Source: Nocardia iowensis
Lineage (GTDB): Bacteria; Actinomycetota; Actinomycetes; Mycobacteriales; Mycobacteriaceae
NCBI RefSeq assembly: GCF_019222765.1
Contig: NZ_CP078145.1
Span: 6,138,001-6,202,000, forward strand
Direction of reading: 5' to 3'
Length of the DNA stretch: 64,000 bases
Shown in pieces: positions 1 to 64,000 of this stretch (the first letter of the stretch is position 1; each line of letters opens with the position of its first letter). The notes beneath the pieces are model-generated. The model saw only the letters and a list, made by a program, of their open reading frames with translations. It had not been told where the DNA came from and made no database searches. The position numbers and the translations under genes are program-made.

Positions 1-625
1 GCTATTCGCCGACGCAGGCCTTCGGAGATGGGTTGAGCACTTTGCGCAGCAGAACCCGTGGGTAACCGCAACTGCCTGTGCATGATGCCCATCCCATGTC
101 GGCGCATGGTGACGCGGCATCCAAACGAGCCCGAGGGCCGCGCCAGCGGGTATCGGAATGCAAGCCCAGCTGCACCGCTTGGGCGACAGCCGATCCGACC
201 GCCGGTTCGATGGCCCGTCCCGGTCGCTTCGGCGAACTCGACCAAGCCCCCTCAGCGCCATAACTGGCACCCACAGAGCGACATCACAACCCCGCCAACG
301 CATTTGGCAATTACCGCTCCGCAGCATGCTGAATTACCGAGTTGAGGATGTCGGATCCGCGTATTGCGAGCGGTGTCGCCGCTACGGGTGTGACCCACGG
401 GATGCTCGGACTCGAGCGAACACGAACCCCAAGCTGCTACGAATCGCTATGGTTCGCAGCCGAACACTCTATGGTGACGCAAGTCACAGTCAGACGGCTG
501 ATCGCCGACAGCCATCCACTCGCGTACAGGTTCCGAGCTCATGCGAAACGCGGTCGGTGGGGGTGCGATTTCGGCCGATTGGCGACACCCAGGGCCACAC
601 CAGCTGGATGCGGATATATGAAACG
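1..625. other. Gene-free stretch
   Basis: No reading frame here shows a recognisable motif, a convincing ribosome binding site or actinobacterial coding character on either strand. The open frames are short, arginine- and proline-rich, and overlap one another. It lies downstream of the minus-strand tRNA-Val and may hold the decayed end of a neighbouring gene outside the window. Confidence 0.5.
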
Positions 626-670
626 AAACAGCCCCTGACATGCTTGCGCAGGTCAGGGGCTGTTTCTTTT
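626..670. terminator. Bidirectional hairpin terminator next to tRNA-Val
   Basis: A 14-bp perfect inverted repeat (626-639 with 652-665, core CAGCCCCTGAC / GTCAGGGGCTG) encloses a 12-nt loop. It is followed by TTTCTTTT on the plus strand and by a T-rich TTTCGTTTC on the minus strand. It sits right after the 3' end of the minus-strand tRNA-Val(CAC), so it most likely ends that transcript and can work both ways. Confidence 0.8.
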
Positions 671-673
671 AAG

Positions 674-745
674 TGGTCCCAGCTGGTTTCGAACCAGCGA
701 CCTTCCGCGTGTGAGGCGGACGCTCTCCCGCTGAGCTATGGGACC
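674..745 (-). tRNA. tRNA-Val (anticodon CAC)
   Basis: Read on the minus strand it forms a full cloverleaf. The acceptor stem GGTCCCA pairs with TGGGACC, the D arm holds AGCTCAGCGGGAGAGC, and the anticodon stem CCGC/GCGG closes the loop CTCACAC with anticodon CAC. The T arm carries GGTTCGAAACC. The discriminator is A and no CCA is encoded. It decodes GUG. It is divergent from the three plus-strand tRNA genes about 340 bp away. Confidence 0.95.
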
Positions 746-1088
746 TGAACTCATGCCACATGGTGGCGGGCCGGGTGGCGTGGAAGCGCCCTCCGAACGA
801 GATGGAACATTAGCACGCGCCACCGGCGGTTCACCAAATCGCCACCCGGACAGGGCGGAACGCGCTGTGCACCAGTCCGTCTCGGCCTGGGGTACCAGCG
901 ATCTATTCCCCTGTTCACGCGGTCCAGCCGGGCCGTCGAACCTCCCCAATCACACCGGCCACCTCCGCCACACTGGCAACCTCGCCGATTTCCCCCGTTC
1001 TACCAGCGGATTTGTAGCTTTCACCGGGCGTCCGCTAATGTTCTGTCTCGCACCACGGAGGCCACAACGGGCCGCCGAGATGCAAAAT
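746..1088. other. Intergenic region between divergent tRNA genes
   Basis: No coding region is visible. It must hold the promoters of the minus-strand tRNA-Val(CAC) and of the plus-strand Gly-Cys-Val tRNA set, but I see no -35/-10 pair clear enough to place. Confidence 0.5.
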
Positions 1089-1160
1089 GCGGATGTAGCG
1101 CAGTGGTAGCGCATCACCTTGCCAAGGTGAGGGTCGCGGGTTCGAATCCCGTCATCCGCT
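1089..1160 (+). tRNA. tRNA-Gly (anticodon GCC)
   Basis: The acceptor stem GCGGATG pairs with CATCCGC. The anticodon stem TCACC/GGTGA closes the loop TTGCCAA with anticodon GCC, and the T arm contains GGTTCGAATCC. It is the first of three closely spaced plus-strand tRNA genes (Gly, Cys, Val), an order I recall from mycobacterial and nocardial genomes. CCA is not encoded. Confidence 0.95.
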
Positions 1161-1207
1161 CGAAGAGGTAGGGCCAGGCAAACTAGTTTCGCCGTCCCCC
1201 TTCGCAC

Positions 1208-1278
1208 GGTGGAGTGGCCGAGTGGTGAGGCAACGGCCTGCAAAGCCGTGCACACGGGTTCGATTCCCGTCTCCACCT
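1208..1278 (+). tRNA. tRNA-Cys (anticodon GCA)
   Basis: The acceptor stem GGTGGAG pairs with CTCCACC. The anticodon stem ACGGC/GCCGT closes the loop CTGCAAA with anticodon GCA, and the T arm contains GGTTCGATTCC. It starts 47 nt after tRNA-Gly and ends 1 nt before tRNA-Val(GAC), so it is very likely processed from the same transcript. Confidence 0.95.
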
Positions 1279-1279
1279 C

Positions 1280-1354
1280 GCGCGATTAGCTCAGCGGGAG
1301 AGCGCTTCCCTGACACGGAAGAGGTCACTGGTTCAATCCCAGTATCGCGCACCA
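1280..1354 (+). tRNA. tRNA-Val (anticodon GAC)
   Basis: The acceptor stem GCGCGAT pairs with ATCGCGC. The anticodon stem CTTCC/GGAAG closes the loop CTGACAC with anticodon GAC, and the T arm carries GGTTCAATCCC. Discriminator A is followed by an encoded CCA (1352-1354), unlike the other tRNAs here. It is last in the set and just upstream of a terminator whose 3' half is repeated at 4312-4334. Confidence 0.95.
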
Positions 1355-1369
1355 CCGTAGTACCAGGTC

Positions 1370-1398
1370 AGGCCCCCTTTCGAGGGGGCCTTTCTTGT
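1370..1398 (+). terminator. Intrinsic terminator of the tRNA operon
   Basis: A 9-bp perfect stem AGGCCCCCT / AGGGGGCCT with a TTCG tetraloop is followed by TTCTTGTTG. It ends the tRNA-Gly-Cys-Val transcript. The loop plus 3' arm are part of the 23-nt direct repeat found again at 4312. Confidence 0.9.
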
Positions 1399-1401
1399 TG
1401 T
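1379..1401 (+). repeat. Left copy of 23-nt direct repeat (possible att scar)
   Basis: Starts TTCGAGGGGGCC and runs to TTGT. It is identical over 23 nt to 4312-4334, 2.93 kb away in the same orientation. This copy is the distal half of the tRNA operon terminator; the other copy lies exactly where an integrase-like gene is broken. A direct repeat at the end of a tRNA operon with an integrase remnant at the far side is the usual look of an integrated element's attachment sites, although the repeat lies past the tRNA rather than inside it. Confidence 0.6.
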
Positions 1402-1425
1402 GTGGGCTATCTTTGACCTGATGAG

Positions 1426-2061
1426 TTACGTCTCAGACGGCTCGAACAGCTCGTCACAGACCTCACACCGGATACCGCCGACGTCGAACGCGCTTCGTGA
1501 GATCCGCAGCTTGCGACCGCAGCCGCACTCGGCGGACAGGCCGTTGTTGTTGGATTTCCGGCCGCCGCGTCGTTCCGGCTCACGACGGCGGTAGGCAACG
1601 AGCGCGAAAGCCAGCTCGTCCAGCTCGTCCCGATAGAGCCGCTGGGTGTCATCCGGTACCGCCGTGAGTGACCATCCGAGCTTCGGGTTGTGGGTGAGCG
1701 TGAGCCCCAGCTCTTCGCCAATCCCCCGGAAGCGCTCGTTGTGCCATCGCCCTTGTCGGCTGGTGTCCTTGATGTCGCGAGTGAGGGCGACACCGTGAGC
1801 GGCTTCGTGCAGCAGCGTGCCGAGCACGTCCACCGCGCCACGTTGGAGTCCTTCGCCGCCGACGAACAGCTCGCGTAGCTCGTACTCGCCGCGAATCCAG
1901 CGGTTCGGCACGAAATGTCCGAGGGTGAGATTACCGCCAGCTGAGCCCGATCCCATCGTCAAGACCACGTCCGGGACGTCAGGGTGACGGGATCGGATTG
2001 CGGCCCAAGCATGTTCGAGTGCGGAGACGAGCAGACCGGTGATGGTGTCGGAATCGGTCAT
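1426..2061 (-). CDS. SprT-like zinc metalloprotease-domain protein
   Basis: A 211-aa protein. It has an HExxH zinc-protease motif (LLHEAAHGVA, about residues 84-93), a further His in RWHNERFR about 20 residues on, and a C-terminal zinc-ribbon-like cysteine set (CGCG near 180, CEVC near 200). This layout fits SprT-like domains with a Zn ribbon, a family related to Spartan proteases; the cellular substrate is not known to me. I chose ATG 2061 because GGAAAGG lies about 10 nt upstream; a longer in-frame start at 2103 would run into the palindromes. It sits inside the scar next to the tRNA cluster, with the repeat element in its 5' region. SprT-like genes are common on actinobacterial mobile elements, so cargo origin is possible. 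Confidence 0.75.
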   Translation of the reverse strand: MTDSDTITGLLVSALEHAWAAIRSRHPDVPDVVLTMGSGSAGGNLTLGHFVPNRWIRGEYELRELFVGGEGLQRGAVDVLGTLLHEAAHGVALTRDIKDTSRQGRWHNERFRGIGEELGLTLTHNPKLGWSLTAVPDDTQRLYRDELDELAFALVAYRRREPERRGGRKSNNNGLSAECGCGRKLRISRSAFDVGGIRCEVCDELFEPSET

Positions 2062-2067
2062 GACAAC

Positions 2068-2335
2068 CACAGCCTTTCCGGAAGCTTGACACGTACGTGT
2101 CAACCGACCAGCGGCTATGACACGTACGTGTCAATGAGTGGAGTCCCGGAAGAGACGTGGATTCCCTGGGCGCGCGCCGCGTCCCGTCCGGGGCAGGCCC
2201 TCGGCCTGCCCCCACCGCCTGCCCAGGGCGCCGCAGTGACTGTCGGTCAAGGAGGAATTTCTGGATACCAAACCGCGGCGTGAATGACCTACCGCCGCCT
2301 GGAAATTCGTCCTTGATCCCGGCCAGGGGCGTCGT
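2068..2335. repeat. Structured repeat, copy 1
   Basis: Clearly homologous, by eye, to 4354-4612 in the same orientation. In order it contains: a pair of 18-bp palindromes (2086-2134), a conserved link GAGTGGAGTCCCGGAAG, a GC-rich hairpin (GGGGCAGGCC, loop CTC, GGCCTGCCCC, 2190-2212), and a long imperfect hairpin with arms 2247-2261 and 2302-2316 that match at 14 of 15 positions. No open frame is conserved between copies, while base pairing is. It starts only about 7 nt upstream of the SprT-like gene's start codon. Confidence 0.8.
2086..2134. promoter_or_regulatory. Twin palindromes upstream of the SprT-like gene
   Basis: TTGACACGTACGTGTCAA (2086-2103) is a perfect 18-bp palindrome. TGACACGTACGTGTCA (2118-2133) is a second, centred 31 bp away, about three helical turns. 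Because each is self-complementary the two can also pair with each other as one long hairpin. Placed 25 to 73 nt upstream of ATG 2061 on the minus strand they could be operators for a dimeric repressor; the TTGACA ends also resemble -35 boxes. No regulator that would bind them is encoded next to them. Confidence 0.65.
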
Positions 2336-2366
2336 CCGTACAATGCGGCGCGCGCCCAGGGAATCC
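2159..2366. repeat. 208-bp segment bounded by 22-bp perfect inverted repeats
   Basis: Positions 2159-2180 and 2345-2366 are perfect inverted repeats over 22 nt (left arm begins GGATTCCCTGGGCGCG). The enclosed DNA holds the two hairpins of structured repeat copy 1. The left arm has a diverged counterpart at 4442-4461 in copy 2, but the right arm has none. It looks like a small non-autonomous element or a large cruciform; I see no clear target-site duplication. Confidence 0.75.
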
Positions 2367-2682
2367 GTACCGTCCGATCCGAACGGACGCCACCAAGCTG
2401 TCGACCGAGAACGCTTGTTTGCCCACCGGGCCGGACCACTCGATCGCAACCGTTCATACCGCACGCCACCAGATATCGACTCCGGACATCACGTCGCACC
2501 AAACCTCAGCGCGATTACGTCTCGTCTCCCAACCGGACCACGCACTCACTGCAACGCTTCACTCTCAACCCAACCCACTCCTCCACCCCACTCTTGCTTC
2601 ACACCAACACTTTCCGCCGCTCCCCCTGACTCTCATAACTTGCTTCTCTGAAAGCAGTGGGTTCACTGTCGCTGACGGAATG
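2367..2682. other. Gene-free, pyrimidine-rich stretch
   Basis: No gene is supported. From about 2500 to 2640 the plus strand is strikingly poor in G and rich in C, T and A (runs such as CAACCCAACCCACTCCTCC), unlike the flanking DNA. It lies between the inverted-repeat element and the kynureninase-like remnant. Confidence 0.5.
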
Positions 2683-3048
2683 TCAGTGGGAACCCGACGT
2701 GATTCGATTGCCGGCTCGCCGGAACGCGTTCGGTTCCAGTCGAACCGGGTTGGAGAACGATCGCCGGGAGGACGGGAACCACTGCCACGGGCTTAGAAGG
2801 TCCGCAGGAGTGTTGAACGCCACTACCTGCGACGCAATACCTCCACCGAGTGCGGTCATCGCCGATTCGAGTTGAGCGTCGCTGAGGTAGGGCGCGGGTC
2901 CGAGGCGTAAATAGTCGCCCCGGCAGTCGGTGGCAGTGCCGCGCGCAGCCAGGTCGGCGCGCAGACGTTCGGCGTGTGGAGAGTGCAGAGCGAGAAATCC
3001 CCCGAACCCGGTGTGGGGGCCGAGCGGTCGCGGGTGTCTGTGAGAGCC
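2683..3048 (-). pseudogene. 3' remnant of a kynureninase-like gene
   Basis: Read on the minus strand from about 3048, one frame stays open to a TGA at 2683-2685. It encodes the end of a fold-type I PLP enzyme of the kynureninase type: HTGFGGFLALHSPHAERL, then RGTATDCRGDYLRLGPAPYL, then SDAQLESAMTALG. These resemble the small C-terminal domain of kynureninases (RGD..RLG.APLY region). The large domain with the PLP lysine is missing and no start codon or ribosome site precedes it. Upstream it runs directly into the stop codon of the SDR gene, so a deletion junction lies near 3050. Residues after about 2790 no longer look family-like. Family call from motif memory. Confidence 0.6.
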
Positions 3049-3897
3049 TCAGTCGGCGAGTATTCGGCGGGTCAGTGTGCGAACCGACGCGGAAATCTCC
3101 GGGGTGACGAACCGGAGGAGATCCTCGGACGGCGCGGCGTCCGGACCAAGCACCACTCCGGTCGCGCTGTCGAGTGCCGGGTCAGTCGCGGCGGCCACGA
3201 TCGGTCCGGCGCCCGCGGCGGCGGGTCGCAAGCTTTGCTGAATCTCATCCCAGAGGCCCCGGAACGCAGGTGGCAGGATCTCCGGGGTCATCGCCATGCC
3301 GTTCGGCGTCGCCGCCGCGGCTGAGCCGAGGGGATCGACGACGAGCACGCTGATACCGCTGCCCCGCAGGTCCTCGGCACGGTCCAGAGTGTAGGCAAGG
3401 TGTGCGAGCTTGGCCCGGCCCGTGACCGCCATGCCGTAGTACTCTCCGTCCTGCTCGACGTCGTCGTAGGCCGGCACTCCGTCGACCGCGGCGATCGATG
3501 ACGAGCTGACCTCGATAATGCGGCTGGGCGCACCGGCTTTCAGCACGCCGAGCAGCGCGTCGGTCAGCACCGTCGGCGAGAGGTGGTTCAGCGCGAAGGA
3601 AGCCTCGATCCCGTCGGCGGTCTCCCAGCGCGTCGACCACATACCGCCGACATTGTTCACCAGCAGGTGCAGCGGGCCTTCTGCGGCGAGGCGCACACCC
3701 AGCGCGCGCACCTCGTCCAGCGAGGAAAGGTCGGCTCGCAGGAACCGGCTGTCGCCGCCGATGGCCGCGACCGCATCGGCGCCGCGGCCGGGATCCCGCC
3801 CGACAACGGTGACGGCGAACCCCTTCTGCTGCAACTGCTTTGCGACATGGAAGCCAATACCCCCGGTGCCGCCTGTGACGACTGCTGTCCGAGTCAT
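3049..3897 (-). CDS. SDR-family oxidoreductase, catalytic Tyr apparently replaced
   Basis: A 282-aa short-chain dehydrogenase/reductase with the NAD(P)-binding motif TGGTGGIG (residues 8-15), the R37-region basic residue of NADP-preferring forms (VVGRDPGR), NNVGG in place of NNAG, and a Ser-rich strand (EVSSSSI). The lysine of the YxxxK site is in GRAKLAHLAY, but the residue four before it is Thr (TGRAK), so the catalytic Tyr seems lost. Two tyrosines (EYYG) lie a few residues upstream and could substitute. ATG 3897 has GGAGG 8 nt upstream. The gene ends at the junction with the kynureninase remnant. Substrate unknown. Confidence 0.8.
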   Translation of the reverse strand: MTRTAVVTGGTGGIGFHVAKQLQQKGFAVTVVGRDPGRGADAVAAIGGDSRFLRADLSSLDEVRALGVRLAAEGPLHLLVNNVGGMWSTRWETADGIEASFALNHLSPTVLTDALLGVLKAGAPSRIIEVSSSSIAAVDGVPAYDDVEQDGEYYGMAVTGRAKLAHLAYTLDRAEDLRGSGISVLVVDPLGSAAAATPNGMAMTPEILPPAFRGLWDEIQQSLRPAAAGAGPIVAAATDPALDSATGVVLGPDAAPSEDLLRFVTPEISASVRTLTRRILAD

Positions 3898-4010
3898 CGT
3901 TCGCCTCCTCCAACTACTCCGAATAACGCTCGACAGTCAAGACCGTGCCGCCGAGGCACAGTCAAATCGCCCTCAGACCGCTACATCTCGACAGGAGTCC
4001 AGCAACGCCG

Positions 4011-4316
4011 TCAGTCCCAGGGCGCGGGAGTGTTGGCGGCAGTTTCTATGGGCCGCTCGGTGAGAGTGCGTGCGAGCGTGGCGTAGCTGACTGCGGTGGG
4101 TGCACTGAGCCCAAACGTGAGCGCTAGGTGCAGGGGATCGGCGTTGGTGGAGAGCGCTTCTCGCAGGATGCGGTCACTGCGGATGTGTTCGAGTTCAATG
4201 CCGAGAAGACCGAGATTCCAGATCAGGTGATAGTCGGAAACCGGCGCAATGTTCAGGACGGAATCGCGGGAGACGATCAGGTGCGGGTTCGAGGTTCGCG
4301 GCCATCGGTGGTTCGA
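4011..4316 (-). pseudogene. 3' remnant of an integrase/recombinase-like gene
   Basis: The last roughly 100 codons of the minus-strand frame that stops at 4011-4013 read as a known mobile-element protein tail: HRWPRTSNPHLIVSRD, then SDYHLIWNLGLLGIELEHIR, then ADPLHLALTFGLS and TAVSYATLAR. I recall this pattern (NPHL... DPLHL..xFGxS..TA..Y) from the C-termini of tyrosine-recombinase-related proteins of actinobacterial transposable elements. Family matching breaks off where the 23-nt direct repeat begins (4312); beyond it the frame runs into structured repeat copy 2. The catalytic core is missing, so this is a relic. Confidence 0.65.
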
Positions 4317-4334
4317 GGGGGCCTTTCTTGTTGT
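4312..4334 (+). repeat. Right copy of 23-nt direct repeat (possible att scar)
   Basis: Identical to 1379-1401. Here it is not part of a hairpin: the 5' arm of the terminator is missing and integrase-like coding sequence takes its place, so this copy came from the tRNA-end copy or from an element carrying the same site. It separates the integrase remnant from structured repeat copy 2. Confidence 0.6.
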
Positions 4335-4353
4335 CGTGCCAGATGCGCTCACC

Positions 4354-4612
4354 GCAGCCTTCCGGGAGTCTTGACACCTACGTGTCAACCGGCAACGGCT
4401 GTGACACGTAGGTGTCAATGAGTGGAGTCCCGGAAGGGACGGGATTCCTGGGCGCGAGCCGCGTCCCCGCCGGGGCAGCCCCCGGCCTGCCCGCACCGGC
4501 TGCCCAGGGCGACGCAGAGACGCACGACCAAGGAGAAATTTCCGGACCGCGGCGCGGATGATGTACCGCCGCGCGAAAATTCGTTCTTGGCCCCGGGAGG
4601 GGTGGCAGTCGC
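4354..4612. repeat. Structured repeat, copy 2
   Basis: Homologous to 2068-2335. It keeps the twin palindromes (4371-4418), the link GAGTGGAGTCCCGGAAG, the GC-rich stretch GCCGGGGCAGC...GGCCTGCCC, and the imperfect hairpin whose arms lie at 4528-4542 and 4575-4590. In this copy an outer stem CCTTCCGGGA (4358-4367) / TCCCGGAAGG (4428-4437) also frames the palindrome pair. Differences from copy 1 often come in pairs that keep stems intact. The far right 22-nt arm of copy 1 is absent. Confidence 0.8.
4371..4418. promoter_or_regulatory. Twin near-palindromes, covarying with copy 1
   Basis: TTGACACCTACGTGTCAA (4371-4388) and TGACACGTAGGTGTCAA (4402-4418) each carry one change that breaks their own symmetry compared with copy 1. 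The changes are complementary, so the two sites still pair perfectly with each other. That favours selection on pairing between the two arms, or homogenisation of an inverted repeat, over simple dimer-operator sites. No gene starts directly beside this copy. Confidence 0.6.
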
Positions 4613-4672
4613 AACTGTCCGCGCCGAACGCCACTACCAATTCCGACTCCCGACGTCACCTAACGCCAAGCC

Positions 4673-6124
4673 CTACATCGGTGGCTGGAAGCCGCCGATC
4701 TTCTGCTCGAGCAGTGCGGCCAGCTGCAGCGGGGTGCGGTCCTCGAACATCGGACCGATGAGCTGCACTCCCACCGGCAGCCCTTCGGGGGACCGGCCTG
4801 CGGGGATCGCGGTGGCGGGCAGGCCCGGCATGGTGGCCACACCGGCCCAGACGAGTTGGTGGAAGTACGGGTACTCGACGCCGTCGATGTCGATGTGCCG
4901 GTTCTCCAGACCGCCGTTGTGGTTGTGCGGGAAGGCGGGGGTGGGCGTGATGGGGCATACGACGGCATCGAATTCGGCGAAGAGTTGCCGCCAGCCGTGG
5001 CGGTGGAGTTCGCGACGGTTGTTCGCCTCGACCCAGTCGCGGTGGCTGAGCACCATGCCGCGCAGCCGCGCCGCATCGAGACTCCGGTCGTCCGCGCTGA
5101 GGGCGGCGGCGTGGGTCTGCAGCTGTTCGTACATGTCGACGGGAATACCTGCGGCGGCGTTCGACAGCATCAGCAGCATGTAGAGCGTCGCCGCTTCGGT
5201 CAGATCGGGCAGCAGCGGACTGCGCCGTTCGACGCGGGTGCCCTCGTCGACGAGCGCCTCGGCGACCCGGTTCACGCCCGCCCGCACCGCCGATCCGGTC
5301 GGAATGAGCGGATGGTCCTCGATGATCAGGACACGGAAGTCCGACAGCCGCTCGTGGCGCGCGGGCGGCAGTGCGACGTCGTAGGCGACGCCGTGAGTCA
5401 GCGGGTCCGGTCCGGCCATCACATCGAGCAGCAGCGCGAGGTCGCGGGCGGTGCGCGCCATCGGGCCGACGACGGCGAGGTCGAGGTCGATCGGCAAGGC
5501 CGGCGCGGGCGGCGCGACCATGCCGCGGGTCGGCGCCAGCCCGAGTGTCGGCTTGTGCGCGTAGACACCGCAGAAATGCGCGGGGGTGCGCAGCGAACCG
5601 GCGAGGTCGGAGCCGATGGACAGCGCGCCGAATCCGCACGCCAGGGCCGCCGCCGATCCGCCGGAGGATCCACCCGAGGTGCGGCCGTGATCCCACGGAT
5701 TGTTGGTGGTGCCGTAGATCTCGTTGAAGCTCTGGATATCTCGCAGCGTCAACGGCACATTGGTCTTACCGAGCACCACCGCGCCCGCGGCCGCGAGCCG
5801 AGACACCTGTACCGCGTCCTCGGCCGGGATGTAGTTCGCGTGCTGCGGCATGCCCCAGGTCGTGGGCAGCCCGGCCATGTTGTAGGACTCCTTGACCGTC
5901 ACCGGAATACCGAGCAGCGGCCGATCCTCGCCACGGGCGCGCGCCTGATCGGCACGGCTGGCGGCGGCCCGCGCACGGTCGAAGTCCGGCACACAGATCG
6001 CGTTGATCACCTTGTCGTCGCGCTCGATACGAGCGATCGCCTCCTCGGTCAATTCCACCGAGGTCACCTCACCGGCCCGCAACGCCGCCAATAGTTCTTC
6101 TGCCGACTGAAGATTCCATTCCAT
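4673..6124 (-). CDS. Amidase signature family hydrolase
   Basis: A 483-aa protein of the amidase signature family (C-N hydrolases using a Ser-cisSer-Lys triad). The Lys is in VLGKTNVPL (about residue 99), the glycine- and serine-rich signature GGSSGGSAAA is near 155, and the nucleophile-region motif reads GSDLAGSLRTPA where most members have GSDIGGSIR.PA. Length matches the family. ATG 6124 (MEWNLQSAEELLAAL) is where family proteins usually begin; a longer frame upstream adds an unlikely Cys-rich leader. Substrate (aliphatic amide, aryl amide or peptide amide) cannot be told from sequence. It stands alone on the minus strand. Confidence 0.85.
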   Translation of the reverse strand: MEWNLQSAEELLAALRAGEVTSVELTEEAIARIERDDKVINAICVPDFDRARAAASRADQARARGEDRPLLGIPVTVKESYNMAGLPTTWGMPQHANYIPAEDAVQVSRLAAAGAVVLGKTNVPLTLRDIQSFNEIYGTTNNPWDHGRTSGGSSGGSAAALACGFGALSIGSDLAGSLRTPAHFCGVYAHKPTLGLAPTRGMVAPPAPALPIDLDLAVVGPMARTARDLALLLDVMAGPDPLTHGVAYDVALPPARHERLSDFRVLIIEDHPLIPTGSAVRAGVNRVAEALVDEGTRVERRSPLLPDLTEAATLYMLLMLSNAAAGIPVDMYEQLQTHAAALSADDRSLDAARLRGMVLSHRDWVEANNRRELHRHGWRQLFAEFDAVVCPITPTPAFPHNHNGGLENRHIDIDGVEYPYFHQLVWAGVATMPGLPATAIPAGRSPEGLPVGVQLIGPMFEDRTPLQLAALLEQKIGGFQPPM

Positions 6125-6270
6125 GAATCCGACGGTATCGACGCGCTGCAGCAGCCATAAAATGCCGATTTTCACAACGGGAAAGCCGAACAGGCCACTG
6201 AAGTCACGCACTCGTTCTGCCTTCGTAGCAGGTTTGCCCAGGTCACAGCGTCGGCAGTGCGGCCACTCCA

Positions 6271-6537
6271 CTAGCACAGGGCATGAAACGCCGCTGCACA
6301 CAACGGGATAGATGTCTCAATGCTCGTCATGTTCCTCTCCGGCCACAGACTATTCGCCCGACTGCTGACAAGGCGATGCGCGGCGGAATCGGTGTCGGCC
6401 TGGAAGTTCAGGAGGCCTTCATCGGAGGACGGCATGAGATTTATCCACGTCGACGGATCCGGCCTGCTTATATAGCGCAGACCGGACCCGCCTTCTCGGT
6501 AGTGGAGCAGGATTCCCGTCTGCACTGCCACCCTCAT
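6271..6537 (-). CDS. Possible small hypothetical protein
   Basis: An 88-codon frame starting at ATG 6537 (MRVAVQTGILLHYREGG) is more protein-like in composition than its rivals (aliphatic start, then IS.PDPSTWINLMPSSDEG). It lacks a clear Shine-Dalgarno sequence and I recognise no family. It lies in an otherwise gene-free 456-bp gap between the amidase and the secreted protein. An overlapping plus-strand frame (6381-6573) is about as plausible, so either could be noise or a decayed gene. Confidence 0.25.
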   Translation of the reverse strand: MRVAVQTGILLHYREGGSGLRYISRPDPSTWINLMPSSDEGLLNFQADTDSAAHRLVSSRANSLWPERNMTSIETSIPLCAAAFHALC

Positions 6538-6580
6538 CGGGTAGTAGCGCTGCCGCCTAAAGCGCCCAGTTAAGTCAGGC

Positions 6581-6946
6581 TCAGCAGAACACGTGCGCGT
6601 TGGAGATCAAAGTTCCGCTGTCCAAACCCCGGTTGGTCCATGGGTAGGTGTGGTCAAATCTGCCGTTTACGTAGTCGACACGCAACTCGTTGCCGTGGGC
6701 AATAGCCCAATCGAAATGGCCGTTGAGGCCATGGGAGCCGCAGCCATCAAAGTTGTACCACTGTCCTCTGTGTGGCCCTTCAGCCCCCCTGATGCAAGCC
6801 CGCCCATATTCGCAGGTAGTACGCCACCATCCCGCTGGCGCCGCTACTGTCTCGACCGTCGGTGCAGCCTGGGAGGGGGCTGCAAATCCGATTACCGATG
6901 CGGCCATAGCGGCGCATACCAGAGCTTTTCCGAGACGATTGATCAC
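6581..6946 (-). CDS. Small secreted Cys-containing protein
   Basis: A 121-aa protein with a Sec signal peptide: basic start VINRLGK, hydrophobic core ALVCAAMAASVIGFAA, likely cleavage after PSQA. The mature part of about 90 residues is rich in aromatic and Gly residues and keeps four cysteines (TTCEYGRACI, DGCGSHG and the final FC), which could form two disulphides. The pattern ACIRG....WYNFDGCG resembles small secreted proteins of Streptomyces and Nocardia grouped with peptidase-inhibitor-like folds, but I cannot name the family. GTG 6946 is chosen because AAAGGAG lies 8 nt upstream and the signal peptide starts there; a longer frame from 7027 is not needed. Confidence 0.75.
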   Translation of the reverse strand: MINRLGKALVCAAMAASVIGFAAPSQAAPTVETVAAPAGWWRTTCEYGRACIRGAEGPHRGQWYNFDGCGSHGLNGHFDWAIAHGNELRVDYVNGRFDHTYPWTNRGLDSGTLISNAHVFC

Positions 6947-7337
6947 GTCGGTGACTCCTTTTCTGTGGTGACTTTTCAGGCCAGGTCGGAGGTTTCGTCC
7001 TAGAAATGCACCTGAGCCCAACGGCAATGAACTTCAAGGCCCCCTGTCATCCAGACACAGGGCAATTGGCGTTGCGGGACCTTTACTGCTGAAATGCCTT
7101 GCGTACTAATTTTCTAGAATGCGACGCACGCAAGCAACTCGAATTTTCAACACCGTATCCCCACTTCCGAAACCGCCCGCCAGCAGCGCTGATACAACAC
7201 TGCCAGAAGCTCTTTTATGCGACTGCTCGGTTTTCAATAACCGAACTGAGGCACAACCGATTTGGCGTAGCGGTTGTGGCCGAACTCAACCAGCCGACCG
7301 CTCGGAATCGTTGAGCGGCAGGCAGTTCGGGGGATGT
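6947..7337. other. Gene-free stretch
   Basis: Contains the ribosome site and presumably the promoter of the small secreted protein. The remainder is relatively AT-rich and holds no frame I can support. It is also the region downstream of the idi gene; no clear terminator hairpin was seen. Confidence 0.5.
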
Positions 7338-7880
7338 TCACCAGTTGGGGGCGAGGCGGCGGATCTCTGGGAGCGCGGCGGCGAGTACCGTTCGGAACCA
7401 GGACGAGAAAGGTTGTTGGGCAAGCATTCTCGTCAGATCGTCCGGGCTTGCGAACAGCGTTTCGTGTACCTCGTTGGGATCGGGTTGCAACAGGTGGTCG
7501 GCGCGACCGACGTAGAGGTGGTTGTATTCCCACTCGACCAGGCCCGAGATGGTGTCGGGGTGGTTGTATGTCACGGTTCCTGCCGGTACTACCGCGGTCG
7601 GGGTGAGGCCGAGTTCTTCGTGGGTGCGCCTGGCCGCGGCAGCGGCGGGAGGCTCGCCGGGCAAGGGGTGCCCGCAGCAAGTATTGGACCAGACACCGGG
7701 TGAGTGATATTTGGTCAATGCGCGGCGTTGCAGCAGCATTCGGTCCGTTGCGTCGAACAGGAACACCGAGAACGCGCGGTGTAGTCGGCCCGGCGGCTGA
7801 TGGGCGGAAAGTTTCTCGGCGGTGCCGATGGTGGCACCATCGGGGCTGACCAGCTCCAACAGGATGGATTTGGCGGTCAC
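7338..7880 (-). CDS. idi: Isopentenyl-diphosphate delta-isomerase, type I
   Basis: A 180-aa Nudix-fold enzyme that interconverts IPP and DMAPP. Visible are the catalytic Cys in NTCCGHPLPGE (about residue 68), the Nudix-like box A..RRTHEELGL, and the second catalytic acid in EWEYNHLYVG (Glu about 116). Length matches bacterial type I IDI. GTG 7880 overlaps the upstream gene's stop by 4 nt (GTGA), so it is translationally coupled as the last gene of an eight-gene overlapping set. An idi inside such a set usually serves terpenoid production; an MEP-pathway dxs lies at 50.7 kb. Confidence 0.95.
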   Translation of the reverse strand: MTAKSILLELVSPDGATIGTAEKLSAHQPPGRLHRAFSVFLFDATDRMLLQRRALTKYHSPGVWSNTCCGHPLPGEPPAAAAARRTHEELGLTPTAVVPAGTVTYNHPDTISGLVEWEYNHLYVGRADHLLQPDPNEVHETLFASPDDLTRMLAQQPFSSWFRTVLAAALPEIRRLAPNW

Positions 7881-8515
7881 GAGGGCACCGGTGCCACCGT
7901 CGCGAGGAAGTTTCGCACATGCTGCGCATCCATGTTTCGACGCCAGGCGAGGCGGACCGGTGCCGGCGGTAGATCGTGAATAGGGATGACGCGCACCGAG
8001 TTCGGGACGAGATCGGCCAAGGACGCGAGGGAGATGTGCACGGCGTCGCTGCTCACGACCACGCCGAGCATCTCGGGGATGGAGTCGACGTGGTGGACGC
8101 GTCGAATCTGCCTGCCGCCCGGGGTAGTCCGCGGGACAACCCTGTCCCAGACCTCGACGGGCATCGAGCCGGGACGGTGGAACGACGGGTAGTCGGCGAG
8201 TTCTTCGATCGAGAGATTGGTGCGCAGCGCCAGTGGATGGTGCGCGGAAAGTATCGCGGCACGCGGGTCGAAGGCCAGCACGGGGCTCACTTCGAGGTCG
8301 GGTTCGGCGATGTCGAATTTGACGATCATGACGTCGATTTCGCCGTCGCGCAGCAGCCGGAAGGGATCGATGAGCTCGTACTCGGCTAGTTCGAAACCGT
8401 GGGCAGGGTCGTAGCCGGCGGTCTCGATGATGCGTTCGGCGATGCGGCGCGAGCCGTGGAAGCCGAAGCGAACGAGCTTTTCCACCGGCCGCAGGTGGGT
8501 CGCCGAGGTGGTCAC
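7877..8515 (-). CDS. LysR-type substrate-binding domain without DNA-binding domain
   Basis: A 212-aa protein matching only the effector-binding (periplasmic-binding-protein-like) half of LysR regulators: VRFGFHGSRRIAERII, DGEIDVMIVKF, LAFDPRAAILSAHHPLA and a second lobe with FHRPGSMPVEVWDRVV. The winged HTH that should precede it is absent, and the preceding DNA is coding in another frame, so this is not a truncation caused by the start choice. GTG 8515 overlaps the upstream stop (GTGA) and its own stop overlaps idi (GTGA). It could be a ligand-binding carrier, a sensor that works with another protein, or a domain recruited as an enzyme. Confidence 0.75.
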   Translation of the reverse strand: MTTSATHLRPVEKLVRFGFHGSRRIAERIIETAGYDPAHGFELAEYELIDPFRLLRDGEIDVMIVKFDIAEPDLEVSPVLAFDPRAAILSAHHPLALRTNLSIEELADYPSFHRPGSMPVEVWDRVVPRTTPGGRQIRRVHHVDSIPEMLGVVVSSDAVHISLASLADLVPNSVRVIPIHDLPPAPVRLAWRRNMDAQHVRNFLATVAPVPS

Positions 8516-9297
8516 GTGTCGTCTCCTCGAAAAGGGGTGGTGATGGGTGTCGAGTCCCGTCGGGTCAGGCAGGCCTGTGCCCGTAGCCGCTGGGTGTCGA
8601 CGGGGTCGGGCATCGCCCGGATCGCCGTGAACGGGCCGGGCACACCGGCCAAGGTCGGGGAGCGATGCAGTGTCAGCGTGTCGCCGGGCCGGATGTGGCG
8701 GTCCAAGACCGCCTCCACCAGTAGGTGATTGAGTGCGATGAGGCCGTCGGTGAGCCGCATGCCCGCCGTGGCGACGTGCACCTGGTGGTCGAGCGGCGCC
8801 CGCTCGGGGGCACCGGATGGCAGCTCGACCGTGCCGGACAGCGGCGGGAGGGCAGCGTCTATGTCGAAAGCGGTGAGCAGGCGGCGCAGCGTCATTGTTG
8901 CCGCGGCGGGCCTAGGTGCCAACCAGGCAGCCGATCCGTCCGGGGCGATGTAGTCGAAGGTGAAGCGGCCCACCAGGTTCGCCGGATTACCGGCGAGAAA
9001 GATGGTGCGGGTGAAACTCCGCCGCCACGCGGCCGCGGCGGCCGGGGCGAGTCCCTGCGCGAAAAGGCAGGTGCCGCGCAGCCACGCGGCCAGCTCCACC
9101 CGGCGCAGCACCACCACGGCGAGGACGTCCCCGGCTGCGGGCGGGTCCGCATCGCTGGACATCGCCGTCGCATAGGCGGACGCCAGGCCCGCCGGGTCGG
9201 CCAGGTCGAATTGTTCGGCCAGGTCCGGTCGTATGACGTTCAGGCGACGCGCCGCCGCAGCACGCAGCACGTCTTGATCTATCGCGGGCGAGGTCAT
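8512..9297 (-). CDS. Unrecognised protein of the overlapping cluster (261 aa)
   Basis: I do not recognise a family. The protein is Ala-rich, soluble, with no signal peptide or membrane segment. Stretches that could serve as search anchors are RGTCLFAQGLAP, RRSFTRTIFLAGNPANLVGR, FDYIAPDGSAAWLAPRP, and near the C-terminus VLDRHIRPGDTLTLHRSP. ATG 9297 has AGGAGG 7 nt upstream and overlaps the upstream stop codon (ATGA); a longer frame to 9507 would lie wholly inside the neighbour and is rejected. Its end overlaps the LysR-domain gene by 4 nt. Constant coupling suggests it works in the same pathway or complex as its neighbours. Confidence 0.8.
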   Translation of the reverse strand: MTSPAIDQDVLRAAAARRLNVIRPDLAEQFDLADPAGLASAYATAMSSDADPPAAGDVLAVVVLRRVELAAWLRGTCLFAQGLAPAAAAAWRRSFTRTIFLAGNPANLVGRFTFDYIAPDGSAAWLAPRPAAATMTLRRLLTAFDIDAALPPLSGTVELPSGAPERAPLDHQVHVATAGMRLTDGLIALNHLLVEAVLDRHIRPGDTLTLHRSPTLAGVPGPFTAIRAMPDPVDTQRLRAQACLTRRDSTPITTPFRGDDT

Positions 9298-10475
9298 AGG
9301 TAGACCTCCTGCAACAGTGAGCGCCGCGCGGCCGGTCGATACCGGGCCAGCAGGCGCGAAGTCAGCCGGTAGGGGTCCACATACGCGGCGTTTCCCCGGG
9401 TGGCCAGATGCTCGGCGACGAATTCCGCCGAGGTGGCGCGATCCTCGTCCCGTCCACCGGCCAGCAACCTGCGGGCCCGATCGAGGCATCCCGTCAACCG
9501 TTGCCAATCGAAGGACTGACTGCTGCTCGGACCGAGGGTCGCGATGAAATACAGCCGCACACCGAGACTCACTTCCTCACTGTCGTGTCCGGCACCCACC
9601 CGGTCGAGCAGCGCACCCAGATGAACCTCATGCCAGTCGCCGGAACGCGCCGACCGAATGTGGCCATCGATCGGCACGCGGCCGATGGTGACGCGGCGCA
9701 CCTTCGGCCCGAAGTTCTCCAGAATGCGTTGCAGCAGTTGGTAATCCGCTTCGAGTTCGGTGTCGCACAGCAGCACGACCTCGTCGTACCCACCGACCAG
9801 GGGCAGCAGTTCCCGCAACGCGCAGGCCAGATAGTTCGGGCGGCCGTCGCGTCCGACAATGCGGCGCAACGGCATCCCGAATCTCGTCGGATCGGCATAG
9901 ACGGGACCGCCATCGGCACGCATGTCCAGGCATAACCCCGAAGCGCCGAGCCGATCGATCATCGCCTCCAGGCTGAGCCCGGGCGGCTGGTGTTCGGTCA
10001 GTCCGGGGTCGTGCATGCCGAGCCGCGCGTACTGCGCGCGCCAGCGCGCGAGGAGACGGGCCGAGGCCGGATGCACCCAGCCGGACTCCTCGACCGCCGT
10101 TTCGTACGGGCGCAGCGCGGCGGGCGCGGGACGGTCCGGCGTTGCCCGGTAGCGGACGTACAGTTCGCCGATCTCGACCTCGGACATGCTCGCGTAATCG
10201 ACGTCACCGCAGGTCCGATCGAGGAATTCCCAGAAGCCCAGTGTCTGTTCGGTGACGTGATAGGCGGTCGGGCTGTACCGGTAGTCGGCGTCGGCGATGA
10301 GTGTGGTGGCCCGGTACAGCACGTCGGTCCACAGCAGCCCCTTGAGGTGGCTGGGCGTGAGCGGCTTGGTCGGCGTGATGGTGACCGGGGCGACCAGCAC
10401 CCGGGGCCGCCCCGGCCGCACGGGCAGGGGGATGTGGGTGCGAGCCGCGATCGGTGTGTGCGTCTCAATGCTCAT
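9294..10475 (-). CDS. Unrecognised protein of the overlapping cluster (393 aa)
   Basis: I cannot assign a family. It is a soluble protein with a conserved-looking core: GLCLDMRADGGPVYADPTRFG, the region DGRPNYLACALRELLPLVGG, then VVLLCDTELEADYQLLQRIL, VRRVTIGRVPIDGHIRSAR and VRLYFIATLGPSS. Alternating hydrophobic strands ending in acidic residues (YDEVVLLCDTE) resemble a Rossmann-like or nucleotidyl/glycosyl-transferase-like alpha/beta core, but this is only an impression. ATG 10475 overlaps the FAD gene by 11 nt and its stop overlaps the next start (ATGA). With the 261-aa protein it is one of two cluster members without a guessable role. Confidence 0.8.
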   Translation of the reverse strand: MSIETHTPIAARTHIPLPVRPGRPRVLVAPVTITPTKPLTPSHLKGLLWTDVLYRATTLIADADYRYSPTAYHVTEQTLGFWEFLDRTCGDVDYASMSEVEIGELYVRYRATPDRPAPAALRPYETAVEESGWVHPASARLLARWRAQYARLGMHDPGLTEHQPPGLSLEAMIDRLGASGLCLDMRADGGPVYADPTRFGMPLRRIVGRDGRPNYLACALRELLPLVGGYDEVVLLCDTELEADYQLLQRILENFGPKVRRVTIGRVPIDGHIRSARSGDWHEVHLGALLDRVGAGHDSEEVSLGVRLYFIATLGPSSSQSFDWQRLTGCLDRARRLLAGGRDEDRATSAEFVAEHLATRGNAAYVDPYRLTSRLLARYRPAARRSLLQEVYL

Positions 10476-11925
10476 GGATCAGCTCCCCCGCCAGCGCCGT
10501 TCGCACGGTGTGCAGCAATGAATCCCGGTCGAGCGCAGGTACTCCGGGCAGCTGCGGTGGCCGGGCCCGGCGTACCCGATCGCGGAACTCCGCGTCGTCG
10601 AAGACGTCCTCGGGCGGGGTCAAGCCCATAAAAGAGCGGATCAGGCCACGCCACACGAGGCCGTCGACGCGCGCGGCAGCGGAGATCTCCGTCAGTGCGG
10701 GACGGCCGTCGACTCGCTCGACGGCCTCCATTGGTGTGCCGTGGACTACGCTGCGCCACAGCGCGATACGCGCCGCGTCGTCGGCAGCCGCCTGCTGGTA
10801 CCACGGACGGAACAGCCGATCGGCGAGCAGCGCCGCCGCACGCGCCTGGCCTTCGTCGACGCGCGGCCGCGCGAGAAGCAGGTCGGCGAGTGCATAGGCA
10901 TGCGCAAGCGCCAACGACATGCCGCGCCCGTACAACGGATCGGTCACACACGCCGCGTCGCCCACCGGATACAGTCCGGCCACCGGCGGGCGATCGGTTA
11001 CCGCCAAGGCGCGCAAAGTATTCGGTGGACAGTTGATGGCCCGCACCGGGCTAATCGGCTCGGCGACACCGTCGGCCATCCATGGGGCGGTGATCGCGGT
11101 GGCGCGAGCGGCAGCGGTGAACACCGTCTCATGCCGTAGGTCACGCATGGCGGCATCCTCGGGGAGCACCGCGAGGATGATCGAGAATGTCCCGTTGTCA
11201 CCCGGATGTGCCACCGCCGCATAGTGATCGGCGACGACCCCAGCGGCATTGCCCCGGTTCAGTGGGCCGGGCCAGTCTCGACCGTTGAGCTGGTAGAACC
11301 GGCTGAATCCGCGAAATCCCGAGGGCGCCACCTGATCCGCATCCAGCTGAATGCCTGCGGCGGCCAGCCAGTCGCGTCCGGCGGCACGGCGGCCGGTGGC
11401 GTCGAGGACGACGTCGGCGGGGATTCGGCTGCCGTCGTCCAGCAGCACGCCGCTCACCCGACGCTCGGCATCGATGGCGAGACCGCGCGCGGTTACACCG
11501 TGGCGCATGCGCACCGTCGGCTGCGCGGCGGCCCTGCGAAACAGCAGCACCTCCAACGTCTTCCGACGGCAGGCGAGCGCAACCAACGCCTCGTCACCGG
11601 GTTCGGGTTCGCGGTGCGTCGCCGCCGGTGGGAGTGCCGCGAGGAGGTCGAGTGGAACGGCACCCGCCGCGAGTACGTCGTGCCACAGCGCGGGCGCCCG
11701 TTCGCGCAGGACGCCGACGCCGACCGAGGTCAGCATGTGCGGATGTTCGGCCTGCGGGACGCTGGACCGGAGCCAACGCTCCCCGGCGAGCGCGGCCGGG
11801 CCCTCCGGTGGCGCCGCGGACCGTTCGAGCACCTGAACCCGGTGTCCCCGTTCACCGAGTGCGAGTGCGGCCGCCAGTCCGGCGATGCCACCACCGACCA
11901 CTACGACAGCGGGTTTGTCCGTCAC
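10465..11925 (-). CDS. FAD-dependent oxidoreductase (geranylgeranyl-reductase/halogenase-like fold)
   Basis: A 486-aa flavoprotein. The N-terminal dinucleotide fold is clear (VVVVGGGIAGLAAALALGERG, residues about 7-27, then the ribose-binding acidic end QVLERS). A DG-type motif appears mid-protein (LDDGSRIPADVVLDATGRR) and the C-terminal FAD motif GDAACVTDPLYGRGMSLA near 330-350. This layout is that of the group containing geranylgeranyl reductases, epoxidases and flavin halogenases; I saw no WxWxIP halogenase motif. Possible roles are hydroxylation, epoxidation or double-bond reduction of a lipophilic substrate. GTG 11925 overlaps the methyltransferase stop (GTGA). Confidence 0.8.
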   Translation of the reverse strand: MTDKPAVVVVGGGIAGLAAALALGERGHRVQVLERSAAPPEGPAALAGERWLRSSVPQAEHPHMLTSVGVGVLRERAPALWHDVLAAGAVPLDLLAALPPAATHREPEPGDEALVALACRRKTLEVLLFRRAAAQPTVRMRHGVTARGLAIDAERRVSGVLLDDGSRIPADVVLDATGRRAAGRDWLAAAGIQLDADQVAPSGFRGFSRFYQLNGRDWPGPLNRGNAAGVVADHYAAVAHPGDNGTFSIILAVLPEDAAMRDLRHETVFTAAARATAITAPWMADGVAEPISPVRAINCPPNTLRALAVTDRPPVAGLYPVGDAACVTDPLYGRGMSLALAHAYALADLLLARPRVDEGQARAAALLADRLFRPWYQQAAADDAARIALWRSVVHGTPMEAVERVDGRPALTEISAAARVDGLVWRGLIRSFMGLTPPEDVFDDAEFRDRVRRARPPQLPGVPALDRDSLLHTVRTALAGELIHEH

Positions 11926-12782
11926 GACGGGAAACGCCGTCCGTGTACGAAGAACACCCGACGGACACCGGTGTCGGTCCGCGGCGGCACGGGGTCGGGC
12001 CAGCGGCCGAAATCAGCGGAAGGTTCGCCCGGCTGTACCGCGACCGCCTCGATACCGTGCCCGGCGAACAGCGCCTCGGGCTTATTGGTGCCGAACCGCC
12101 ACGGGCAGCCCCAACCCGCGAAAACGTCGAGCAGGCCACGCATCTGCGGCAACACCAGGGCATCGCTGTTGACGACATCGGCCGCCACCAGCGTGCCCGG
12201 CGCGGTCACCGACGCGACGCTGTCCAGCACGCGATGCACCGCGGACTCGGGGATGTAGTACAGCAGGCCTTCCAACAGCCACACCGACGGCCGGTCCGGG
12301 TCATAACCGGCGGCGACGAGTTCATCGGTCCAGCTGTCGGAAACCATGTCGGCGCCGATCGTCCGGCGGTCGACACTCGGAGTCGCCGCGCCGAGCAACT
12401 CCTGTTTGGCGGCGAGCACCTGCGGGCGATCGACCTCGAACACGGTGACATCGGACGGCCATTTCAGCCGGAATGCCCGCGAATCCAGCCCGGCCGGTGC
12501 GATCACCACCTGCGCCCGCGGCACCGATTCGACCGACGCCAGCAACCAGTCGTCGAAGAATCGGGTGCGGATCGCGTTGTAGTCCGGCGTGCTCGGCAGC
12601 GTGCGCGGTGCGGTCGCCGGAAAGGTGACCGCGCGAATCTCGGCCAGCAGGCTCGGGCCGATGTCCCCGGCCAGCGCCGCCGCGAACGGGTCCTCGTACA
12701 GCCGGTCGGCGCGCTGTGTCTCGGCGGCGCGTAACGCCGCGGTGAGGAAGGCGGTGCGCTCAACGGCACCCAGTTCGGTCAT
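11922..12782 (-). CDS. SAM-dependent methyltransferase, LCM/TIGR00027-like
   Basis: A 286-aa methyltransferase of the leucine carboxyl methyltransferase-like group that is greatly expanded in mycobacteria and nocardiae. Family marks: VERTAFLTAALRAAE, LYEDPFAAALAG, the SAM loop replaced by VVIAPAGLDSRAFRL, then FEVDRPQVLAAKQELL and WLLEGLLYYIPESAV. These enzymes typically methylate carboxyl or hydroxyl groups. ATG 12782 overlaps the GH3 stop (ATGA). Placed directly after an acyl-adenylating ligase, it could O-methylate the ligase product or its amino-acid part; this is inference. Confidence 0.85.
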   Translation of the reverse strand: MTELGAVERTAFLTAALRAAETQRADRLYEDPFAAALAGDIGPSLLAEIRAVTFPATAPRTLPSTPDYNAIRTRFFDDWLLASVESVPRAQVVIAPAGLDSRAFRLKWPSDVTVFEVDRPQVLAAKQELLGAATPSVDRRTIGADMVSDSWTDELVAAGYDPDRPSVWLLEGLLYYIPESAVHRVLDSVASVTAPGTLVAADVVNSDALVLPQMRGLLDVFAGWGCPWRFGTNKPEALFAGHGIEAVAVQPGEPSADFGRWPDPVPPRTDTGVRRVFFVHGRRFPS

Positions 12783-14548
12783 GGTCGTCCTCGGTTCTCT
12801 GTGTTCGTGGCGGCGACCTGAGCACTCGCCGGTTGGTTACTCCCCTGTTCACCGGTGAGGCGCTGCCACTGCTCGGGCGCCTGCCGGAAAAGCCGGTCCT
12901 TCACCTGTGTCGGGCGCACGCCCGCGGCCACATCGGCCTGCCAATCCCGGTGGAATGCCTCGGCGTCGATCGGCCGCACGGTCGGCGCGGTCAGCCGCCC
13001 GTCGGCGCGGGCCGCGCGGTAGGCGCGCGACTCGTCGGCCAGCGCTGCATCCAATTGTCCGGCCAGCCGGGCGATCTCGTCGTCGCTCCACCGCTGGTGT
13101 GTGCCGAGCGCGAACCGGTAGGCGGGCCCGGTGCCAGATAGCGAACCGGTGGATTCCGCGTCTGTGACGCGGCACGCGGCGTTGGTGACAGTCAGTCCGC
13201 CAGCGGCCAGCGCCGTTGCCAGCGCACGCACCACCTCCGCGTCGCGCAGGCGTTCACCGACCGCGTTGGATCGGCCCGCCCGTCCCGCGTACTCGACGCG
13301 CGGCACGCCGTCGACCCGATCCACCACGCGCACAACGTCTCCCACGGCGTAGCGGTAGAGGCCGCCGACGTGACTGAAGATCACGTGGTAGTCGTGGCCG
13401 GGTTCCAGGTCGTGCGCCGCCAGCGTCCTGCTGTCGGGCTCGAGATCCTGGTCGGCGGGCACGAACTCGTGCACAGCCGCGGTCACGACCAGGCTGCCCG
13501 CCCGCGGGTGTCGGCCGAGGGCTACTCCGGTCGGCCCCTCCGAGGCGGCGATCGGCGCGGGCAGCACCGTGACCGACGGGCCGAATTCCTCGCGCAGTGC
13601 GGGCAGGTACAGCGACGCCAAACCTGTTGACCAGCAGAAGATCACGCGCAGGCGGGGCCAGACATGGGCGGGCCGCAAGGTGCCGAACCAATCGGCCATC
13701 CGCTCGAGAGCGCGCGCACGATCGGGGTTCGGGGTGGTGTACGGGCGTCCGTCCACGGTGCCGTCGTGCACCTCGCGCACGATCCGTGGCCACCACTGGC
13801 GCAACTGGAACGGCACCGCCGCGACCATGGCGGGGTTGATGCCGATGATGCACTGCACGTCGGCCTCGACCGCCAACCGCAGCCGCAGATACATCTTGTG
13901 CAGGTGATCGTCCGCGTCCACCTCGACGGGCAGGCGGCTCCATGGCGCGCGCGTGCCGGGTTCGGCGGACAGCGGTTCGCCGAACCGCTCGCCGAAGTCC
14001 ACCTGACTCGCCCCGACATGCGGTCGCCCCGACGCGGTGGTCGGCGGCGCTGTCAGGGGATCGTGCTTGAGATTGAGCACCGCGTCGGCGCGACCGAGCA
14101 CCTCCGGGAAGTGCTCGGCCAGCGGCGCCCACGCGGCGTAGAAGAAGGGCAGGAAGGTCGTTCGGACGAAGCGCGGCGTGACCGGGATCTTCTTGCGGCT
14201 GCCCGTGCTGCCGCTGCTGGTGAAGAACACCGCCGGATCGTCGGCGGTGAGCAGGTTGTGCTCCCCCGCCGCCATCCGTTCGATCCAGGGCGCGTGCGCC
14301 GCGTAATCCTGCACCGGTACGGCCTTGCGGAAGTCATCGAGCGTGCGAATACCTCTGAAGCCGTGGGCTTTTCCGTACTCGGTAGCGGCGTTGAAGTCGA
14401 GCAGATCCGCGAGCACCCGCTCCGGCCAGGTGTCGGCCGCGGCGAACGCCCGCCGCAATGCGGTGCGCTCGTGGAAGACCCGCTCCCGGTAGGCCGTGAT
14501 GTGTTCCGGTGAGAATCCGCTGTCCGTTCGATGGTCAAGCAACGTCAC
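12779..14548 (-). CDS. GH3-family acyl-adenylate-forming amidosynthetase
   Basis: A 589-aa member of the GH3 (auxin-responsive) superfamily, which activates carboxylic acids with ATP and joins them to an amine, usually an amino acid. The P-loop-like motif FFTSSGSTGSRKKIPVT is at about 107-123 (plant GH3: SSGT..G..K.IP), the second adenylation motif in FCWSTGLAS near 270, and YRYAVGDVVRVVDR near 400 is the classical GH3 Y.R..GDVV signature. The C-terminal cap domain follows. GTG 14548 overlaps the upstream gene by 14 nt. Bacterial GH3 proteins are known from phytotoxin and hormone-conjugate pathways. Substrate unknown. Confidence 0.85.
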   Translation of the reverse strand: MTLLDHRTDSGFSPEHITAYRERVFHERTALRRAFAAADTWPERVLADLLDFNAATEYGKAHGFRGIRTLDDFRKAVPVQDYAAHAPWIERMAAGEHNLLTADDPAVFFTSSGSTGSRKKIPVTPRFVRTTFLPFFYAAWAPLAEHFPEVLGRADAVLNLKHDPLTAPPTTASGRPHVGASQVDFGERFGEPLSAEPGTRAPWSRLPVEVDADDHLHKMYLRLRLAVEADVQCIIGINPAMVAAVPFQLRQWWPRIVREVHDGTVDGRPYTTPNPDRARALERMADWFGTLRPAHVWPRLRVIFCWSTGLASLYLPALREEFGPSVTVLPAPIAASEGPTGVALGRHPRAGSLVVTAAVHEFVPADQDLEPDSRTLAAHDLEPGHDYHVIFSHVGGLYRYAVGDVVRVVDRVDGVPRVEYAGRAGRSNAVGERLRDAEVVRALATALAAGGLTVTNAACRVTDAESTGSLSGTGPAYRFALGTHQRWSDDEIARLAGQLDAALADESRAYRAARADGRLTAPTVRPIDAEAFHRDWQADVAAGVRPTQVKDRLFRQAPEQWQRLTGEQGSNQPASAQVAATNTENRGRP

Positions 14549-15191
14549 TGTCCTGCAATACCTTTCGTACCGCCGCCACGGTCTCGGTGACGCCGGGTTG
14601 TTCGTGCACCACGGTGACCGGCACGTCGGCTATCTCGTCGAGCATCGCCGCGCGCAGGGCGGTCTGAAAGGACGCGAAGTCCGCATACGGCTCCCCCGTC
14701 GCCGCCGCCGCGTCGCGCTGCTCCATCGGGTTCAGCCGTACGCCGAATCCCGAACGCCGCCAAGCCGTTTCGGGTGAAACATCGAGGTAGACGACGTGCT
14801 GCGGCGGCGGCAGCGTGCGCCACCAGGTGAATATCGGGTGATCGCCGGCACCGACCAGGCGGCATTTGGCCAAGATTTTGTAGTAGTACGAATCGACGAG
14901 CAGCGGCGCGCCCGGCGCGGCCGCCTGAATCCGATCGTGCAAGTGCACGACGGCGCATTGCAGCATGGCAAAAGCGAATTGGTCGGAGTACGTTCCCGGC
15001 GGTGCCGCGAGGACATCCTCGACCAGGTGCCGCCGAAGTGTGCCGAGTAACGCGTGCCGGGGGTGGAGCAGATTCTCGTCGACCGAAATCAACTGCCATT
15101 GCGAGCCGGTCGACAGCGCGGAGAGAACCGTCGACTTACCCGCGTAGTCCGGCCCGAGCAGGACGTAGAAGTCGTTGTCGCGCTTAGACAT
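14535..15191 (-). CDS. P-loop kinase-like NTPase (thymidylate-kinase-like)
   Basis: A 218-aa protein with Walker A at its N-terminus (LLGPDYAGKSTVL, residues about 10-22), an acidic strand ISVDEN, a lid-like region, PLLVDSYYYKILAKCRL that resembles the substrate-binding DR.. region of thymidylate kinases, and VVYLDVSPETAWRR like the conserved VxYLDxxPExAxxR of nucleotide kinases. A small-molecule or nucleotide kinase is therefore likely, but the usual ER/DRY motif is altered. ATG 15191 (MSKRDNDF) is chosen over a much longer frame because the leader upstream is non-protein-like; GGTGG lies just before it. First gene of the coupled set. Confidence 0.7.
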   Translation of the reverse strand: MSKRDNDFYVLLGPDYAGKSTVLSALSTGSQWQLISVDENLLHPRHALLGTLRRHLVEDVLAAPPGTYSDQFAFAMLQCAVVHLHDRIQAAAPGAPLLVDSYYYKILAKCRLVGAGDHPIFTWWRTLPPPQHVVYLDVSPETAWRRSGFGVRLNPMEQRDAAAATGEPYADFASFQTALRAAMLDEIADVPVTVVHEQPGVTETVAAVRKVLQDSDVA

Positions 15192-15520
15192 CCACCCAAC
15201 TAAGCACCCACCGAAAGGGCCGTCAACCCGGCCGGACCGCGAAACCGCATTGCCCCGATTTCTGCTGTCCCGCGAAATCCCTTCTACGTATTCGACATTC
15301 GTGTCCGGATATGGTGGTCGGCTGCGGATACTCCGCACGCACCAGTTCCGGTGTTGCGTAGTCGCCGCAATCGTGCACCGATTCTCCGGTCGGCACCTGC
15401 CGCGAAATGCAGAACGCTCCTGCGGTGGGCAGTGGCGCTTGCCTACCGGCATGCGGCGCCTGGCAGGCTGATCGGGACCGTTCACGCGGTGCGCGCGCCG
15501 CCGCCGATCGAGGAGTAGGG
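15192..15520. other. Divergent intergenic region before the eight-gene set
   Basis: About 330 bp without a gene I can support. It should contain the promoter of the eight-gene overlapping set on the minus strand and that of the small plus-strand gene at 15521. No confident -35/-10 pair or operator dyad was identified. Confidence 0.5.
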
Positions 15521-15838
15521 ATGTCGTACCCCGAGCTGCACACACAGCCGCAGTGGCGCCGGACCGGGAACACCCATTTCCCGGTAGCCGCCCTCGTCGC
15601 GGGCCAATGGTGGGTCTTGCGGCTCAACGGGTTTCCCGATCACCCGCTCTGGACACTGTTCGTCGACGGTCAGCGGCGTTTCGACCTCGAAACCGCGCCG
15701 TCGGCCTGGGGGCCGCTGCACGACGCGCCGATGCTAGAGACGAGCACCGCCCAGGACATCCTGGCACCCATCCGAGATTTTGTGGCGTACGCCAGCGAAA
15801 TCGGCGACCCCTGCGACAACCCGTTCTGCTGCGGGTGA
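15521..15838 (+). CDS. Small hypothetical protein with Cys-rich C-terminus
   Basis: A 105-aa soluble protein (MSYPELHTQPQWRRTG...). It is rich in Trp and Pro (WWVLRLNGFPDHPLWTLFVD), and ends DPCDNPFCCG, a three-cysteine tail that could bind metal. ATG 15521 has AGGAG 6 nt upstream. I do not recognise the family; such proteins with a short beta-rich body occur widely in Nocardia and Mycobacterium as conserved hypotheticals. It is divergent from the eight-gene set and convergent with gyrB, with only 11 nt between their ends. Confidence 0.65.
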   Translation: MSYPELHTQPQWRRTGNTHFPVAALVAGQWWVLRLNGFPDHPLWTLFVDGQRRFDLETAPSAWGPLHDAPMLETSTAQDILAPIRDFVAYASEIGDPCDNPFCCG

Positions 15839-15849
15839 CGCGCAGGTGG

Positions 15850-18272
<2,423 letters not shown>

Positions 18273-19937
18273 TCAGCCACTGTTTCGGGCACCGACGCCG
18301 TCCGCGAATCCGGTGAGCAGTGGCGGAGTGTCGTCCATGTCGGTGCGGACCTCGATGAACACCAGTCGGTCGGTCGCCTGGGCTGCCTCGTCGAGCGCGC
18401 GAGCCAGCTCGGCGCTCGTCCGAGCGCGAAGCACCAGCGCGTCCGCCGCACCGAGGGCGTGCGGGATTGCGGCCCAATCCCATTCAGCGATGTTGTTGTA
18501 CGGCGCGCGCCGGCCGTGGATGGCCCGCTCGACGGTGTAGCCACTGTTGTTGACCAGGACGATGACGGGAGTCAGGCCGTGGCGAGCGATGGTGCCCAGT
18601 TCCTGGATCGTCAGCTGTGCCGAGCCGTCGCCGATCAACAGCAGACCGCGACGGGACGGGTCGGCCAATTGCGCGCCGAGCAGCGCGGGCAGCGTGTACC
18701 CGATCGACCCCCACAGCGGCTGCGCGATGAATCGAGCTCCGCCGGGAAGCCGTCGCGTGCACATGCCGAAGAACGACGTGCCCTGCTCGGCGATGACGGT
18801 GTTCCACGGTCGCACCGCGGCGGCCACGGTGTCCCATAGGTCGTGCTGGGTCAACGGCGCATCCGTGCGCTCGATCGGCGACACGACGGCCGATTCCGCC
18901 CGGAGCTTCGGCAGCGCAACCACTTCGCCGATCCGCTTCGTCAATCCCGACAAGGCGGCGCGCATCGGCACGCCGTCGAATCGTTTACCGTCGACGGCCG
19001 CCGAGTACGGGCCGATATCGATCCCCGCTTCGAGGTCGAATCCTTGGGTGAACCCGCCGCTGGTGGTGTCGGACAGCAGGACGCCGACGCGAATCAGCAG
19101 GTCCGCCTCGTCGACGGCGATCCGGGTGCGCGGGTCGCTGAGCTGGCCCGAGTACACGCCCACGAATTGCGGGTCGTCTTCGTCGATGACCGTCTTTCCC
19201 ATGGACAAGGTCGACACCGGAAATCCGCTGACCGCAAGGAATTCGGTCAGTTCGTCGCGCGCATGGAACCGGTCGGCCAAGAAGTCCGCGAGCACGGTGG
19301 CCGAGGATGCTCCGGCCACTCGCTTTTCGGCCGCCCGCAGGAATGCGGACAGGCTCTCGGTGTCGAGATCCTCGGTCCGCGGCAACGGGTCGGTCGGGGC
19401 CGCGATCCGCGCCGCGGCAACGTCGGCGGGTAGCCGCAAGTATCCGGGTCGGCTTTCGCGCAGGGCGGTGGTCAGTACCCGATCGATCTCGGCCCCGGCG
19501 TTTCCGGGACGAAGCACGGCTTGCGCGCAGGTGACCTCCGTATGCGCGCGGGCGAAACGTTCGTAGTCCCCGTCTCCGGCGGTGTGGTGCAGCACCGCCC
19601 CGGTCCGTTCCATGGCCTGGGCGGGCCCCACCGCGAGGTGAACCAGGGGAACTCGTTCGGCATAGCTGCCTGCCACCCCGTTGATCGCGCTGAGCTCGCC
19701 GACGCCGAAGGTCGTCACCAGCGCGCCGAAACCGGTCATTCGCGCGTAGCCGTCCACCGCGTACGACGCGCCGAGTTCGTTCGCGGTGCCCACCCACTCG
19801 AGCGTCGGATGGTCGATGATGCTGTCCAGCAGCTTCAGGTTGTAATCGCCAGGTACACCGAAAACATGCCGGACACCGAGTGATTCGAGTCGCTGCAACA
19901 AATATTCCGTGACGGTGATCGTTTCGTGGCTGTCCAT
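18273..19937 (-). CDS. Thiamine-diphosphate-dependent 2-keto acid decarboxylase
   Basis: A 554-aa enzyme of the pyruvate/indolepyruvate decarboxylase group, making aldehydes from 2-keto acids. N-terminal: VTEYLLQRLESLGVRHVFGVPGDYNL, the ThDP-activating Glu in TANELGASYAVDGYAR (about residue 53), the paired His LHHTAGDGDY (about 117) typical of this group. C-terminal: the ThDP/Mg motif GDGSAQLTIQELG... ending LVNNSGYT. Length fits. ATG 19937. Mycobacterial counterparts decarboxylate branched-chain and aromatic keto acids, so a role in aldehyde/fusel or indole-acetate formation is possible. A divergent PucR-type regulator 221 bp away is its likely control. Confidence 0.9.
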   Translation of the reverse strand: MDSHETITVTEYLLQRLESLGVRHVFGVPGDYNLKLLDSIIDHPTLEWVGTANELGASYAVDGYARMTGFGALVTTFGVGELSAINGVAGSYAERVPLVHLAVGPAQAMERTGAVLHHTAGDGDYERFARAHTEVTCAQAVLRPGNAGAEIDRVLTTALRESRPGYLRLPADVAAARIAAPTDPLPRTEDLDTESLSAFLRAAEKRVAGASSATVLADFLADRFHARDELTEFLAVSGFPVSTLSMGKTVIDEDDPQFVGVYSGQLSDPRTRIAVDEADLLIRVGVLLSDTTSGGFTQGFDLEAGIDIGPYSAAVDGKRFDGVPMRAALSGLTKRIGEVVALPKLRAESAVVSPIERTDAPLTQHDLWDTVAAAVRPWNTVIAEQGTSFFGMCTRRLPGGARFIAQPLWGSIGYTLPALLGAQLADPSRRGLLLIGDGSAQLTIQELGTIARHGLTPVIVLVNNSGYTVERAIHGRRAPYNNIAEWDWAAIPHALGAADALVLRARTSAELARALDEAAQATDRLVFIEVRTDMDDTPPLLTGFADGVGARNSG

Positions 19938-20158
19938 GCATTCCAGGCTGTCCGGCGGCGAGGGTGGTTACCAGGGCGCAAACCGAGAATCTGGGTGGCC
20001 TCGAATTGTGGAATCCACAGTCATGCTGGAAGCGGTCCCTGACGGGACCATCATCCTTTGGGTATCGTTGCAGGTCAGCCGCCAATACCTGATCTGTCGG
20101 CTCGCACGTGGCTTTTCCAACACATCCGGCCCTAGTGAAATACGCAGCGAGGTGAGCT

Positions 20159-21322
20159 ATGACACCGCACAGTCCGGCGGAGTGGCTGCCGATCATCGAA
20201 CTGTGCGACTCGATCACCGCCGATCTGCCCCGTCTGGTGCCGGACATAGTCGAGGTGATCCGCCGGGACGTCCCGGGTTATCACGTCGTCGACCCGGACG
20301 AACACATCGCCGGCGTGACCGAGCAATACCGAGGTCTGCTCGTCGGGCTCACGACGCGGCGTCCACCGTCCCCCGACGAGAGCGAACGGGCCCGCGCGTT
20401 GGGTCGGCTGCGGGCTCGCGAGGGTGTGTCCATGCAGTCGCTGATCGGCGCGTATCACGTCGGCTATCGCGAGATGTGGAATGTACTGCTCACCCGGGCC
20501 GACGCCCGAAATCCGCAGCTGGCCGCCCAATTGGTGCGGCTCGTCGGCACCGTCTGGACGTGGGTGCAGCAGGCGACCACCGCCGCCGCCGACGCGTACG
20601 GCGAGGCGATCCGCGCCGACGACGCGGCCCAACTCGCCTTGACCTTTCGTTTTTTCGACGCACTGGTGGCGGGCGGCGCCGCGAGCGTGGATCTCGATCA
20701 GCTGGCGCACGGGGTCGCCTTCGACCCCGGTGGCGAATTCCAGGCGGTCTGCTCGCCTGCCGACTCCTGGTCCGACGACAGTCTCGCGGAACTGCGGACC
20801 GCGATGGGCAGGTCCCGCGGAACGCTGCGATGCGTGAATCAAGGAACCACCATGATCGCGCTGCTGCAACACATTCCGGCCGCGGCACTGATCGACGAGA
20901 TGCGTCGACGGCAGCCGGAAGTGCCGATCGGAATCGGCTCGATCCGCCACGGTTTGCCCGGGGCCGCCGCCAGCATCATCGATGCCAAACAGGTAGTACC
21001 CATCGCCGTGCAAACAGGCGGAATCGCGCACTTCGACAACGAATGGTTGCTTGCCACAGTCCTCCCGCACGCCGACCGCCTAGCCGCGGTGCTGGAGCCC
21101 GGCCGGGCACCCGCCGCGAACCATCCGGAACTGGCCGAGACCGTACGACACTTCGCTCAGCACGGCATGTCCCTCGCCGCGACCGGCCGAGCCCTGCACA
21201 TTCACCCGAATACGGTGAAGTACCGCCTCGATCGCTGGCACGCACTCACCGGTTGGGACGTCCACACATGGAACGGGCTCTCCCGCAGCATGATCGGCCT
21301 CGCACAGCCCCCGAACGCGTAG
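20159..21322 (+). CDS. PucR/CdaR-type transcriptional regulator
   Basis: A 387-aa regulator with a C-terminal PucR-type helix-turn-helix: TVRHFAQHGMSLAATGRALH, then HPNTVKYRLDRWHALTG (about residues 325-365). The N-terminal 170 residues are an RsbR-like helical sensor domain (REGVSMQSLIGAYHVGYREMW) and the middle a degenerate GGDEF-like CdaR domain. ATG 20159 has GAGGTGA 5 nt upstream. Divergent from the keto-acid decarboxylase; PucR-type proteins often activate a neighbouring catabolic gene, so it is likely to regulate that gene. The effector is unknown. Confidence 0.85.
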   Translation: MTPHSPAEWLPIIELCDSITADLPRLVPDIVEVIRRDVPGYHVVDPDEHIAGVTEQYRGLLVGLTTRRPPSPDESERARALGRLRAREGVSMQSLIGAYHVGYREMWNVLLTRADARNPQLAAQLVRLVGTVWTWVQQATTAAADAYGEAIRADDAAQLALTFRFFDALVAGGAASVDLDQLAHGVAFDPGGEFQAVCSPADSWSDDSLAELRTAMGRSRGTLRCVNQGTTMIALLQHIPAAALIDEMRRRQPEVPIGIGSIRHGLPGAAASIIDAKQVVPIAVQTGGIAHFDNEWLLATVLPHADRLAAVLEPGRAPAANHPELAETVRHFAQHGMSLAATGRALHIHPNTVKYRLDRWHALTGWDVHTWNGLSRSMIGLAQPPNA

Positions 21323-21364
21323 ACCGGCAGCAGGGCGTGACCGCACCGGGCGCGCTGCGGGGGG

Positions 21365-22133
21365 CTAAATCTGCGCCGCGGGTGTCGCGGCGATCAGACC
21401 GCCATCGATGATCAGCTCTTGCCCGTTGATGTAGGACGCTTCGTCCGAAGCGAGGAATGCGACTGCGGCAGCGATCTCTTCGGCGCTACCGATGCGGCCC
21501 GCGGCCACCGTGGCGACGACGGCAGACTGGATTTCGGCCGACGCTTCGGCGTAGAAGGCGGGGGTGGCGGTGTAGCCAGGGCTCACGGCATTGACGCGGA
21601 TTCCCTTGGGCGCCAATTCGGCTGCCAGGGTGCGCCAGGTTCTGTACCGCCGCCTTGGTCGCCGAGTAGAGGGCGGCACCCGGGCTGCCCCGATGCAGCG
21701 CGAACGACGCGTTGATCACGATCGCGGCATGGTCGGCGAGCAGCGGAAGAGCCTTCTGGATGGTGAAGAACGCCGCCTTGAAATTGATATCGACGACGCG
21801 GTAGAACTCGGCCTCGGTGACGTCGGTGACCTGCTGGAACGCGCCGATACCCGCGTTGGCGAACACCACGTCCAGTCGCCCGTACCGGTCCTGGATCGCG
21901 GCGGTCAGCACATCGAGGTCGGCGAGATTCGCGGCGTCGCCGGGCACCGCGAGGACGCGGTCCGCACCATTCAACTCCTCGACCGCGGCATCGAGCCGGG
22001 ACTTGTCCCGACCCGTGATGACCACCCGCGCACCCTCGTCGAGCAACCGGCGGGCGGTAGCCAGCCCCATCCCGCTGGTACCGCCGGTGACGAGGGCGAT
22101 CTTGTCGTCGAATCGAGAACTGTTGGCGCGCAT
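21365..22133 (-). pseudogene. SDR-family oxidoreductase split by a 2-nt deletion
   Basis: Reading from ATG 22133 gives a complete start of a classical SDR: LVTGGTSGMGLA (glycine motif), FANAGIG, and the active site YSATKAAVQNLA. There the frame shifts: the next expected residues (RTLAAELAPKGIRVNAVSPG...) continue in another frame up to the stop at 21365-21367, with the usual end YINGQELIIDGG. Restoring two bases (GC) in the CTGGCGCACCCTG stretch near 21631-21636 would rejoin them into an intact protein of about 256 aa. So this is a very recent pseudogene or a sequencing/assembly error. An ArsR-type regulator is divergent from it. Confidence 0.85.
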
Positions 22134-22152
22134 GGGAAGACCTCTCAGACCG

Positions 22153-22188
22153 TTGAACTGTTCAAATACTTACGTACAGTTGGACTGT
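22153..22188. promoter_or_regulatory. Two dyads between the SDR and ArsR-type genes
   Basis: TTGAACTGTTCAA (22153-22165, perfect 6-bp arms around one base) and ACAGTTGGACTGT (22176-22188, perfect 5-bp arms around TGG) lie in the 83-bp divergent gap, 23 bp centre to centre. Their position fits operators for the adjacent ArsR-type repressor controlling both itself and the SDR gene. Confidence 0.6.
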
Positions 22189-22216
22189 ATGTCAACAATC
22201 GAGCTATCCTGTCGGC

Positions 22217-22549
22217 GTGATGGCGGCACATCCCGAGCGGGATCAGATCAGGTTGGCGAACGTGCTCGCCGCCCTGGGAAATCCGCTGCGACTGTGCATC
22301 GTTCGAGTGCTGGCCGACGGATGCGAGCACACCTGCGGCTCGATCGTGGACGGTGTGCCGAAATCGAATCTGACCCATCACTACCGGGTGCTGCGCGACG
22401 CCGGGATCATCTGGCAACGACCGTCCGGCCGGGAAACCCTGCAATCGTTGCGCCGCGAAGACCTCGACGCCCGCTTCCCAGGGTTGCTGGACTCTCTGCT
22501 CGCCGCGGCACGACGCGAAGCCGAGGGCTCGACCGCGGCGCGGCGCTGA
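22217..22549 (+). CDS. ArsR-family winged-helix regulator
   Basis: A 110-aa protein with the ArsR/SmtB winged-HTH layout: LANVLAALGNPLRLCIVRVL, recognition helix KSNLTHHYRVLRDAGII, and wing SGRETLQSLRRED. Two cysteines (CEHTC, about residues 33-37) precede the recognition helix but the metal-binding ELCVCDL motif is absent, so a non-metal effector is likely. Start is GTG 22217 or the adjacent ATG 22220; neither has a strong ribosome site. Divergent from the frameshifted SDR gene, its probable target. Confidence 0.85.
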   Translation: MMAAHPERDQIRLANVLAALGNPLRLCIVRVLADGCEHTCGSIVDGVPKSNLTHHYRVLRDAGIIWQRPSGRETLQSLRREDLDARFPGLLDSLLAAARREAEGSTAARR

Positions 22550-22697
22550 GCACCACTGTCGCGGACCTGTGCGGGGACACTGTTCCGGACTCGACGTCTT
22601 GTCGCGTCTCCCAACTCAGGTACCAAGATCGTGAATTTCTCACAGGCGCAGCCGATTTGGGACTTGCGAACAGCACGGTTCACTTACACTCGCGAAC

Positions 22698-23762
22698 GTG
22701 AGCATCCCTACGGAGCCAATCGGAAGCATTCCACGTCCCCAAGAGTTGCTGGCCGCGATGGCAGCGCACGGAGCAGGCGAGATCGATGACGCCGCGCTCG
22801 CTGAAGTTCAGCAGCGGGCTGTCAGTGACACTATCCGCCGACTCGAAGAGATAGGGTCACCGGTCGTCACTGACGGTGAGCAGAGCAAACCCAGTTTCGT
22901 CACGTATCCGATCGCCGGGCTGACCCAGCTGGCGGCGGAGGGCGTGGCGATTCCGTTCGCCGACGGGCATCAGCGGCAGTTGCCGGTGCTCACCGGCGGG
23001 CCGTTCCGATATCAAGCCCACGCCGCCGACTATCTGCGCGCGGCCCAGGCCCAGGCGACCGTGCCGGTGAAGCAGGCGGTGATCGCGCCGTCGGCGTTGA
23101 GCCTGCTGTATCCGGCCGACAGCATCGAGAGCTATCCGCGAGAAACCTTCCTCACGGATCTGATCGCCGAGGCCGAAGCCGACATCCGCGGCTGTCTCGA
23201 CGCCGGTGCGCCGGTGGTGCAGCTCGACTTCACCGAGGGCAGATTGTCGCTGAAGCTCGACCCGAGCGGCGGCGTCCTCGACCAGTTCATCGAGCTGAAC
23301 AACCTGGTCCTCGAACGCTTCTCGGCCGAGGAGCGGGCGCGGATCGGCGTGCACACCTGTCCCGGCGGCGATCAGGATTCGACGCACAGCCTCGATGTGG
23401 ACTACACCGCGCTGCTGCCGAAGCTCTTGCAGCTGAAGGCGGGCAACTTCTATGTCCAACTCGCCAGCGAGGCGGAACCGGAGAAGGTGCTCGCCGTCAT
23501 CGCCGAGCATCTGCCCGCGGACGCGCGCATCTTCGTCGGCGTCACCGATCCGATCGATCCGCGGGTGGAGACGGCGGAGCAGGTGCGCGACCGGGTGCTG
23601 GCCGCGGCCCGCCACCTTCCGGTCGACCGGTTGGGCACCTGCGACGACTGCGGGTTCTCCCCCTTCGCCGACGACACGTCCACCTCGCGGGAGACGGCGT
23701 TCGCCAAGATCAGGGCGCGCATCGACGGCACGGCGCTGGCCGCTGAGCAGCTAGGAGTCTGA
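22698..23762 (+). CDS. Short MetE C-terminal-like methyltransferase
   Basis: A 354-aa stand-alone protein related to the C-terminal (catalytic) half of cobalamin-independent methionine synthase and to other UROD/MetE-like methyltransferases. Zinc ligands are visible as HTCPGGD (His and Cys, about residues 218-220) and CDDCGFSPF (Cys about 316). The start IPTEPIGSIPRP matches the family's T..GS.PRP opening. It lacks the N-terminal MetE half, so it probably uses a methyl donor other than folate polyglutamate or a different thiol acceptor. GTG 22698 is the only good start; the ribosome site is weak. Confidence 0.85.
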   Translation: MSIPTEPIGSIPRPQELLAAMAAHGAGEIDDAALAEVQQRAVSDTIRRLEEIGSPVVTDGEQSKPSFVTYPIAGLTQLAAEGVAIPFADGHQRQLPVLTGGPFRYQAHAADYLRAAQAQATVPVKQAVIAPSALSLLYPADSIESYPRETFLTDLIAEAEADIRGCLDAGAPVVQLDFTEGRLSLKLDPSGGVLDQFIELNNLVLERFSAEERARIGVHTCPGGDQDSTHSLDVDYTALLPKLLQLKAGNFYVQLASEAEPEKVLAVIAEHLPADARIFVGVTDPIDPRVETAEQVRDRVLAAARHLPVDRLGTCDDCGFSPFADDTSTSRETAFAKIRARIDGTALAAEQLGV

Positions 23763-23832
23763 CCAGAGGCGACGCCCTCGGCGCGGTCGGTGCGGCGGAA
23801 ATGTCGGTGCACGGCATTAGGCTGAGCCGCAC

Positions 23833-25092
23833 ATGGAACCGAGCCGAGGGGGTCGCAGCGTGACGGCAAGCCGGGAGGTCGAGGCACCCGCTGTTACGGC
23901 GGACGGGACGGACCCCGAGCTACTCGATCTGCAGGACGATATTTCGTTCGGGCTCGAGGAAGTCAACGAGCTGCTCGCCGAGCTGATCGCGATGCAGGCC
24001 GACCGCAAGGCCAAGGACGGGGAGCTCCTGTCCTATCGGCTCGGTGTCACCGGCGAACAGCCCGAGACGCTGGCCAAGATCGGCGCGCGCTACGACCTGT
24101 CCCGCGACCGGATACGACAGCTGCATACCAAGGCGGTGGGGCAGCTGATTCGCAACGCCCAGTTGAGCGGTCACCGGGCGGCGGATGTGTTCGCCGAGCG
24201 CTACCCGATCGGCGCGCGCGACCAGCAGCTGGTGCGGGCGCTGCTGGTGGAGACCTACGCCACCGACACCGACATCGCGGCAAACGAGTTGTCGTACTTG
24301 AAGTTGCGGCTGGCCGGGCACGCGTCCGAGGACGCGAAGCGGATCGCGGGATTCGTGACGCAACGCATCGCGGCCTGGCAGAAGAAGACGAACCGGCGGC
24401 TCGCCAAACTGCGGGACGCGGAACCGCGCGCGACGAGTCAACTGAATCCGTGGCTGGGGCAAGTCGATTGGCCTGGCTCCGCGACACCGGATGCGCTGCC
24501 GGTGGTCTCGGCCCGGACCGTCGACAGCGACGATGACGGACGAGGCCGTTTCTACCTCGACAAGGTCGGGCGCGATGTGCCGTTCGATTCCGGGTTGGAG
24601 GCGCGGCTGCTGTGGATCCTCAACGCGAGTGACCTCGTCGACTCATTTCAAGAACAGCCCGCCGCCGTCGGTTACCACCGGGACGGCACCGAGCAGGTTT
24701 GCTACCCGAGCATCGTCGCCCGGCTCACCGATGGCCGGGTCGTGTTGATCGATGTCCAGCCGCTCGGACACGTTGCCTTCCACGTCAATCGAACGAAGGC
24801 CGCCGCCGGGCGCGCCTATGCGCACAGCAAGGGTTGGGGCTGGCTCATCTGGACCGGCAGCCTCCTCGGCATCCCTGATCTGCTCGCGCGCAAGGTCGAC
24901 GCGCATACCGCGGCCCAGCTGACCGAACTCGTCGAGCGCGGACCGGTCTCCTGGCCGACGATTCGGCAGCTGCGCGCGGAGCCCGGCCTGGAACTGCTCG
25001 ATTTCGTCGCGCTGGTGCTGCGCAACGAATGGCGCTGGGACCGCGGGCCGTTTCAGCTCAGCGCACCACCATCGCACCCGCCACGAACGTGA
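23833..25092 (+). CDS. Sigma-region-4-like HTH fused to a TnsA/restriction-endonuclease-like domain
   Basis: A 419-aa protein. Residues about 70-105 look like sigma-70 region 4: PETLAKIGARYDLSRDRIRQ followed by LHTKAVGQL. A helical middle follows, then at about 230-370 a PD-(D/E)XK-like core similar in layout to the TnsA N-terminal nuclease: FDSGLEARLLWILN (catalytic-Glu position), SFQEQPAAVGYHRDG, CYPSIVARLTDGRVVLIDVQ, HVNRTKAAAGRAYAHSKGWG. Where TnsA-like enzymes carry an Asp after YxP there is Ser, and the EVK-type motif reads DVQ, so activity may be lost or altered. ATG 23833 lies at the window-typical position; an in-frame GTG 23860 is also possible. It converges with the next gene and overlaps it by 35 nt. 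Confidence 0.65.
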   Translation: MEPSRGGRSVTASREVEAPAVTADGTDPELLDLQDDISFGLEEVNELLAELIAMQADRKAKDGELLSYRLGVTGEQPETLAKIGARYDLSRDRIRQLHTKAVGQLIRNAQLSGHRAADVFAERYPIGARDQQLVRALLVETYATDTDIAANELSYLKLRLAGHASEDAKRIAGFVTQRIAAWQKKTNRRLAKLRDAEPRATSQLNPWLGQVDWPGSATPDALPVVSARTVDSDDDGRGRFYLDKVGRDVPFDSGLEARLLWILNASDLVDSFQEQPAAVGYHRDGTEQVCYPSIVARLTDGRVVLIDVQPLGHVAFHVNRTKAAAGRAYAHSKGWGWLIWTGSLLGIPDLLARKVDAHTAAQLTELVERGPVSWPTIRQLRAEPGLELLDFVALVLRNEWRWDRGPFQLSAPPSHPPRT

Positions 25093-26005
25093 CGATCAGC
25101 ATCATCGCGCAGCAGGTCATCAACTGCCAGTGATTGATGGTCTGCTGCAGATTCTTGATGGTGGCGCGCAACGACGTGTCGAGGCGGTGATGGTCGTCGA
25201 GTTTGCGCCGCGCCTGCGCCAGTGACTCGGCGCGCTCCTGCGCCTCCTGCTCCGCCCGCTCCAACCGGAGCGTCAGTTTGACGAGATATTTCTGCTTGTC
25301 GCGCACCGATTTCCGGGACAGGGCCAGCGTGGTGCGCTGGTTGACCAGCTCCTGGCGCTGGCGGGCGATGATCATCGCCTGCGTTTTGGTGTGGTGTTCC
25401 CAATCGGCCACGGTGGCCCAACCTCCTGTCGTCACATCGCGATAACCCCAGACGATGTCGCCGGTGACCCAGCCGTGAATGAAGTCACGGAGCTCGAGTG
25501 GGTGCCGCCGCGGCGCGGCCACCGCGCTGTGCGCGGTGTCCAGCACACCGCACACCGCCTGGTAATCGCATGCGGGCGGGGCGAAATCGGCGATGCCGAG
25601 CGCGTGCAGATGATCGACCCAGTAGCCGGGCGGGCACAGCCACAGCACGTCCTCGATCCCCGCCGCGCGCAACCGCTCCGTATGTTCCTGTGCGAGAGCG
25701 CGTTCCAGCGGGCCACTGCGCACCTCGATGACGAACTCGCGCTCCCCCTTGCGCCAATAGATGTCAACGGGCAGCCCATCCACTCGCCGGTCCACCTCGG
25801 CCACCTCGGCGCCATACGCGAGCAACCTGCCACACAACCAATATTTCAACCGCCGCATATCCCATTGCGCGGCGTCACATTCCGGACACTTGCACCCGTA
25901 GCCCGCGGACTGCCGGCGCGCTCTGCCCGGACCGTCCGCGATACCCAACTCGGCGAGCATCGCCCGGCGACCGCAGGCGATCTCCGCCCGCTGCTTCGTT
26001 CTCAC
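25058..26005 (-). CDS. CoiA-like nuclease-fold protein with coiled coil and C-terminal membrane anchor
   Basis: A 315-aa protein in three parts. Residues about 36-45 form a small Cys cluster (CKCPEC). Residues 70-120 resemble the CoiA-like/PD-(D/E)XK core: VDGLPVDIYWRKGEREFVIE then VRSGPLERALAQEH and AAGIEDVLWLCPP; the usual E-x-Q/K is E-V-R. Residues about 210-285 are a charged coiled coil (LTLRLERAEQEAQERAESLA), followed by one membrane helix (LMTCCAMMLIVTFVAGAMVV) at the very C-terminus. GTG 26005 has GGGGAG 7 nt upstream. The tail points the nuclease-like domain into the cytoplasm. Its 3' end overlaps the convergent sigma-4/TnsA-like gene. Function unknown; DNA uptake, repair or defence are possible. 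Confidence 0.65.
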   Translation of the reverse strand: MRTKQRAEIACGRRAMLAELGIADGPGRARRQSAGYGCKCPECDAAQWDMRRLKYWLCGRLLAYGAEVAEVDRRVDGLPVDIYWRKGEREFVIEVRSGPLERALAQEHTERLRAAGIEDVLWLCPPGYWVDHLHALGIADFAPPACDYQAVCGVLDTAHSAVAAPRRHPLELRDFIHGWVTGDIVWGYRDVTTGGWATVADWEHHTKTQAMIIARQRQELVNQRTTLALSRKSVRDKQKYLVKLTLRLERAEQEAQERAESLAQARRKLDDHHRLDTSLRATIKNLQQTINHWQLMTCCAMMLIVTFVAGAMVVR

Positions 26006-26614
26006 GCGACCACTCCCCTGCCCAAACCACCGCAGGTCTGGCGACCTACGCCATAGATCAAGAGTGCGTCAGACTCGCGAACCTCGCCAGTCCCCTTTAC
26101 CCCGCGCCCGGGTGCGCCACCGTGTCAAATTTCCGGTTGAACGCCTGGTGTAGGCTGTGGCACAAGCAATTTCGCCGGAGCGAACGGCCACAACGACACG
26201 CATATATCGGTGGATTGACAGTAGCCGCCATCCTGCGACATCAGCACGCCGCGCGCCTACCCGCGCCGGTGCCGTCGTTCGAGCTGCCACCGGAGCGAGA
26301 AAGCGCATAGGCTACGACCGGGGTGCGCCACGGCTGGTCGCCGATTGGTAAGCAGATCTGTTCCGGACAAACCGGATCGCGCCGACCTCCGCCTGCAACG
26401 GCGCAGGACGGCCCGCCTACGCTGCTTCGATCAGATCCAAGGAGCCGGTACCGAACCGGTCTTCGCGGGCGAGCGTCAGCGAGTGAACCGACAACACAGC
26501 GCCCCTGGTGAACGACGGAGCCGCGCGTCAGCGAGGTCCCGGTCGTGAACTACGTATTTCCAACTGGGCGGATAGAATCGTCCGGCCGAGTGCGAGCTGG
26601 GCCGATACGGGGAA
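26006..26614. other. Gene-free stretch
   Basis: 609 bp with no supported gene. Plus-strand frames at 26122-26310 and 26545-27039 and a minus-strand frame at 26069-26308 lack ribosome sites and family-like sequence. It includes the upstream regions of the CoiA-like gene (minus) and of the tandem-repeat protein (plus). Confidence 0.5.
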
Positions 26615-26626
26615 GTGGGTTACTGG

Positions 26627-27805
26627 ATGGAGCACGGTCAAGAGACCGGCGAGTCGATCGGCGCGATGCTGTCGAGCATCGCGGCGGTTCTCCGGGAGGT
26701 CAGCGACAAACTGGACGCCGTGGCGATGCGGGTCGACGGTGTCGACAGCACCCCGGTTGCGCCCGCCGACCGCAGCGTCGAGGCACGACTGGCCAAGCTC
26801 GAGGCGTGGGCTTTCGGTGCCGGACAGGACATTTCAGGCATCGACCGGCGGTTGACGAAGGTCGAGTCCGGCGGCGCATCGCATGCCGCGCCGGAGGGCG
26901 AGCGCGCCGAACGTCCGCTACCGCGCGCGGCGTCGCGCCGGAACGCCGCGGCGGCCGAGCCGAATGCCGCGGTCCAGCGCGAATCCAACGCCGCCGCGAG
27001 CACTCCCGCCGCCAGGGAGAGCGTCGGCACGCCCCATGAGATCGTCCCCACCGCCCGGGAGAACACCGCGACGGCGCGCGAGAACGCCACCGCGACCCGG
27101 GACAACGCCACCGCTACCCGGGAGAGCGTCTCCCGGCGTTACGACAGCGCGTCCGCTCCGCGCGACGCGGCACCGGCCCGTGATTCCGCGGCCCACGAGG
27201 CGAACTCGGTGCCGCAACGCGGCTTCAGCGCCCCTCGCGAGCCCGCCGGGTACGAGCCTGCGCAGAACTTCACCGCACCGACCCCGCGCGAGCCGAGCGC
27301 CGCGCCGTCCCAGAACTTCACCGCCCCCACGCCGCGCGAGCCGAGCGCCGCGCCGTCCCAGAACTTCACCGCGCCGACGCCACGCGAGCCGCTGCCCGTC
27401 CGGCAGGCGAACTTCACCGCACCACACGAACCGGCCGGCTCGTCGTATCAGAACTTCACCACGCCGCACGAGAAGCCTTACGAGAGCATGGTCCCCTCGT
27501 CGCCGGACAGCGGCGACCACGGTCTATCGCGCAGTGCCACGAACGGTGCGGCACCGGCGGACAACGGCACCGCGCTGACCGGGGCGCACCGTGCCGACGA
27601 AGACGCGATCCCGGTCGACAACTCCCACGTCGACAAACTCCAGGCGATGCTCGATGAGCTCAAGCGGACCGCCGCGGCGCCGCTGGGGCGCTCCGACGTC
27701 TTCGGACCACCGGCGAGCGACCTCAACTCGACCAGCTATCAGCCCGAGCGCAGCACCGAAACGCCGCGCGACTACCGGTTGTCGAGCCCACCGCCGCTGT
27801 CCTGA
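26627..27805 (+). CDS. Disordered protein with tandem NFTAPTPREP repeats
   Basis: A 392-aa protein without signal peptide or membrane helix. The N-terminal 80 residues are helical with coiled-coil-like heptads (SIAAVLREVSDKLDAVAMRV, SVEARLAKLEAW). A long low-complexity part follows with degenerate 8-residue units (TARENATATRDNATATRESV) and then a 16-residue unit QNFTAPTPREPSAAPS encoded by a 48-bp tandem repeat starting at 27263, 27311 and 27359, plus weaker copies. The C-terminal helix DKLQAMLDELKRTA may be a binding motif. Start is ATG 26627 or GTG 26615. I recognise no family; a scaffold or multimerising protein is conceivable. Its end overlaps the convergent LysR gene by 34 nt. Confidence 0.7.
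   Translation: MEHGQETGESIGAMLSSIAAVLREVSDKLDAVAMRVDGVDSTPVAPADRSVEARLAKLEAWAFGAGQDISGIDRRLTKVESGGASHAAPEGERAERPLPRAASRRNAAAAEPNAAVQRESNAAASTPAARESVGTPHEIVPTARENTATARENATATRDNATATRESVSRRYDSASAPRDAAPARDSAAHEANSVPQRGFSAPREPAGYEPAQNFTAPTPREPSAAPSQNFTAPTPREPSAAPSQNFTAPTPREPLPVRQANFTAPHEPAGSSYQNFTTPHEKPYESMVPSSPDSGDHGLSRSATNGAAPADNGTALTGAHRADEDAIPVDNSHVDKLQAMLDELKRTAAAPLGRSDVFGPPASDLNSTSYQPERSTETPRDYRLSSPPPLS
27263..27406 (+). repeat. 48-bp tandem repeat inside the disordered protein gene
   Basis: Three head-to-tail units beginning CAGAACTTCACCGC at 27263, 27311 and 27359. Units 1 and 2 are near identical; the third diverges in its second half. Period 48 keeps the reading frame (16 codons), so copy number can change without breaking the protein. 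Confidence 0.85.
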
Positions 27806-28701
27806 CCGGGATCGGTTGCCGCCGACCTGGACAGGACAGCGGCGATCAGCTCGCGCAGCCAGCGATGCCCGCTGTCGGCGGCATTGCGCGGATGCCAGGC
27901 CATGCCGATCGCCACTTCCGGCAGCGGCAGCGGAATCTCGAAGGCGCACAACCCCAGCGCGGGCAATGCCGACCTGCTCAATAGGGCGGGCGCCGGACAG
28001 ATCAGATCGCTGCCGTGCACCGCGAACAACGCGGTGGTCAGATTCGGCACGGTGGCGACCACCCGGCGAGTACGACCGTGCAGCGCCAACCGGTCGTCGA
28101 TCGGCCCGCGCGGGTGACCGTTTCGCGAAATGCTCAGGTGCGCCGCCGCCGCGAACCTGGCCACCGTGACCCGTTCGGTGACCAGCGGATGATCGGCCGC
28201 GGCGATCCCGATCACGCGGTCGCCGAGCACCCGTCGCACCGTCGTCTCGGGATCGGCATGGTCGATGACCCCGACCTCGATATCGACCCGGCCGTCACGC
28301 AGGGCCGCGGTCCCTTCGAGGGTGTCGGGCAGGAAACGCAGCGTCACCCCCGGTGCCTGCGCGCGCACTGCGGCCAGTAGCGGCGCGGCCAACTCGGTGA
28401 GCACCATGTCACTCGCCTGCACCGCGAAGTTTCGCTTCAACGCGGCCGGATCGATCGCGGCCCGCGGTGTCAGCAATGCCCGTCCCTGCTCGACCAGAGC
28501 GCCGACCTCGTAACGCAATTCCAGCGCACGCGGCGTCGGCACCAGGCTGCGCCCTGCCCGCACCAGCAGCGGATCACCCAGCACCTGACGCAATCGGGCC
28601 AACGTCCGGCTCATCGCGGGCGGCGAGGTGTGCAGCCGTTCGGCCGCCCGCGTGACGCTGTTCGTCGCCAGCAGCGCGTCCAGGGCCACGAGCAGATTCA
28701 T
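27772..28701 (-). CDS. LysR-family transcriptional regulator
   Basis: A 309-aa regulator with the N-terminal LysR helix-turn-helix (MNLLVALDALLATNSVTRAA, then SPPAMSRTLARLRQVLGDPL, residues 1-50) and a full effector-binding domain (NFAVQASDMVLTELAAPLL, GRVDIEVGVIDH, FAVHGSDLICPAPALL). ATG 28701 has GGAGG 8 nt upstream, which decides against longer frames. It lies downstream of a P450 and a flavin monooxygenase gene on the same strand (114 nt gap) and could control them, though LysR targets are more often divergent. The SPPAMSRTL helix is of the NodD/NahR-like kind. Confidence 0.9.
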   Translation of the reverse strand: MNLLVALDALLATNSVTRAAERLHTSPPAMSRTLARLRQVLGDPLLVRAGRSLVPTPRALELRYEVGALVEQGRALLTPRAAIDPAALKRNFAVQASDMVLTELAAPLLAAVRAQAPGVTLRFLPDTLEGTAALRDGRVDIEVGVIDHADPETTVRRVLGDRVIGIAAADHPLVTERVTVARFAAAAHLSISRNGHPRGPIDDRLALHGRTRRVVATVPNLTTALFAVHGSDLICPAPALLSRSALPALGLCAFEIPLPLPEVAIGMAWHPRNAADSGHRWLRELIAAVLSRSAATDPGQDSGGGLDNR

Positions 28702-28815
28702 ATCCAGGGCCTCCACTCGTGGATTATCACCAGTGGAATGACTGATCACCAATATTCCGCTGGCGGCAATCGGCGAGTCGCCGACTCCTACTCGATCTGC
28801 TGCGGGACTGCTCGG

Positions 28816-30375
28816 CTAGCGGGAGCCGCCCGGTGTTTGGGCCGGGTGCCGATCCAGCGGCGTCGGATCCGCGACCGGTCCGGGTGGGATGGTTGGTTCC
28901 GGGCGCTGCTTGTGACGGTCGTGCAGTCCACGGTAGGACTCGGGGCGAACGGTGCGGAACCATTGGGCCGCACGGGTGCGCAGCGGGAGCCGGAACTTCA
29001 GGTCGGCCAGCATCTCATCGATATTGCGGATCGAGAACGGCACAACGGCGGTGCCGTGCGCATGGTGGCCGCGGGTGCGTTCGTCCATCCAGCGCAAGCG
29101 GGCGTCGATCTGTTCGCTCGCCACGTCATGCGGCGGCAGTTTCAAATGACCGGCGAGCAGTGCGGCGATCCAGTGGGCGTTGACCTCGGCGTTGACGGTG
29201 CTGAGGACCGAGGAGTTGTAGCCGGTGAAGGACAGATTCGGCACGTCCAGCGGCAGGATCTGCCGGTGCAGCCGGAAGTTGCCGTGTTCGTCGGTGAGCC
29301 TGCGTTGCACGTACGGCGTCAGGAACGGCACCCGCTGCTGAAAACCGGTGGCGCACACGACGATGTCGGCCGGGAGGAGTTGCCCGTTCGACAGCCGCAC
29401 GGCGGGTGCCTCGCGGCCGCCGTACATTTCGGTGATCGTCGTGTCACGGTGCACCACGATGCGCCCGTTCGCCACCTGCTCGTAGAAGTTCTCGGTGGTG
29501 AGGCCGACGGTGCTCTCGGCGATCTCCTCGAAGCGTCCCTCCGGGAGCAGACCGAGTTCGCGCAGGTTCATCCGTTTGGTGGCCAATTCCTGGATCAGGT
29601 CGAGATTGCTGATCCGGAACGAACTTCCCGGTCCGTCCAGGTAGCGGTCCATCCGGCCGGGTTCCAGGTGGTGGAAGTGCGCTTCGCCGAAGCGGGTCAG
29701 CATCAGCCGCTCGAAGTCGAGCACGCGCGCCATGGTGCGCGGCATCTTCCACAGCAGCCGCCGCGCCACCACGGTGGTCGAGGCGGCGACGTCGCTCACC
29801 GCCTCGGCGATGTCGCAGGCCGATTTGCCATAGCCGACGACGACGACGGATTTGCCGCGCACCGCTTCGACATCCAGGAACTCCGACACGTGACCGAGCT
29901 GCCCACCGGCGGCACGGAACAGCTCGACGCCGCGATAGTCCGGAATGTTGGGTTCGCTGAACACCCCGTTGGCGATTACCAGGTGATCGCAGGAGCTCCG
30001 ATGTATCCCGCCCTCGTCCCGGACCTCGAGCAGCCACCCGCTGTCCACCGGGTCCGCGGCGACCACCTCGGTATTGAGCCGCAAATGCTCGCGCAGACCG
30101 AAGTGGTCGGCGTAGGCGGCGAGATAGGCCTGCATCTGCTCGCCGTCGAGCACCTTCGGATAGTCCGAGGGCATCGGGAAGTCGGAAAAGTGGTAGGTGT
30201 TCTTGGAATTCTGGGTTCGCAGCCCCGGGTACCTGCGGGTCGCACTCCACACGCCACCGACATCGGGCGCACGGTCGAAGATCTCGACCGGAAAACCCTT
30301 CTGGATCAGCACTTTCGCGCAGGCAAGACCTGCGATACCCGCACCAACGATCGCGATGCGGTTTCCGCTCGTCAT
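28816..30375 (-). CDS. Flavin-containing monooxygenase
   Basis: A 519-aa class B flavoprotein monooxygenase. FAD fold IAIVGAGIAGLACAK (residues about 5-19), then GGVWSATRRYPGL, YHFSDFPMP, the second (NADPH) Rossmann motif VVVGYGKSACDIAE near 190, and the FMO-type signature region ending FLDVEAVRGKSV. These enzymes oxygenate soft nucleophiles (N, S) or do Baeyer-Villiger reactions; the sequence does not say which. ATG 30375 places the FAD motif at the usual distance from the N-terminus; the ribosome site is poor. It follows the P450 gene by 58 nt on the same strand, suggesting one oxidative unit. Confidence 0.88.
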   Translation of the reverse strand: MTSGNRIAIVGAGIAGLACAKVLIQKGFPVEIFDRAPDVGGVWSATRRYPGLRTQNSKNTYHFSDFPMPSDYPKVLDGEQMQAYLAAYADHFGLREHLRLNTEVVAADPVDSGWLLEVRDEGGIHRSSCDHLVIANGVFSEPNIPDYRGVELFRAAGGQLGHVSEFLDVEAVRGKSVVVVGYGKSACDIAEAVSDVAASTTVVARRLLWKMPRTMARVLDFERLMLTRFGEAHFHHLEPGRMDRYLDGPGSSFRISNLDLIQELATKRMNLRELGLLPEGRFEEIAESTVGLTTENFYEQVANGRIVVHRDTTITEMYGGREAPAVRLSNGQLLPADIVVCATGFQQRVPFLTPYVQRRLTDEHGNFRLHRQILPLDVPNLSFTGYNSSVLSTVNAEVNAHWIAALLAGHLKLPPHDVASEQIDARLRWMDERTRGHHAHGTAVVPFSIRNIDEMLADLKFRLPLRTRAAQWFRTVRPESYRGLHDRHKQRPEPTIPPGPVADPTPLDRHPAQTPGGSR

Positions 30376-30433
30376 GCGCAGGAGATTACGTCGCTCGGGG
30401 CGCACAGCAAAGTCGGTTGGCGGAAACGGTGGT

Positions 30434-31678
30434 TCAACGCATCGCCGAGTCCACCGCAGCGCCCGCCAGATCGACCGGCAGATCCTGTAGGCCGCGGATC
30501 AGAATGCTCTCCCGCCAGCGCAGATCGTCGTCATCGACGGCGAGGCGCAGCTCCGGATAGCGCCCGACGAGCCGGGTCAGCGCGATCCTGGCCTCCAACC
30601 GGGCCAGGCCCGCGCCGAGACAGAAGTGGATGCCGTGGCCGAAGGCGAGGTGGTTGCTCGACCGGTCCGGATGGAACGCCGCGGGATCGGCGAAATGACG
30701 TTCGTCACGATTCGCCGAGGCAAGGGCGACCAGCACCAGTTCGCCCGGAGGTATTTTGGTGCCGCCGAGGGTGATCGGAGCGGCCGTGTAGCGCATCGTC
30801 GCCACGTTCACCGGGCCGTTGTACCGCAGCATCTCCTCGACCAGCGGCGCGACGGCGTCCGGGTCGTTGTGCAGTGCGCGGTACCGCGGCGGGTCGGTCA
30901 GCAGGGTGAGCACGGTGTTGCCGATCAGATTGACCGTCGTCTCGTGGCCGGCCACCAGGATCAGGAATGCCATCGAGATCAGTTCGTCGTGACCGAGCCG
31001 ATCGCCGTCGTCGTCGGTGACGGTCAGCAGGTGCGAGATCAGATCGTCGCCGTGCGCCTTCGTGTGCCGCAGCGCCACCAGCCGGTCGAAGTAGTCGACG
31101 ATGGCGTCGGTCGCGCTGACCATCCGCTGCGGCGTGGCCATCGGGGTATCGACCACGGCGGCGGACCAGTCCCGGAACCGCGCGCGGTCCTCGACAGGCA
31201 CGCCGAGCAGCTCGCAGATCACCGTGATCGGCAGCGGGAAGGCGTACTCCGCCAGCAGGTCCACCCGGCCGGTGGCATCGACCGCGCGGTCGATTCCGTC
31301 GAGGAGTTCGTCGGCGATCGCCGTGATCCGCGGCGCGAGTGCCGCCATCCTGGCGGGCGCGAACGCGGGCGTGACGAGTTTGCGCAGCCGCGAATGCTCT
31401 GGCGGATCGGCATAGAGCAGGTGGTGACTCAAGCGTTGATTGGCCGGGATGACCCTGCCGTCACCCGCGGCGGCGTGCCGGGCCCGCACACCCGCCGGCG
31501 AATACGGGTTCTTGCGGATACCCGGGTGGCGCAGCGCCTCCTTGGCGGCGTCGTAATCGACGACCAGCCAGGCCTGAACGCCGGTGCGCAGCCGGATCCG
31601 GTGCACCGGACCGGCCGACCGCAGCTGCTCGTAGAAGGCATACGGTGTACGAAAGAACTCCGCTGGCAGGGTTATCAT
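30434..31678 (-). CDS. Cytochrome P450
   Basis: A 414-aa bacterial-type soluble P450. I-helix oxygen motif LVAGHETT (about residue 236), ExxR in VEEMLRYNGP (about 275), and the haem loop FGHGIHFCLGAGLARLE (Cys about 345). The substrate-recognition part shows HHLLYADPPEHSRLRKLV as in CYP105/107-like enzymes. ATG 31678 (MITLPAEFFRTP) has GGGAGG 8 nt upstream; the longer frame to 31813 is rejected. Divergent from an MFS transporter gene (175-bp gap) and followed by the flavin monooxygenase. No ferredoxin gene is adjacent. Confidence 0.93.
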   Translation of the reverse strand: MITLPAEFFRTPYAFYEQLRSAGPVHRIRLRTGVQAWLVVDYDAAKEALRHPGIRKNPYSPAGVRARHAAAGDGRVIPANQRLSHHLLYADPPEHSRLRKLVTPAFAPARMAALAPRITAIADELLDGIDRAVDATGRVDLLAEYAFPLPITVICELLGVPVEDRARFRDWSAAVVDTPMATPQRMVSATDAIVDYFDRLVALRHTKAHGDDLISHLLTVTDDDGDRLGHDELISMAFLILVAGHETTVNLIGNTVLTLLTDPPRYRALHNDPDAVAPLVEEMLRYNGPVNVATMRYTAAPITLGGTKIPPGELVLVALASANRDERHFADPAAFHPDRSSNHLAFGHGIHFCLGAGLARLEARIALTRLVGRYPELRLAVDDDDLRWRESILIRGLQDLPVDLAGAAVDSAMR

Positions 31679-31853
31679 CGGCCCGCCTCCCCGTTCGCGA
31701 GTTTCGTTGCGGCCCTTCGATAGTGACACGCGCCATCGAACCCGGCCAGTGCCGAGAGCGCGATCATCCGGTCGATCGCGGTGGTCGATCTGCGCCGCAC
31801 GCGCGTGCTCCATTCGCCGCGCGACACCCTCGCGACCCCGTTACCCTGCGCAG

Positions 31854-33068
31854 ATGAGTTCGATCGCGCCCCTCCTGCGGGGCGCCCGGGTCGCGAACTC
31901 GTTCGCGTTCGGGTTGCAGGGGTTCTTCTTCGCCGTGGTGCTGACCCACTTGCCGCAACAGAAGGACAAATTCGGGCTGTCCGACGGGCTGATCGTGGGC
32001 TCGGTAGTGCTGGTGTCGCTGCTCGCTGGCGGGGGCAGCGTGACCGCGGAGCGGCTGGCGCTGCGCTGGTCGAGCCGGGTCACCCTGCGCATCGGTCTGC
32101 TGGGTATCGCGCTGACCGGCACCGGAATCGCCTTCGCGCCGAATACCACGGTGCTGCTGATCGCCCTGGGCTGCTACGGGATCGCGGTGGGCATCGTCGA
32201 CGCGAGCACCAATATGCAGGCGGTGTTCATCCAGCACGGGTATGGGACGTTCATCCTGTCCTCGTTCTACGCCGCGTGGAGTGCGGGATCGATTGCCGGT
32301 GCGCTGTTCGTTTCGGGGTGCGAGGCCCTGGACGTCACGCTGCGCGAGTCGTTGCTGACGGCGGCGGGAATCGTGCTCGTCATCGGGCTGATGATCGGAC
32401 CGCGGCTGCTTGGCCCCCGGGAGGCCGAAGCGAGCCCGGCCGAGGAAGCCGCCGACCCCGGGACCGTCGCACTGCGCGCGTATCTCGCCTTCGGCATCGC
32501 GATGGCGCTGGTGTTCGCGATCGATCTGTCCGTTGGCAACTGGTCGGCGCTGTATCTGTCCGACGATCTGCTCGCCACATCGGCTACGGCGGCACTGGCG
32601 CTTGCCGCCTATCAGGGCGCGTCCCTGCTCGCGCGGCTCACCGGCGACCTGTTCGTGCGGCGGTACGGGCCGCGGCGGGTGGTGCGGACCGCGGCGGCCA
32701 TCGGAGTGATCGGACTGGCGATCGTGATCGCCGCACCCGGGCCGGGCGTCGCGATCGTCGGATTCCTCATCGCCGGTCTCGGGATGCCGGTGATCGCGCC
32801 GCTGTGCTTCAGCGAGGCCGGGCAATTGACCAGCGGTCGCGGGCTGGACGTGCTGATCGCACGACTGAACCTGTTCAACTACGCAGGGACTTTGGTGGGC
32901 GGTGGTGTGGTCGGCGCGATCGCGGCCGGTTTCGGGCATCGGATCGGATTCGTGATCCCACTGGTGTTCGCAACGGCGCTGATCGTCTTGGCGCGAGTGT
33001 TCCATTCGCGGCCTGAAGCAGACAAACATCCCACCTCTGCCGGTGATCGTGCTGTACTGGACGAATGA
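31854..33068 (+). CDS. MFS transporter
   Basis: A 404-aa membrane protein with about 12 hydrophobic helices (for example LIVGSVVLVSLLAGGG, LIALGCYGIAVGIVDAS, AIGVIGLAIVIAAPG, IGFVIPLVFATALIVLA) split by a central charged loop around GPREAEASPAEEAADP. The D-A-S-T-N-M-Q motif in helix 4 resembles the FucP/YbjJ-like branch. The start ATG 31854 gives a typical short N-terminus. Substrate unknown. Its stop overlaps the start of the acetyltransferase gene (ATGA), so the two are co-translated. Confidence 0.9.
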   Translation: MSSIAPLLRGARVANSFAFGLQGFFFAVVLTHLPQQKDKFGLSDGLIVGSVVLVSLLAGGGSVTAERLALRWSSRVTLRIGLLGIALTGTGIAFAPNTTVLLIALGCYGIAVGIVDASTNMQAVFIQHGYGTFILSSFYAAWSAGSIAGALFVSGCEALDVTLRESLLTAAGIVLVIGLMIGPRLLGPREAEASPAEEAADPGTVALRAYLAFGIAMALVFAIDLSVGNWSALYLSDDLLATSATAALALAAYQGASLLARLTGDLFVRRYGPRRVVRTAAAIGVIGLAIVIAAPGPGVAIVGFLIAGLGMPVIAPLCFSEAGQLTSGRGLDVLIARLNLFNYAGTLVGGGVVGAIAAGFGHRIGFVIPLVFATALIVLARVFHSRPEADKHPTSAGDRAVLDE

Positions 33069-33604
33069 GCAACATCCCAGTCACCGTCGACAGGGCCGGT
33101 CTGTGGGACGCCGAAGAACTCAGTGACGTTGCGGCGGCAACCTTTCCACTCGCCTGCCCGCCGGAGGCGACCTCCGACGACATCGACATTTTCATCACCG
33201 ACGTGCTGTCCGGCGAGCGGTTCGGCGAGTACCTGAGCGATCCGGCCAGGACCGTCCTCAAGGCCGTCGCCGGCGACGACATCGTCGGCTACGCGATGCT
33301 CATCGCGGGCGACCCGGTCGATCCGGAGGTCGCGAAGGCGGTGAACCTGCGGCCGGTGGTGGAGATCAGCAAGATGTACGTGCTGCCCGGCCACCACGGC
33401 AGCGGGGTATCGACGGCACTCATGATCGCCTGCATGGAGCGCGCCAGGGAGGGCGAGTTCGCCGGGGTGTGGCTCGGTGTCAACCAGGAGAACGTGCGGG
33501 CGCAGCGGTTCTACGGCAAGCACGGGTTCAGCACGGTCGGCACCAAGACCTTCACCGTCGGTAGCCAACTGCACCACGACTTCGTGATGCGGGTGGTTTT
33601 CTAA
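33065..33604 (+). CDS. GNAT-family N-acetyltransferase
   Basis: A 179-aa GNAT-fold enzyme. The acetyl-CoA-binding region reads ISKMYVLPGHHGSGVSTALM (Q/RxxGxG/A type, about residues 100-119), followed by WLGVNQENVRAQRFYGKHGF, the conserved N..A..FY...GF motif. ATG 33065 overlaps the transporter stop by 4 nt. Coupling to an MFS gene suggests drug or metabolite modification plus export, but the acceptor is not identifiable. Confidence 0.9.
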   Translation: MSNIPVTVDRAGLWDAEELSDVAAATFPLACPPEATSDDIDIFITDVLSGERFGEYLSDPARTVLKAVAGDDIVGYAMLIAGDPVDPEVAKAVNLRPVVEISKMYVLPGHHGSGVSTALMIACMERAREGEFAGVWLGVNQENVRAQRFYGKHGFSTVGTKTFTVGSQLHHDFVMRVVF

Positions 33605-33617
33605 CTCGCCGCGAGAA

Positions 33618-34370
33618 CTATTTCGAGAAGTCGACCAGTGCCGAGTGGAAACTCGGCGCGAGTACGGCCATGAGATGGTCGCCGGGCACCACGCTCAACG
33701 TTCCGTTGGGTAGCGCGTCGGCGAGGCGTTCCGGCTCGGCGGCGAACGGATCGTCGTCGCCGGCGAGCACCAGTGTCGGCACGGTGATGTTGTCCAGACC
33801 GCTGATCGGCCGGGCGTCGAGGCCGGTGGCGACCGCCTGGATGGCTTGGCGGTCGGCGTGCACCGCGTCCGCGAGGACCCGGAACATCATGGCGAGCGGT
33901 GGGGCGTCGGCATTTTCCTCGCCCATCGCGGTCTGCAGGTCGGTCAGCTCGACGACCCGGCGGTCGACGCCGCCGCAGTCGAGCACGCCGGACCCGATGC
34001 CGCCGACGACCAGCCGCTCGACCCGCTCGTCGGCGGCGGCGACCAGCAGCGAGATGACCCCGCCCATCGAATAGCCCACCTGCACAACCCGATCGAAGCC
34101 CAGCTCGTCGTACAGCGCGCGCACGTCGTCGGCCATGAACTCCCAGGAGTACCGCGCCGGGTCGTGCGGCTTTTCCGATCGCCCGTGCCCGCGTGCGTCC
34201 AGTGACACGACGGTGCGCCCCGCTGCCTGCAGTGCGCCGACAACCCCGGTGCTCATCCAGTTCGCGTTGGTATCCGCGACCACTCCGTGCTGCAACACGA
34301 CGGGAACGCCCTCGCCCTCCCACACTCGATAGTTGAGTTCCAGGCCGTCCCACGTCTTGAACTTCGTCAT
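33618..34370 (-). CDS. Alpha/beta-hydrolase
   Basis: A 250-aa alpha/beta-hydrolase fold protein. Oxyanion region LQHGVVADTN, nucleophile elbow GYSMGG (Ser about 96), acid in LAGDDDPFA (about 200) and His in VPGDHLMAV (about 228). The strand SLDARGHGRSEKP is typical of the family. ATG 34370 is the start that leaves a standard N-terminus; a longer frame to 34406 is possible. Divergent from the ABC-transporter genes; its substrate is unknown. Confidence 0.88.
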   Translation of the reverse strand: MTKFKTWDGLELNYRVWEGEGVPVVLQHGVVADTNANWMSTGVVGALQAAGRTVVSLDARGHGRSEKPHDPARYSWEFMADDVRALYDELGFDRVVQVGYSMGGVISLLVAAADERVERLVVGGIGSGVLDCGGVDRRVVELTDLQTAMGEENADAPPLAMMFRVLADAVHADRQAIQAVATGLDARPISGLDNITVPTLVLAGDDDPFAAEPERLADALPNGTLSVVPGDHLMAVLAPSFHSALVDFSK

Positions 34371-34399
34371 GACCGGATCGTAGGACGCTCGCCCAAGAG

Positions 34400-34454
34400 T
34401 TGACATGTTCTGTATGTTCGGTCTTTACTGAACATATCGTTCCTTGCAGAACAT
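34400..34454 (+). promoter_or_regulatory. Promoter with nested inverted repeats before the ABC operon
   Basis: TTGACA (34400-34405) is followed 18 nt later by TTTACT (34424-34429), a plausible sigma-70 promoter 45 nt upstream of ATG 34475. Two nested dyads cover it: ATGTTC (34414-34419) with GAACAT (34430-34435), and outer ATGTTCTG (34405-34412) with CAGAACAT (34447-34454). The repeated TGTTC/GAACA half-sites suggest repressor binding over the -10 region, perhaps by the GbsR-like protein of the same cluster. Confidence 0.6.
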
Positions 34455-34474
34455 CCAGCACTCAGGAGCCCGTC

Positions 34475-35359
34475 ATGACCGCCGCCATCCGTGCCGAAGG
34501 ACTGACCAAGCACTACGGCAAGCATGTTGCCCTCACCGACCTCGACCTGGAGGTGCACCCGGGCGAGGTGTTCGGCTTCCTCGGGCCCAACGGCGCGGGC
34601 AAGTCCACCACCATCCGCATCCTGCTCGACCTGCTCCGGCCGACGTCGGGTCGCGTCGAGGTGTTCGGCGTCGAGCCGCGCGCCGGCGGCGCGGAGCTGC
34701 GGCACCGGATCGGCTACCTCCCCGGCGAACTCGCGATCGAGGGCCGCACTACCGCGCGCGACCTACTCGGCTTCCTCGCCGACCAGCGCGACTCCGTGGC
34801 GCCGAGCCGGATCACCGAGCTCGCCGACCTGCTCGACCTGGACCTGTCCAGAAAGGTCGGCGCCATGTCCAAGGGCAACAAGCAGAAGGTCGGCATCATC
34901 GCCGCCTTCATGCACCGGCCCGACCTGCTGATCTTGGACGAGCCGACCTCGGGCCTGGATCCGCTGCTGCAGCAACGGTTTCTGGATCTGGTCGCCGAGG
35001 CCAAGGACAACGGGCAGACCGTGTTCATGTCCTCGCACATCCTCAGCGAGGTGCAGCAGATCGCCGATCGCGCCGTCATCATGCGCGCCGGGAAGCTGCT
35101 CGGCACGGAGAACGTGGAGGATCTGCGCCGCCGCTCGCCGCGCTCGGTCGAGCTGGTGTTCGCCGCGCAGGTATTCGCCGATGACTTCGAAAAGCTGACC
35201 GGGGTGCGCGACCTGAGCATCGACGGAACCACCGTGCGCTGCACCACCGAAGGCGAGGTGGACGGGCTGTTCAAGGTCGCGGCCAAGTACCCGCTGGTGA
35301 GCGTGCTGTCCACCGAGCCGGACCTGGAGGACATCTTCTTCAGTCTCTACGGCCGCTGA
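34475..35359 (+). CDS. ABC-2 exporter ATP-binding protein
   Basis: A 294-aa ATPase. Walker A GPNGAGKSTT (about 38-47), Q-loop region YLPGEL, signature MSKGNKQKVGI, Walker B LLILDEPTSGLDP, and H-loop SSHILSE. The LSGGQ motif is the SKGNKQ variant common in bacterial drug/antibiotic exporters. A C-terminal regulatory extension (about 215-294) follows. ATG 34475 has AGGAG 7 nt upstream. It is followed after 39 nt by its permease gene. Confidence 0.93.
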   Translation: MTAAIRAEGLTKHYGKHVALTDLDLEVHPGEVFGFLGPNGAGKSTTIRILLDLLRPTSGRVEVFGVEPRAGGAELRHRIGYLPGELAIEGRTTARDLLGFLADQRDSVAPSRITELADLLDLDLSRKVGAMSKGNKQKVGIIAAFMHRPDLLILDEPTSGLDPLLQQRFLDLVAEAKDNGQTVFMSSHILSEVQQIADRAVIMRAGKLLGTENVEDLRRRSPRSVELVFAAQVFADDFEKLTGVRDLSIDGTTVRCTTEGEVDGLFKVAAKYPLVSVLSTEPDLEDIFFSLYGR

Positions 35360-35398
35360 CCCGCACTCGACATCACTTACCGCACAGGAGAACTCGTC

Positions 35399-36166
35399 AT
35401 GACTCGCTCGGTTTTCAGCCAGACACTGAAGGAACAGCGGCGCGGCCTGATCGGCTGGTCGATCGGCCTTGTCGTCGTTCCGCTGATGTACCTGCCGTCG
35501 TTCAACTCGCTGAAAGAGCAAGGCTCACTGGACAACATCAGGCAGAACACAGCATACGACGCACTCGGCATCGGCGACTTCGGCACCGGCACCGGGTTTC
35601 TGCACTCGATGATCTACTCGATGATGGGTGTGCTGCTGATGCTCATCTTCGCGGTGACCTTCGCCGCACGATCGGTCACCCAGGAAGAGAACGGCAGCCT
35701 GGATCTGCTACTGGCCCAACCGATCAGCCGGAAGGGACTGCTCGGGCAGCGGTTCGCCGCACTGGCCGTGCAGACGGCGATCGTCACGACCGTCATGATG
35801 CTGGCCGTCATCGCGGGCGCGAACGCCGGAAAGATGAATGTGCCCGCCGGGAACATCGTTGCCGCGAGCGCGGGTCTCGGCCTGCTCGCGCTGGTGGTCG
35901 GCACGATCACCCTGCTGGTCGGTGCCATCACCGGAAAGCGTTCGCTGACTCTGGGATTCGCGTCGGTGGTCGCGCTGGGCGGCTTCCTGGCCAATAACCT
36001 CGGCGCCGAGTGGTTGCGTAGGTTGTCGCCGTTCTATTACGCGGTCGGCGATTCGCCGGTGATCAACGGCTGGAATCTCGTCCACCTGACGGTGCTGGTG
36101 GTGCTGGCCGCGGTCACGCTGGTGCTCGCGCTCGGCGCCTTCGAACGCCGCGACATCGCGGTCTGA
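35399..36166 (+). CDS. ABC-2 type permease
   Basis: A 255-aa membrane protein with six hydrophobic helices: GLIGWSIGLVVVPLMYLP, MMGVLLMLIFAVTFAA, TAIVTTVMMLAVIAGA, AASAGLGLLALVVGTI, a shorter one near GFASVVALGGFLA, and the last LTVLVVLAAVTLVLAL. ARSVTQEENGSLDLLLAQPISR is the cytoplasmic E-rich coupling segment of ABC-2 permeases. ATG 35399 with AGGAG 8 nt upstream. Partner of the preceding ATPase; a terminator follows. Confidence 0.9.
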   Translation: MTRSVFSQTLKEQRRGLIGWSIGLVVVPLMYLPSFNSLKEQGSLDNIRQNTAYDALGIGDFGTGTGFLHSMIYSMMGVLLMLIFAVTFAARSVTQEENGSLDLLLAQPISRKGLLGQRFAALAVQTAIVTTVMMLAVIAGANAGKMNVPAGNIVAASAGLGLLALVVGTITLLVGAITGKRSLTLGFASVVALGGFLANNLGAEWLRRLSPFYYAVGDSPVINGWNLVHLTVLVVLAAVTLVLALGAFERRDIAV

Positions 36167-36176
36167 CCGATCCCCC

Positions 36177-36208
36177 ACGGGGCGGACCGACACGGTCCGC
36201 CCCGTTTA
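36177..36208 (+). terminator. Intrinsic terminator after the ABC permease gene
   Basis: A 13-bp perfect stem ACGGGGCGGACCG / CGGTCCGCCCCGT with loop ACA, followed by TTTACC. The T-run is short but the stem is very strong. It separates the ABC genes from the GbsR-like gene. Confidence 0.85.
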
Positions 36209-36242
36209 CCCATATCCGCGACACCGAAGGGATACTCGACCG

Positions 36243-36731
36243 ATGGGCACTACGGACGAACAACCGGCCGTTCCGACACCGGAACAACTAGCCTTTGTGG
36301 AGGATTTCGCGCTCGTACTGGAACGCATGGGGCTGGTCCGGATGACCGGCCGCGCCACGGGCTGGCTGCTGGTCTCCGACCCGCCGGAGCAGACGTTCGG
36401 CCAGATCGCCGACGCGCTGCAAGCGTCCAAGGGCTCCATCTCCAGCGCGCTCAAGACCCTGGTCACCATGCGCTGGGTCGACAAGACCTCCAAGCCGGGC
36501 GACCGCAAGGACTACTATTCCATCCGTCCCGGCATCCTGCCCGAATTGACCCGCCAGCAGAGTGGCATGTACACCGACCTCACCGCGATGACCTCGCGCG
36601 GCCTCGCACTGTTCGACGACCCCAACGGCGACCAGGCCGCCCGCGTCCGCGACATGCACGAATTCTTCGTCTGGATGGGCAAGGAACTGCCCGCCCTGAT
36701 CGACCGCTGGTACGCGGAGCACCGCGCCTGA
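36243..36731 (+). CDS. GbsR/MarR-type transcriptional regulator
   Basis: A 162-aa winged-HTH regulator. QLAFVEDFALVLERMGLVRM and GRATGWLLVSDP are the opening of GbsR-like MarR relatives; the HTH is QTFGQIADALQASKGSISSA with LKTLVTMRWVDKT and wing KPGDRKDYYSI. The C-terminal helices (VRDMHEFFVWMGKELPALID) would form the dimer interface. ATG 36243. Its position right after the ABC exporter genes makes it their likely repressor, perhaps through the nested dyads at 34400-34454. Confidence 0.88.
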   Translation: MGTTDEQPAVPTPEQLAFVEDFALVLERMGLVRMTGRATGWLLVSDPPEQTFGQIADALQASKGSISSALKTLVTMRWVDKTSKPGDRKDYYSIRPGILPELTRQQSGMYTDLTAMTSRGLALFDDPNGDQAARVRDMHEFFVWMGKELPALIDRWYAEHRA

Positions 36732-36735
36732 CCGG

Positions 36736-37527
36736 TCAGGCGAGCAGCTTCGTCCGCAGCGCGACGATGTCGGTGTCGGAGAGCCGCAGGCCCTGACGCA
36801 CGTAGTTGTCGAAGCTGCCGTAGGTCTGGTTGGCCTGGTCGAAGGCGGCGTCGAGCCAGGACTGCTGGACGCCGTTGAGGGTGTCGCCGGGGGCGGCGTT
36901 GCGGTACTGGTTGGACAGCAAGTAGTCCTGGCTGACGGTGTCGCGGTCGACACCGAGCAGCGTGAGCAGGACGGCGGCGGTCCAGCCGGTGCGGTCCTTG
37001 CCCGCGGTGCAGTGGAAAAGCACCGCGCTATCGGTATCGATGATGTCGCGCAGCACCGAGGAGAAGGCCTGGCTGGCGCCGGGGGCGGTGATGAAGGCGC
37101 GGTACAGGCTGTCGCCGCCGGTGAGGGTGCTGATCAAGACCTCCGGTGGCGCCTGGCCGATGACGTCGTCCCAGTTGGCGGTCGCGCCCGCGGGCACCTT
37201 GTCCGGGCCGATCGCGCGCTCGTACGCCGTGCGCAGGTCGTCGACGACGCGCACCTGCCTGCTCGACAGCTCGGCGAGATCGGCCGGGGTCGCGTTGTTC
37301 AGCTGACCGGTGCGGTAGACCAGGCCCGTGCGTACCGTCTGGCCGCCGATCGTCCGGTATCCGCCGATGTCGCGGGCGTTCTGCACACCCTGCAGGGGCA
37401 GCGAGCGGTCGAACGCGAGCGCCGACGCGGCGGGCGGATCGGCGAGCGCGGCACCGGTCACCGGGCCGAAGGCGACGGCGAGACCGGCGGCGAGCGCCAC
37501 CGGGGCGCGAAGCGAGCGACGAGTCAT
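36736..37527 (-). CDS. Secreted PtpB-like tyrosine/lipid phosphatase
   Basis: A 263-aa protein with a Sec signal peptide (MTRRSLRAPVALAAGLAVAF, cleavage near ALA-DPP). The phosphatase loop is CTAGKDRTG (CX5R, Cys about 167) within VLFHCTAGKDRTGW, as in the MptpB family of atypical phosphatases in mycobacteria that act on phosphotyrosine and phosphoinositides. The N-terminal NARDIGGYRTIGG and GLVYRTGQLN are also family hallmarks. It is secreted, unlike cytosolic PTPs. Converges with the GbsR gene (4-nt gap) and lies 47 nt after zapE on the same strand. Confidence 0.9.
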   Translation of the reverse strand: MTRRSLRAPVALAAGLAVAFGPVTGAALADPPAASALAFDRSLPLQGVQNARDIGGYRTIGGQTVRTGLVYRTGQLNNATPADLAELSSRQVRVVDDLRTAYERAIGPDKVPAGATANWDDVIGQAPPEVLISTLTGGDSLYRAFITAPGASQAFSSVLRDIIDTDSAVLFHCTAGKDRTGWTAAVLLTLLGVDRDTVSQDYLLSNQYRNAAPGDTLNGVQQSWLDAAFDQANQTYGSFDNYVRQGLRLSDTDIVALRTKLLA

Positions 37528-37574
37528 ACGAGTACTCCAATCATCGGTTCGAGCTCCCCGGCCACCAGGGGTGG

Positions 37575-38591
37575 TTACGCCGGTACCTCGAACCGGGACA
37601 GCGCCAACAGCCGGGAGATGGCCCGCAAATACTTCTTGCGATAGCCGCCGTCCAGCATTTCCTGCGAGAAGATCTGGTCGAGCTTGGCACCGGAGACGGT
37701 GACCGGAATGCTCGCGTCGTAGAGCCGGTCGGCCAGCACCACGATGCGCAGCGCGACGGCCTGATCGGTGACCGGGTGTACGTGCGCGATGAACACCGAC
37801 GACACCCCGGAGATCAGCGCACCGTACTTGGACGGGTGCAGCGTGCTCAGGTGCCGCAGCAGCGCGTCGAAGTCGTCGAGGGTGGAACCCGGTGTGGCGG
37901 AAGCGCGTTCGGTCAGCACCGCCGACGAGGTCGGCTCCGGCGCTGGCGGCAGATCGCGGTGCCGGTAGTCCGGGCCGTCGACCCGCACGGGCTCGAAGAT
38001 CGACCCGAGCTTCTTGATCTCGCGCAGGAAATCCTGTGCGGCGAAACGGCCTTCGCCCAACTGACCCGGCAGCGTGTTGGAGGTCGCGGCGATCGAAACA
38101 CCCTTGGCGGACAGCTCGGTGAGCAGCCGCGAGACCAGCATGGTGTCGCCCGGATCATCGAGCTCGAACTCGTCGATGCACAGCACGCTGTTCGCCGACA
38201 ACCGTTCCACCGCATTGGTGAAGCCAAGGGCACCGACCAGATTGGTGAGCTCGCCGAAAGTACCGAACGACTTCGGCGCGGGCGCGCTGTGGAAGATGGA
38301 CGCGAGCAGGTGGGTCTTGCCGACACCGAATCCGCCGTCCAGGTACAGCCCGGCGCCGGTCACCTGCTTCTTCTTGCCGAACAGGCTCTTCTTGTTGGCT
38401 GCGTGGTGGATCTTGGCGACCTCGCCGGCGAACTCCTCGGCCTTGCGCACCGCGGCCGCCTGGCTCGGCTCCTTGGGATCCGGAATGTAGGACGCGAAGC
38501 TGACCTCGTCGAACATCGGCGGGGGCACCATCTGGGCGACGAGCTGGTCGGCCGGAACCTCCGGGTGGCGGTCGACGAGGCGTTCTTGCAT
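37575..38591 (-). CDS. zapE: Cell division protein ZapE / AFG1-like ATPase
   Basis: A 338-aa P-loop ATPase. Walker A GGFGVGKTHLL (about residues 84-94), Walker B VLCIDEFELDDPGD (about 134-147), then TSNTLPGQLGEGRF and sensor region RLYDASIPVTVSG. In E. coli ZapE acts on FtsZ at late division; the mitochondrial relatives handle membrane proteins. M. tuberculosis Rv2670c is the positional counterpart. ATG 38591. Divergent from the RibD-like gene with only 34 nt between starts, so their promoters must overlap. Confidence 0.93.
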   Translation of the reverse strand: MQERLVDRHPEVPADQLVAQMVPPPMFDEVSFASYIPDPKEPSQAAAVRKAEEFAGEVAKIHHAANKKSLFGKKKQVTGAGLYLDGGFGVGKTHLLASIFHSAPAPKSFGTFGELTNLVGALGFTNAVERLSANSVLCIDEFELDDPGDTMLVSRLLTELSAKGVSIAATSNTLPGQLGEGRFAAQDFLREIKKLGSIFEPVRVDGPDYRHRDLPPAPEPTSSAVLTERASATPGSTLDDFDALLRHLSTLHPSKYGALISGVSSVFIAHVHPVTDQAVALRIVVLADRLYDASIPVTVSGAKLDQIFSQEMLDGGYRKKYLRAISRLLALSRFEVPA

Positions 38592-38625
38592 GTGCGAAGC
38601 CTATGACGTGGTGTGATCTACCTTC

Positions 38626-39387
38626 ATGCAGCGTATCCACAATGCGATCCAGCTCACAGACCTGGGACCGGACGACCTCGCCCAGCTGTACGCCTACCCC
38701 GCCGACCTTCGCGAGCCCTGCGTCCGCGCCAATTTCGTGTCCAGCATCGACGGCGCCGCCACCAGCGACGGCCGTTCGGCGGGCCTCGGCACGCCCGCCG
38801 ACAAGGCGGTGTTCCTGATGTTGCGCGAACTGGCCGATGTGGTCCTGGTCGGCGCGGGCACCGTCCGCGACGAAAACTACGGCGGTGCCAGGACCGATCC
38901 GCAACGCCGTCGCGCGCTGCATCAGCGCGGCATCGGCGGGCATCCGGACGGCGCCGCACCGCCGATCGCGGTGGTCACCGCGAGCGCGGCGATCGACCAG
39001 GGCGCCCGGCTGCTCACCGACACGACGGTCCCGCCGTTGATCATCACCACCACCACCGCCCCCGCCGACCGCAAACAGCAGCTGGCCGACGCGGGCGCCG
39101 AGGTGATCGAAGCGGGCGACCTGGCGGTGACCCCGAAGGCACTGCTGCGGGTGCTTGCCGAACGCGGCTTGCACCGCGTGCTGTGTGAGGGCGGACCCCA
39201 TCTGTTCGGCGAACTGCTGACCGCCGACGCCGTCGACGAGCTGTGCCTGACCACCGCACCCCTGCTGGTTGGCGGCACGGCCCGGCGAATTTCGCTGTCC
39301 GCGCACGAGTTCCAGCGCCCGATGACCCGCGCGCACATCCTGCTCGACGACGACGGCACGATGCTCACCCGATGGGCCCGTGCATGA
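38626..39387 (+). CDS. RibD C-terminal-type pyrimidine/dihydrofolate reductase
   Basis: A 253-aa protein consisting of only the reductase domain of RibD (DHFR-like fold). Motifs: VRANFVSSIDGAATSDGRSAGL, DVVLVGAGTVRDENYGG, and the NADPH-binding VLCEGGPHLFGELL near the C-terminus. It lacks the deaminase domain. The M. tuberculosis counterpart Rv2671 is a reductase known to be able to reduce dihydrofolate and to affect antifolate sensitivity. Which reaction dominates here cannot be read from sequence. ATG 38626; followed 32 nt later by the lipoprotein gene. Confidence 0.9.
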   Translation: MQRIHNAIQLTDLGPDDLAQLYAYPADLREPCVRANFVSSIDGAATSDGRSAGLGTPADKAVFLMLRELADVVLVGAGTVRDENYGGARTDPQRRRALHQRGIGGHPDGAAPPIAVVTASAAIDQGARLLTDTTVPPLIITTTTAPADRKQQLADAGAEVIEAGDLAVTPKALLRVLAERGLHRVLCEGGPHLFGELLTADAVDELCLTTAPLLVGGTARRISLSAHEFQRPMTRAHILLDDDGTMLTRWARA

Positions 39388-39419
39388 AACACCGGCCCGA
39401 ACCTGGCAGGCTGTAGCGC

Positions 39420-40976
39420 ATGCGCTGGACTCGGGCCGTCGTGCTGGCCGCGACACTCTCGATCATGATCGCCGGATGCGGGGCTGGACCCTCCGACCGA
39501 CCCGGCGTCGCCGTCGAGCGTGAACGAGTCGGCGGCCATGCCACGACCTCGGCCGCACCGGCCCCGCCGCCGAGCGCCGAGCTGCCCAAGACCGACCTGG
39601 CGTGGAACGACTGCACGGCGCCGACCCTGAACCTGCTCGGCCTCGGCCCGGCCCCTGCGGGCCTGGTGCTCGAATGCGCGGAGTACTCGACGCCGATCGA
39701 CTCGACCGGTGCCGTGCTCGGCAACTTCCGGGCCGCGGCCATGCGCGCCCGGCTGCCCCAGACCCCGGCGGACGCGGCCCCGATCGTGCTCACCTCCGGC
39801 ACGGACCGCTCCTCGACCGCCACCCTCGCCGGACTGGCCGCCGGACCCGCGAGCGCCCTACTGGCCGCCCGCCCGATCGTCGCGGTTGACCGGCGCGGCA
39901 TCGGCAGCTCGCAGGCGCTCGACTGCCTGCCCCCTGAGGTGCGCAAGGGCCTGGCCGACAATGCCCAATTCGGTCCCGGCGCAACCGATCCCGTCGAGGC
40001 GATGACGGTGTTGAGTCAGGAAGCCACCATCGCCTGCCGCGATTTCCTGCAGCCCTACGAGGGCACCTTCGACGCACCACACGCCGCCGACGACATCGAA
40101 CAGCTGCGCAAGCAGTGGCAGGTCGACCACGTGGCGCTGCTCGGCACCGGCAACGGCGCGAAGGTCGCGCTCAGCTACGCCCGCAAATACGGCGATCATC
40201 TGGCCCGGCTGGTCGTCGACTCCCCCGAGGCCGTCGGCGCGGACGCCACCACCCGGGCCGAGCAGCAACTGGAAGGCGCGGAGGCGGCATTGACCGCATT
40301 CGCCCAGCGCTGCACCGGAATCAGCTGTTCGCTCGGACCGGACCCGCGCGCCGCGATCACCGATCTGGTGAAACGAGCCGGTTCCGGCGGGCTCGGTGAC
40401 GTCTCGGCCAACGCACTGCTCACCGCGATATCCGGCTTCCTCGGCAGCCCGCGGGCCGACCAGGCCAACCGGATCGGCGAACTCGCCGACGCGTTGTCGG
40501 CGGCAGGGCGTGGCGATCGCGGTCCCCTCGGCAACCTGATCCTGCGCGAGTCCGCGGCGATCGCCGGGGACGGTCAATTCGTGAACCGCTGCACCGACAC
40601 TCAGCAGCCGCCGACGCCAAGCAAAGCCAAGGAACTGATGGGCACCTGGGGCAGCAAGTACCCGGTGTTCGGCCGGAACGCGGCGATCGGGCTGATGGAA
40701 TGCGCGGCCTGGCCGGTGTCCACCACGCCGCCGATGCCGGAGAAACTCACCATTCCGGTACTGATCCTCGGCGGCATCGCCGACCCGGTGGTGGGCAATG
40801 GTGGCCAGGCGTCGGTCTCGGGCGCACTCGGCACGGCCGGTGCCCGCACCGCCGGACTCACCTGGCAGGGCTGGGGCCATCCGGTGACCACCCACTCGAC
40901 GTGTGCGCAGCGGACCGTGGTCGACTACCTGAAGGACGCCAAACTGCCCGCCGACGGGACCGTCTGCCCGGCCTGA
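39420..40976 (+). CDS. Lipoprotein of the tripeptidyl-aminopeptidase-like alpha/beta-hydrolase family, nucleophile Ser missing
   Basis: A 518-aa exported lipoprotein: signal MRWTRAVVLAATLSIMIAGC with lipobox IAGC (Cys20). Alpha/beta-hydrolase marks follow: VDRRGIGSSQALDC (region before the elbow), LLGTGNGAKVALSYARKYG, LVVDSPEAVG, then LILGGIADPVV and WQGWGHPVTTHSTC, which keep the acid and His. The nucleophile elbow, normally GxSxG, reads GTGNG, so the catalytic Ser appears to be Gly. A non-enzymatic or binding role is therefore likely. Rv2672 holds this position in M. tuberculosis. ATG 39420. Confidence 0.85.
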   Translation: MRWTRAVVLAATLSIMIAGCGAGPSDRPGVAVERERVGGHATTSAAPAPPPSAELPKTDLAWNDCTAPTLNLLGLGPAPAGLVLECAEYSTPIDSTGAVLGNFRAAAMRARLPQTPADAAPIVLTSGTDRSSTATLAGLAAGPASALLAARPIVAVDRRGIGSSQALDCLPPEVRKGLADNAQFGPGATDPVEAMTVLSQEATIACRDFLQPYEGTFDAPHAADDIEQLRKQWQVDHVALLGTGNGAKVALSYARKYGDHLARLVVDSPEAVGADATTRAEQQLEGAEAALTAFAQRCTGISCSLGPDPRAAITDLVKRAGSGGLGDVSANALLTAISGFLGSPRADQANRIGELADALSAAGRGDRGPLGNLILRESAAIAGDGQFVNRCTDTQQPPTPSKAKELMGTWGSKYPVFGRNAAIGLMECAAWPVSTTPPMPEKLTIPVLILGGIADPVVGNGGQASVSGALGTAGARTAGLTWQGWGHPVTTHSTCAQRTVVDYLKDAKLPADGTVCPA

Positions 40977-41045
40977 CCGGACGGCCCGAATAGCGCCTCG
41001 AGCGGCGCGTCGGACAGGTCCGGGCAACCGTGCGAACGTGATCCG

Positions 41046-42377
41046 GTGTACCGTGCCCCAGTGTTACTTCGACAGCTCGAGCCCCGCACTGCTCGCACCA
41101 CCGCCGAGGTGATCAAGTTCGCACTCTGGCCCTTCGCGGTCATGACGGTGCTGAACCGGGTTTTCATCAAGGCTGTCAATGGTTTCATCACCGACGATTT
41201 CCGGCCGGTCTACCAGGCGTCGCTCGATTTTCTCAACGGGCGGCCGGTGTACACGGCGAACTTCGACTCGGTCGATCCGCACTACCTGTATTACCCGAGC
41301 GGCACGCTGCTGATCGCCCCGGTCGCGGTGCTCGACTACGAGAAGGCGCGCTGGCTGTTCATCCTGCTCAACGCGGTCGCGATCATCGCCGCCTGGTATC
41401 TGCTGCTGCGGTTGTTCCGATTCACGGTGAGTTCGGTTGTCGCGCCGGTGTTGCTGTTCGCGATGTTCATGTCGGAGACGGTCATCAACACGCTCGTCTT
41501 CACCAACGTCAACGGCTGTATTCTGCTGGCCGAGCTGATCTTTTTGCACCTGCTGCTCAAACGACGAGACCTCTGGGCGGGCGCCGCACTCGGATTGAGT
41601 ATCGCGGTCAAACCGACTCTGGCACCGCTACTTCTGATCGCTTTGGTTCGCGGGCAGTGGAAGGTTTTCATCACCGCGCTCGGTGTGCCGCTGGTGCTGA
41701 CCGCGATCGCGTGGCCGATGTCGAAGGACCCGGAGAAGTTCTTCACCCGCACCGCGCACTATCTCTTCGAAACCCGCGATTACTTCAACAGTTCGATCCC
41801 GGGCAACGGCGAGTACTACGGCGTGCAGCCCTGGCTGGTCTGGTTCATGCGCCTCGGGATGGGCGTGCTCGTCGCCATCTCGCTGTGGCTGCTGTACCGC
41901 TACTACCGTGACGACGAACTGTTCTTCGTGTGCACCGCCTCGGGCGTGCTGCTCACCGCGGTGTTCCTGCTGCCATCGCTGGGGCAGATGTACTACTCGA
42001 TGATGCTGTTCCCCTTCTTGATGACGGTGGTGCTGCGCAATTCGGTGCTGCGCAACTGGCCCGCCTGGCTGGCGGTGTTCGGGTTCATGAGTTACGACAA
42101 GTGGCTCTCGGACCGCTGGCAGCACATCGGCCGTGACCTCGAGTACCTGCGCATCACCTTCGGCTGGGGACTGCTGCTGGTCGTGGTGTTCTGTGTACTC
42201 GGTGATCGGTACCTGGCCGCGCGGCGCGAAGGGCGGCTGGCGTTCGGCATCGACCCCACCTGGATCAAGCCCGTGCCGACCGGCGGCGCGGCCACCCCGG
42301 GCGCTTCGGTGCCCGATTCGCCCGAGCCCGCGAATGGTTCGGCGACGACCACCGCGAAACGTATTAGCGTGGAGTGA
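41046..42377 (+). CDS. aftC: Alpha-(1->3)-arabinofuranosyltransferase AftC-like (GT-C)
   Basis: A 443-aa integral membrane glycosyltransferase of the GT87/GT-C type with about 10 transmembrane helices. The first extracytoplasmic loop has the acidic pair ITDDFRPVYQASLDFLNGRP (DDF, about residues 45-47), the usual catalytic DD of decaprenyl-phosphoarabinose-using enzymes, and YLYYPSGTLLIAPV follows. AftC introduces alpha-1,3 branches in cell-wall arabinan. Position matches Rv2673. GTG 41046 is used; GTG 41061 is possible. Its stop overlaps the msrB start region (GTGATGA). Confidence 0.9.
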   Translation: MYRAPVLLRQLEPRTARTTAEVIKFALWPFAVMTVLNRVFIKAVNGFITDDFRPVYQASLDFLNGRPVYTANFDSVDPHYLYYPSGTLLIAPVAVLDYEKARWLFILLNAVAIIAAWYLLLRLFRFTVSSVVAPVLLFAMFMSETVINTLVFTNVNGCILLAELIFLHLLLKRRDLWAGAALGLSIAVKPTLAPLLLIALVRGQWKVFITALGVPLVLTAIAWPMSKDPEKFFTRTAHYLFETRDYFNSSIPGNGEYYGVQPWLVWFMRLGMGVLVAISLWLLYRYYRDDELFFVCTASGVLLTAVFLLPSLGQMYYSMMLFPFLMTVVLRNSVLRNWPAWLAVFGFMSYDKWLSDRWQHIGRDLEYLRITFGWGLLLVVVFCVLGDRYLAARREGRLAFGIDPTWIKPVPTGGAATPGASVPDSPEPANGSATTTAKRISVE

Positions 42378-42820
42378 TGAGTTCCGAAGCCGACACGTCC
42401 CTGCCCGCGCCGCGGATCCAGCTGACGCCCCAGGAATGGCGCTCCAAGCTGAACCCGGAGGAATACGCGGTGCTGCGCGAGGCAGCCACCGAACGTCCCT
42501 TCGTCGGTGAATACACCGACACCAAGACCGACGGCGTCTACGAGTGCCGGGCCTGCGGAGCCGAACTGTTCCGCAGCACCGAGAAATTCGACTCGCACTG
42601 CGGGTGGCCGTCCTTCTTCGACCCGGCGAAATCCGACGCGGTGATCCTGAAATCGGACGACACGCTCGGCATGCACAGGGTCGAAGTGCTGTGCGCGAAT
42701 TGCCACAGCCACCTCGGCCACGTGTTCGAGGGCGAGGGATACAACACGCCCACCGACAAGCGCTACTGCATCAACTCCATCTCTCTGCGACTGCACCCCT
42801 CGGGCAGCGCAGCGGAGTAA
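42377..42820 (+). CDS. msrB: Peptide methionine-(R)-S-oxide reductase
   Basis: A 147-aa MsrB. Zinc ligands: CRACG (about 50-53) and CANCHSH (about 99-102); SHCGWPSFFDP is conserved, and the catalytic Cys sits in RYCINSISLRL (about 126). It repairs methionine-R-sulfoxide in proteins using thioredoxin. ATG 42377 shares its A with the TGA of aftC; GTG 42374 is an alternative. Position matches Rv2674. A strong hairpin follows. Confidence 0.95.
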   Translation: MSSEADTSLPAPRIQLTPQEWRSKLNPEEYAVLREAATERPFVGEYTDTKTDGVYECRACGAELFRSTEKFDSHCGWPSFFDPAKSDAVILKSDDTLGMHRVEVLCANCHSHLGHVFEGEGYNTPTDKRYCINSISLRLHPSGSAAE

Positions 42821-42829
42821 TCAGCGTCG

Positions 42830-42888
42830 AGCGCTGGACCGAAGAGTACGGTCCAGCGCGACGCCACGCACGCCCCGAAAACCCGGGG
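42830..42888. terminator. Two hairpins between convergent msrB and chdC
   Basis: First hairpin: GCGCTGGACCG (42830-42840) / CGGTCCAGCGC (42848-42858), 11 bp perfect, loop AAGAGTA. Second: GCCCCG (42871-42876) / CGGGGC (42883-42888). Neither has a good T-run on the plus strand, but as paired strong stems between convergent genes they probably terminate or protect both transcripts. Confidence 0.7.
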
Positions 42889-42922
42889 CTTGCCGGTTGA
42901 TAGCTCTGATCTCGGGCTCGGC

Positions 42923-43618
42923 TCAGGGCAGGGCGTTTATCAGCTTGTCGAGTTCGACGCGGGGGCCGGTGAAGAACGGGGTTTCCTCGCGCACGTGCAA
43001 GCGGGCGTCGGTGGCGCGCAGGTCACGCATGAGGTCGACGATGCGGTGCAGTTCGGGGGCCTCGAAGGCGAGGATCCATTCGTAGTCGCCGAGCGCGAAC
43101 GAGCTGACCGTATTGGCGCGCACGTCCGGGTAGCCGCGGGCGGCCTTGCCGTGGTCGGCGAGCATCTTGCGCCGCTCCTCGTCGGGCAGCAGGTACCACT
43201 CGTAGGAGCGGACGAACGGGTAGACGCAGATGTAGTTGCCCGGGTCCTCGCCGGCCAGGAACGCGGGCACGTGGCTCTTGTTGAACTCCGCGGGACGGTG
43301 CAGCGCCACATTGCTCCAGACCGGGGCGCTGGCCCGGCCGAGCTCGGTGGTGCGGCGGAAGTCGGCGTAGGCGGCCTGCAGGTCCTCGACCCGTTCGGCG
43401 TGCGTCCAGATCATGAAGTCGGCGTCGGCGCGCATCCCCGCCACGTCGTAGACGCCGCGGACCACCACCTCACGATCGCCCAGACCGTCGAAGAACGCGC
43501 GCGCCTCCTTGATCGCGGCGGCCCGATCGTCGCCGAGCGCACCCGGCTGCACCTGGAACACCGAGAACATCAGGTAGCGAATGGTCGAGTTGAGTGCCTG
43601 ATAATCGAGTCGCGCCAT
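42923..43618 (-). CDS. chdC: Coproheme decarboxylase ChdC (HemQ)
   Basis: A 231-aa chlorite-dismutase-fold protein that converts coproheme III to haem b, the last step of the coproporphyrin-dependent pathway. Family marks: [19 protein letters not shown], the [20 protein letters not shown] segment with the proximal His (DHGKAARGY) and actinobacterial active-site residues, then [19 protein letters not shown] 43618. Position matches Rv2676c and it lies beside the coproporphyrinogen oxidase and hemE genes on the same strand. Confidence 0.93.
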
Positions 43619-43855
43619 GCACACATCGTGCCACTCGCCGGAATGCGACCGTTTCGCGGTCCACGGTCGCGGGCGCCCATGTCGGACGAGGGCGGGGCGT
43701 GAAATCGCCGTGGGCCGCTGCGCCTCGAGCCGACCCGCAGCCATATGCCGACAGCGGTGCTTCACTCACCTCGAATGAGCTTGCCGCGCTTGTGTTCACG
43801 GCGGTGATTCGGTAAGCAGCGACGATTACCCGAACGGGACTGAGCCTGCGGCGCT

Positions 43856-45199
43856 TCAGCCTGCGGCGGCAATGCGCTCGGCGGCGGCGTTACCTGAAGC
43901 GACGCAGGCGGGGACGCCGACACCGTGCAGATAAGCGCCCGCGAGAGCGAGACCGTCGAGCGACGACACCGCGGATTCGATGGCGGCGACCCGATCGGTG
44001 TGACCTGGGGCGTATTGCGCGAGGCCGCCGCGCCAACGTTGCACCACGGCGGCGACCGGTTCGATGGCGACGCCGGTGACGGTGGCCAGATCCTCAGCGG
44101 CAGCGGCGATCAGGTCGGCGTCCGACCAGGACAGCGTCGAGTCGTCGCCGAATTTGCCGAAGGAGGCACGGACCAAAGCCGTTTCGCGCTGTGCCAGGTG
44201 TGTCCATTTGCGGCTGGACAGGGTGAACGCCTTGGCGCGCAACGATTCTCCGGTAGCGACCAGGATGCCGGAGTTGTGCGGGAGCGCGGTGTCGCGGGGA
44301 AGGGCAAGTGCGACAACGACGGACGAGGACAGCTCGATACCGGCCAGCGCTGCCGCGGCGTTCGGGGCGACCGTGCCGAGCAGTCGCGCGCTGACCGGGG
44401 CGGGCGTGGCGAGCACGACCGCGTCGACCGCGCCGATCGGGTCGACGACCCAGCCGCGCAGCCCGCGGGCCAACCGAGTAGCCGGTGTCGCGGTGACGAA
44501 TTTCGCACCGGATCGCGCCGCCAACGCCTCCAGCAGCACCTGGTAACCGTCCCTGAGCCCACCGAACACCGGTGCGTCCGAGGGCGGCGGCAGCGCGACG
44601 GAGACCGCGTGGGTGAGACTGGGCGCGCCATCGTCCAACGCGGCGGCCAAGGTCGGCAGCGCGGCGCGTATGCCGATCGAGCGGGAACTCCCGGCGTAGA
44701 CCCCGCCGAGCAGCGGATCCACGCTGCGCTCGGCGACCTGCGCCCCGAACCGGTCGGCGATCAGGCGGTACACGTCGATATCGGCGCCGGGTTCCCAGGC
44801 CAGTGGTCGCCGCGGCTCCGTGGCGATCCGCTCGACCGTCTCCGCGTCGACCAGCCCGCGCATCGATTCGGCGTCCGCCGGTATTCCCATCAGCGTCCGC
44901 TCCGGCAGCGGATGCGTCACCCCGCCCGACCACAGCAGCGGCCGCAACCCCGCGGGCGTCACCAGCTGCGTCTCCAGCCCGACCTCGCGCAGCAACTCCG
45001 GCACCTCGGGCCGCCGCCCGACAAACGCCTCCGCCCCGAGATCCAAAGGCTCCCCGGCTACTTCACCGGTATACAGAATCCCGCCAACCCGCTCGGCCCG
45101 ATCGAGCACCAGAATGTCGGCCTCGGCTCCCAGCAGCACCCGCAACCGATACGCGGCAGCCATCCCACTGATCCCGCCACCGACCACTGCGATCCTCAT
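43856..45199 (-). CDS. cgoX: Coproporphyrinogen III oxidase (HemY/CgoX type)
   Basis: A 447-aa FAD-dependent oxidase. The FAD-binding start IAVVGGGISGMAAAYRLR (residues 3-20) is followed by VLDRAERVGGIL and a C-terminal FAD motif LDGLALAGAYLHGVGVPACV. In actinobacteria this HemY-type enzyme oxidises coproporphyrinogen III to coproporphyrin III rather than protoporphyrinogen, consistent with the neighbouring ChdC. ATG 45199 begins right at the glycine motif; the longer frame to 45226 adds an unneeded leader. Position matches Rv2677c. Confidence 0.92.
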   Translation of the reverse strand: MRIAVVGGGISGMAAAYRLRVLLGAEADILVLDRAERVGGILYTGEVAGEPLDLGAEAFVGRRPEVPELLREVGLETQLVTPAGLRPLLWSGGVTHPLPERTLMGIPADAESMRGLVDAETVERIATEPRRPLAWEPGADIDVYRLIADRFGAQVAERSVDPLLGGVYAGSSRSIGIRAALPTLAAALDDGAPSLTHAVSVALPPPSDAPVFGGLRDGYQVLLEALAARSGAKFVTATPATRLARGLRGWVVDPIGAVDAVVLATPAPVSARLLGTVAPNAAAALAGIELSSSVVVALALPRDTALPHNSGILVATGESLRAKAFTLSSRKWTHLAQRETALVRASFGKFGDDSTLSWSDADLIAAAAEDLATVTGVAIEPVAAVVQRWRGGLAQYAPGHTDRVAAIESAVSSLDGLALAGAYLHGVGVPACVASGNAAAERIAAAG

Positions 45200-45256
45200 A
45201 ACCCCGACCGTATCCCCTGCCCGCACACCCTCCGCGACTAGGTCAGGGCGGCGAGC

Positions 45257-45790
45257 TCAGGGGGCGCCGCTGACGATGATGTCCGCGTTGGCGCGGGTGT
45301 CGTCCGCGGCGAAGTGGTTGTCCTCGTCGGTCATCCAGCGCTCCCACAGCGGTAGCGCGGATTCGCCGTCGCGTTCGAGGCCGCGCGCCAATCGCACGGT
45401 GCGCGGCGTATCGACCCAGATGGCGAGCGACAGCCGAGTTCGAACGGCGGCGCGCGCTGCGGACACGCCTTCCAGCACCACGACGCCGCCCGGCGCGACC
45501 TCGTGCCACTCGGCCAACGCTCGCCGACCCCAGTCGTAGCGCTGGTACCGAGCGGGCACGTCACGCGCGAGCGGTTCGAGCACCTGACTCTCCAACCGCG
45601 GCCACCAATGGAGCGGGTTGTCCCACGAGGCAAAGCTGTCGGTCGGCACCACCGTCGCGTCGCACTCGCGCGCCAGTTGTGCGGCGAGCGTTGACTTTCC
45701 GGCCCCGCCCGGTCCGTCGACGGCGACCAGCCTGGTCGAACCGAGCCGCGGCCCGCTCGCCAGTACCCGGGCCACGATCTCCGCGAGCAC
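45257..45790 (-). CDS. Uridine-kinase-like P-loop kinase
   Basis: A 177-aa P-loop kinase: Walker A VDGPGGAGKSTLAAQ (about residues 24-37), acidic strand TDSFASWDNPLHWW, catalytic-site strand VVLEGVSAARAA, and R-rich lid TVRLARGLERDG. The overall order resembles small uridine kinases and actinobacterial (d)CTP/adenylate-like kinases; substrate uncertain. GTG 45790 starts on the last base of the hemE stop codon (TAGTG), so it is translationally coupled to hemE. This gene is an addition relative to the M. tuberculosis order as I remember it. Confidence 0.8.
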   Translation of the reverse strand: MLAEIVARVLASGPRLGSTRLVAVDGPGGAGKSTLAAQLARECDATVVPTDSFASWDNPLHWWPRLESQVLEPLARDVPARYQRYDWGRRALAEWHEVAPGGVVVLEGVSAARAAVRTRLSLAIWVDTPRTVRLARGLERDGESALPLWERWMTDEDNHFAADDTRANADIIVSGAP

Positions 45791-46845
45791 TACAGTTCGT
45801 GCACCAGGTCGACCAGTGCGGTCAGCACGCCGGGGTCGGTGTCGGGCAGCACGCCGTGGCCGAGATTGAAGATGTGTCCCTTGGCGCCCAACGTGATCGC
45901 CTCGTCGGCCTCGTGCGCGATGCGGCGCGCTTCGGCTTCGACCGCGGCCGAGCCCGCGAACAGGACGGCGGGATCGAGGTTGCCCTGCAACGCTTTTCCG
46001 GGTCCGACGCGGCGCACCGCCTCGGTGAGCGGCACCCGCCAGTCGACACCGACCACGTCGGCGCCCGCCTCACCCATCGCGCCGAGCAGCTCGCCGGTGC
46101 CGACACCGAAGTGGATGCGCGGCACGCCCGCGTCGGCGACCTCGGCGAAGACGCGTTCGGAATGCGGCAGCACGAACCGGCGATAGTCGGCGAGGGACAG
46201 CGCCCCGGCCCAGGAATCGAACAGCTGCACAGCGTCGACACCGGCGGCCAGCTGGGCCCGCAGGAAGGCGATGGTGATGTCGGTGAGCGCACCGAGCAGC
46301 GCGTGCCAGGTCTGCGGGTCGGCGTACATCATCGACTTGGTGCGCTCGTGATTCTTGCTCGGCCCGCCCTCGACCAGGTAGGACGCCAGCGTGAACGGCG
46401 CGCCCGCGAACCCGATCAGCGGCGTCTCGCCGAGCGCGTCGACCAGTAGTCGCACCCCGTCAGCGACCGCGCCCACCTCTTCGGGACGCAGCCGCGGCAG
46501 CGCGCGCACATCGTCGACCGTGCGCACCGGCGACGCGATCACCGGCCCGACGCCGGGCACGATGTCGAGGTCGATGCCCGCCGCCTTCAGCGGAACGACG
46601 ATGTCGGAGAACAGGATCGCCGCGTCGACGCCGTGCCTGCGGATCGGCTGCATCGTGATCTCGCACACCAGCTCCGGGTCGAAGCAGGACTCCAGCATGC
46701 CGACGCCCTTGCGCAGCTCGCGGTATTCGGGCAGCGACCGTCCGGCTTGCCGCATGAACCACACCGGACGCCTGCTCGGCGTCGCGCCGGTGGCGGCGGC
46801 CAGGAACGGGGCATCGGTCAACCGGCGGCGGGTATGAGTGCTCAT
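45790..46845 (-). CDS. hemE: Uroporphyrinogen decarboxylase
   Basis: A 351-aa enzyme that decarboxylates the four acetate chains of uroporphyrinogen III. Signatures: [18 protein letters not shown] (PVWxMRQAGR, about residues 28-45), [47 protein letters not shown], and [12 protein letters not shown] near the end. ATG 46845 (MSTHTRRR) matches mycobacterial HemE; ATG 46854 three codons upstream is an alternative. Divergent from the DUF3000 gene. Supplies the coproporphyrin branch completed by the neighbouring cgoX and chdC. Confidence 0.95.
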
Positions 46846-47100
46846 CGAGCCCATCGTAAAGGGCGGCTGTCCAGCCCCCATCCGCCCGGGCGGGCCATCC
46901 CACGGGACATGGCCGCGACAGAACGCGAGTGCGGCCACGGTGCCGTCCCGCTCGACGCGCCCCTGGTGTTCCTGGGGTCGGCAGAGGCGACACGCCCGGG
47001 GGCGGGGGCGCGCCAAAGCAGGGAAGGGCCCACGGACGCCGCAGGAATACAGCGGCGCGCCTCCGACTGTGCCGGGTGCACAAGGTCTACCGTCCCCTTC

Positions 47101-47739
47101 GTGACACCGCTCGACTTCCGCGACGGCGCCGCACCGACCGAGGGACCTCATGGCGAGCCAGCTCAATTTCGCGCCGCGGTCGATGCGATGGGCACCGCTA
47201 CCGTGCACCCTCGGATCGAGCTGGCGCCGATCCGGCCGCCGCAACGTCTGGCGCCCTACTCATTCGCACTCGGTGCCGAGGTAAAACATCCGGAATCCGG
47301 TGTCGTGCCGGTCGATTCGGAAGGCGATGCGTTCGGCAGGCTGATCCTGCTGCACGATCCGGACGGTGACGACGCCTGGCATGGCACGCTGCGGCTGGTC
47401 GCCTACATCCAGGCCGACATCGATGCCGCGCTGGCCACCGACCCGCTGCTGCCGGAGGTGGCGTGGAGCTGGCTGGTGGACGCGTTGGAGTCGCGGTCGG
47501 AACCGTTCACCGCACTCGGCGGCACCGTCACCTCGACGAGTTCGGTGCGTTACGGCGATATCGCAGGCCCGCCGCGGGCCCACCAGTTGGAGCTGCGCGC
47601 GTCCTGGACCGCGCTCACCAACGACATGCGTCCGCACGTGGAAGGATTCTGCGAGGTACTCGCCTACGCGGCCGGACTCCCACCGGCCGGCATCACCGAG
47701 CTGCAGATGCGACCGGACCTGTCGAACGACCAGCGATAG
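47101..47739 (+). CDS. DUF3000 family protein
   Basis: A 212-aa conserved actinobacterial protein. [20 protein letters not shown] followed by GAEV is the family's conserved entry; [20 protein letters not shown] and WSWLVDALE come next, with [18 protein letters not shown] in the C-terminal half. The function is unknown; it is almost always next to the RNase D-like gene, as here (92 nt gap) and as Rv2680. GTG 47101 is the best start in a longer open frame; the ribosome site is weak, so the N-terminus is uncertain by up to 30 residues. Confidence 0.85.
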
Positions 47740-47831
47740 CCGACCGCTATTCCGCTGCCGTTCTCCCTTCCGACACACGGAAGCCCGATAGGGCGACGAC
47801 CGCCGCGGCACTGCACGTAAAGTTCAACAAC

Positions 47832-49094
47832 ATGTCCGTACCCGACGAATCCGAACCCACCGGCGCGCCTCCCCTGCTCGCGCCCGTGGATGGCGTGCCT
47901 CCGGTACTGGACACCGCCGCCGAAATCGCCGCGGCCGCCGCTCGTCTCGCCGCGGGCACCGGCCCGCTCGCCGTCGACGCCGAACGTGCTTCTGGCTTCC
48001 GGTATTCGGCGCGCGCCTACCTGATTCAGCTACGCAGGGACGGTGCCGGTACGTTCCTCATCGACCCGATTCCGGTCACCGACGCGCTCGGCCCGCTGGC
48101 CGACGCGATCAACGGTCTCGAATGGGTATTGCATTCGGCGGACCAGGATTTGCCGGGTCTCGCCGAACTCGGCCTGCGCCCGCAGCGGCTGTTCGACACC
48201 GAATTGGGCGGTCGGCTGGCCGGTTTCGAGCGCGTCGGACTGGCCGCGATGGTGGAGAACCTGCTCGGGCACGCATTGCGCAAGGGGCACGGCGCCGCCG
48301 ACTGGTCCACCAGGCCGCTGCCCGACGAATGGCTCAATTACGCGGCACTGGATGTCGAACTGCTGTTGGAGTTGCGCGACGCGGTCGCCACCGCACTCGA
48401 GGCACAGGGCAAAACCGATTGGGCGGCACAGGAATTCGAGCACGTCAGGACGGCGGAGCCGGCCGCACCCAAGGCGGACCGGTGGCGGCGCACCTCTGGC
48501 ATCCACAATCTGCGCCGGACCAGGCAACTGGCCGTGGTGCGCGAACTGTGGACCACGCGGGACACGCTGGCCCGCGCCCGCGATGTCGCGCCTGCCCGGA
48601 TTCTGCCGGACGCCGCGATCATCGCGGCGGTGACGGCGGACCCGAAGACCATCGCGCAACTGCGTGCGCTGCCGGTATTCGGCGGGCCGCGGCAGCGCCG
48701 GTACTCGCGAGAGTGGCTGGCCGCGATCGATCGCGGCCGGACCATGCCGGACAGTGAGCTGCCGCCACTGACCCAGCCGTTCGACGGTCCGCCCCCGGTG
48801 AATCGCTGGGAACGGCGCGACCCGGCGGCCGCCGCCCGGTTGACCCGCGCGCGCACGGCGATGGGTGAGCTGTCCACCGAACATTCCATTCCGGTGGAGA
48901 ACCTGCTCTCTCCCGACCTGGTCCGCCGCCTGTGCTGGGACGGCCTGCCGGATTACGACCGAGTGCCCGACTCCCCCGCCGACCTGGCCGCCGCCATCGA
49001 CGGCTTCCTGAAGTCAGGCGGGGCAAGGCCGTGGCAGCGCGAACTGGCCGTGCCGCCGCTGACCGAGGCGCTGATGCCGAAGCAGGCCGACTGA
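47832..49094 (+). CDS. RNase D-like 3'-5' exonuclease with HRDC domain
   Basis: A 420-aa DEDDy-type exonuclease. Exo I LAVDAERASGFRYSARAY (D-x-E, about residues 49-51), Exo II LHSADQDLPGLAELG, and Exo III LNYAALDVELLLEL (Y...D). The HRDC domain lies at about 210-290 (VVRELWTTRDTLARARDVAP). Probable role in 3' trimming of stable RNA. ATG 47832. Position matches Rv2681. Confidence 0.93.
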   Translation: MSVPDESEPTGAPPLLAPVDGVPPVLDTAAEIAAAAARLAAGTGPLAVDAERASGFRYSARAYLIQLRRDGAGTFLIDPIPVTDALGPLADAINGLEWVLHSADQDLPGLAELGLRPQRLFDTELGGRLAGFERVGLAAMVENLLGHALRKGHGAADWSTRPLPDEWLNYAALDVELLLELRDAVATALEAQGKTDWAAQEFEHVRTAEPAAPKADRWRRTSGIHNLRRTRQLAVVRELWTTRDTLARARDVAPARILPDAAIIAAVTADPKTIAQLRALPVFGGPRQRRYSREWLAAIDRGRTMPDSELPPLTQPFDGPPPVNRWERRDPAAAARLTRARTAMGELSTEHSIPVENLLSPDLVRRLCWDGLPDYDRVPDSPADLAAAIDGFLKSGGARPWQRELAVPPLTEALMPKQAD

Positions 49095-49098
49095 GTCG

Positions 49099-49482
49099 CT
49101 ACTCCTTGATGCCGAAGTCGTAGGCCTCCTGCAGCCAGCCCTCGTTCACCACGTGCTCGACGACCGATTCGTCGAGCACCCGGATTTGATGGGTCCACTT
49201 CCCCGGGTATGTCTCCTGGACGCTGAGTACCAGTGGATCCGACACCGGTTTGCGCATATCGAGGGTGAGCATGAGGACGTCCTCAGGCACCTTCTTGCCC
49301 CGCGGTGTCGGCCACAGCCAGGCGAACTTCCGGTCAGCGCCGAAGGAGACCTGGCTCTTGGTGACCGCGGTGGTGATCGCGCCCAGCGCCTCGATCCGCG
49401 GCGCCAGACTGCGGAACAGGCGCAGTGCGTCCGGTCGGCCGGCGAACAAATTCTCGACGGTGTGTTCGTCCATCCTTGGCAT
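49099..49482 (-). CDS. DUF5655-like protein
   Basis: A 127-aa soluble protein of the DUF5655 type (ALRLFRSLAPRIEALGAITT, TKSQVSFGADRKFAWLW, VLSVQETYPGKWTHQIRV). Family function is unknown; members often sit with regulators. ATG 49482 overlaps the last base of the MerR gene's TAA (TAATG), so the two are coupled. Convergent with the RNase D-like gene (4-nt gap). Confidence 0.75.
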   Translation of the reverse strand: MPRMDEHTVENLFAGRPDALRLFRSLAPRIEALGAITTAVTKSQVSFGADRKFAWLWPTPRGKKVPEDVLMLTLDMRKPVSDPLVLSVQETYPGKWTHQIRVLDESVVEHVVNEGWLQEAYDFGIKE

Positions 49483-49877
49483 TATTGCCGAAGCAGCCGC
49501 GCCGAGGCGGCCGCTCGGAAGTTGGGACAGCTGGTGATGTCCGCATGATCGCAGGCCAGCCCGTGATCGACCATTTCCAGCGATGCCTGCGCGCGGGCGA
49601 TGCGTGCCAGTAATTCTTCGCGCCGCCGCAGCAGCACCGCCGACCGGTCGGAGCCGGTGAGGATGGCGCGGATGTCGTCGAGGCTGAATCCGGCGTCCTT
49701 CGCGAGCAGGATGACGGCGACGCGAAAGACGTCGTCGTCGGTATAGCGTCGGCGTCCGGCCGAATCCCGTTCGGGGCCAAGTAGACCCACGGATTCCCAG
49801 TGCCGCAGCACATGTGTTGCCAGACCGAATCGCGCGGCCACGGTCCCGATGGGTTTCGCCACGGCACTTGACTTCAT
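49482..49877 (-). CDS. MerR-family transcriptional regulator
   Basis: A 131-aa regulator. The MerR HTH reads IGTVAARFGLATHVLRHWES then VGLLGPERDSAGRRRYTDDD (residues about 10-48), and a helix FSLDDIRAILTGSD follows with a short coiled coil. CDHADITSCPNF near the end carries two cysteines that could bind metal or sense redox, but the pattern is not one of the well known ones. ATG 49877 lies inside the divergent promoter dyad. Divergent from a methyltransferase gene, the likely target. Confidence 0.88.
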   Translation of the reverse strand: MKSSAVAKPIGTVAARFGLATHVLRHWESVGLLGPERDSAGRRRYTDDDVFRVAVILLAKDAGFSLDDIRAILTGSDRSAVLLRRREELLARIARAQASLEMVDHGLACDHADITSCPNFRAAASARLLRQ

Positions 49878-49882
49878 GTCAA
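49868..49882. promoter_or_regulatory. MerR-type dyad between divergent genes
   Basis: TTGAC (49868-49872) and GTCAA (49878-49882) form a perfect 5-bp dyad around TTCAT, in the gap of about 20 bp between the MerR and methyltransferase starts. It overlaps the MerR start codon, so binding would block its own expression; on the plus strand TTGACT could be a -35 box. Confidence 0.5.
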
Positions 49883-49896
49883 CATTAAGTCGAATG

Positions 49897-50655
49897 ATGG
49901 CCGCTATGTCCACCTCTGCCACCGACAGCTTGATCCAGCGACTCGACGCCGCCGACGCCATGCCGGGCGCCGCCGAACTGCGCACCCACTCCTACGAACT
50001 CCTGCACCTGCCGCCCGGTGCCTCCGTGCTGGACGTCGGCTGCGGCTCCGGTCGCGCCGTCGCCGAGCTGGCCGCTCGAGGGGCCTGCCCCATCGGGGTC
50101 GATCCGGATCAGCGGATGCTCGACGTCGCGCGAACACGCTGGCCCGCATTGGATTTCCGGTCCGGCAGCGCGCAAGCCCTTCCGCTGCCGGACGAATCGG
50201 CGTCCGGTTATCGGGCGGACAAGGTATTCCACGAAATCGCCGATCCGGCAGCGGCATTGGCCGAGGCGGAGCGGGTCTTGGTGCCAGGCGGTCGCATCGT
50301 CCTGCTCGATCTGGATTGGGACGCCGTCGTCGTCGACTCCGACGATCCGGCGACAACCCGCGCCATCGTGCATGCTCGCGCAGACGCGATCACAAATCCG
50401 CAGGCCGCCCGCGGGTGCCGGAACATGCTGCTCGCCAGCGGTTTCCGCGACGTCACCGTGGCAGGGCGGCTATCGATCTTCACCGACGAGCGCATGCTCG
50501 GGCTGCTGACCCGCCTGACCGAGGTGGCGGTCGCCAACGGCGAGCTGGACCGCGAACGCACCGAGGCTTGGCTCGCGGAGCAGACCGAACGGGCCGGATC
50601 AGGCCGCCTGATGCTGGCGATACCGCTGTTCGTCGCGGCGGCGACCCGGCCATAG
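49897..50655 (+). CDS. Class I SAM-dependent methyltransferase
   Basis: A 252-aa Methyltransf_11-like enzyme: motif I VLDVGCGSGRAVAELAARGA (about residues 42-61), acidic residue in GVDPDQRM, motif II region ALPLPDESASGYRADKVFHE, and VLVPGGRIVLLDLDWDAVVV. Similar enzymes methylate small molecules. Start may be ATG 49894, 49897 or 49906; none has a clear ribosome site, which suggests a nearly leaderless transcript from the MerR dyad. Substrate unknown. Confidence 0.85.
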   Translation: MAAMSTSATDSLIQRLDAADAMPGAAELRTHSYELLHLPPGASVLDVGCGSGRAVAELAARGACPIGVDPDQRMLDVARTRWPALDFRSGSAQALPLPDESASGYRADKVFHEIADPAAALAEAERVLVPGGRIVLLDLDWDAVVVDSDDPATTRAIVHARADAITNPQAARGCRNMLLASGFRDVTVAGRLSIFTDERMLGLLTRLTEVAVANGELDRERTEAWLAEQTERAGSGRLMLAIPLFVAAATRP

Positions 50656-50663
50656 TGGCGAGC

Positions 50664-52592
50664 TCACCGCGCGGCGAGCCACCCGCCGATCCGCCGGGCG
50701 ATGTCGGGAGCCGTGAGTCCCAGCTCCGCGTGCACCTCACCGCGCGACGCATGGTCCAGGAATTGCTGTGGCACACCGAGATCGCGGGTCGGGATATCCA
50801 GGCCGGAATTGCGCAGCCGAGCCGACACAGTGGAGCCGATGCCGCCGTGCAGTCCGCCGTCTTCCAGCGTGACCACGAGCCGGTAGTTCTCGGCGAGCTT
50901 GACCAGCGTGTCGGAGACCGGGAGCACCCAGCGCGGGTCGATGACGGTGACCGAAACCCCTTCGGTCTCCAGCAGATCCGCGGCGCGCAGGGCGACCTCG
51001 GCGAACGAGCCGACGGCCACCAGCAGCACGTCACCGCGTACCGCCTGGACCGATCCGCCGCCGTCGAGCGCGGGTTCGTCGCCGGTGCGCTCGCCGGCGG
51101 CGAGCCGCAGCACGTCCACCCCGTCGAGCCGTTCGACGGCCGAGATATCGTCGGCGACACTGCCTTTGGGGAACCGGATGGCGGTGGGGCCGTCGTTGAC
51201 GGCGAGCGCCTCGGCCAGTTCCTCGCGCAGGGTCGCCGCGTCGCGCGGCGCCGCCACCCGGATGCCGGGGATGATGCCGAGCACCGAGAGGTCCCACATG
51301 CCGTTGTGACTGGCACCGTCGGGGCCGGTGATACCGGAACGGTCCAGCACGACGGTCACCGGCTGCTTCAACAGCGCGACGTCCATCAGCAGCTGGTCGA
51401 AGGCACGGTTGAGGAAGGTCGAGTAGATCGCGACGACGGGATGCATGCCGCCCAGCGCGAGCCCGGCCGCCGAGGCCATGGCGTGCTGTTCGGCGATGCC
51501 GACATCGAACATCCGCTCCGGGAACCGCTCACCGAATGCCGCGAGCCCGGTCGGCCCCGCCATGGCCGCGGTGATCGCGACGATGTCGTCGCGCTGTTCG
51601 GCGTGCGCGATGAGTTCCTGGGAGAACACCGAGGTCCAGCCGAGCGCCTTCGGCCCACCGACCGGGACCCCGGTGAGCGGGTCGATCGGGTCACAGGCGT
51701 GCATCTGGTCGGCGATGTGGTTCTCGGCGGGCGCGTAGCCGTGGCCCTTCTGCGTCACCGCGTGCACCACGACCGGTCCGCCGAAGTCCTTGGCCCGGCG
51801 CAGCGCCGCCTCCAGCGCGACGATGTCGTGCCCGTCGACCGGGCCGACGTACTTCATCCCGAGGTCGCTGAACAGCTCCTGCGGGCTTACCGCGTCCTTT
51901 ATCCCGGCCTTCACCGCGTGCATCATCGAGTAGGCGGACTCGCCGACCCGCGGAATGCTCTTCAGGATCCGTTTCCCGGCGTCCAGCGCGTGCTCGTAGG
52001 CGGGCTGGGTGCGCAGCGCGGTCAACCGGTCGGCGAGGCCGCCGATGGTCGGCGCGTAGGAGCGGCCGTTGTCGTTGACGACGATCACCACCGGGCGGTC
52101 CGGCGCGCCCGCGATGTTGTTGAGCGCCTCCCAGCACATGCCGCCGGTGAGCGCGCCGTCCCCGACCACCGCCACCACATGGCGGTTCTGCCCGCTCAGC
52201 GCGAACGCCTTCGCCAGACCGTCCGCGTAGGACAACGACGCCGAGGCGTGCGAGGACTCCACCCAGTCGTGCGCGCTCTCGGCGCGGCTCGGGTAGCCGG
52301 ACAGTCCGCCCTGCTTGCGCAGCGTGTCGAACTCGTCCTTGCGGCCGGTCAGGATCTTGTGCACATAGGCCTGGTGGCCGGTGTCGAAGATCAACGGGTC
52401 GGCCGGCGAGTCGAAGATCCGGTGCAGGGCGATGGTCAGCTCGACCACGCCGAGATTCGGGCCGAGGTGCCCGCCGGTCGCGGCCACCTTCCGCACCAGG
52501 AACTCACGGATCTCGTCCGCCAGCTCACGCAATTGCGGCGCGGTGAGCGGACGCAGATCTTCGGGCGTGTCGACCCGGGAAAGCACTCCCAC
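50664..52592 (-). CDS. dxs: 1-deoxy-D-xylulose-5-phosphate synthase
   Basis: A 642-aa ThDP enzyme, first step of the MEP isoprenoid pathway. Marks: [50 protein letters not shown], ThDP motif [16 protein letters not shown] (about residues 150-165), transketolase-type pyrimidine domain with [17 protein letters not shown], and the C-terminal domain [15 protein letters not shown] 52592; GGAGG lies 12 nt upstream. Position matches Rv2682c. Together with the idi gene at 7.3 kb it shows full IPP/DMAPP supply. Confidence 0.97.
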
Positions 52593-52759
52593 CTGAACTC
52601 GCTCCCTCCGGATTGTGCATCTGATCCGATCAGTCTACGGAGCGGCGGGCGGTGCCCTCGAACGAGAACCGAACTGCCACACCTGGCAACGACCATCACC
52701 AGCCGACATCGGGCCGGAATGTGAGCCTCGGCATACCGTACTCGGCCTACAGTAATCAT

Positions 52760-54625
52760 GTGGCCCAGCCCGAAGAGGCGACCCAGCGGACAATCGAACC
52801 GGGCGTCGTGTCCAGGATCGTCACCGACGTCTATCAGCTGTGCCGCCCCGACGATTCCGGCACGCTCGCCGACTACATTCCGGAACTGGCTGCGGTGCAG
52901 CCGGATTCGTTCGCACTGTGCCTGGCCACCGCCGACGGGCAGGTGTACGGCACCGGCGACCTGGACGCCTCGTTCACCATCCAGTCGATCTCCAAGCCGT
53001 TCACCTACGCACTCGCGCTGGCCGACCGCGGCACCGAGGCCGTCGACGAGCGCATCGATGTGGAGCCCTCCGGCGAGCCGTTCAACGAGATCAGTTTGGA
53101 TCCGGTGACCGAGCGCCCGCGCAATCCGATGATCAATGCGGGCGCGATCACCGCTGCGGCGTTGATCACCGGCAGCGATCCGGTTGAGCGCTTCGAACGC
53201 ATCCGGCGCTGTTATTCGCGCTTCGCCGGACGCGAATTGCGCATGAACGAGGCGGTGTACGCGTCCGAGTCGCGCACCGGCTTCCGCAACCGCGCCATCG
53301 GGTACATGCTGCGCTCGTTCGGCATCATCGACTCCGACCCGGACGAGGCGGTCGACCGCTACTTCCGGCAGTGCTCGATCGACGTGACCTGCCGTGACCT
53401 GGCGCTGATGGCGGCAACGCTGGCCAACAACGGGCGCAACCCGGTGTCCGGGGAACGCGCGCTGTCGACGGCGCTGACCGAGCGGGTGCTCAGCGTGATG
53501 ACCACCTGTGGCATGTACAACGCGGCGGGCGACTGGGTGACGACGGTCGGGCTGCCCGCGAAGAGCGGGGTCGGCGGCGGCATCGTCGCGGTGCTGCCGG
53601 GGCAGATCGGCATCGCGGTCTACTCGCCGCGGCTGGACGCGCACGGCAACAGCGTGCGTGGCGTCGCGGCCTGCCGGGAGTTGTCGCGGCGGCTGGAACT
53701 GCACTTTCTGCACGTCACGCGGGCGGCGCGGACGGCGATCCGGGCCGGATACTCGGTGGCCGAGGTGCCGTCGCGGCTGCGCAGGACCACCGAGGAGATC
53801 GCGTTGCTCGCCGAGCACGGGCACCGGGCGCGGGTCTACGAATTGCACGGCGATCTGTTGTTCGCGGGGGCGGAGAGCGCGGTGCGGACCATCGAGGCGC
53901 AGGCGGGTGAGCTGGCGGCGCTCGTGGTCGATCTGCGCCGGGTGGGCGAGGTGAGCGCGATCGCGGTGCGAATGCTCGACGACATGCAAACCGAGCTCGC
54001 GGCGGTCGGCGTGCGGGTGGCGCTGGTCGATCCCGATGCCAAACTCGGGCATCTGGTGTCCAGCTTGGATCCCGACGACCCCCGCGGGCGAGTGTTCATC
54101 GACCGCGATACCGCGACCGAATGGTGTGAGGACATCGTGCTCGACCGGCACCGGCCCGCCGATGAGCCGGAGTGCACGTCGATCTCGATCGAGGATCATC
54201 CCGCGCTGGCCGCGCTGGCGGCGGACGATCGGGCGCGGTTGGCCAAGGAGTTCGAAGTGCGCACGTTCGCGCGTGGTGAGGTGATCGCGCGGCGCGGGAG
54301 TGCGCGGTCGGGGCTGTACCTGATCCTGGAGGGGCGGGTGCGGATCACGTTCGAGGGCAGTGACGCTCGGACGCATCGGCTGGTGAGTTTGTCGGCGGGG
54401 ATGTCGTTCGGCGAGATTCCGATGCTGGTCGGGACGCCGTTCGTGAACGAGGCGCGGGCCGAGTCAGGAGTGCGGGTCGCGGTGTTGAACCCCGCGCGGT
54501 TCGATCGGCTCACCTCACAGGCGCCGCAGCTGAAGCTGGCACTGCTCGAACGGCTCGCGGCGGGGGCGTACGCGCAGATGGATGCGGCGGTGCGCGCGAT
54601 CGCGGTGCGCGGTGGGGATTATTGA
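52760..54625 (+). CDS. glsA: Glutaminase fused to STAS and cyclic-nucleotide-binding domains
   Basis: A 621-aa three-domain protein. Residues 1-300 are a serine-type glutaminase (beta-lactamase/PBP-like fold): SxxK in TIQSISKPFTYALAL (Ser/Lys about 75-78), INAGAITAAALI, and GLPAKSGVGGGIVAVLP. Residues about 330-440 form a STAS domain (RARVYELHGDLLFAGAE, ALVVDLRRVGEVSAIAVRML). Residues about 480-600 are a cNMP-binding beta-barrel (LYLILEGRVRITFEG, LSAGMSFGEIPMLVG), where GEIP has no Arg a few residues later as in cAMP binders, so ligand is open. GTG 52760 is the best start; longer in-frame starts lie in poor sequence. It deamidates glutamine, probably under cNMP or stress-type control. Confidence 0.87.
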   Translation: MAQPEEATQRTIEPGVVSRIVTDVYQLCRPDDSGTLADYIPELAAVQPDSFALCLATADGQVYGTGDLDASFTIQSISKPFTYALALADRGTEAVDERIDVEPSGEPFNEISLDPVTERPRNPMINAGAITAAALITGSDPVERFERIRRCYSRFAGRELRMNEAVYASESRTGFRNRAIGYMLRSFGIIDSDPDEAVDRYFRQCSIDVTCRDLALMAATLANNGRNPVSGERALSTALTERVLSVMTTCGMYNAAGDWVTTVGLPAKSGVGGGIVAVLPGQIGIAVYSPRLDAHGNSVRGVAACRELSRRLELHFLHVTRAARTAIRAGYSVAEVPSRLRRTTEEIALLAEHGHRARVYELHGDLLFAGAESAVRTIEAQAGELAALVVDLRRVGEVSAIAVRMLDDMQTELAAVGVRVALVDPDAKLGHLVSSLDPDDPRGRVFIDRDTATEWCEDIVLDRHRPADEPECTSISIEDHPALAALAADDRARLAKEFEVRTFARGEVIARRGSARSGLYLILEGRVRITFEGSDARTHRLVSLSAGMSFGEIPMLVGTPFVNEARAESGVRVAVLNPARFDRLTSQAPQLKLALLERLAAGAYAQMDAAVRAIAVRGGDY

Positions 54626-54703
54626 GCGCGTCGGCGGGGACGATTGCGCCGCGTCCACCGTTGACCACATGAGAGCTACCGTCGATCGATCGAGGAGTAT
54701 GCC

Positions 54704-55384
54704 GTGAGTGAGAAGTCCGACTCCGCCGAGGCGGGAGCCGTCACCGTTTTCGGCAACGGTACGGCCCGCGCCACACCTGATCTGATGCGCGTCACGATTT
54801 CCGTCGAGTGCCGGGCGAGCAAGGTCGCGCTCGCCTACAGCAAGGCCGGGGAGCGGGTGGCCGCGGTGACCCGTTCGCTGCGCTCCGACGGTGTCGCGGG
54901 CAGCGATATCGCGACGAGCGGATTGTCCGTGCACACCGAAACCGTGTGGACCGAAGGTCAGGGCAATCGCATTACCGGTTACCTCGCGAGCACGTCATTG
55001 ACCGTCGCGCTGCGCGACATCGGTGACGATGCCGATCCCGGGCCCGCGACGATCATCGCCAACGCGGTCGAGGCGGGCGGCGACGACGTTCGCCTCGGCG
55101 GTTTGAATCTGACCTTCGCAGACCAAGAGTCGTTGCTCGTGGAGGCGCGGGACGCCGCGTGGCAGAACGCTGTCGTCAAGGCTGAGCAGTACGCGCGGCG
55201 GGCGGGGCGTTCGCTCGGGGCGGTGCTGGAGATCACCGAGAATACTTCCGCCGCACCGCCGCCCGTTCCGCGAATGAAGGCGATGTCGGTGTCGATGGAC
55301 GCCTACGGTGCCGCTCCGGTTCCGGTCGAGCTCGGCGAGAGTGAGATCTCGGCCGTGATTCGCGTTACCTGGCAGTTGAATTGA
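54704..55384 (+). CDS. SIMPL/DUF541 domain protein
   Basis: A 226-aa protein with the SIMPL (DUF541) fold: VTVFGNGTARATPDLMRVTI near the start, SVECRASKVALAYSKAGERV, SLRSDGVAGSDIATSGLSVH, TGYLASTSLTVALRDI, and the C-terminal SVSMDAYGAAPVPVELGESE. The family occurs in bacteria and in animals; several bacterial members are periplasmic, but no signal peptide is seen here, so a cytoplasmic form is likely. GTG 54704 with GAGGAG 7 nt upstream. Function unknown. Confidence 0.85.
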   Translation: MSEKSDSAEAGAVTVFGNGTARATPDLMRVTISVECRASKVALAYSKAGERVAAVTRSLRSDGVAGSDIATSGLSVHTETVWTEGQGNRITGYLASTSLTVALRDIGDDADPGPATIIANAVEAGGDDVRLGGLNLTFADQESLLVEARDAAWQNAVVKAEQYARRAGRSLGAVLEITENTSAAPPPVPRMKAMSVSMDAYGAAPVPVELGESEISAVIRVTWQLN

Positions 55385-55406
55385 CGCACCTCGCGTAATG
55401 CGGGTC

Positions 55407-55937
55407 CTACTCGTGGAATTCGAATTTCCATGCTTGGTCCTGACTGCTCGTTTCGAGCGGTTGCAGGGCGACGGTGGGTGGGAAGATGCGCAGCATGCTG
55501 AGATCGAGGGCTAGTTCGGTGCCATCGATCGGGCCGTTGGGGACGACGATGTAGTAGGTGAACGGGTCAGCGGCGGGAATGAGGCTCCATTCCTTGGGTT
55601 CTGGGAGATGGTCGATCCGCTGCGGGCCCGCGTCGTAGCCGAGGTAGGTCTGGCTTGCGAGGTTGCGGATGGTGATGTTGCCGTTGTCGAATCGCCGCAC
55701 CTCCCACTCCTGGGTGCCGGGTTCGCCGGTCGGCGGCAGGACGACGATCGGCGCGGCACTCTCCGTGCGCTGCAAGGTCAGAAGTTGTTCCGAGGGACGG
55801 CTGATCGCGTAGACACCACCGTGCAGCGCGGCGGTCCGGACAGACTCGGACGAACTGTTCGGCCACCACGCTGCCGCCAGCGCGAGAACCGACAGCACCG
55901 TGATGGTCAGTGCGCCTGCCGAGCGCGGGGTGCTCAT
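55407..55937 (-). CDS. Secreted beta-trefoil protein (I66 inhibitor-like)
   Basis: A 176-aa protein with an N-terminal signal or anchor (ALTITVLSVLALAAAWW). The mature part shows beta-trefoil-like repeats, GVYAISRPSEQLLTLQR, WEVRRFDNGNITIRNLASQ and TYLGYDAGP, and it ends SSQDQAWKFEF. This resembles the clitocypin/macrocypin (MEROPS I66) kind of protease inhibitor found mostly in fungi and some actinobacteria; ricin-type lectins are an alternative. ATG 55937 overlaps the upstream DUF1330 stop (ATGA). Confidence 0.6.
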   Translation of the reverse strand: MSTPRSAGALTITVLSVLALAAAWWPNSSSESVRTAALHGGVYAISRPSEQLLTLQRTESAAPIVVLPPTGEPGTQEWEVRRFDNGNITIRNLASQTYLGYDAGPQRIDHLPEPKEWSLIPAADPFTYYIVVPNGPIDGTELALDLSMLRIFPPTVALQPLETSSQDQAWKFEFHE

Positions 55938-56230
55938 CGGTGACCGAGACCCTTCACCAAGAGCGTCACAGTGTCGGCGCCCGCATGCCTGTCCTCCGAA
56001 ATCTCCAGGTACTCGGGCGATTCCGCCCAGGCACGAAAAGAGATCTCATCGGGAAACGACATCAACACCACCTTCTCCCGATCCGTAGCGCCCTCGATAA
56101 TGTGCGGCGATTCGTCAGCGGCCAGCAGCGTCCCCGAGTAGCGAGTGAAAACATCCAGGAAGCGCGCCTGGTACCGATCGTAGGCACCACGATCGGTGAA
56201 CTTCAGTTGCGCAATCACATACACAGTCAT
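55934..56230 (-). CDS. DUF1330 family protein
   Basis: A 98-aa ferredoxin-like-fold (dimeric alpha/beta barrel) protein: YVIAQLKFTDRGAYDRYQAR, FTRYSGTLLAADESPHIIEG and VVLMSFPDEISFRAWAESPE with YLEISEDRHAGA are typical of DUF1330. Biochemical role unknown. ATG 56230; its stop overlaps the secreted protein's start by 4 nt, so they are co-translated although one stays in the cytoplasm and the other is exported. Confidence 0.85.
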   Translation of the reverse strand: MTVYVIAQLKFTDRGAYDRYQARFLDVFTRYSGTLLAADESPHIIEGATDREKVVLMSFPDEISFRAWAESPEYLEISEDRHAGADTVTLLVKGLGHR

Positions 56231-56375
56231 GGTGCGACCCTAAGTCCCGCTGACGACTTCGACATCGAGGAAACCGGACAGACCCGCCCCGCATCCGAAT
56301 AGATACGGCAGGACGTCGGCCGCCGCCTATATTGAGAAGTCGGTGACAGCGCCCGGTTGCCGGTTAGGGGATCGT

Positions 56376-57179
56376 ATGTCGTTCGTGCTCATCGACACAC
56401 CGCGGCCGCACGTCGCCCTCGTCACGCTCAACCGTCCCGATCGGATGAACGCGATGGCCTTCGACGTGATGATCCCGCTGCGCGAGGCACTCGAAGAAGT
56501 CAGCGCGGACAACGATATTCGGGTCGTAGTGCTCACCGGTGCGGGACAGGGTTTCTGCTCCGGTGCCGACCTACAGAGCGCCGGGAAGGTGCCCAATGTC
56601 GAAGGACTCACCGTCACCAGCATCGCGCGCCGCTCGATGGACCTGCTCAACGATGTGATGATCACCCTGCGGCGCATGCACCAACCGGTGATCGGCGCGA
56701 TCAACGGTGCCGCCATCGGCGGCGGGTTCTGCCTCAGCGTCGCCACCGACATCCGAATCGCCGCCGACGAAGCCTACTTTCGCGCGGCAGGCATCAACAA
56801 CGGCCTCACCTCCGCCGAACTGGGCATCAGCTACCTGCTGCCGCGCGCCATCGGCTCCTCCCGCGCGTTCGAGATCATGCTCTCCGGTCGCGATGTCGAC
56901 GCCACCGAGGCCGAACGCATCGGCCTCGTCTCGCGCACCGTCCCCGCCGCCAAACTCCTCGAAACCTGCTACGACCTGGCCGACCGCATCATCAGCTTCA
57001 GCCGCGTAGGCACCGAACTCACCAAACGCATGCTCTGGAGCGGCATGGAAGCAGGCAGCTTCGAATCCCACATGCAACACGAGGGAACGGCCCAACTCTA
57101 CGTCCGCCTAACCACCAACAACTTCGACGAGGCCATCCAAGCCCGCCGAGCCCACCGCCCCCCAATCTACGAAGACTGA
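56376..57179 (+). CDS. Enoyl-CoA hydratase/isomerase family protein
   Basis: A 267-aa crotonase-fold enzyme. VALVTLNRPDRMNAMAFDVM at the start, oxyanion-hole segments VVVLTGAGQGFCSGADLQ and INGAAIGGGFCLSVATDIRI, then AGINNGLTSAELGISYLLP with a Glu (about 144) in one catalytic position; the second Glu position reads AI.GSS. Substrate chain length cannot be told; EchA-like hydratases are abundant in nocardiae. ATG 56376. In M. tuberculosis an echA (echA15, Rv2679) lies near hemE; here the gene lies after dxs, so the block is rearranged. Confidence 0.88.
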   Translation: MSFVLIDTPRPHVALVTLNRPDRMNAMAFDVMIPLREALEEVSADNDIRVVVLTGAGQGFCSGADLQSAGKVPNVEGLTVTSIARRSMDLLNDVMITLRRMHQPVIGAINGAAIGGGFCLSVATDIRIAADEAYFRAAGINNGLTSAELGISYLLPRAIGSSRAFEIMLSGRDVDATEAERIGLVSRTVPAAKLLETCYDLADRIISFSRVGTELTKRMLWSGMEAGSFESHMQHEGTAQLYVRLTTNNFDEAIQARRAHRPPIYED

Positions 57180-57207
57180 CCCCACCCACCGATGGCCCGT
57201 TCGGCGA

Positions 57208-58914
57208 TCATTGGGAGGGTGGGCGTTTGAGGAGGGCGATGCATTCGACGTGGTGGGTGGCGGGGAAGGCGTCGAAGGCGCGTAGGTCTTCGAGGTGGTA
57301 GCCGGCGGCGTGGTATAGGCCTAGGTCGCGGGCGAAAGCGGCTGGGTCGCAGCCTATGTGGATGATGCGGGATGGGTCGGTGGAGGTTAGTGCGGCGATT
57401 ACGTCTTTGCCTGCGCCTGCGCGTGGGGGGTCGAGGATGACCACGTCGGGGGCGGGGCCGCCGAGGCGCTCGGTCACCCATCGCTCCACTCGTTGGGCGT
57501 GCAGGTCCAGCCAGGAGAGGTCGCGGAGGGCGGCTGTGCCGTCGGCGACGGCCGAGCGGGCCGATTCCACCGCGAGGACCGCGCCGGTCTGTCCGACCTG
57601 CTCGGCCAGCCGGGAGGCGAAAACGCCTGCGCCGCTGTACAAGTCCCAAGCCAAGCCGCCGGGGAGCAGTCCGGACCACTCCACCAGGTCCGAATAACAT
57701 TGCGCCGCACCGTGGTGCGCCTGCCAGAAGCCGGTCGCGGAGACTTCCCACCGACGCCCGGCCACATACTCGACCGCACGCCCGCTGCCGGAAATCACCC
57801 ACTCGTCGCGTGCCGCATGGGTGGCCGCGCGCCGCGCCGACGCACTACGCCGCTCCTGCGCCTGTGGCACTTCCGGGCTGCGGTCACCGTTCTGTTCCGT
57901 ACCGCTGCCGCCGCCGCGCGCGTCACTACGCCAGACGCCGCCGATCTCACCTGGACGGCGGCGACGGCCGCGTTCCGGAGTGCCCGGCGCATCGTCGCCG
58001 CGCCATTCGCTGGCCGGCTTGCCTGCTGGGCGGCGGCGGTTGCCTTGTTCGGCACTACGTCCGCCGGTGCGGTCATCGCGGCCGCGCGCACCCGGGTCGT
58101 CAGCACGTGACTTCCGCGCACGGTCGTCGTCTCCGCGTACGCCACCTGGTTCGGCGCCGGGACGGCGGCGATCGTTGCGCTCGGCACGGCCTCGTCTGTC
58201 GCGGCCGCGTTGATCGCCGCGGCGCTCGCTGGTCGCACCGGGGTCGGTGCGCTGCCAGTCGCTTGTCCGCGACTTGCGCCGCTCCCCCTCGGCCGTCGGC
58301 GTCAGTTCGACGATGTGGCGGACGCCGTCACCGTCGATCGCGATCACCAGGTCCGCACCCGGTGTCCACAATCGGTCCGCGACGCCGTCGAGGGCACCCG
58401 GAACCGGTTGTGGGCAGCGCAGATCCGCGATCACGTCGGTGCTGCGGTATCGATGGACGCCGGCTCGACCCGTCGCGTCGACGGCCAGTCGGATCCGGGT
58501 GCGCCAGCCGCCGGTGGCGTCGCCGGAGCCGGTGATCGGCTGCACGACGATTTCCCGCTCGATCCCCGCGAGCCTGCGCAGTTGTTCCGCGACGACCGAT
58601 GCCTTCAGCGCCCGTTGGGCTTGCGGTGTGGCATAGGAGAAATCGCAGCACCCCGCACCACCCGGACCGGACACCGGGCAGGTGGCGGGGACGCGGTCCG
58701 GGGACGGCTCGAGGATTTCCACCACGTCGGCGCGGCAGAACGATCCGCCGCGATCCTCGGTGACCCGCACCCGCACCAGTTCACCCGGCAGCCCGTGCCG
58801 GACGAACACCACGCGCCCCTCGTGCCTGGCGACACAGAACCCACCGTGCCCCGGCGGTCCGAGCCGCACCTCGAAAGTTGTGTCACGCCAATCATTCATG
58901 ACTCGCTCACTCAT
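57208..58914 (-). CDS. TrmA/RumA-type RNA (uracil-C5)-methyltransferase with a long RG-rich insertion
   Basis: A 568-aa enzyme with an N-terminal TRAM-like domain (residues 1-75), a Cys-poor iron-sulfur region (CPVSGPGGAGCCDFSYA, about 79-95; the usual CX5CGGC is altered), and a C-terminal SAM domain: YSDLVEWSGLLPGGLAWDLY then SGAGVFASRLAE, VILDPPRAGAGKDV, and catalytic Cys in IHIGCDPAAFARDLG. Between about 211 and 368 lies a 158-residue Arg/Gly/Asp-rich low-complexity insertion (RGRDRRGRAERNDRR). The insertion splits the domain junction and keeps frame. ATG 58914 overlaps the KimA-like gene's stop (ATGA). Rv2689c is the counterpart. Confidence 0.85.
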   Translation of the reverse strand: MSERVMNDWRDTTFEVRLGPPGHGGFCVARHEGRVVFVRHGLPGELVRVRVTEDRGGSFCRADVVEILEPSPDRVPATCPVSGPGGAGCCDFSYATPQAQRALKASVVAEQLRRLAGIEREIVVQPITGSGDATGGWRTRIRLAVDATGRAGVHRYRSTDVIADLRCPQPVPGALDGVADRLWTPGADLVIAIDGDGVRHIVELTPTAEGERRKSRTSDWQRTDPGATSERRGDQRGRDRRGRAERNDRRRPGAEPGGVRGDDDRARKSRADDPGARGRDDRTGGRSAEQGNRRRPAGKPASEWRGDDAPGTPERGRRRRPGEIGGVWRSDARGGGSGTEQNGDRSPEVPQAQERRSASARRAATHAARDEWVISGSGRAVEYVAGRRWEVSATGFWQAHHGAAQCYSDLVEWSGLLPGGLAWDLYSGAGVFASRLAEQVGQTGAVLAVESARSAVADGTAALRDLSWLDLHAQRVERWVTERLGGPAPDVVILDPPRAGAGKDVIAALTSTDPSRIIHIGCDPAAFARDLGLYHAAGYHLEDLRAFDAFPATHHVECIALLKRPPSQ

Positions 58915-60911
58915 GATCGGTCGTCATAACCGCGACGCACCGCACCCGGCGCGTTCACCACACCGGGCGTACGCGCCCGCGTCGACGAACTCAACTGCCA
59001 CGGCACGCTGGTCACCATCACTCCCGGCTCGAAAAGCAGTCGGCCCTTGAGCCGCAACGCACTCTGGTTGTGCAGCACCTGTTCCCACCAGTGACCGACC
59101 ACGTACTCGGGGATGAACACGGTCACCACATCGCGCGGGGAGTCCTTGCGCACCCGCTTCACGTAATCGAGGACGGGCTTGGTGATTTCGCGGTATGGCG
59201 ATTCGATCACCTTGAGCGGCACGGTGATATCGCTCTGCTCCCATTCGCGCACCAGCGCCCTGGTGTCGGCCTCGTCGACGTTCACGGTCACCGCTTCGAG
59301 CGTGTCCGGCCGGGTGGCGCGGGCGTAAGCCAGCGCACGCCGCGTCGGCAGATGCAGCTTGGACACCAGCACGATCGAGTGCGAGCGGCTGGGCAGCACA
59401 CCGTCCCACTCATGCTCGTCCAGCTCGCGCGACACCGAATCATAGTGCTTGCGAATCATTTTCATCACGATGAAGATCGCGACCATCGTGATGATGGCGA
59501 TGTAGGCGCCCGCGAAGAACTTGGTGATGAGCACGATGATCAGCACCGCGCCGGTCGCGCTCAGGCCGACCGCGTTGATCCCCCGCGACCGCTTCATCCG
59601 AGCCCGCTGCGCCGGATCGGTTTCGGTGCGCAGCAAGCGGGTCCAGTGCCGCAGCATGCCGGTCTGGCTGAGCACGAAGGAGACGAAGACGCCGACGATG
59701 TACAGCTGAATCAGCTTGGTGACCTCGGCGCCGAAGAACACCACGAACGCGATGGCGGCCCCGGACAGGAACAGGATGCCGTTGCTGAACGCCAGCCGGT
59801 CGCCTCGGGTGTGCAGCTGCCTCGGCAGGTAGCGGTCCTGCGCCAGAATCGACCCGAGCACCGGGAACCCGTTGAACGCGGTATTCGCGGCGAGGACCAG
59901 GATCAGCGCGGTCACCGTGGTGATGAAGAAGAACCCGATCGGGAAACCGTGGAACACCGTCTCCGCGAGCTGAGCGATCAGCGTCTTCTGGTGGTAGCCG
60001 TCGGGTGCGCCGATCAGGTCCGCCTCGTCGTGGGCGTAGACCACCCCGATCTTCTGGGCCAGAATGATGATCCCCATCAGCAGCACGATCGCGAACGTGC
60101 CCAGCATCAGCAGCGTGGTGGCGGCGTTGCGCGACTTGGGCTTCCGGAACGCGGGCACGCCGTTGCTGATCGCCTCGACACCGGTCAGCGCGGCACAGCC
60201 GGAGGAGAACGAGCGGGCGATCAAGAAGGCGAAGGCGAGACCGTAGAGGTGCTCGTCCTCCGCCTGCAATCCGAAGCCGGCCGACTCGGCCTGTAGATCG
60301 TCGCCGAGGATGAAGATCTGGAACAGCCCCCAGCCGAGCATGACGAACATGCCGACAATGAACGCGTAGGTCGGGATCGCGAACGCGGTGCCCGACTCGC
60401 GGACGCCACGCAGGTTGATCGCGGTCAGGATGGCGATGGCGACGACGGCGAACAGCACCTTGTGCGTGGCGACGAACGGGATGGCCGAACCGATATTGGA
60501 CGCGGCCGAGGAAATCGAGACGGCCACCGTGAGCACGTAGTCGACGAGCAGGGCGCTGCCGACGGTCAACCCGGCGTTCGGTCCGAGGTTCGTCGTGGCG
60601 ACCTCGTAGTCGCCGCCACCGGACGGGTAGGCGTGCACGTTCTGCCGGTAGCTGGCCACCACCACGGCCATCACGAACGCGACGGCGAGACCGACCCACG
60701 GCGCGTAGACGTAGGCGGAGATGCCGGCGGCGGAGAGCACGAGGAAGATTTCTTCCGGCGCGTAGGCGACCGAGGACATGGCATCGGAGGCGAACACCGG
60801 CAGCGCGATGCGCTTCGGCAGCAGGGTATGGCCAAGCGAATCACTACGGAAAGGCCTGCCCAGCAGCATTCGTTTCGCTGCCGTCGTCAACTTGGACACT
60901 GGAGCGAGCAT
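58911..60911 (-). CDS. KimA/APC-type potassium transporter
   Basis: A 666-aa membrane protein of the APC superfamily with about 12 helices and a cytoplasmic C-terminal domain. The N-terminus (LLGRPFRSDSLGHTLLPKRI, ASDAMSSVAYAPEEIFLVLS, AYPSGGGDYEVATTNLG, SALLVDYVLTVAVSISSAAS) is very like KimA (YdaO) of Bacillus subtilis, a proton-coupled high-affinity potassium importer. The C-terminal part (SIVLVSKLHLPTRRALAYAR) fits its USP-like domain. ATG 60911 is chosen because it matches this start; a longer frame begins at 61073. Divergent from ceoB (145-bp gap), itself a TrkA-type potassium-linked protein. Rv2690c is the counterpart. Confidence 0.88.
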   Translation of the reverse strand: MLAPVSKLTTAAKRMLLGRPFRSDSLGHTLLPKRIALPVFASDAMSSVAYAPEEIFLVLSAAGISAYVYAPWVGLAVAFVMAVVVASYRQNVHAYPSGGGDYEVATTNLGPNAGLTVGSALLVDYVLTVAVSISSAASNIGSAIPFVATHKVLFAVVAIAILTAINLRGVRESGTAFAIPTYAFIVGMFVMLGWGLFQIFILGDDLQAESAGFGLQAEDEHLYGLAFAFLIARSFSSGCAALTGVEAISNGVPAFRKPKSRNAATTLLMLGTFAIVLLMGIIILAQKIGVVYAHDEADLIGAPDGYHQKTLIAQLAETVFHGFPIGFFFITTVTALILVLAANTAFNGFPVLGSILAQDRYLPRQLHTRGDRLAFSNGILFLSGAAIAFVVFFGAEVTKLIQLYIVGVFVSFVLSQTGMLRHWTRLLRTETDPAQRARMKRSRGINAVGLSATGAVLIIVLITKFFAGAYIAIITMVAIFIVMKMIRKHYDSVSRELDEHEWDGVLPSRSHSIVLVSKLHLPTRRALAYARATRPDTLEAVTVNVDEADTRALVREWEQSDITVPLKVIESPYREITKPVLDYVKRVRKDSPRDVVTVFIPEYVVGHWWEQVLHNQSALRLKGRLLFEPGVMVTSVPWQLSSSTRARTPGVVNAPGAVRRGYDDRS

Positions 60912-61056
60912 AGGCCCCCGCACGGTCCGTCGTGCGCGTGGCTCGCAGGTTTGGCCGACGAGCGGAGGGGGAAAGTGGATGTAATCATTCGGCAGGTACC
61001 GTTCGAACGAACGAGAAGCAGACCGAACGCTTGGTTCCAGGAACGAGGTTGCACGG

Positions 61057-61722
61057 GTGTACGTAGTGATCATGGGCTGTGGGCGCGTCGGGTCGGCGCT
61101 GGCCCGCGCCCTCGTCCGGGTCGGTCACGAGGTCACCGTGATCGATCGGGACTCCGCCGCCTTCCTCCGGCTGGGCCAGGACTTCAGCGGTGAGCGGGTG
61201 ACCGGCGTCGGCTTCGATCGAGATGTGCTGGTACGGGCGGGAATCGAGCGCGCCGACGCGTTCGCCGCGGTCTCCTCCGGCGATAATTCCAACATCATCT
61301 CCGCGCGGGTGGCCCGCGAGATGTTCGGCGTCGAGCGCGTGGTCGCCCGCATCTACGACGCCAAGCGCGCCGCGGTGTACGAGCGGCTCGGCATCCCGAC
61401 CATCGCCACCGTGCCGTGGACCACCGACCGGTTCCTGCGCACCCTCATCGGCGACAGCACCACCACCACCTGGCGCGACCCCACCGGCACGGTGGCCGTG
61501 ACGCAGCTGACGCTGCACGAGGACTGGTACGGCCGTACGGTCCGCGACCTGGAGCGCGACGTCCGCGTCCGGGTGGCGTTCATCATCCGATTCGGCCAGG
61601 GCCTGCTGCCCGACAGCAAGACCATCGTGCAGGCCGACGACGTCGTCTACGTCGCCGCGACATCCGGTTCGGTGGGTGAGGCCGTCGCACTGGCAGGCAA
61701 GCCCCCCGTGAGCGAGGACTGA
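61057..61722 (+). CDS. ceoB: TrkA-like potassium regulator CeoB
   Basis: A 221-aa RCK/TrkA protein: NAD-binding start VVIMGCGRVGSALARALVRV (residues 3-22), acidic strand end VTVIDRDSAAFLRL, AFAAVSSGDNSNIISARVAR and VVARIYDAKRAAVYERLG, followed by a TrkA-C domain. It senses NAD(H)/ATP and regulates potassium transport. GTG 61057. Followed by ceoC after only 2 nt. Position and order match Rv2691. Confidence 0.94.
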   Translation: MYVVIMGCGRVGSALARALVRVGHEVTVIDRDSAAFLRLGQDFSGERVTGVGFDRDVLVRAGIERADAFAAVSSGDNSNIISARVAREMFGVERVVARIYDAKRAAVYERLGIPTIATVPWTTDRFLRTLIGDSTTTTWRDPTGTVAVTQLTLHEDWYGRTVRDLERDVRVRVAFIIRFGQGLLPDSKTIVQADDVVYVAATSGSVGEAVALAGKPPVSED

Positions 61723-61724
61723 AC

Positions 61725-62396
61725 ATGAAAGTGGCCATCGCCGGGGCAGGCGCCGTCGGTCGATCCATCGCCAGGGAATTGCTGCGCGGCGGACACCGCG
61801 TCATGCTGCTCGAGCGGCAACTCGACCACATCGAACCGGAGGCGATCCCGGACGCCGTCTGGGTGCACGCCGACGCCTGTGAGCTCGCGTTGCTCGAGGA
61901 CGCGGGGCTGGAAACCTACGAGGTGGTCATCGCGGCCACCGGCGACGACAAGGCAAACCTGGTGCACAGCCTGCTCGCCAAGACCGAGTTCGGCGTGCGC
62001 CGAGTGGTGGCGCGGGTGAACGATCCGCGCAACGAATGGCTGTTCGACGGATCCTGGGGTGTCGACGTGGCGGTGTCAACGCCGCGCCTGCTCGCCTCGC
62101 TCGTCGAAGAGGCGGTCACCGTCGGCGATCTGGTGCGCCTGATGACGCTGCGGCAGGGCCAGGCCAACCTGGTCGAGATCACGCTGCCCGGCGACACCGG
62201 GCTGGCCGGAAAGCCGGTGCGCACGCTCACCCTGCCGCGCGACGCCGCCCTGGTGACGATTCTGCGCGGCGGCCGGGTGATCGTGCCGCAGCCGGACGAT
62301 CCGTTCGAGGGCGACGACGAACTGCTGTTCGTCACCTCGGTGGAGGCCGAAGAGGATTTGCGGGTCGAACTCGCCAACCACGGCATCAAGCCTTGA
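61725..62396 (+). CDS. ceoC: TrkA-like potassium regulator CeoC
   Basis: A 223-aa second TrkA-type RCK protein: KVAIAGAGAVGRSIARELLR (residues 2-21), VMLLERQLDHIEPEAIPDAV, EVVIAATGDDKANLVHSLLA, TrkA-C domain near VRTLTLPRDAALVTILRGGR. Forms with CeoB a likely hetero-oligomeric regulator; the pair is co-transcribed. ATG 61725. Probable partner: the divergent KimA-like transporter. Confidence 0.94.
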   Translation: MKVAIAGAGAVGRSIARELLRGGHRVMLLERQLDHIEPEAIPDAVWVHADACELALLEDAGLETYEVVIAATGDDKANLVHSLLAKTEFGVRRVVARVNDPRNEWLFDGSWGVDVAVSTPRLLASLVEEAVTVGDLVRLMTLRQGQANLVEITLPGDTGLAGKPVRTLTLPRDAALVTILRGGRVIVPQPDDPFEGDDELLFVTSVEAEEDLRVELANHGIKP

Positions 62397-62434
62397 CTCC
62401 CCGACAGGGCTGATACGCGGGCGGCTGAGACCTG

Positions 62435-63058
62435 CTAGGCCACCTTCAGTTCCGCCCGCAACTTGTTCAGCGCACGGTGCTGCATCACCCGGACCACGCC
62501 GGGACTGGTGCCGATCGCCTCGGCGGTCTGCGCCGCCGACCAGCCGAGCACGAGGCGCATGACCAGCACCTCGCGGTGTGCGGGAGCAAGCACCTTCATG
62601 AGTTCCCTGGTAGCCGCGCGCCGCTCGGACACCAGCGCCCACTCCTCGGGTCCCGCGGCGGTTGACGCCGTATCCGGCATCTCCGCCATCGGATAGGTCG
62701 GATGCTGCTGGGAACGGCGGAACGCGTCGGCGACCTTGTTCGACGCGATGCCGTAGACGAAGGCGAGGAACGACTTGCCCTGATCGCGGTACCGCGGGAT
62801 CGCGTTTACGGTGGCGATCAGGATCTCCTGCACCACGTCGTCGGCGGTCACCTGCAGATGGGCGGTATTGCCAAGGCGCGCACCGCAATACCGGCGGACC
62901 AGCGGATGGACGAGGCGGACGATCTCGGTGATGGCGGTGCGATCGCCCGCGGCCGCCGGGCCGATGTATTTGTCCAGTTCGGCCGACACTCGGCGGCTCT
63001 CCGACAGGGCCGGATTGTGGTTCTTCGACGATGCTGCGGGGTTGTGCTCGGTAGCCAC
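62435..63058 (-). CDS. ECF sigma factor, SigD/ShbA-like
   Basis: A 207-aa sigma factor. Region 2: AITEIVRLVHPLVRRYCGAR, DVVQEILIATVNAIPRYRDQ and SFLAFVYGIASNKVADAFRR. Region 4: LAPAHREVLVMRLVLGWSAA, then QTAEAIGTSPGVVRVMQHRA and LNKLRAEL. The 'PRYRDQGKSFLAFVYGIA' pattern matches SigD of mycobacteria and ShbA of streptomycetes. No anti-sigma gene is adjacent. GTG 63058 has AAAGGA 8 nt upstream; a longer frame to 63181 is rejected. In M. tuberculosis sigD lies elsewhere, so this copy is an insertion into the conserved ceoC-DUF3159 junction. Confidence 0.88.
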   Translation of the reverse strand: MATEHNPAASSKNHNPALSESRRVSAELDKYIGPAAAGDRTAITEIVRLVHPLVRRYCGARLGNTAHLQVTADDVVQEILIATVNAIPRYRDQGKSFLAFVYGIASNKVADAFRRSQQHPTYPMAEMPDTASTAAGPEEWALVSERRAATRELMKVLAPAHREVLVMRLVLGWSAAQTAEAIGTSPGVVRVMQHRALNKLRAELKVA

Positions 63059-63222
63059 GTCCGAGTCCTTTCGTGCGATCGTGCGTTGTTTCTTACGCAA
63101 CGATCGTCTGATGAACTCGGCTGACCAGCCAGGCACCCCAGGGTGGGTAACCACCCACCTCTGCGGTGGAACTTGCCCCACCCCTGAACGTTTTCGCCAG
63201 CGGACCCGGCGGAGTTAACGCC

Positions 63223-63909
63223 TTATGCGGCCGCGGCAGTCCTAGTGGGCAGATGACCCGCGCGGCGAACCGCCCAGACCGTGACGCCCAGCGCGATCGC
63301 GGTCAGCGGCCAGCCCATGGCGATGCGGGTGAACGCGAGCCAGCCGGTGCGGTCGGTGTCGTAGAGCTGCGACTGCACCAGGTAGCGGGCGCCGAAGACC
63401 AGCACCCAGGTGGTGGTCGCGAGGTAGTAGAGGCGCTGCACCCGTTGATCGCTGCGCCAGGCGCTGCCGTGGCCGTTCAGCACGCCCCAGATCACGCCGA
63501 CGAGCGGCCAGCGCACCAGCATCGAGACGAGGAACACGCCCGCGTAAACCAGGCTCGTGTAGATGCCGAACAGGAAGAAGCCCTTGGCCTCCCCCATCCG
63601 GTAGGCGATGAACGCGCAGATGCCGACGCCGAAGAAGCCGGAGATGGCGGGCTGGACGGGGCTGCGCCGGATCAGCCGCCAGACCAGGATCAACGCGGCC
63701 ACACCGAGCGCCGCCCAGATCGCCGCGGTCAGTCCGGCGAAACTGTTCACGGGGACGAACACGACCACGGGAACTGTCGAATAGATCAGGCCACTGAAAC
63801 CGCCGAGCTGCTCGAGCAGGGTCTGCTCGGCGGCTTCCTCGTCACGGTCGAGAGCCGCGGCAGGCTCGTTGTGTTCGCCTGAGGGGGCGTTGTCGTTGCT
63901 CGATGGCAT
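63223..63909 (-). CDS. DUF3159 integral membrane protein
   Basis: A 228-aa membrane protein with about five to six helices (LIYSTVPVVVFVPVNSFAGL, GVGICAFIAYRMGEAKGFFL, LVYAGVFLVSMLVRWPL, and C-terminal LTAIALGVTVWAVRRAG). A charged cytoplasmic N-terminus precedes them (EEAAEQTLLEQLGGFSGL). It matches the actinobacterial DUF3159 family (Rv2693c position); function unknown. ATG 63909. It follows the OB-fold gene with 3 nt between, so they are one operon. Confidence 0.85.
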   Translation of the reverse strand: MPSSNDNAPSGEHNEPAAALDRDEEAAEQTLLEQLGGFSGLIYSTVPVVVFVPVNSFAGLTAAIWAALGVAALILVWRLIRRSPVQPAISGFFGVGICAFIAYRMGEAKGFFLFGIYTSLVYAGVFLVSMLVRWPLVGVIWGVLNGHGSAWRSDQRVQRLYYLATTTWVLVFGARYLVQSQLYDTDRTGWLAFTRIAMGWPLTAIALGVTVWAVRRAGHLPTRTAAAA

Positions 63910-63912
63910 ACG

Positions 63913-64000
63913 TCAGCTGTTCCCGCGCAATTCGTAGTAGGGGTTGTAGATCACTTTGCGGCCGTCTCGATCGCCGACCCGGCCGCGAACCAAAATACGC
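63913..64000 (-). CDS. OB-fold nucleic-acid-binding protein (C-terminal end only)
   Basis: Only the last 28 codons are inside the window: minus-strand RILVRGRVGDRDGRK then VIYNPYYELRGNS and stop at 63913-63915. The pattern ILVRGRVG..DG...YNPYYEL is that of the actinobacterial OB-fold protein found next to DUF3159 (Rv2694c position). The rest lies beyond the right edge. Stop is 3 nt before the DUF3159 start. Confidence 0.75.
   Translation of the reverse strand, partial: RILVRGRVGDRDGRKVIYNPYYELRGNS

Follow-up and report, generated by a model that had tools for sequence, protein, structure and literature searches.

Comparison with related loci showed that seven of eight overlapping genes at positions 7338–15191 of the window (the whole 64,000-nucleotide stretch of Nocardia iowensis DNA analyzed here) have a conserved, often overlapping order that runs from a kinase-like gene to a LysR-like gene. 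We see about an even chance that this unit is a horizontally spread, self-contained actinobacterial biosynthetic cassette that encodes two ATP-dependent acyl-activating enzymes and yields a small molecule. The catalytic steps assigned to its enzymes below are all read from family membership. The genes are as follows.

14535–15191, minus strand: P-loop kinase-like protein, 218 aa (ORF call; first cassette gene)
12779–14548, minus strand: GH3-family acyl-acid amido synthetase-like protein, 589 aa (PF03321, PF23571, PF23572; ATP-dependent amide ligase type)
11922–12782, minus strand: SAM-dependent methyltransferase of the LCM/TIGR00027 type, 286 aa (PF04072, TIGR00027)
10465–11925, minus strand: FAD-dependent monooxygenase of the MonCI/Lsd18 epoxidase type, 486 aa (family profile against PDB)
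9294–10475, minus strand: 393-aa protein, proposed stand-alone catalytic domain like that of arginyl-tRNA synthetase (remote profile comparisons)
8512–9297, minus strand: DUF6182 protein, 261 aa (PF19680)
7877–8515, minus strand: stand-alone LysR effector-binding domain, 212 aa (PF03466, HTH model absent)
7338–7880, minus strand: type I isopentenyl-diphosphate isomerase (idi), 180 aa (PRK03759; accessory second copy)

Gene order and overlaps in related loci

An earlier note on this DNA had claimed eight genes and seven overlapping junctions, and the ORF coordinates bore out all of them. The overlaps were 14 nt for kinase/GH3 (14535/14548, minus strand), 11 nt for FAD/393-aa (10465/10475), and 4 nt each for GH3/methyltransferase (12779/12782), methyltransferase/FAD (11922/11925), 393-aa/261-aa (9294/9297), 261-aa/LysR-like (8512/8515) and LysR-like/idi (7877/7880). 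Related loci, which occur in many soil actinobacteria, were gathered via the 393-aa gene; DNA was fetched for 82, and 70 were assessable for gene order. Of these 70 loci, 36 share the order of the seven genes (kinase-like, GH3, methyltransferase, FAD, 393-aa, DUF6182 and LysR-like), and 14 have a five-gene form (kinase-GH3-methyltransferase-393-aa-DUF6182); divergent loci were without the methyltransferase and FAD genes. GH3 was present in 67 and DUF6182 in 68 of the assessable loci, and the 393-aa/DUF6182 pair had 107 relatives in one collection. DUF6182 and real 393-aa relatives also occurred in the identical 6 of 394 genomes, and this comparison across genomes and loci showed DUF6182 to be a near-constant partner of the 393-aa protein. 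One further match of the family search, L019 (E = 2.7e-4), appeared by eye to be a sensor-kinase protein and was treated as chance.

Overlaps were counted where a relative had the two genes of a pair near each other; for each, the start codon closest to where it was expected was picked mechanically. On this basis, kinase/GH3 overlapped in 56 of 59 pairs (by exactly 14 nt in 28), FAD/393-aa in 39 of 44 and 393-aa/DUF6182 in 60 of 73. Counts for the other junctions were 25 of 64 for GH3/methyltransferase, 24 of 42 for methyltransferase/FAD and 25 of 46 for DUF6182/LysR-like (with a gap of 30 nt or less in 43 of 46), and at loci without the FAD gene methyltransferase/393-aa overlapped in 5 of 19. 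Because the overlaps are widely kept in relatives, they go beyond chance.

The earlier note had read the coupled genes as a single pathway, asked whether all eight co-occur in order elsewhere, and regarded scattering of its two unknown proteins without GH3 and idi as evidence against this. The comparison did bear out a conserved, pathway-like unit that includes a GH3 enzyme of the amide-ligase type, seven genes keep their order, and the two proteins travel with GH3. In contrast, idi lay near the cassette in only one of the 82 loci (L043; the count covers type I idi), and the idea of idi as a defining or core part was dropped.

Published precedent

Although no described cluster with this content had been known to the earlier note, the same organization is in print as rubM2-rubP4, a nine-ORF region of the rubiginone cluster of Streptomyces sp. 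CB02414, which Table 1 of that article gives without an assigned function (PMC8487521). The ORFs described there include P4 (209 aa), the GH3 protein P3 (567 aa), the methyltransferase M3 (291 aa), the oxidoreductase B4 (488 aa), P2 (373 aa) and P1 (254 aa), both called hypothetical, and the LysR-like A3 (212 aa). According to the same article, DWB77_01891-01899 of S. hundungensis have the same nine-ORF organization and fall outside any antiSMASH-recognised cluster (PMC8487521). Locus L033 in our set is CB02414 and has the seven genes in order. As far as the region is described, gene kinds and order are those of the window, P2 corresponding to the 393-aa family and P1 to DUF6182. The rub region differs in that it continues with genes for an alpha/beta hydrolase and another methyltransferase, whereas the Nocardia window has idi next, and in that it sits within a type II PKS cluster. 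This was the one paper on the cassette gene set that we found in the open-licence literature, which does not imply absence from print.

The 393-aa protein

The 393-aa protein falls into no Pfam family. Profile comparisons supported a remote relationship between the 393-aa protein and the catalytic domain of arginyl-tRNA synthetase (ArgRS), which would make it a homologous class I domain, and we propose that it is an amino acid- or acyl-activating enzyme. With hhalign, the 393-aa profile scored 38.9 against 19 ArgRS sequences (probability 31%), 52.7 (84%) after addition of the divergent ArgRS-like L018, and 64.3 (95%) against L018 alone, a sequence picked for being a hit. Control scores were 14.3–15.8 for reversed profiles, at most 21.3 for 20 column shuffles and at most 22.5 for six other cassette families; other class I synthetases were not among these controls. 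Single ordinary ArgRS sequences gave no hhalign signal against the family (22.3 and 17.0), and Pfam gave no ArgRS match at E ≤ 10 across its 72 members. The commonest NCBIfam model was ArgRS (5 of 72 members, best E = 0.017), and the EpsD model, with two members, had the better best E (0.0068). In a profile search of 246 genomes, the best match outside the family was a PF00750 protein (E = 4.6e-5); L147 was also matched (E = 6.5e-4). A PDB profile search found the ArgRS structure 2zue at E = 0.3, fourth of six matches, behind designed-repeat and ribosomal chains, and aligned its NPTKPLHMGH with TPTKPLTPSH of the family; a previous profile built from six members missed ArgRS altogether.

The alignment with the ArgRS catalytic domain (PF00750) was collinear, with TPTKPL..H corresponding to NPTKPLH.GH, and included a G.IRSAR.G region. 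In ArgRS, however, the HIGH signature is intact, whereas the 393-aa protein has TPSH and sits in a biosynthetic-type operon. All 72 family members lack two residues of HIGH, its first His and its Gly, so that adenylation by this protein is not assured. It could instead be a degenerate, non-catalytic synthetase fold that serves as a sensor or scaffold for DUF6182, a reading suggested by these losses; yet the last His is kept in all 72, and in the same stretch P35, K37, L39, H43, K45 and D51 are invariant in all members, and we regard this alternative as distinctly improbable. ArgRS contacts arginine through a Tyr and then an Asp four residues on; in the very remote alignment, Tyr was found at 215 in 70 of 72 members and Asp at 219 in none.

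The synthetase-like domain also raises the question of tRNA. The 393-aa protein might charge or use aminoacyl-tRNA, with DUF6182 supplying the acceptor, and there is precedent for synthetase-like enzymes in other clusters, such as AcmF and SbzA (PMC12945691). However, none of the 13 Pfam families that were listed across the 72 members is an anticodon-binding or N-terminal tRNA-contact model, and the family is short (368–445 aa, vs mostly 545–584 aa in the ArgRS set), which makes tRNA dependence rather unlikely. An ordinary ArgRS beside a cluster has been described in the ichizinone paper, where it is named unrelated (PMC12144821).

We favor a tRNA-independent activating enzyme for the 393-aa protein. 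A trimmed class I synthetase acting as a tRNA-independent amide ligase is represented by MshC, the CysRS-derived ligase of mycothiol synthesis. MshC is a precedent for such trimming and differs in its synthetase ancestor.

DUF6182 and LysR-like proteins

The 261-aa protein, earlier taken for an unknown, is a member of Pfam DUF6182 (PF19680, E = 1.2e-78), on which we found no paper in the open-licence literature. A relationship to AfsA/hot-dog proteins was rejected (hhalign probability 0.6% against one AfsA protein), and the DUF6182 profile had short weak matches in PDB, of which the best, a mitoribosomal protein (E = 0.0021), was not believed. The LysR-like protein matched the effector-binding domain PF03466 (E = 2.1e-18) and had no Pfam match to an HTH model. 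As 47 relatives measured 202–266 aa (mechanically chosen starts), this protein is, judging from domain models, length and the close spacing to DUF6182 (30 nt or less in 43 of 46 pairs), without the DNA-binding part in relatives too; we propose that it is a ligand-binding protein.

Other cassette enzymes

Assignment of the first gene to kinases is weak. Its product has the Walker A motif GPDYAGKST and matched PF02223 at E = 0.011 (15.9 bits, below the cut-off of 27); a 37-member profile matched thymidylate kinases (best E = 0.00088), and DxAGK and DSYY.K are invariant stretches of the family.

The GH3 protein, the sole GH3 match in the genome, probably forms amides with ATP, as its family does. 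It matched PF03321 (E = 6.5e-48), PF23571 (1.7e-15) and PF23572 (1.2e-6), its N-terminal, central and C-terminal domains scored 163.9, 57.3 and 29.6 bits against a Pfam cut-off of 23.6, and plant GH3 was its match among structures (best E = 3.5e-19). GH3 ATP-binding motifs take the forms SSGSTG, SEG and Y..GD-type; the Nocardia protein has all three patterns, as do 65, 64 and 63 of 73 members, respectively, some of them partial matches. Its sole NCBIfam match was OlsH, a GH3-like lyso-ornithine lipid synthetase (NF052613; PMC12493201); its score of 71.3 bits lies below the cut-off of 620, and it is not an OlsH.

The methyltransferase matched PF04072 (E = 1.2e-46) and, above the cut-off, TIGR00027 (7e-63), with ML2640 and Rv0731c as structure matches. 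The FAD enzyme resembles MonCI/Lsd18 epoxidases and is a candidate alkene epoxidase: a 26-member profile aligned almost full length with MonCI (E = 2.3e-34, profile positions 3–457 of 480) and also matched Lsd18/LasC (E = 1.7e-29). Unlike the clusters of these flavin epoxidases, the cassette is without a polyether PKS.

Neighboring genes and the isoprenoid question

Most neighbor families around relatives were seen at one locus each. Recurrent neighbors, of which one representative each was scanned, included an alpha/beta hydrolase, a second methyltransferase, a P450, an MFS transporter, a thymidylate-kinase-like protein and an HMG-CoA reductase/APH fusion. Several recurrent "families" resemble antisense ORFs that lie across core genes, and the neighbor-family counts are therefore lower bounds. 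No common product theme was found among the additional scanned neighbors.

The window idi is a type I IDI (PRK03759, 201.1 bits vs an equivalog cut-off of 127), and a second idi is encoded elsewhere in the genome (G000:C1:2820924-2821424, 46%). Since idi is accessory, the "prenylated or terpenoid" product that the earlier note derived from it does not follow. An isoprenoid link for the cassette is nevertheless possible because of the MonCI/Lsd18-type FAD enzyme and the HMG-CoA reductase/APH fusion among neighbors in the divergent group (L092, the sole member scanned, with relatives in 6 divergent loci). A stronger version, in which idi is an integral step toward a prenylated or terpenoid amide or ester, could draw on the same two enzymes, on the 4-nt overlap of idi with the operon end and on the nearby idi in L043. 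Against it stand the rarity of idi near relatives, the second genomic copy, and the lack of prenyltransferase and terpene cyclase Pfam models among 40 selected neighbor proteins from relatives and the window; we consider this version improbable.

Proposed pathway

In the pathway that we propose, the 393-aa enzyme would activate a carboxylic acid with ATP, probably an amino acid (arginine is not required), and together with DUF6182 would pass it to an acceptor. The GH3 enzyme would make a second adenylate and close an amide bond, the kinase-like protein would phosphorylate an intermediate, the LCM-type methyltransferase may cap a carboxyl or hydroxyl group, and the MonCI-like flavoenzyme may epoxidise a C=C bond; the alpha/beta hydrolase adjoining the cassette in some relatives could open the epoxide. 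The LysR-like domain would bind a ligand and not itself bind DNA, and the extra idi joined to the operon end in N. iowensis may raise C5 isoprenoid supply.

More tentatively, and with doubt outweighing confidence, the cassette might represent a new pathway class, in which an ArgRS-derived, tRNA-independent ligase (with TPSH) and DUF6182 carry out a new acyl or aminoacyl transfer, GH3 forms a second amide, and some clusters recruit mevalonate-type enzymes and put the unit on isoprenoids. If so, the 393-aa/DUF6182 pair would mark a biosynthetic family for which no product turned up in our searches, and could be used to find about a hundred clusters that are as yet unexplored, and an ArgRS relative would join the synthetases recruited into small-molecule chemistry. 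The cassette is small (~8 kb) and therefore directly testable by expression in a laboratory host.

Genomic location

A second gyrB (15850–17946, same strand) adjoins the operon and encodes a full-length GyrB, 91% identical to the GyrB near the contig start. Such a gene beside the operon could confer self-resistance in a gyrase-inhibitor pathway. However, in the syntenic relative G409 (L109) this gyrB occupies the corresponding position, with both the cassette and DUF6182 missing, a second gyrB was found in 7 of 58 other genomes of the genus (the three of those checked were without DUF6182), and gyrB was absent from the fetched DNA of the 82 loci. Self-resistance is thus highly unlikely, and was dropped after the genus survey and the comparison with G409. 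In the same relative the flanks are present and ~14 kb holding the cassette are absent, which suggests that the cassette was inserted at the window locus. A plasmid search additionally found one unannotated plasmid record that carries a relative of the 393-aa protein.

Conservation and content of the cassette

We conclude that the gene set is a real, conserved, mobile and orphan biosynthetic cassette. The window covers 6,138,001-6,202,000 of the N. iowensis genome (8.95 Mb, a single contig); in it the eight genes lie on the minus strand at 7338-15191, and ORF coordinates confirmed that all seven junctions overlap, as the earlier note had described. The first gene encodes a P-loop protein with weak likeness to thymidylate kinase (E 0.011, below the Pfam cut-off; family profile E 0.00088). 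Pfam and NCBIfam scans revealed a GH3 protein with three GH3 domains above cut-off, which is the genome's only GH3 match, a methyltransferase of the LCM/TIGR00027 type, a LysR effector domain without helix-turn-helix and, as the eighth gene, type I idi; the 261-aa protein was assigned by Pfam to DUF6182 (PF19680). The best matches of the FAD family profile were the flavin epoxidases MonCI (2.3e-34) and Lsd18/LasC (1.7e-29).

Scanning contigs with a six-member family profile yielded 107 relatives of the 393-aa protein, of which 80 were kept. These and two more gave 82 loci, 12 of them cut by contig ends, leaving 70 assessable. Most were from Streptomyces; others came from Frankia, Actinomadura, Saccharothrix, Phytohabitans, Actinosynnema and further genera, and a few strains had two loci each. 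Gene content was called by tblastn with the window proteins (E<=1e-5), which divergent copies can escape; on this basis, in 36 of the 70 loci the seven genes other than idi were complete and ordered as in the window, 14 had a kinase-GH3-methyltransferase-393-DUF6182 form and 20 had other forms, including eight of the 393-DUF6182-GH3 type and two of the kinase-DUF6182-393 type. DUF6182 was present in 68, GH3 in 67, the kinase in 59 and the methyltransferase in 58. With start codons picked mechanically, overlaps in relatives were kept at kinase/GH3 (56/59 pairs, exactly 14 nt in 28), FAD/393 (39/44), 393/DUF6182 (60/73), DUF6182/LysR-like (25/46), MT/FAD (24/42), GH3/MT (25/64) and, where FAD was absent, MT/393 (5/19). 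The coupling emphasized in the earlier note is borne out by the overlaps kept in relatives, and its proposal of a dedicated pathway is supported. Its view of idi as a defining gene does not hold, as idi was found near only 1 of 82 loci.

DUF6182 occurred in 6 of 394 genomes of the class, the same six that had real relatives of the 393-aa protein; the two further matches in the 393-aa search were a divergent ArgRS-like protein (locus L018) and a chance match (L019). We regard gene content, order, coupling and, as far as genome sequences go, a near-strict partnership between the 393-aa protein and DUF6182 as established. Within the genus, 2 of 150 genomes had the 393-aa gene; in the second, G519, it lies with GH3 and DUF6182 within 4.3 kb. 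The window's copy had no firm placement in the protein tree, its nearest row by path being Frankia torreyi.

The earlier note knew of no described cluster with such content; the same arrangement is, however, published. For Streptomyces sp. CB02414 (our locus L033), passages of PMC8487521 describe a run of nine ORFs named rubM2-rubP4; S. hundungensis shares this organization, and its copy is outside any antiSMASH-recognised cluster. These passages regard the set as a possible insertion and assign it no function, and we found none in the open-licence literature.

Some loci showed unusual features. A kinase-DUF6182-393 variant without GH3 match occurs in L097 and L016 (genome G018); neighbours of the 393-aa gene in L097 encode a protein with an AfsA domain (11135-12088) and one of 285 aa that had no Pfam match (9141-9998). 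This gene looks interrupted in L017 (G260), whose frame is without the usual N-terminal part, and in L044, which has an in-frame stop inside the match.

Proposed relation of the 393-aa protein to arginyl-tRNA synthetase

No Pfam family matched the 393-aa protein, either the window protein alone or 72 family members. Four lines of evidence, each weak on its own, indicate a putative remote relation to arginyl-tRNA synthetase (ArgRS). Among 72 members, the NCBIfam ArgRS model was the most frequent match, found in five with a lowest E of 0.017, although a glycosyltransferase model matched two with a better E (0.0068). In 246 genomes, with few candidates scored per genome, the top match of the 393-aa profile outside the family was the PF00750 protein in L018 (E 4.6e-5). 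Against all PDB sequences, ArgRS 2zue, which we take to be the Pyrococcus enzyme, ranked fourth of six weak matches (E 0.3), its NPTKPLHMGH aligned with TPTKPLTPSH of the 393-aa family; the three ranked higher were designed-repeat or ribosomal chains aligned to the C-terminal region, and a previous six-member profile missed ArgRS. Finally, hhalign scored the family at 38.9 (prob 31%) against 19 ArgRS, 52.7 (84%) with L018 added and 64.3 (95%) against L018 alone; the first is the unbiased figure because L018 was picked for being a match. Two single ordinary ArgRS gave only 22.3 and 17.0. Controls comprised reversed profiles (14.3-15.8), 20 column shuffles (<=21.3) and six other cassette families (<=22.5).

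P35, K37, L39, H43, K45 and D51 were invariant in all 72 aligned members. The first His of the HIGH signature was missing in all of them, and its Gly position was Ser or Thr. Family members are 368-445 aa long versus mostly 545-584 in the ArgRS set, and Pfam recognised no tRNA-binding domain in the 72; with these two features, the 393-aa protein would be a stand-alone catalytic domain. New here are this predicted remote relation and the near-strict pairing with DUF6182. No word beginning with ArgRS or arginyl occurs in the text of PMC12945691, a review of synthetase-like enzymes of natural products.

The ArgRS-like protein of L018 (14224-16083; PF00750 E 9e-22), the nearest relative found outside the family, is itself unusual, with an arginine-contact stretch that is non-standard as judged by eye.

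Accessory genes and possible pathway

The 393-aa and GH3 enzymes would activate acids, and the pathway may include phosphorylation, methyl capping and epoxidation steps. In relatives, mechanical gene calls, with one representative scanned per family, placed two families mostly directly downstream of the cassette, alpha/beta hydrolases at 16 loci and a second type of methyltransferase at 9; P450 (9 loci) and MFS (12 loci) families were farther away. In a divergent group, a fusion of HMG-CoA reductase with an APH-type phosphotransferase domain (L092:9578-11809, the only one scanned) is beside 393-DUF6182-GH3. This family occurs in six loci (L092, L093, L096, L098, L099, L101), and the adjoining thymidylate-kinase-like protein has relatives in 7. 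Considering these proteins and idi in the window, an isoprenoid connection may exist.

Probable insertion site and second gyrB

A contig (L109) of another Nocardia genome, G409, carries both window flanks, the left at 673-1399 (tRNA genes) and the right at 15506-18168 with pieces up to 27805. Between them are ~0.6 kb in G409 versus ~14 kb, including the cassette, in the window, and DUF6182 was not found in G409. The cassette therefore belongs to a segment that was either acquired by the window's lineage or deleted from that of G409, and since the cassette is rare in the genus, acquisition is the favoured reading. Two events may underlie the left edge, because 39 nt of the flank on the tRNA side appear again at 4312-4350.

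Directly upstream of the cassette is another gene:

15850-17946, minus strand: second gyrB, full-length, 91% identical to the copy at contig 6642-8732

A role in self-resistance was rejected, since G409 has gyrB in the same surroundings without the cassette, a second gyrB-like gene occurs in 7 of 58 other genus genomes (G409 among them), and DNA fetched around the 82 loci of the 393-aa gene contained gyrB near none.

A stretch of ~250 bases is also present twice in the window (2066-2322 and 4351-4596, 80-92% in pieces); next to it, the terminator-like sequence of the tRNA side occurs twice as well (1370-1406 and 4303-4339). Besides, the protein encoded at 23833-25092 (plus strand) matched sigma-70 region 4 and had a TnsA-like match scoring under the cut-off.
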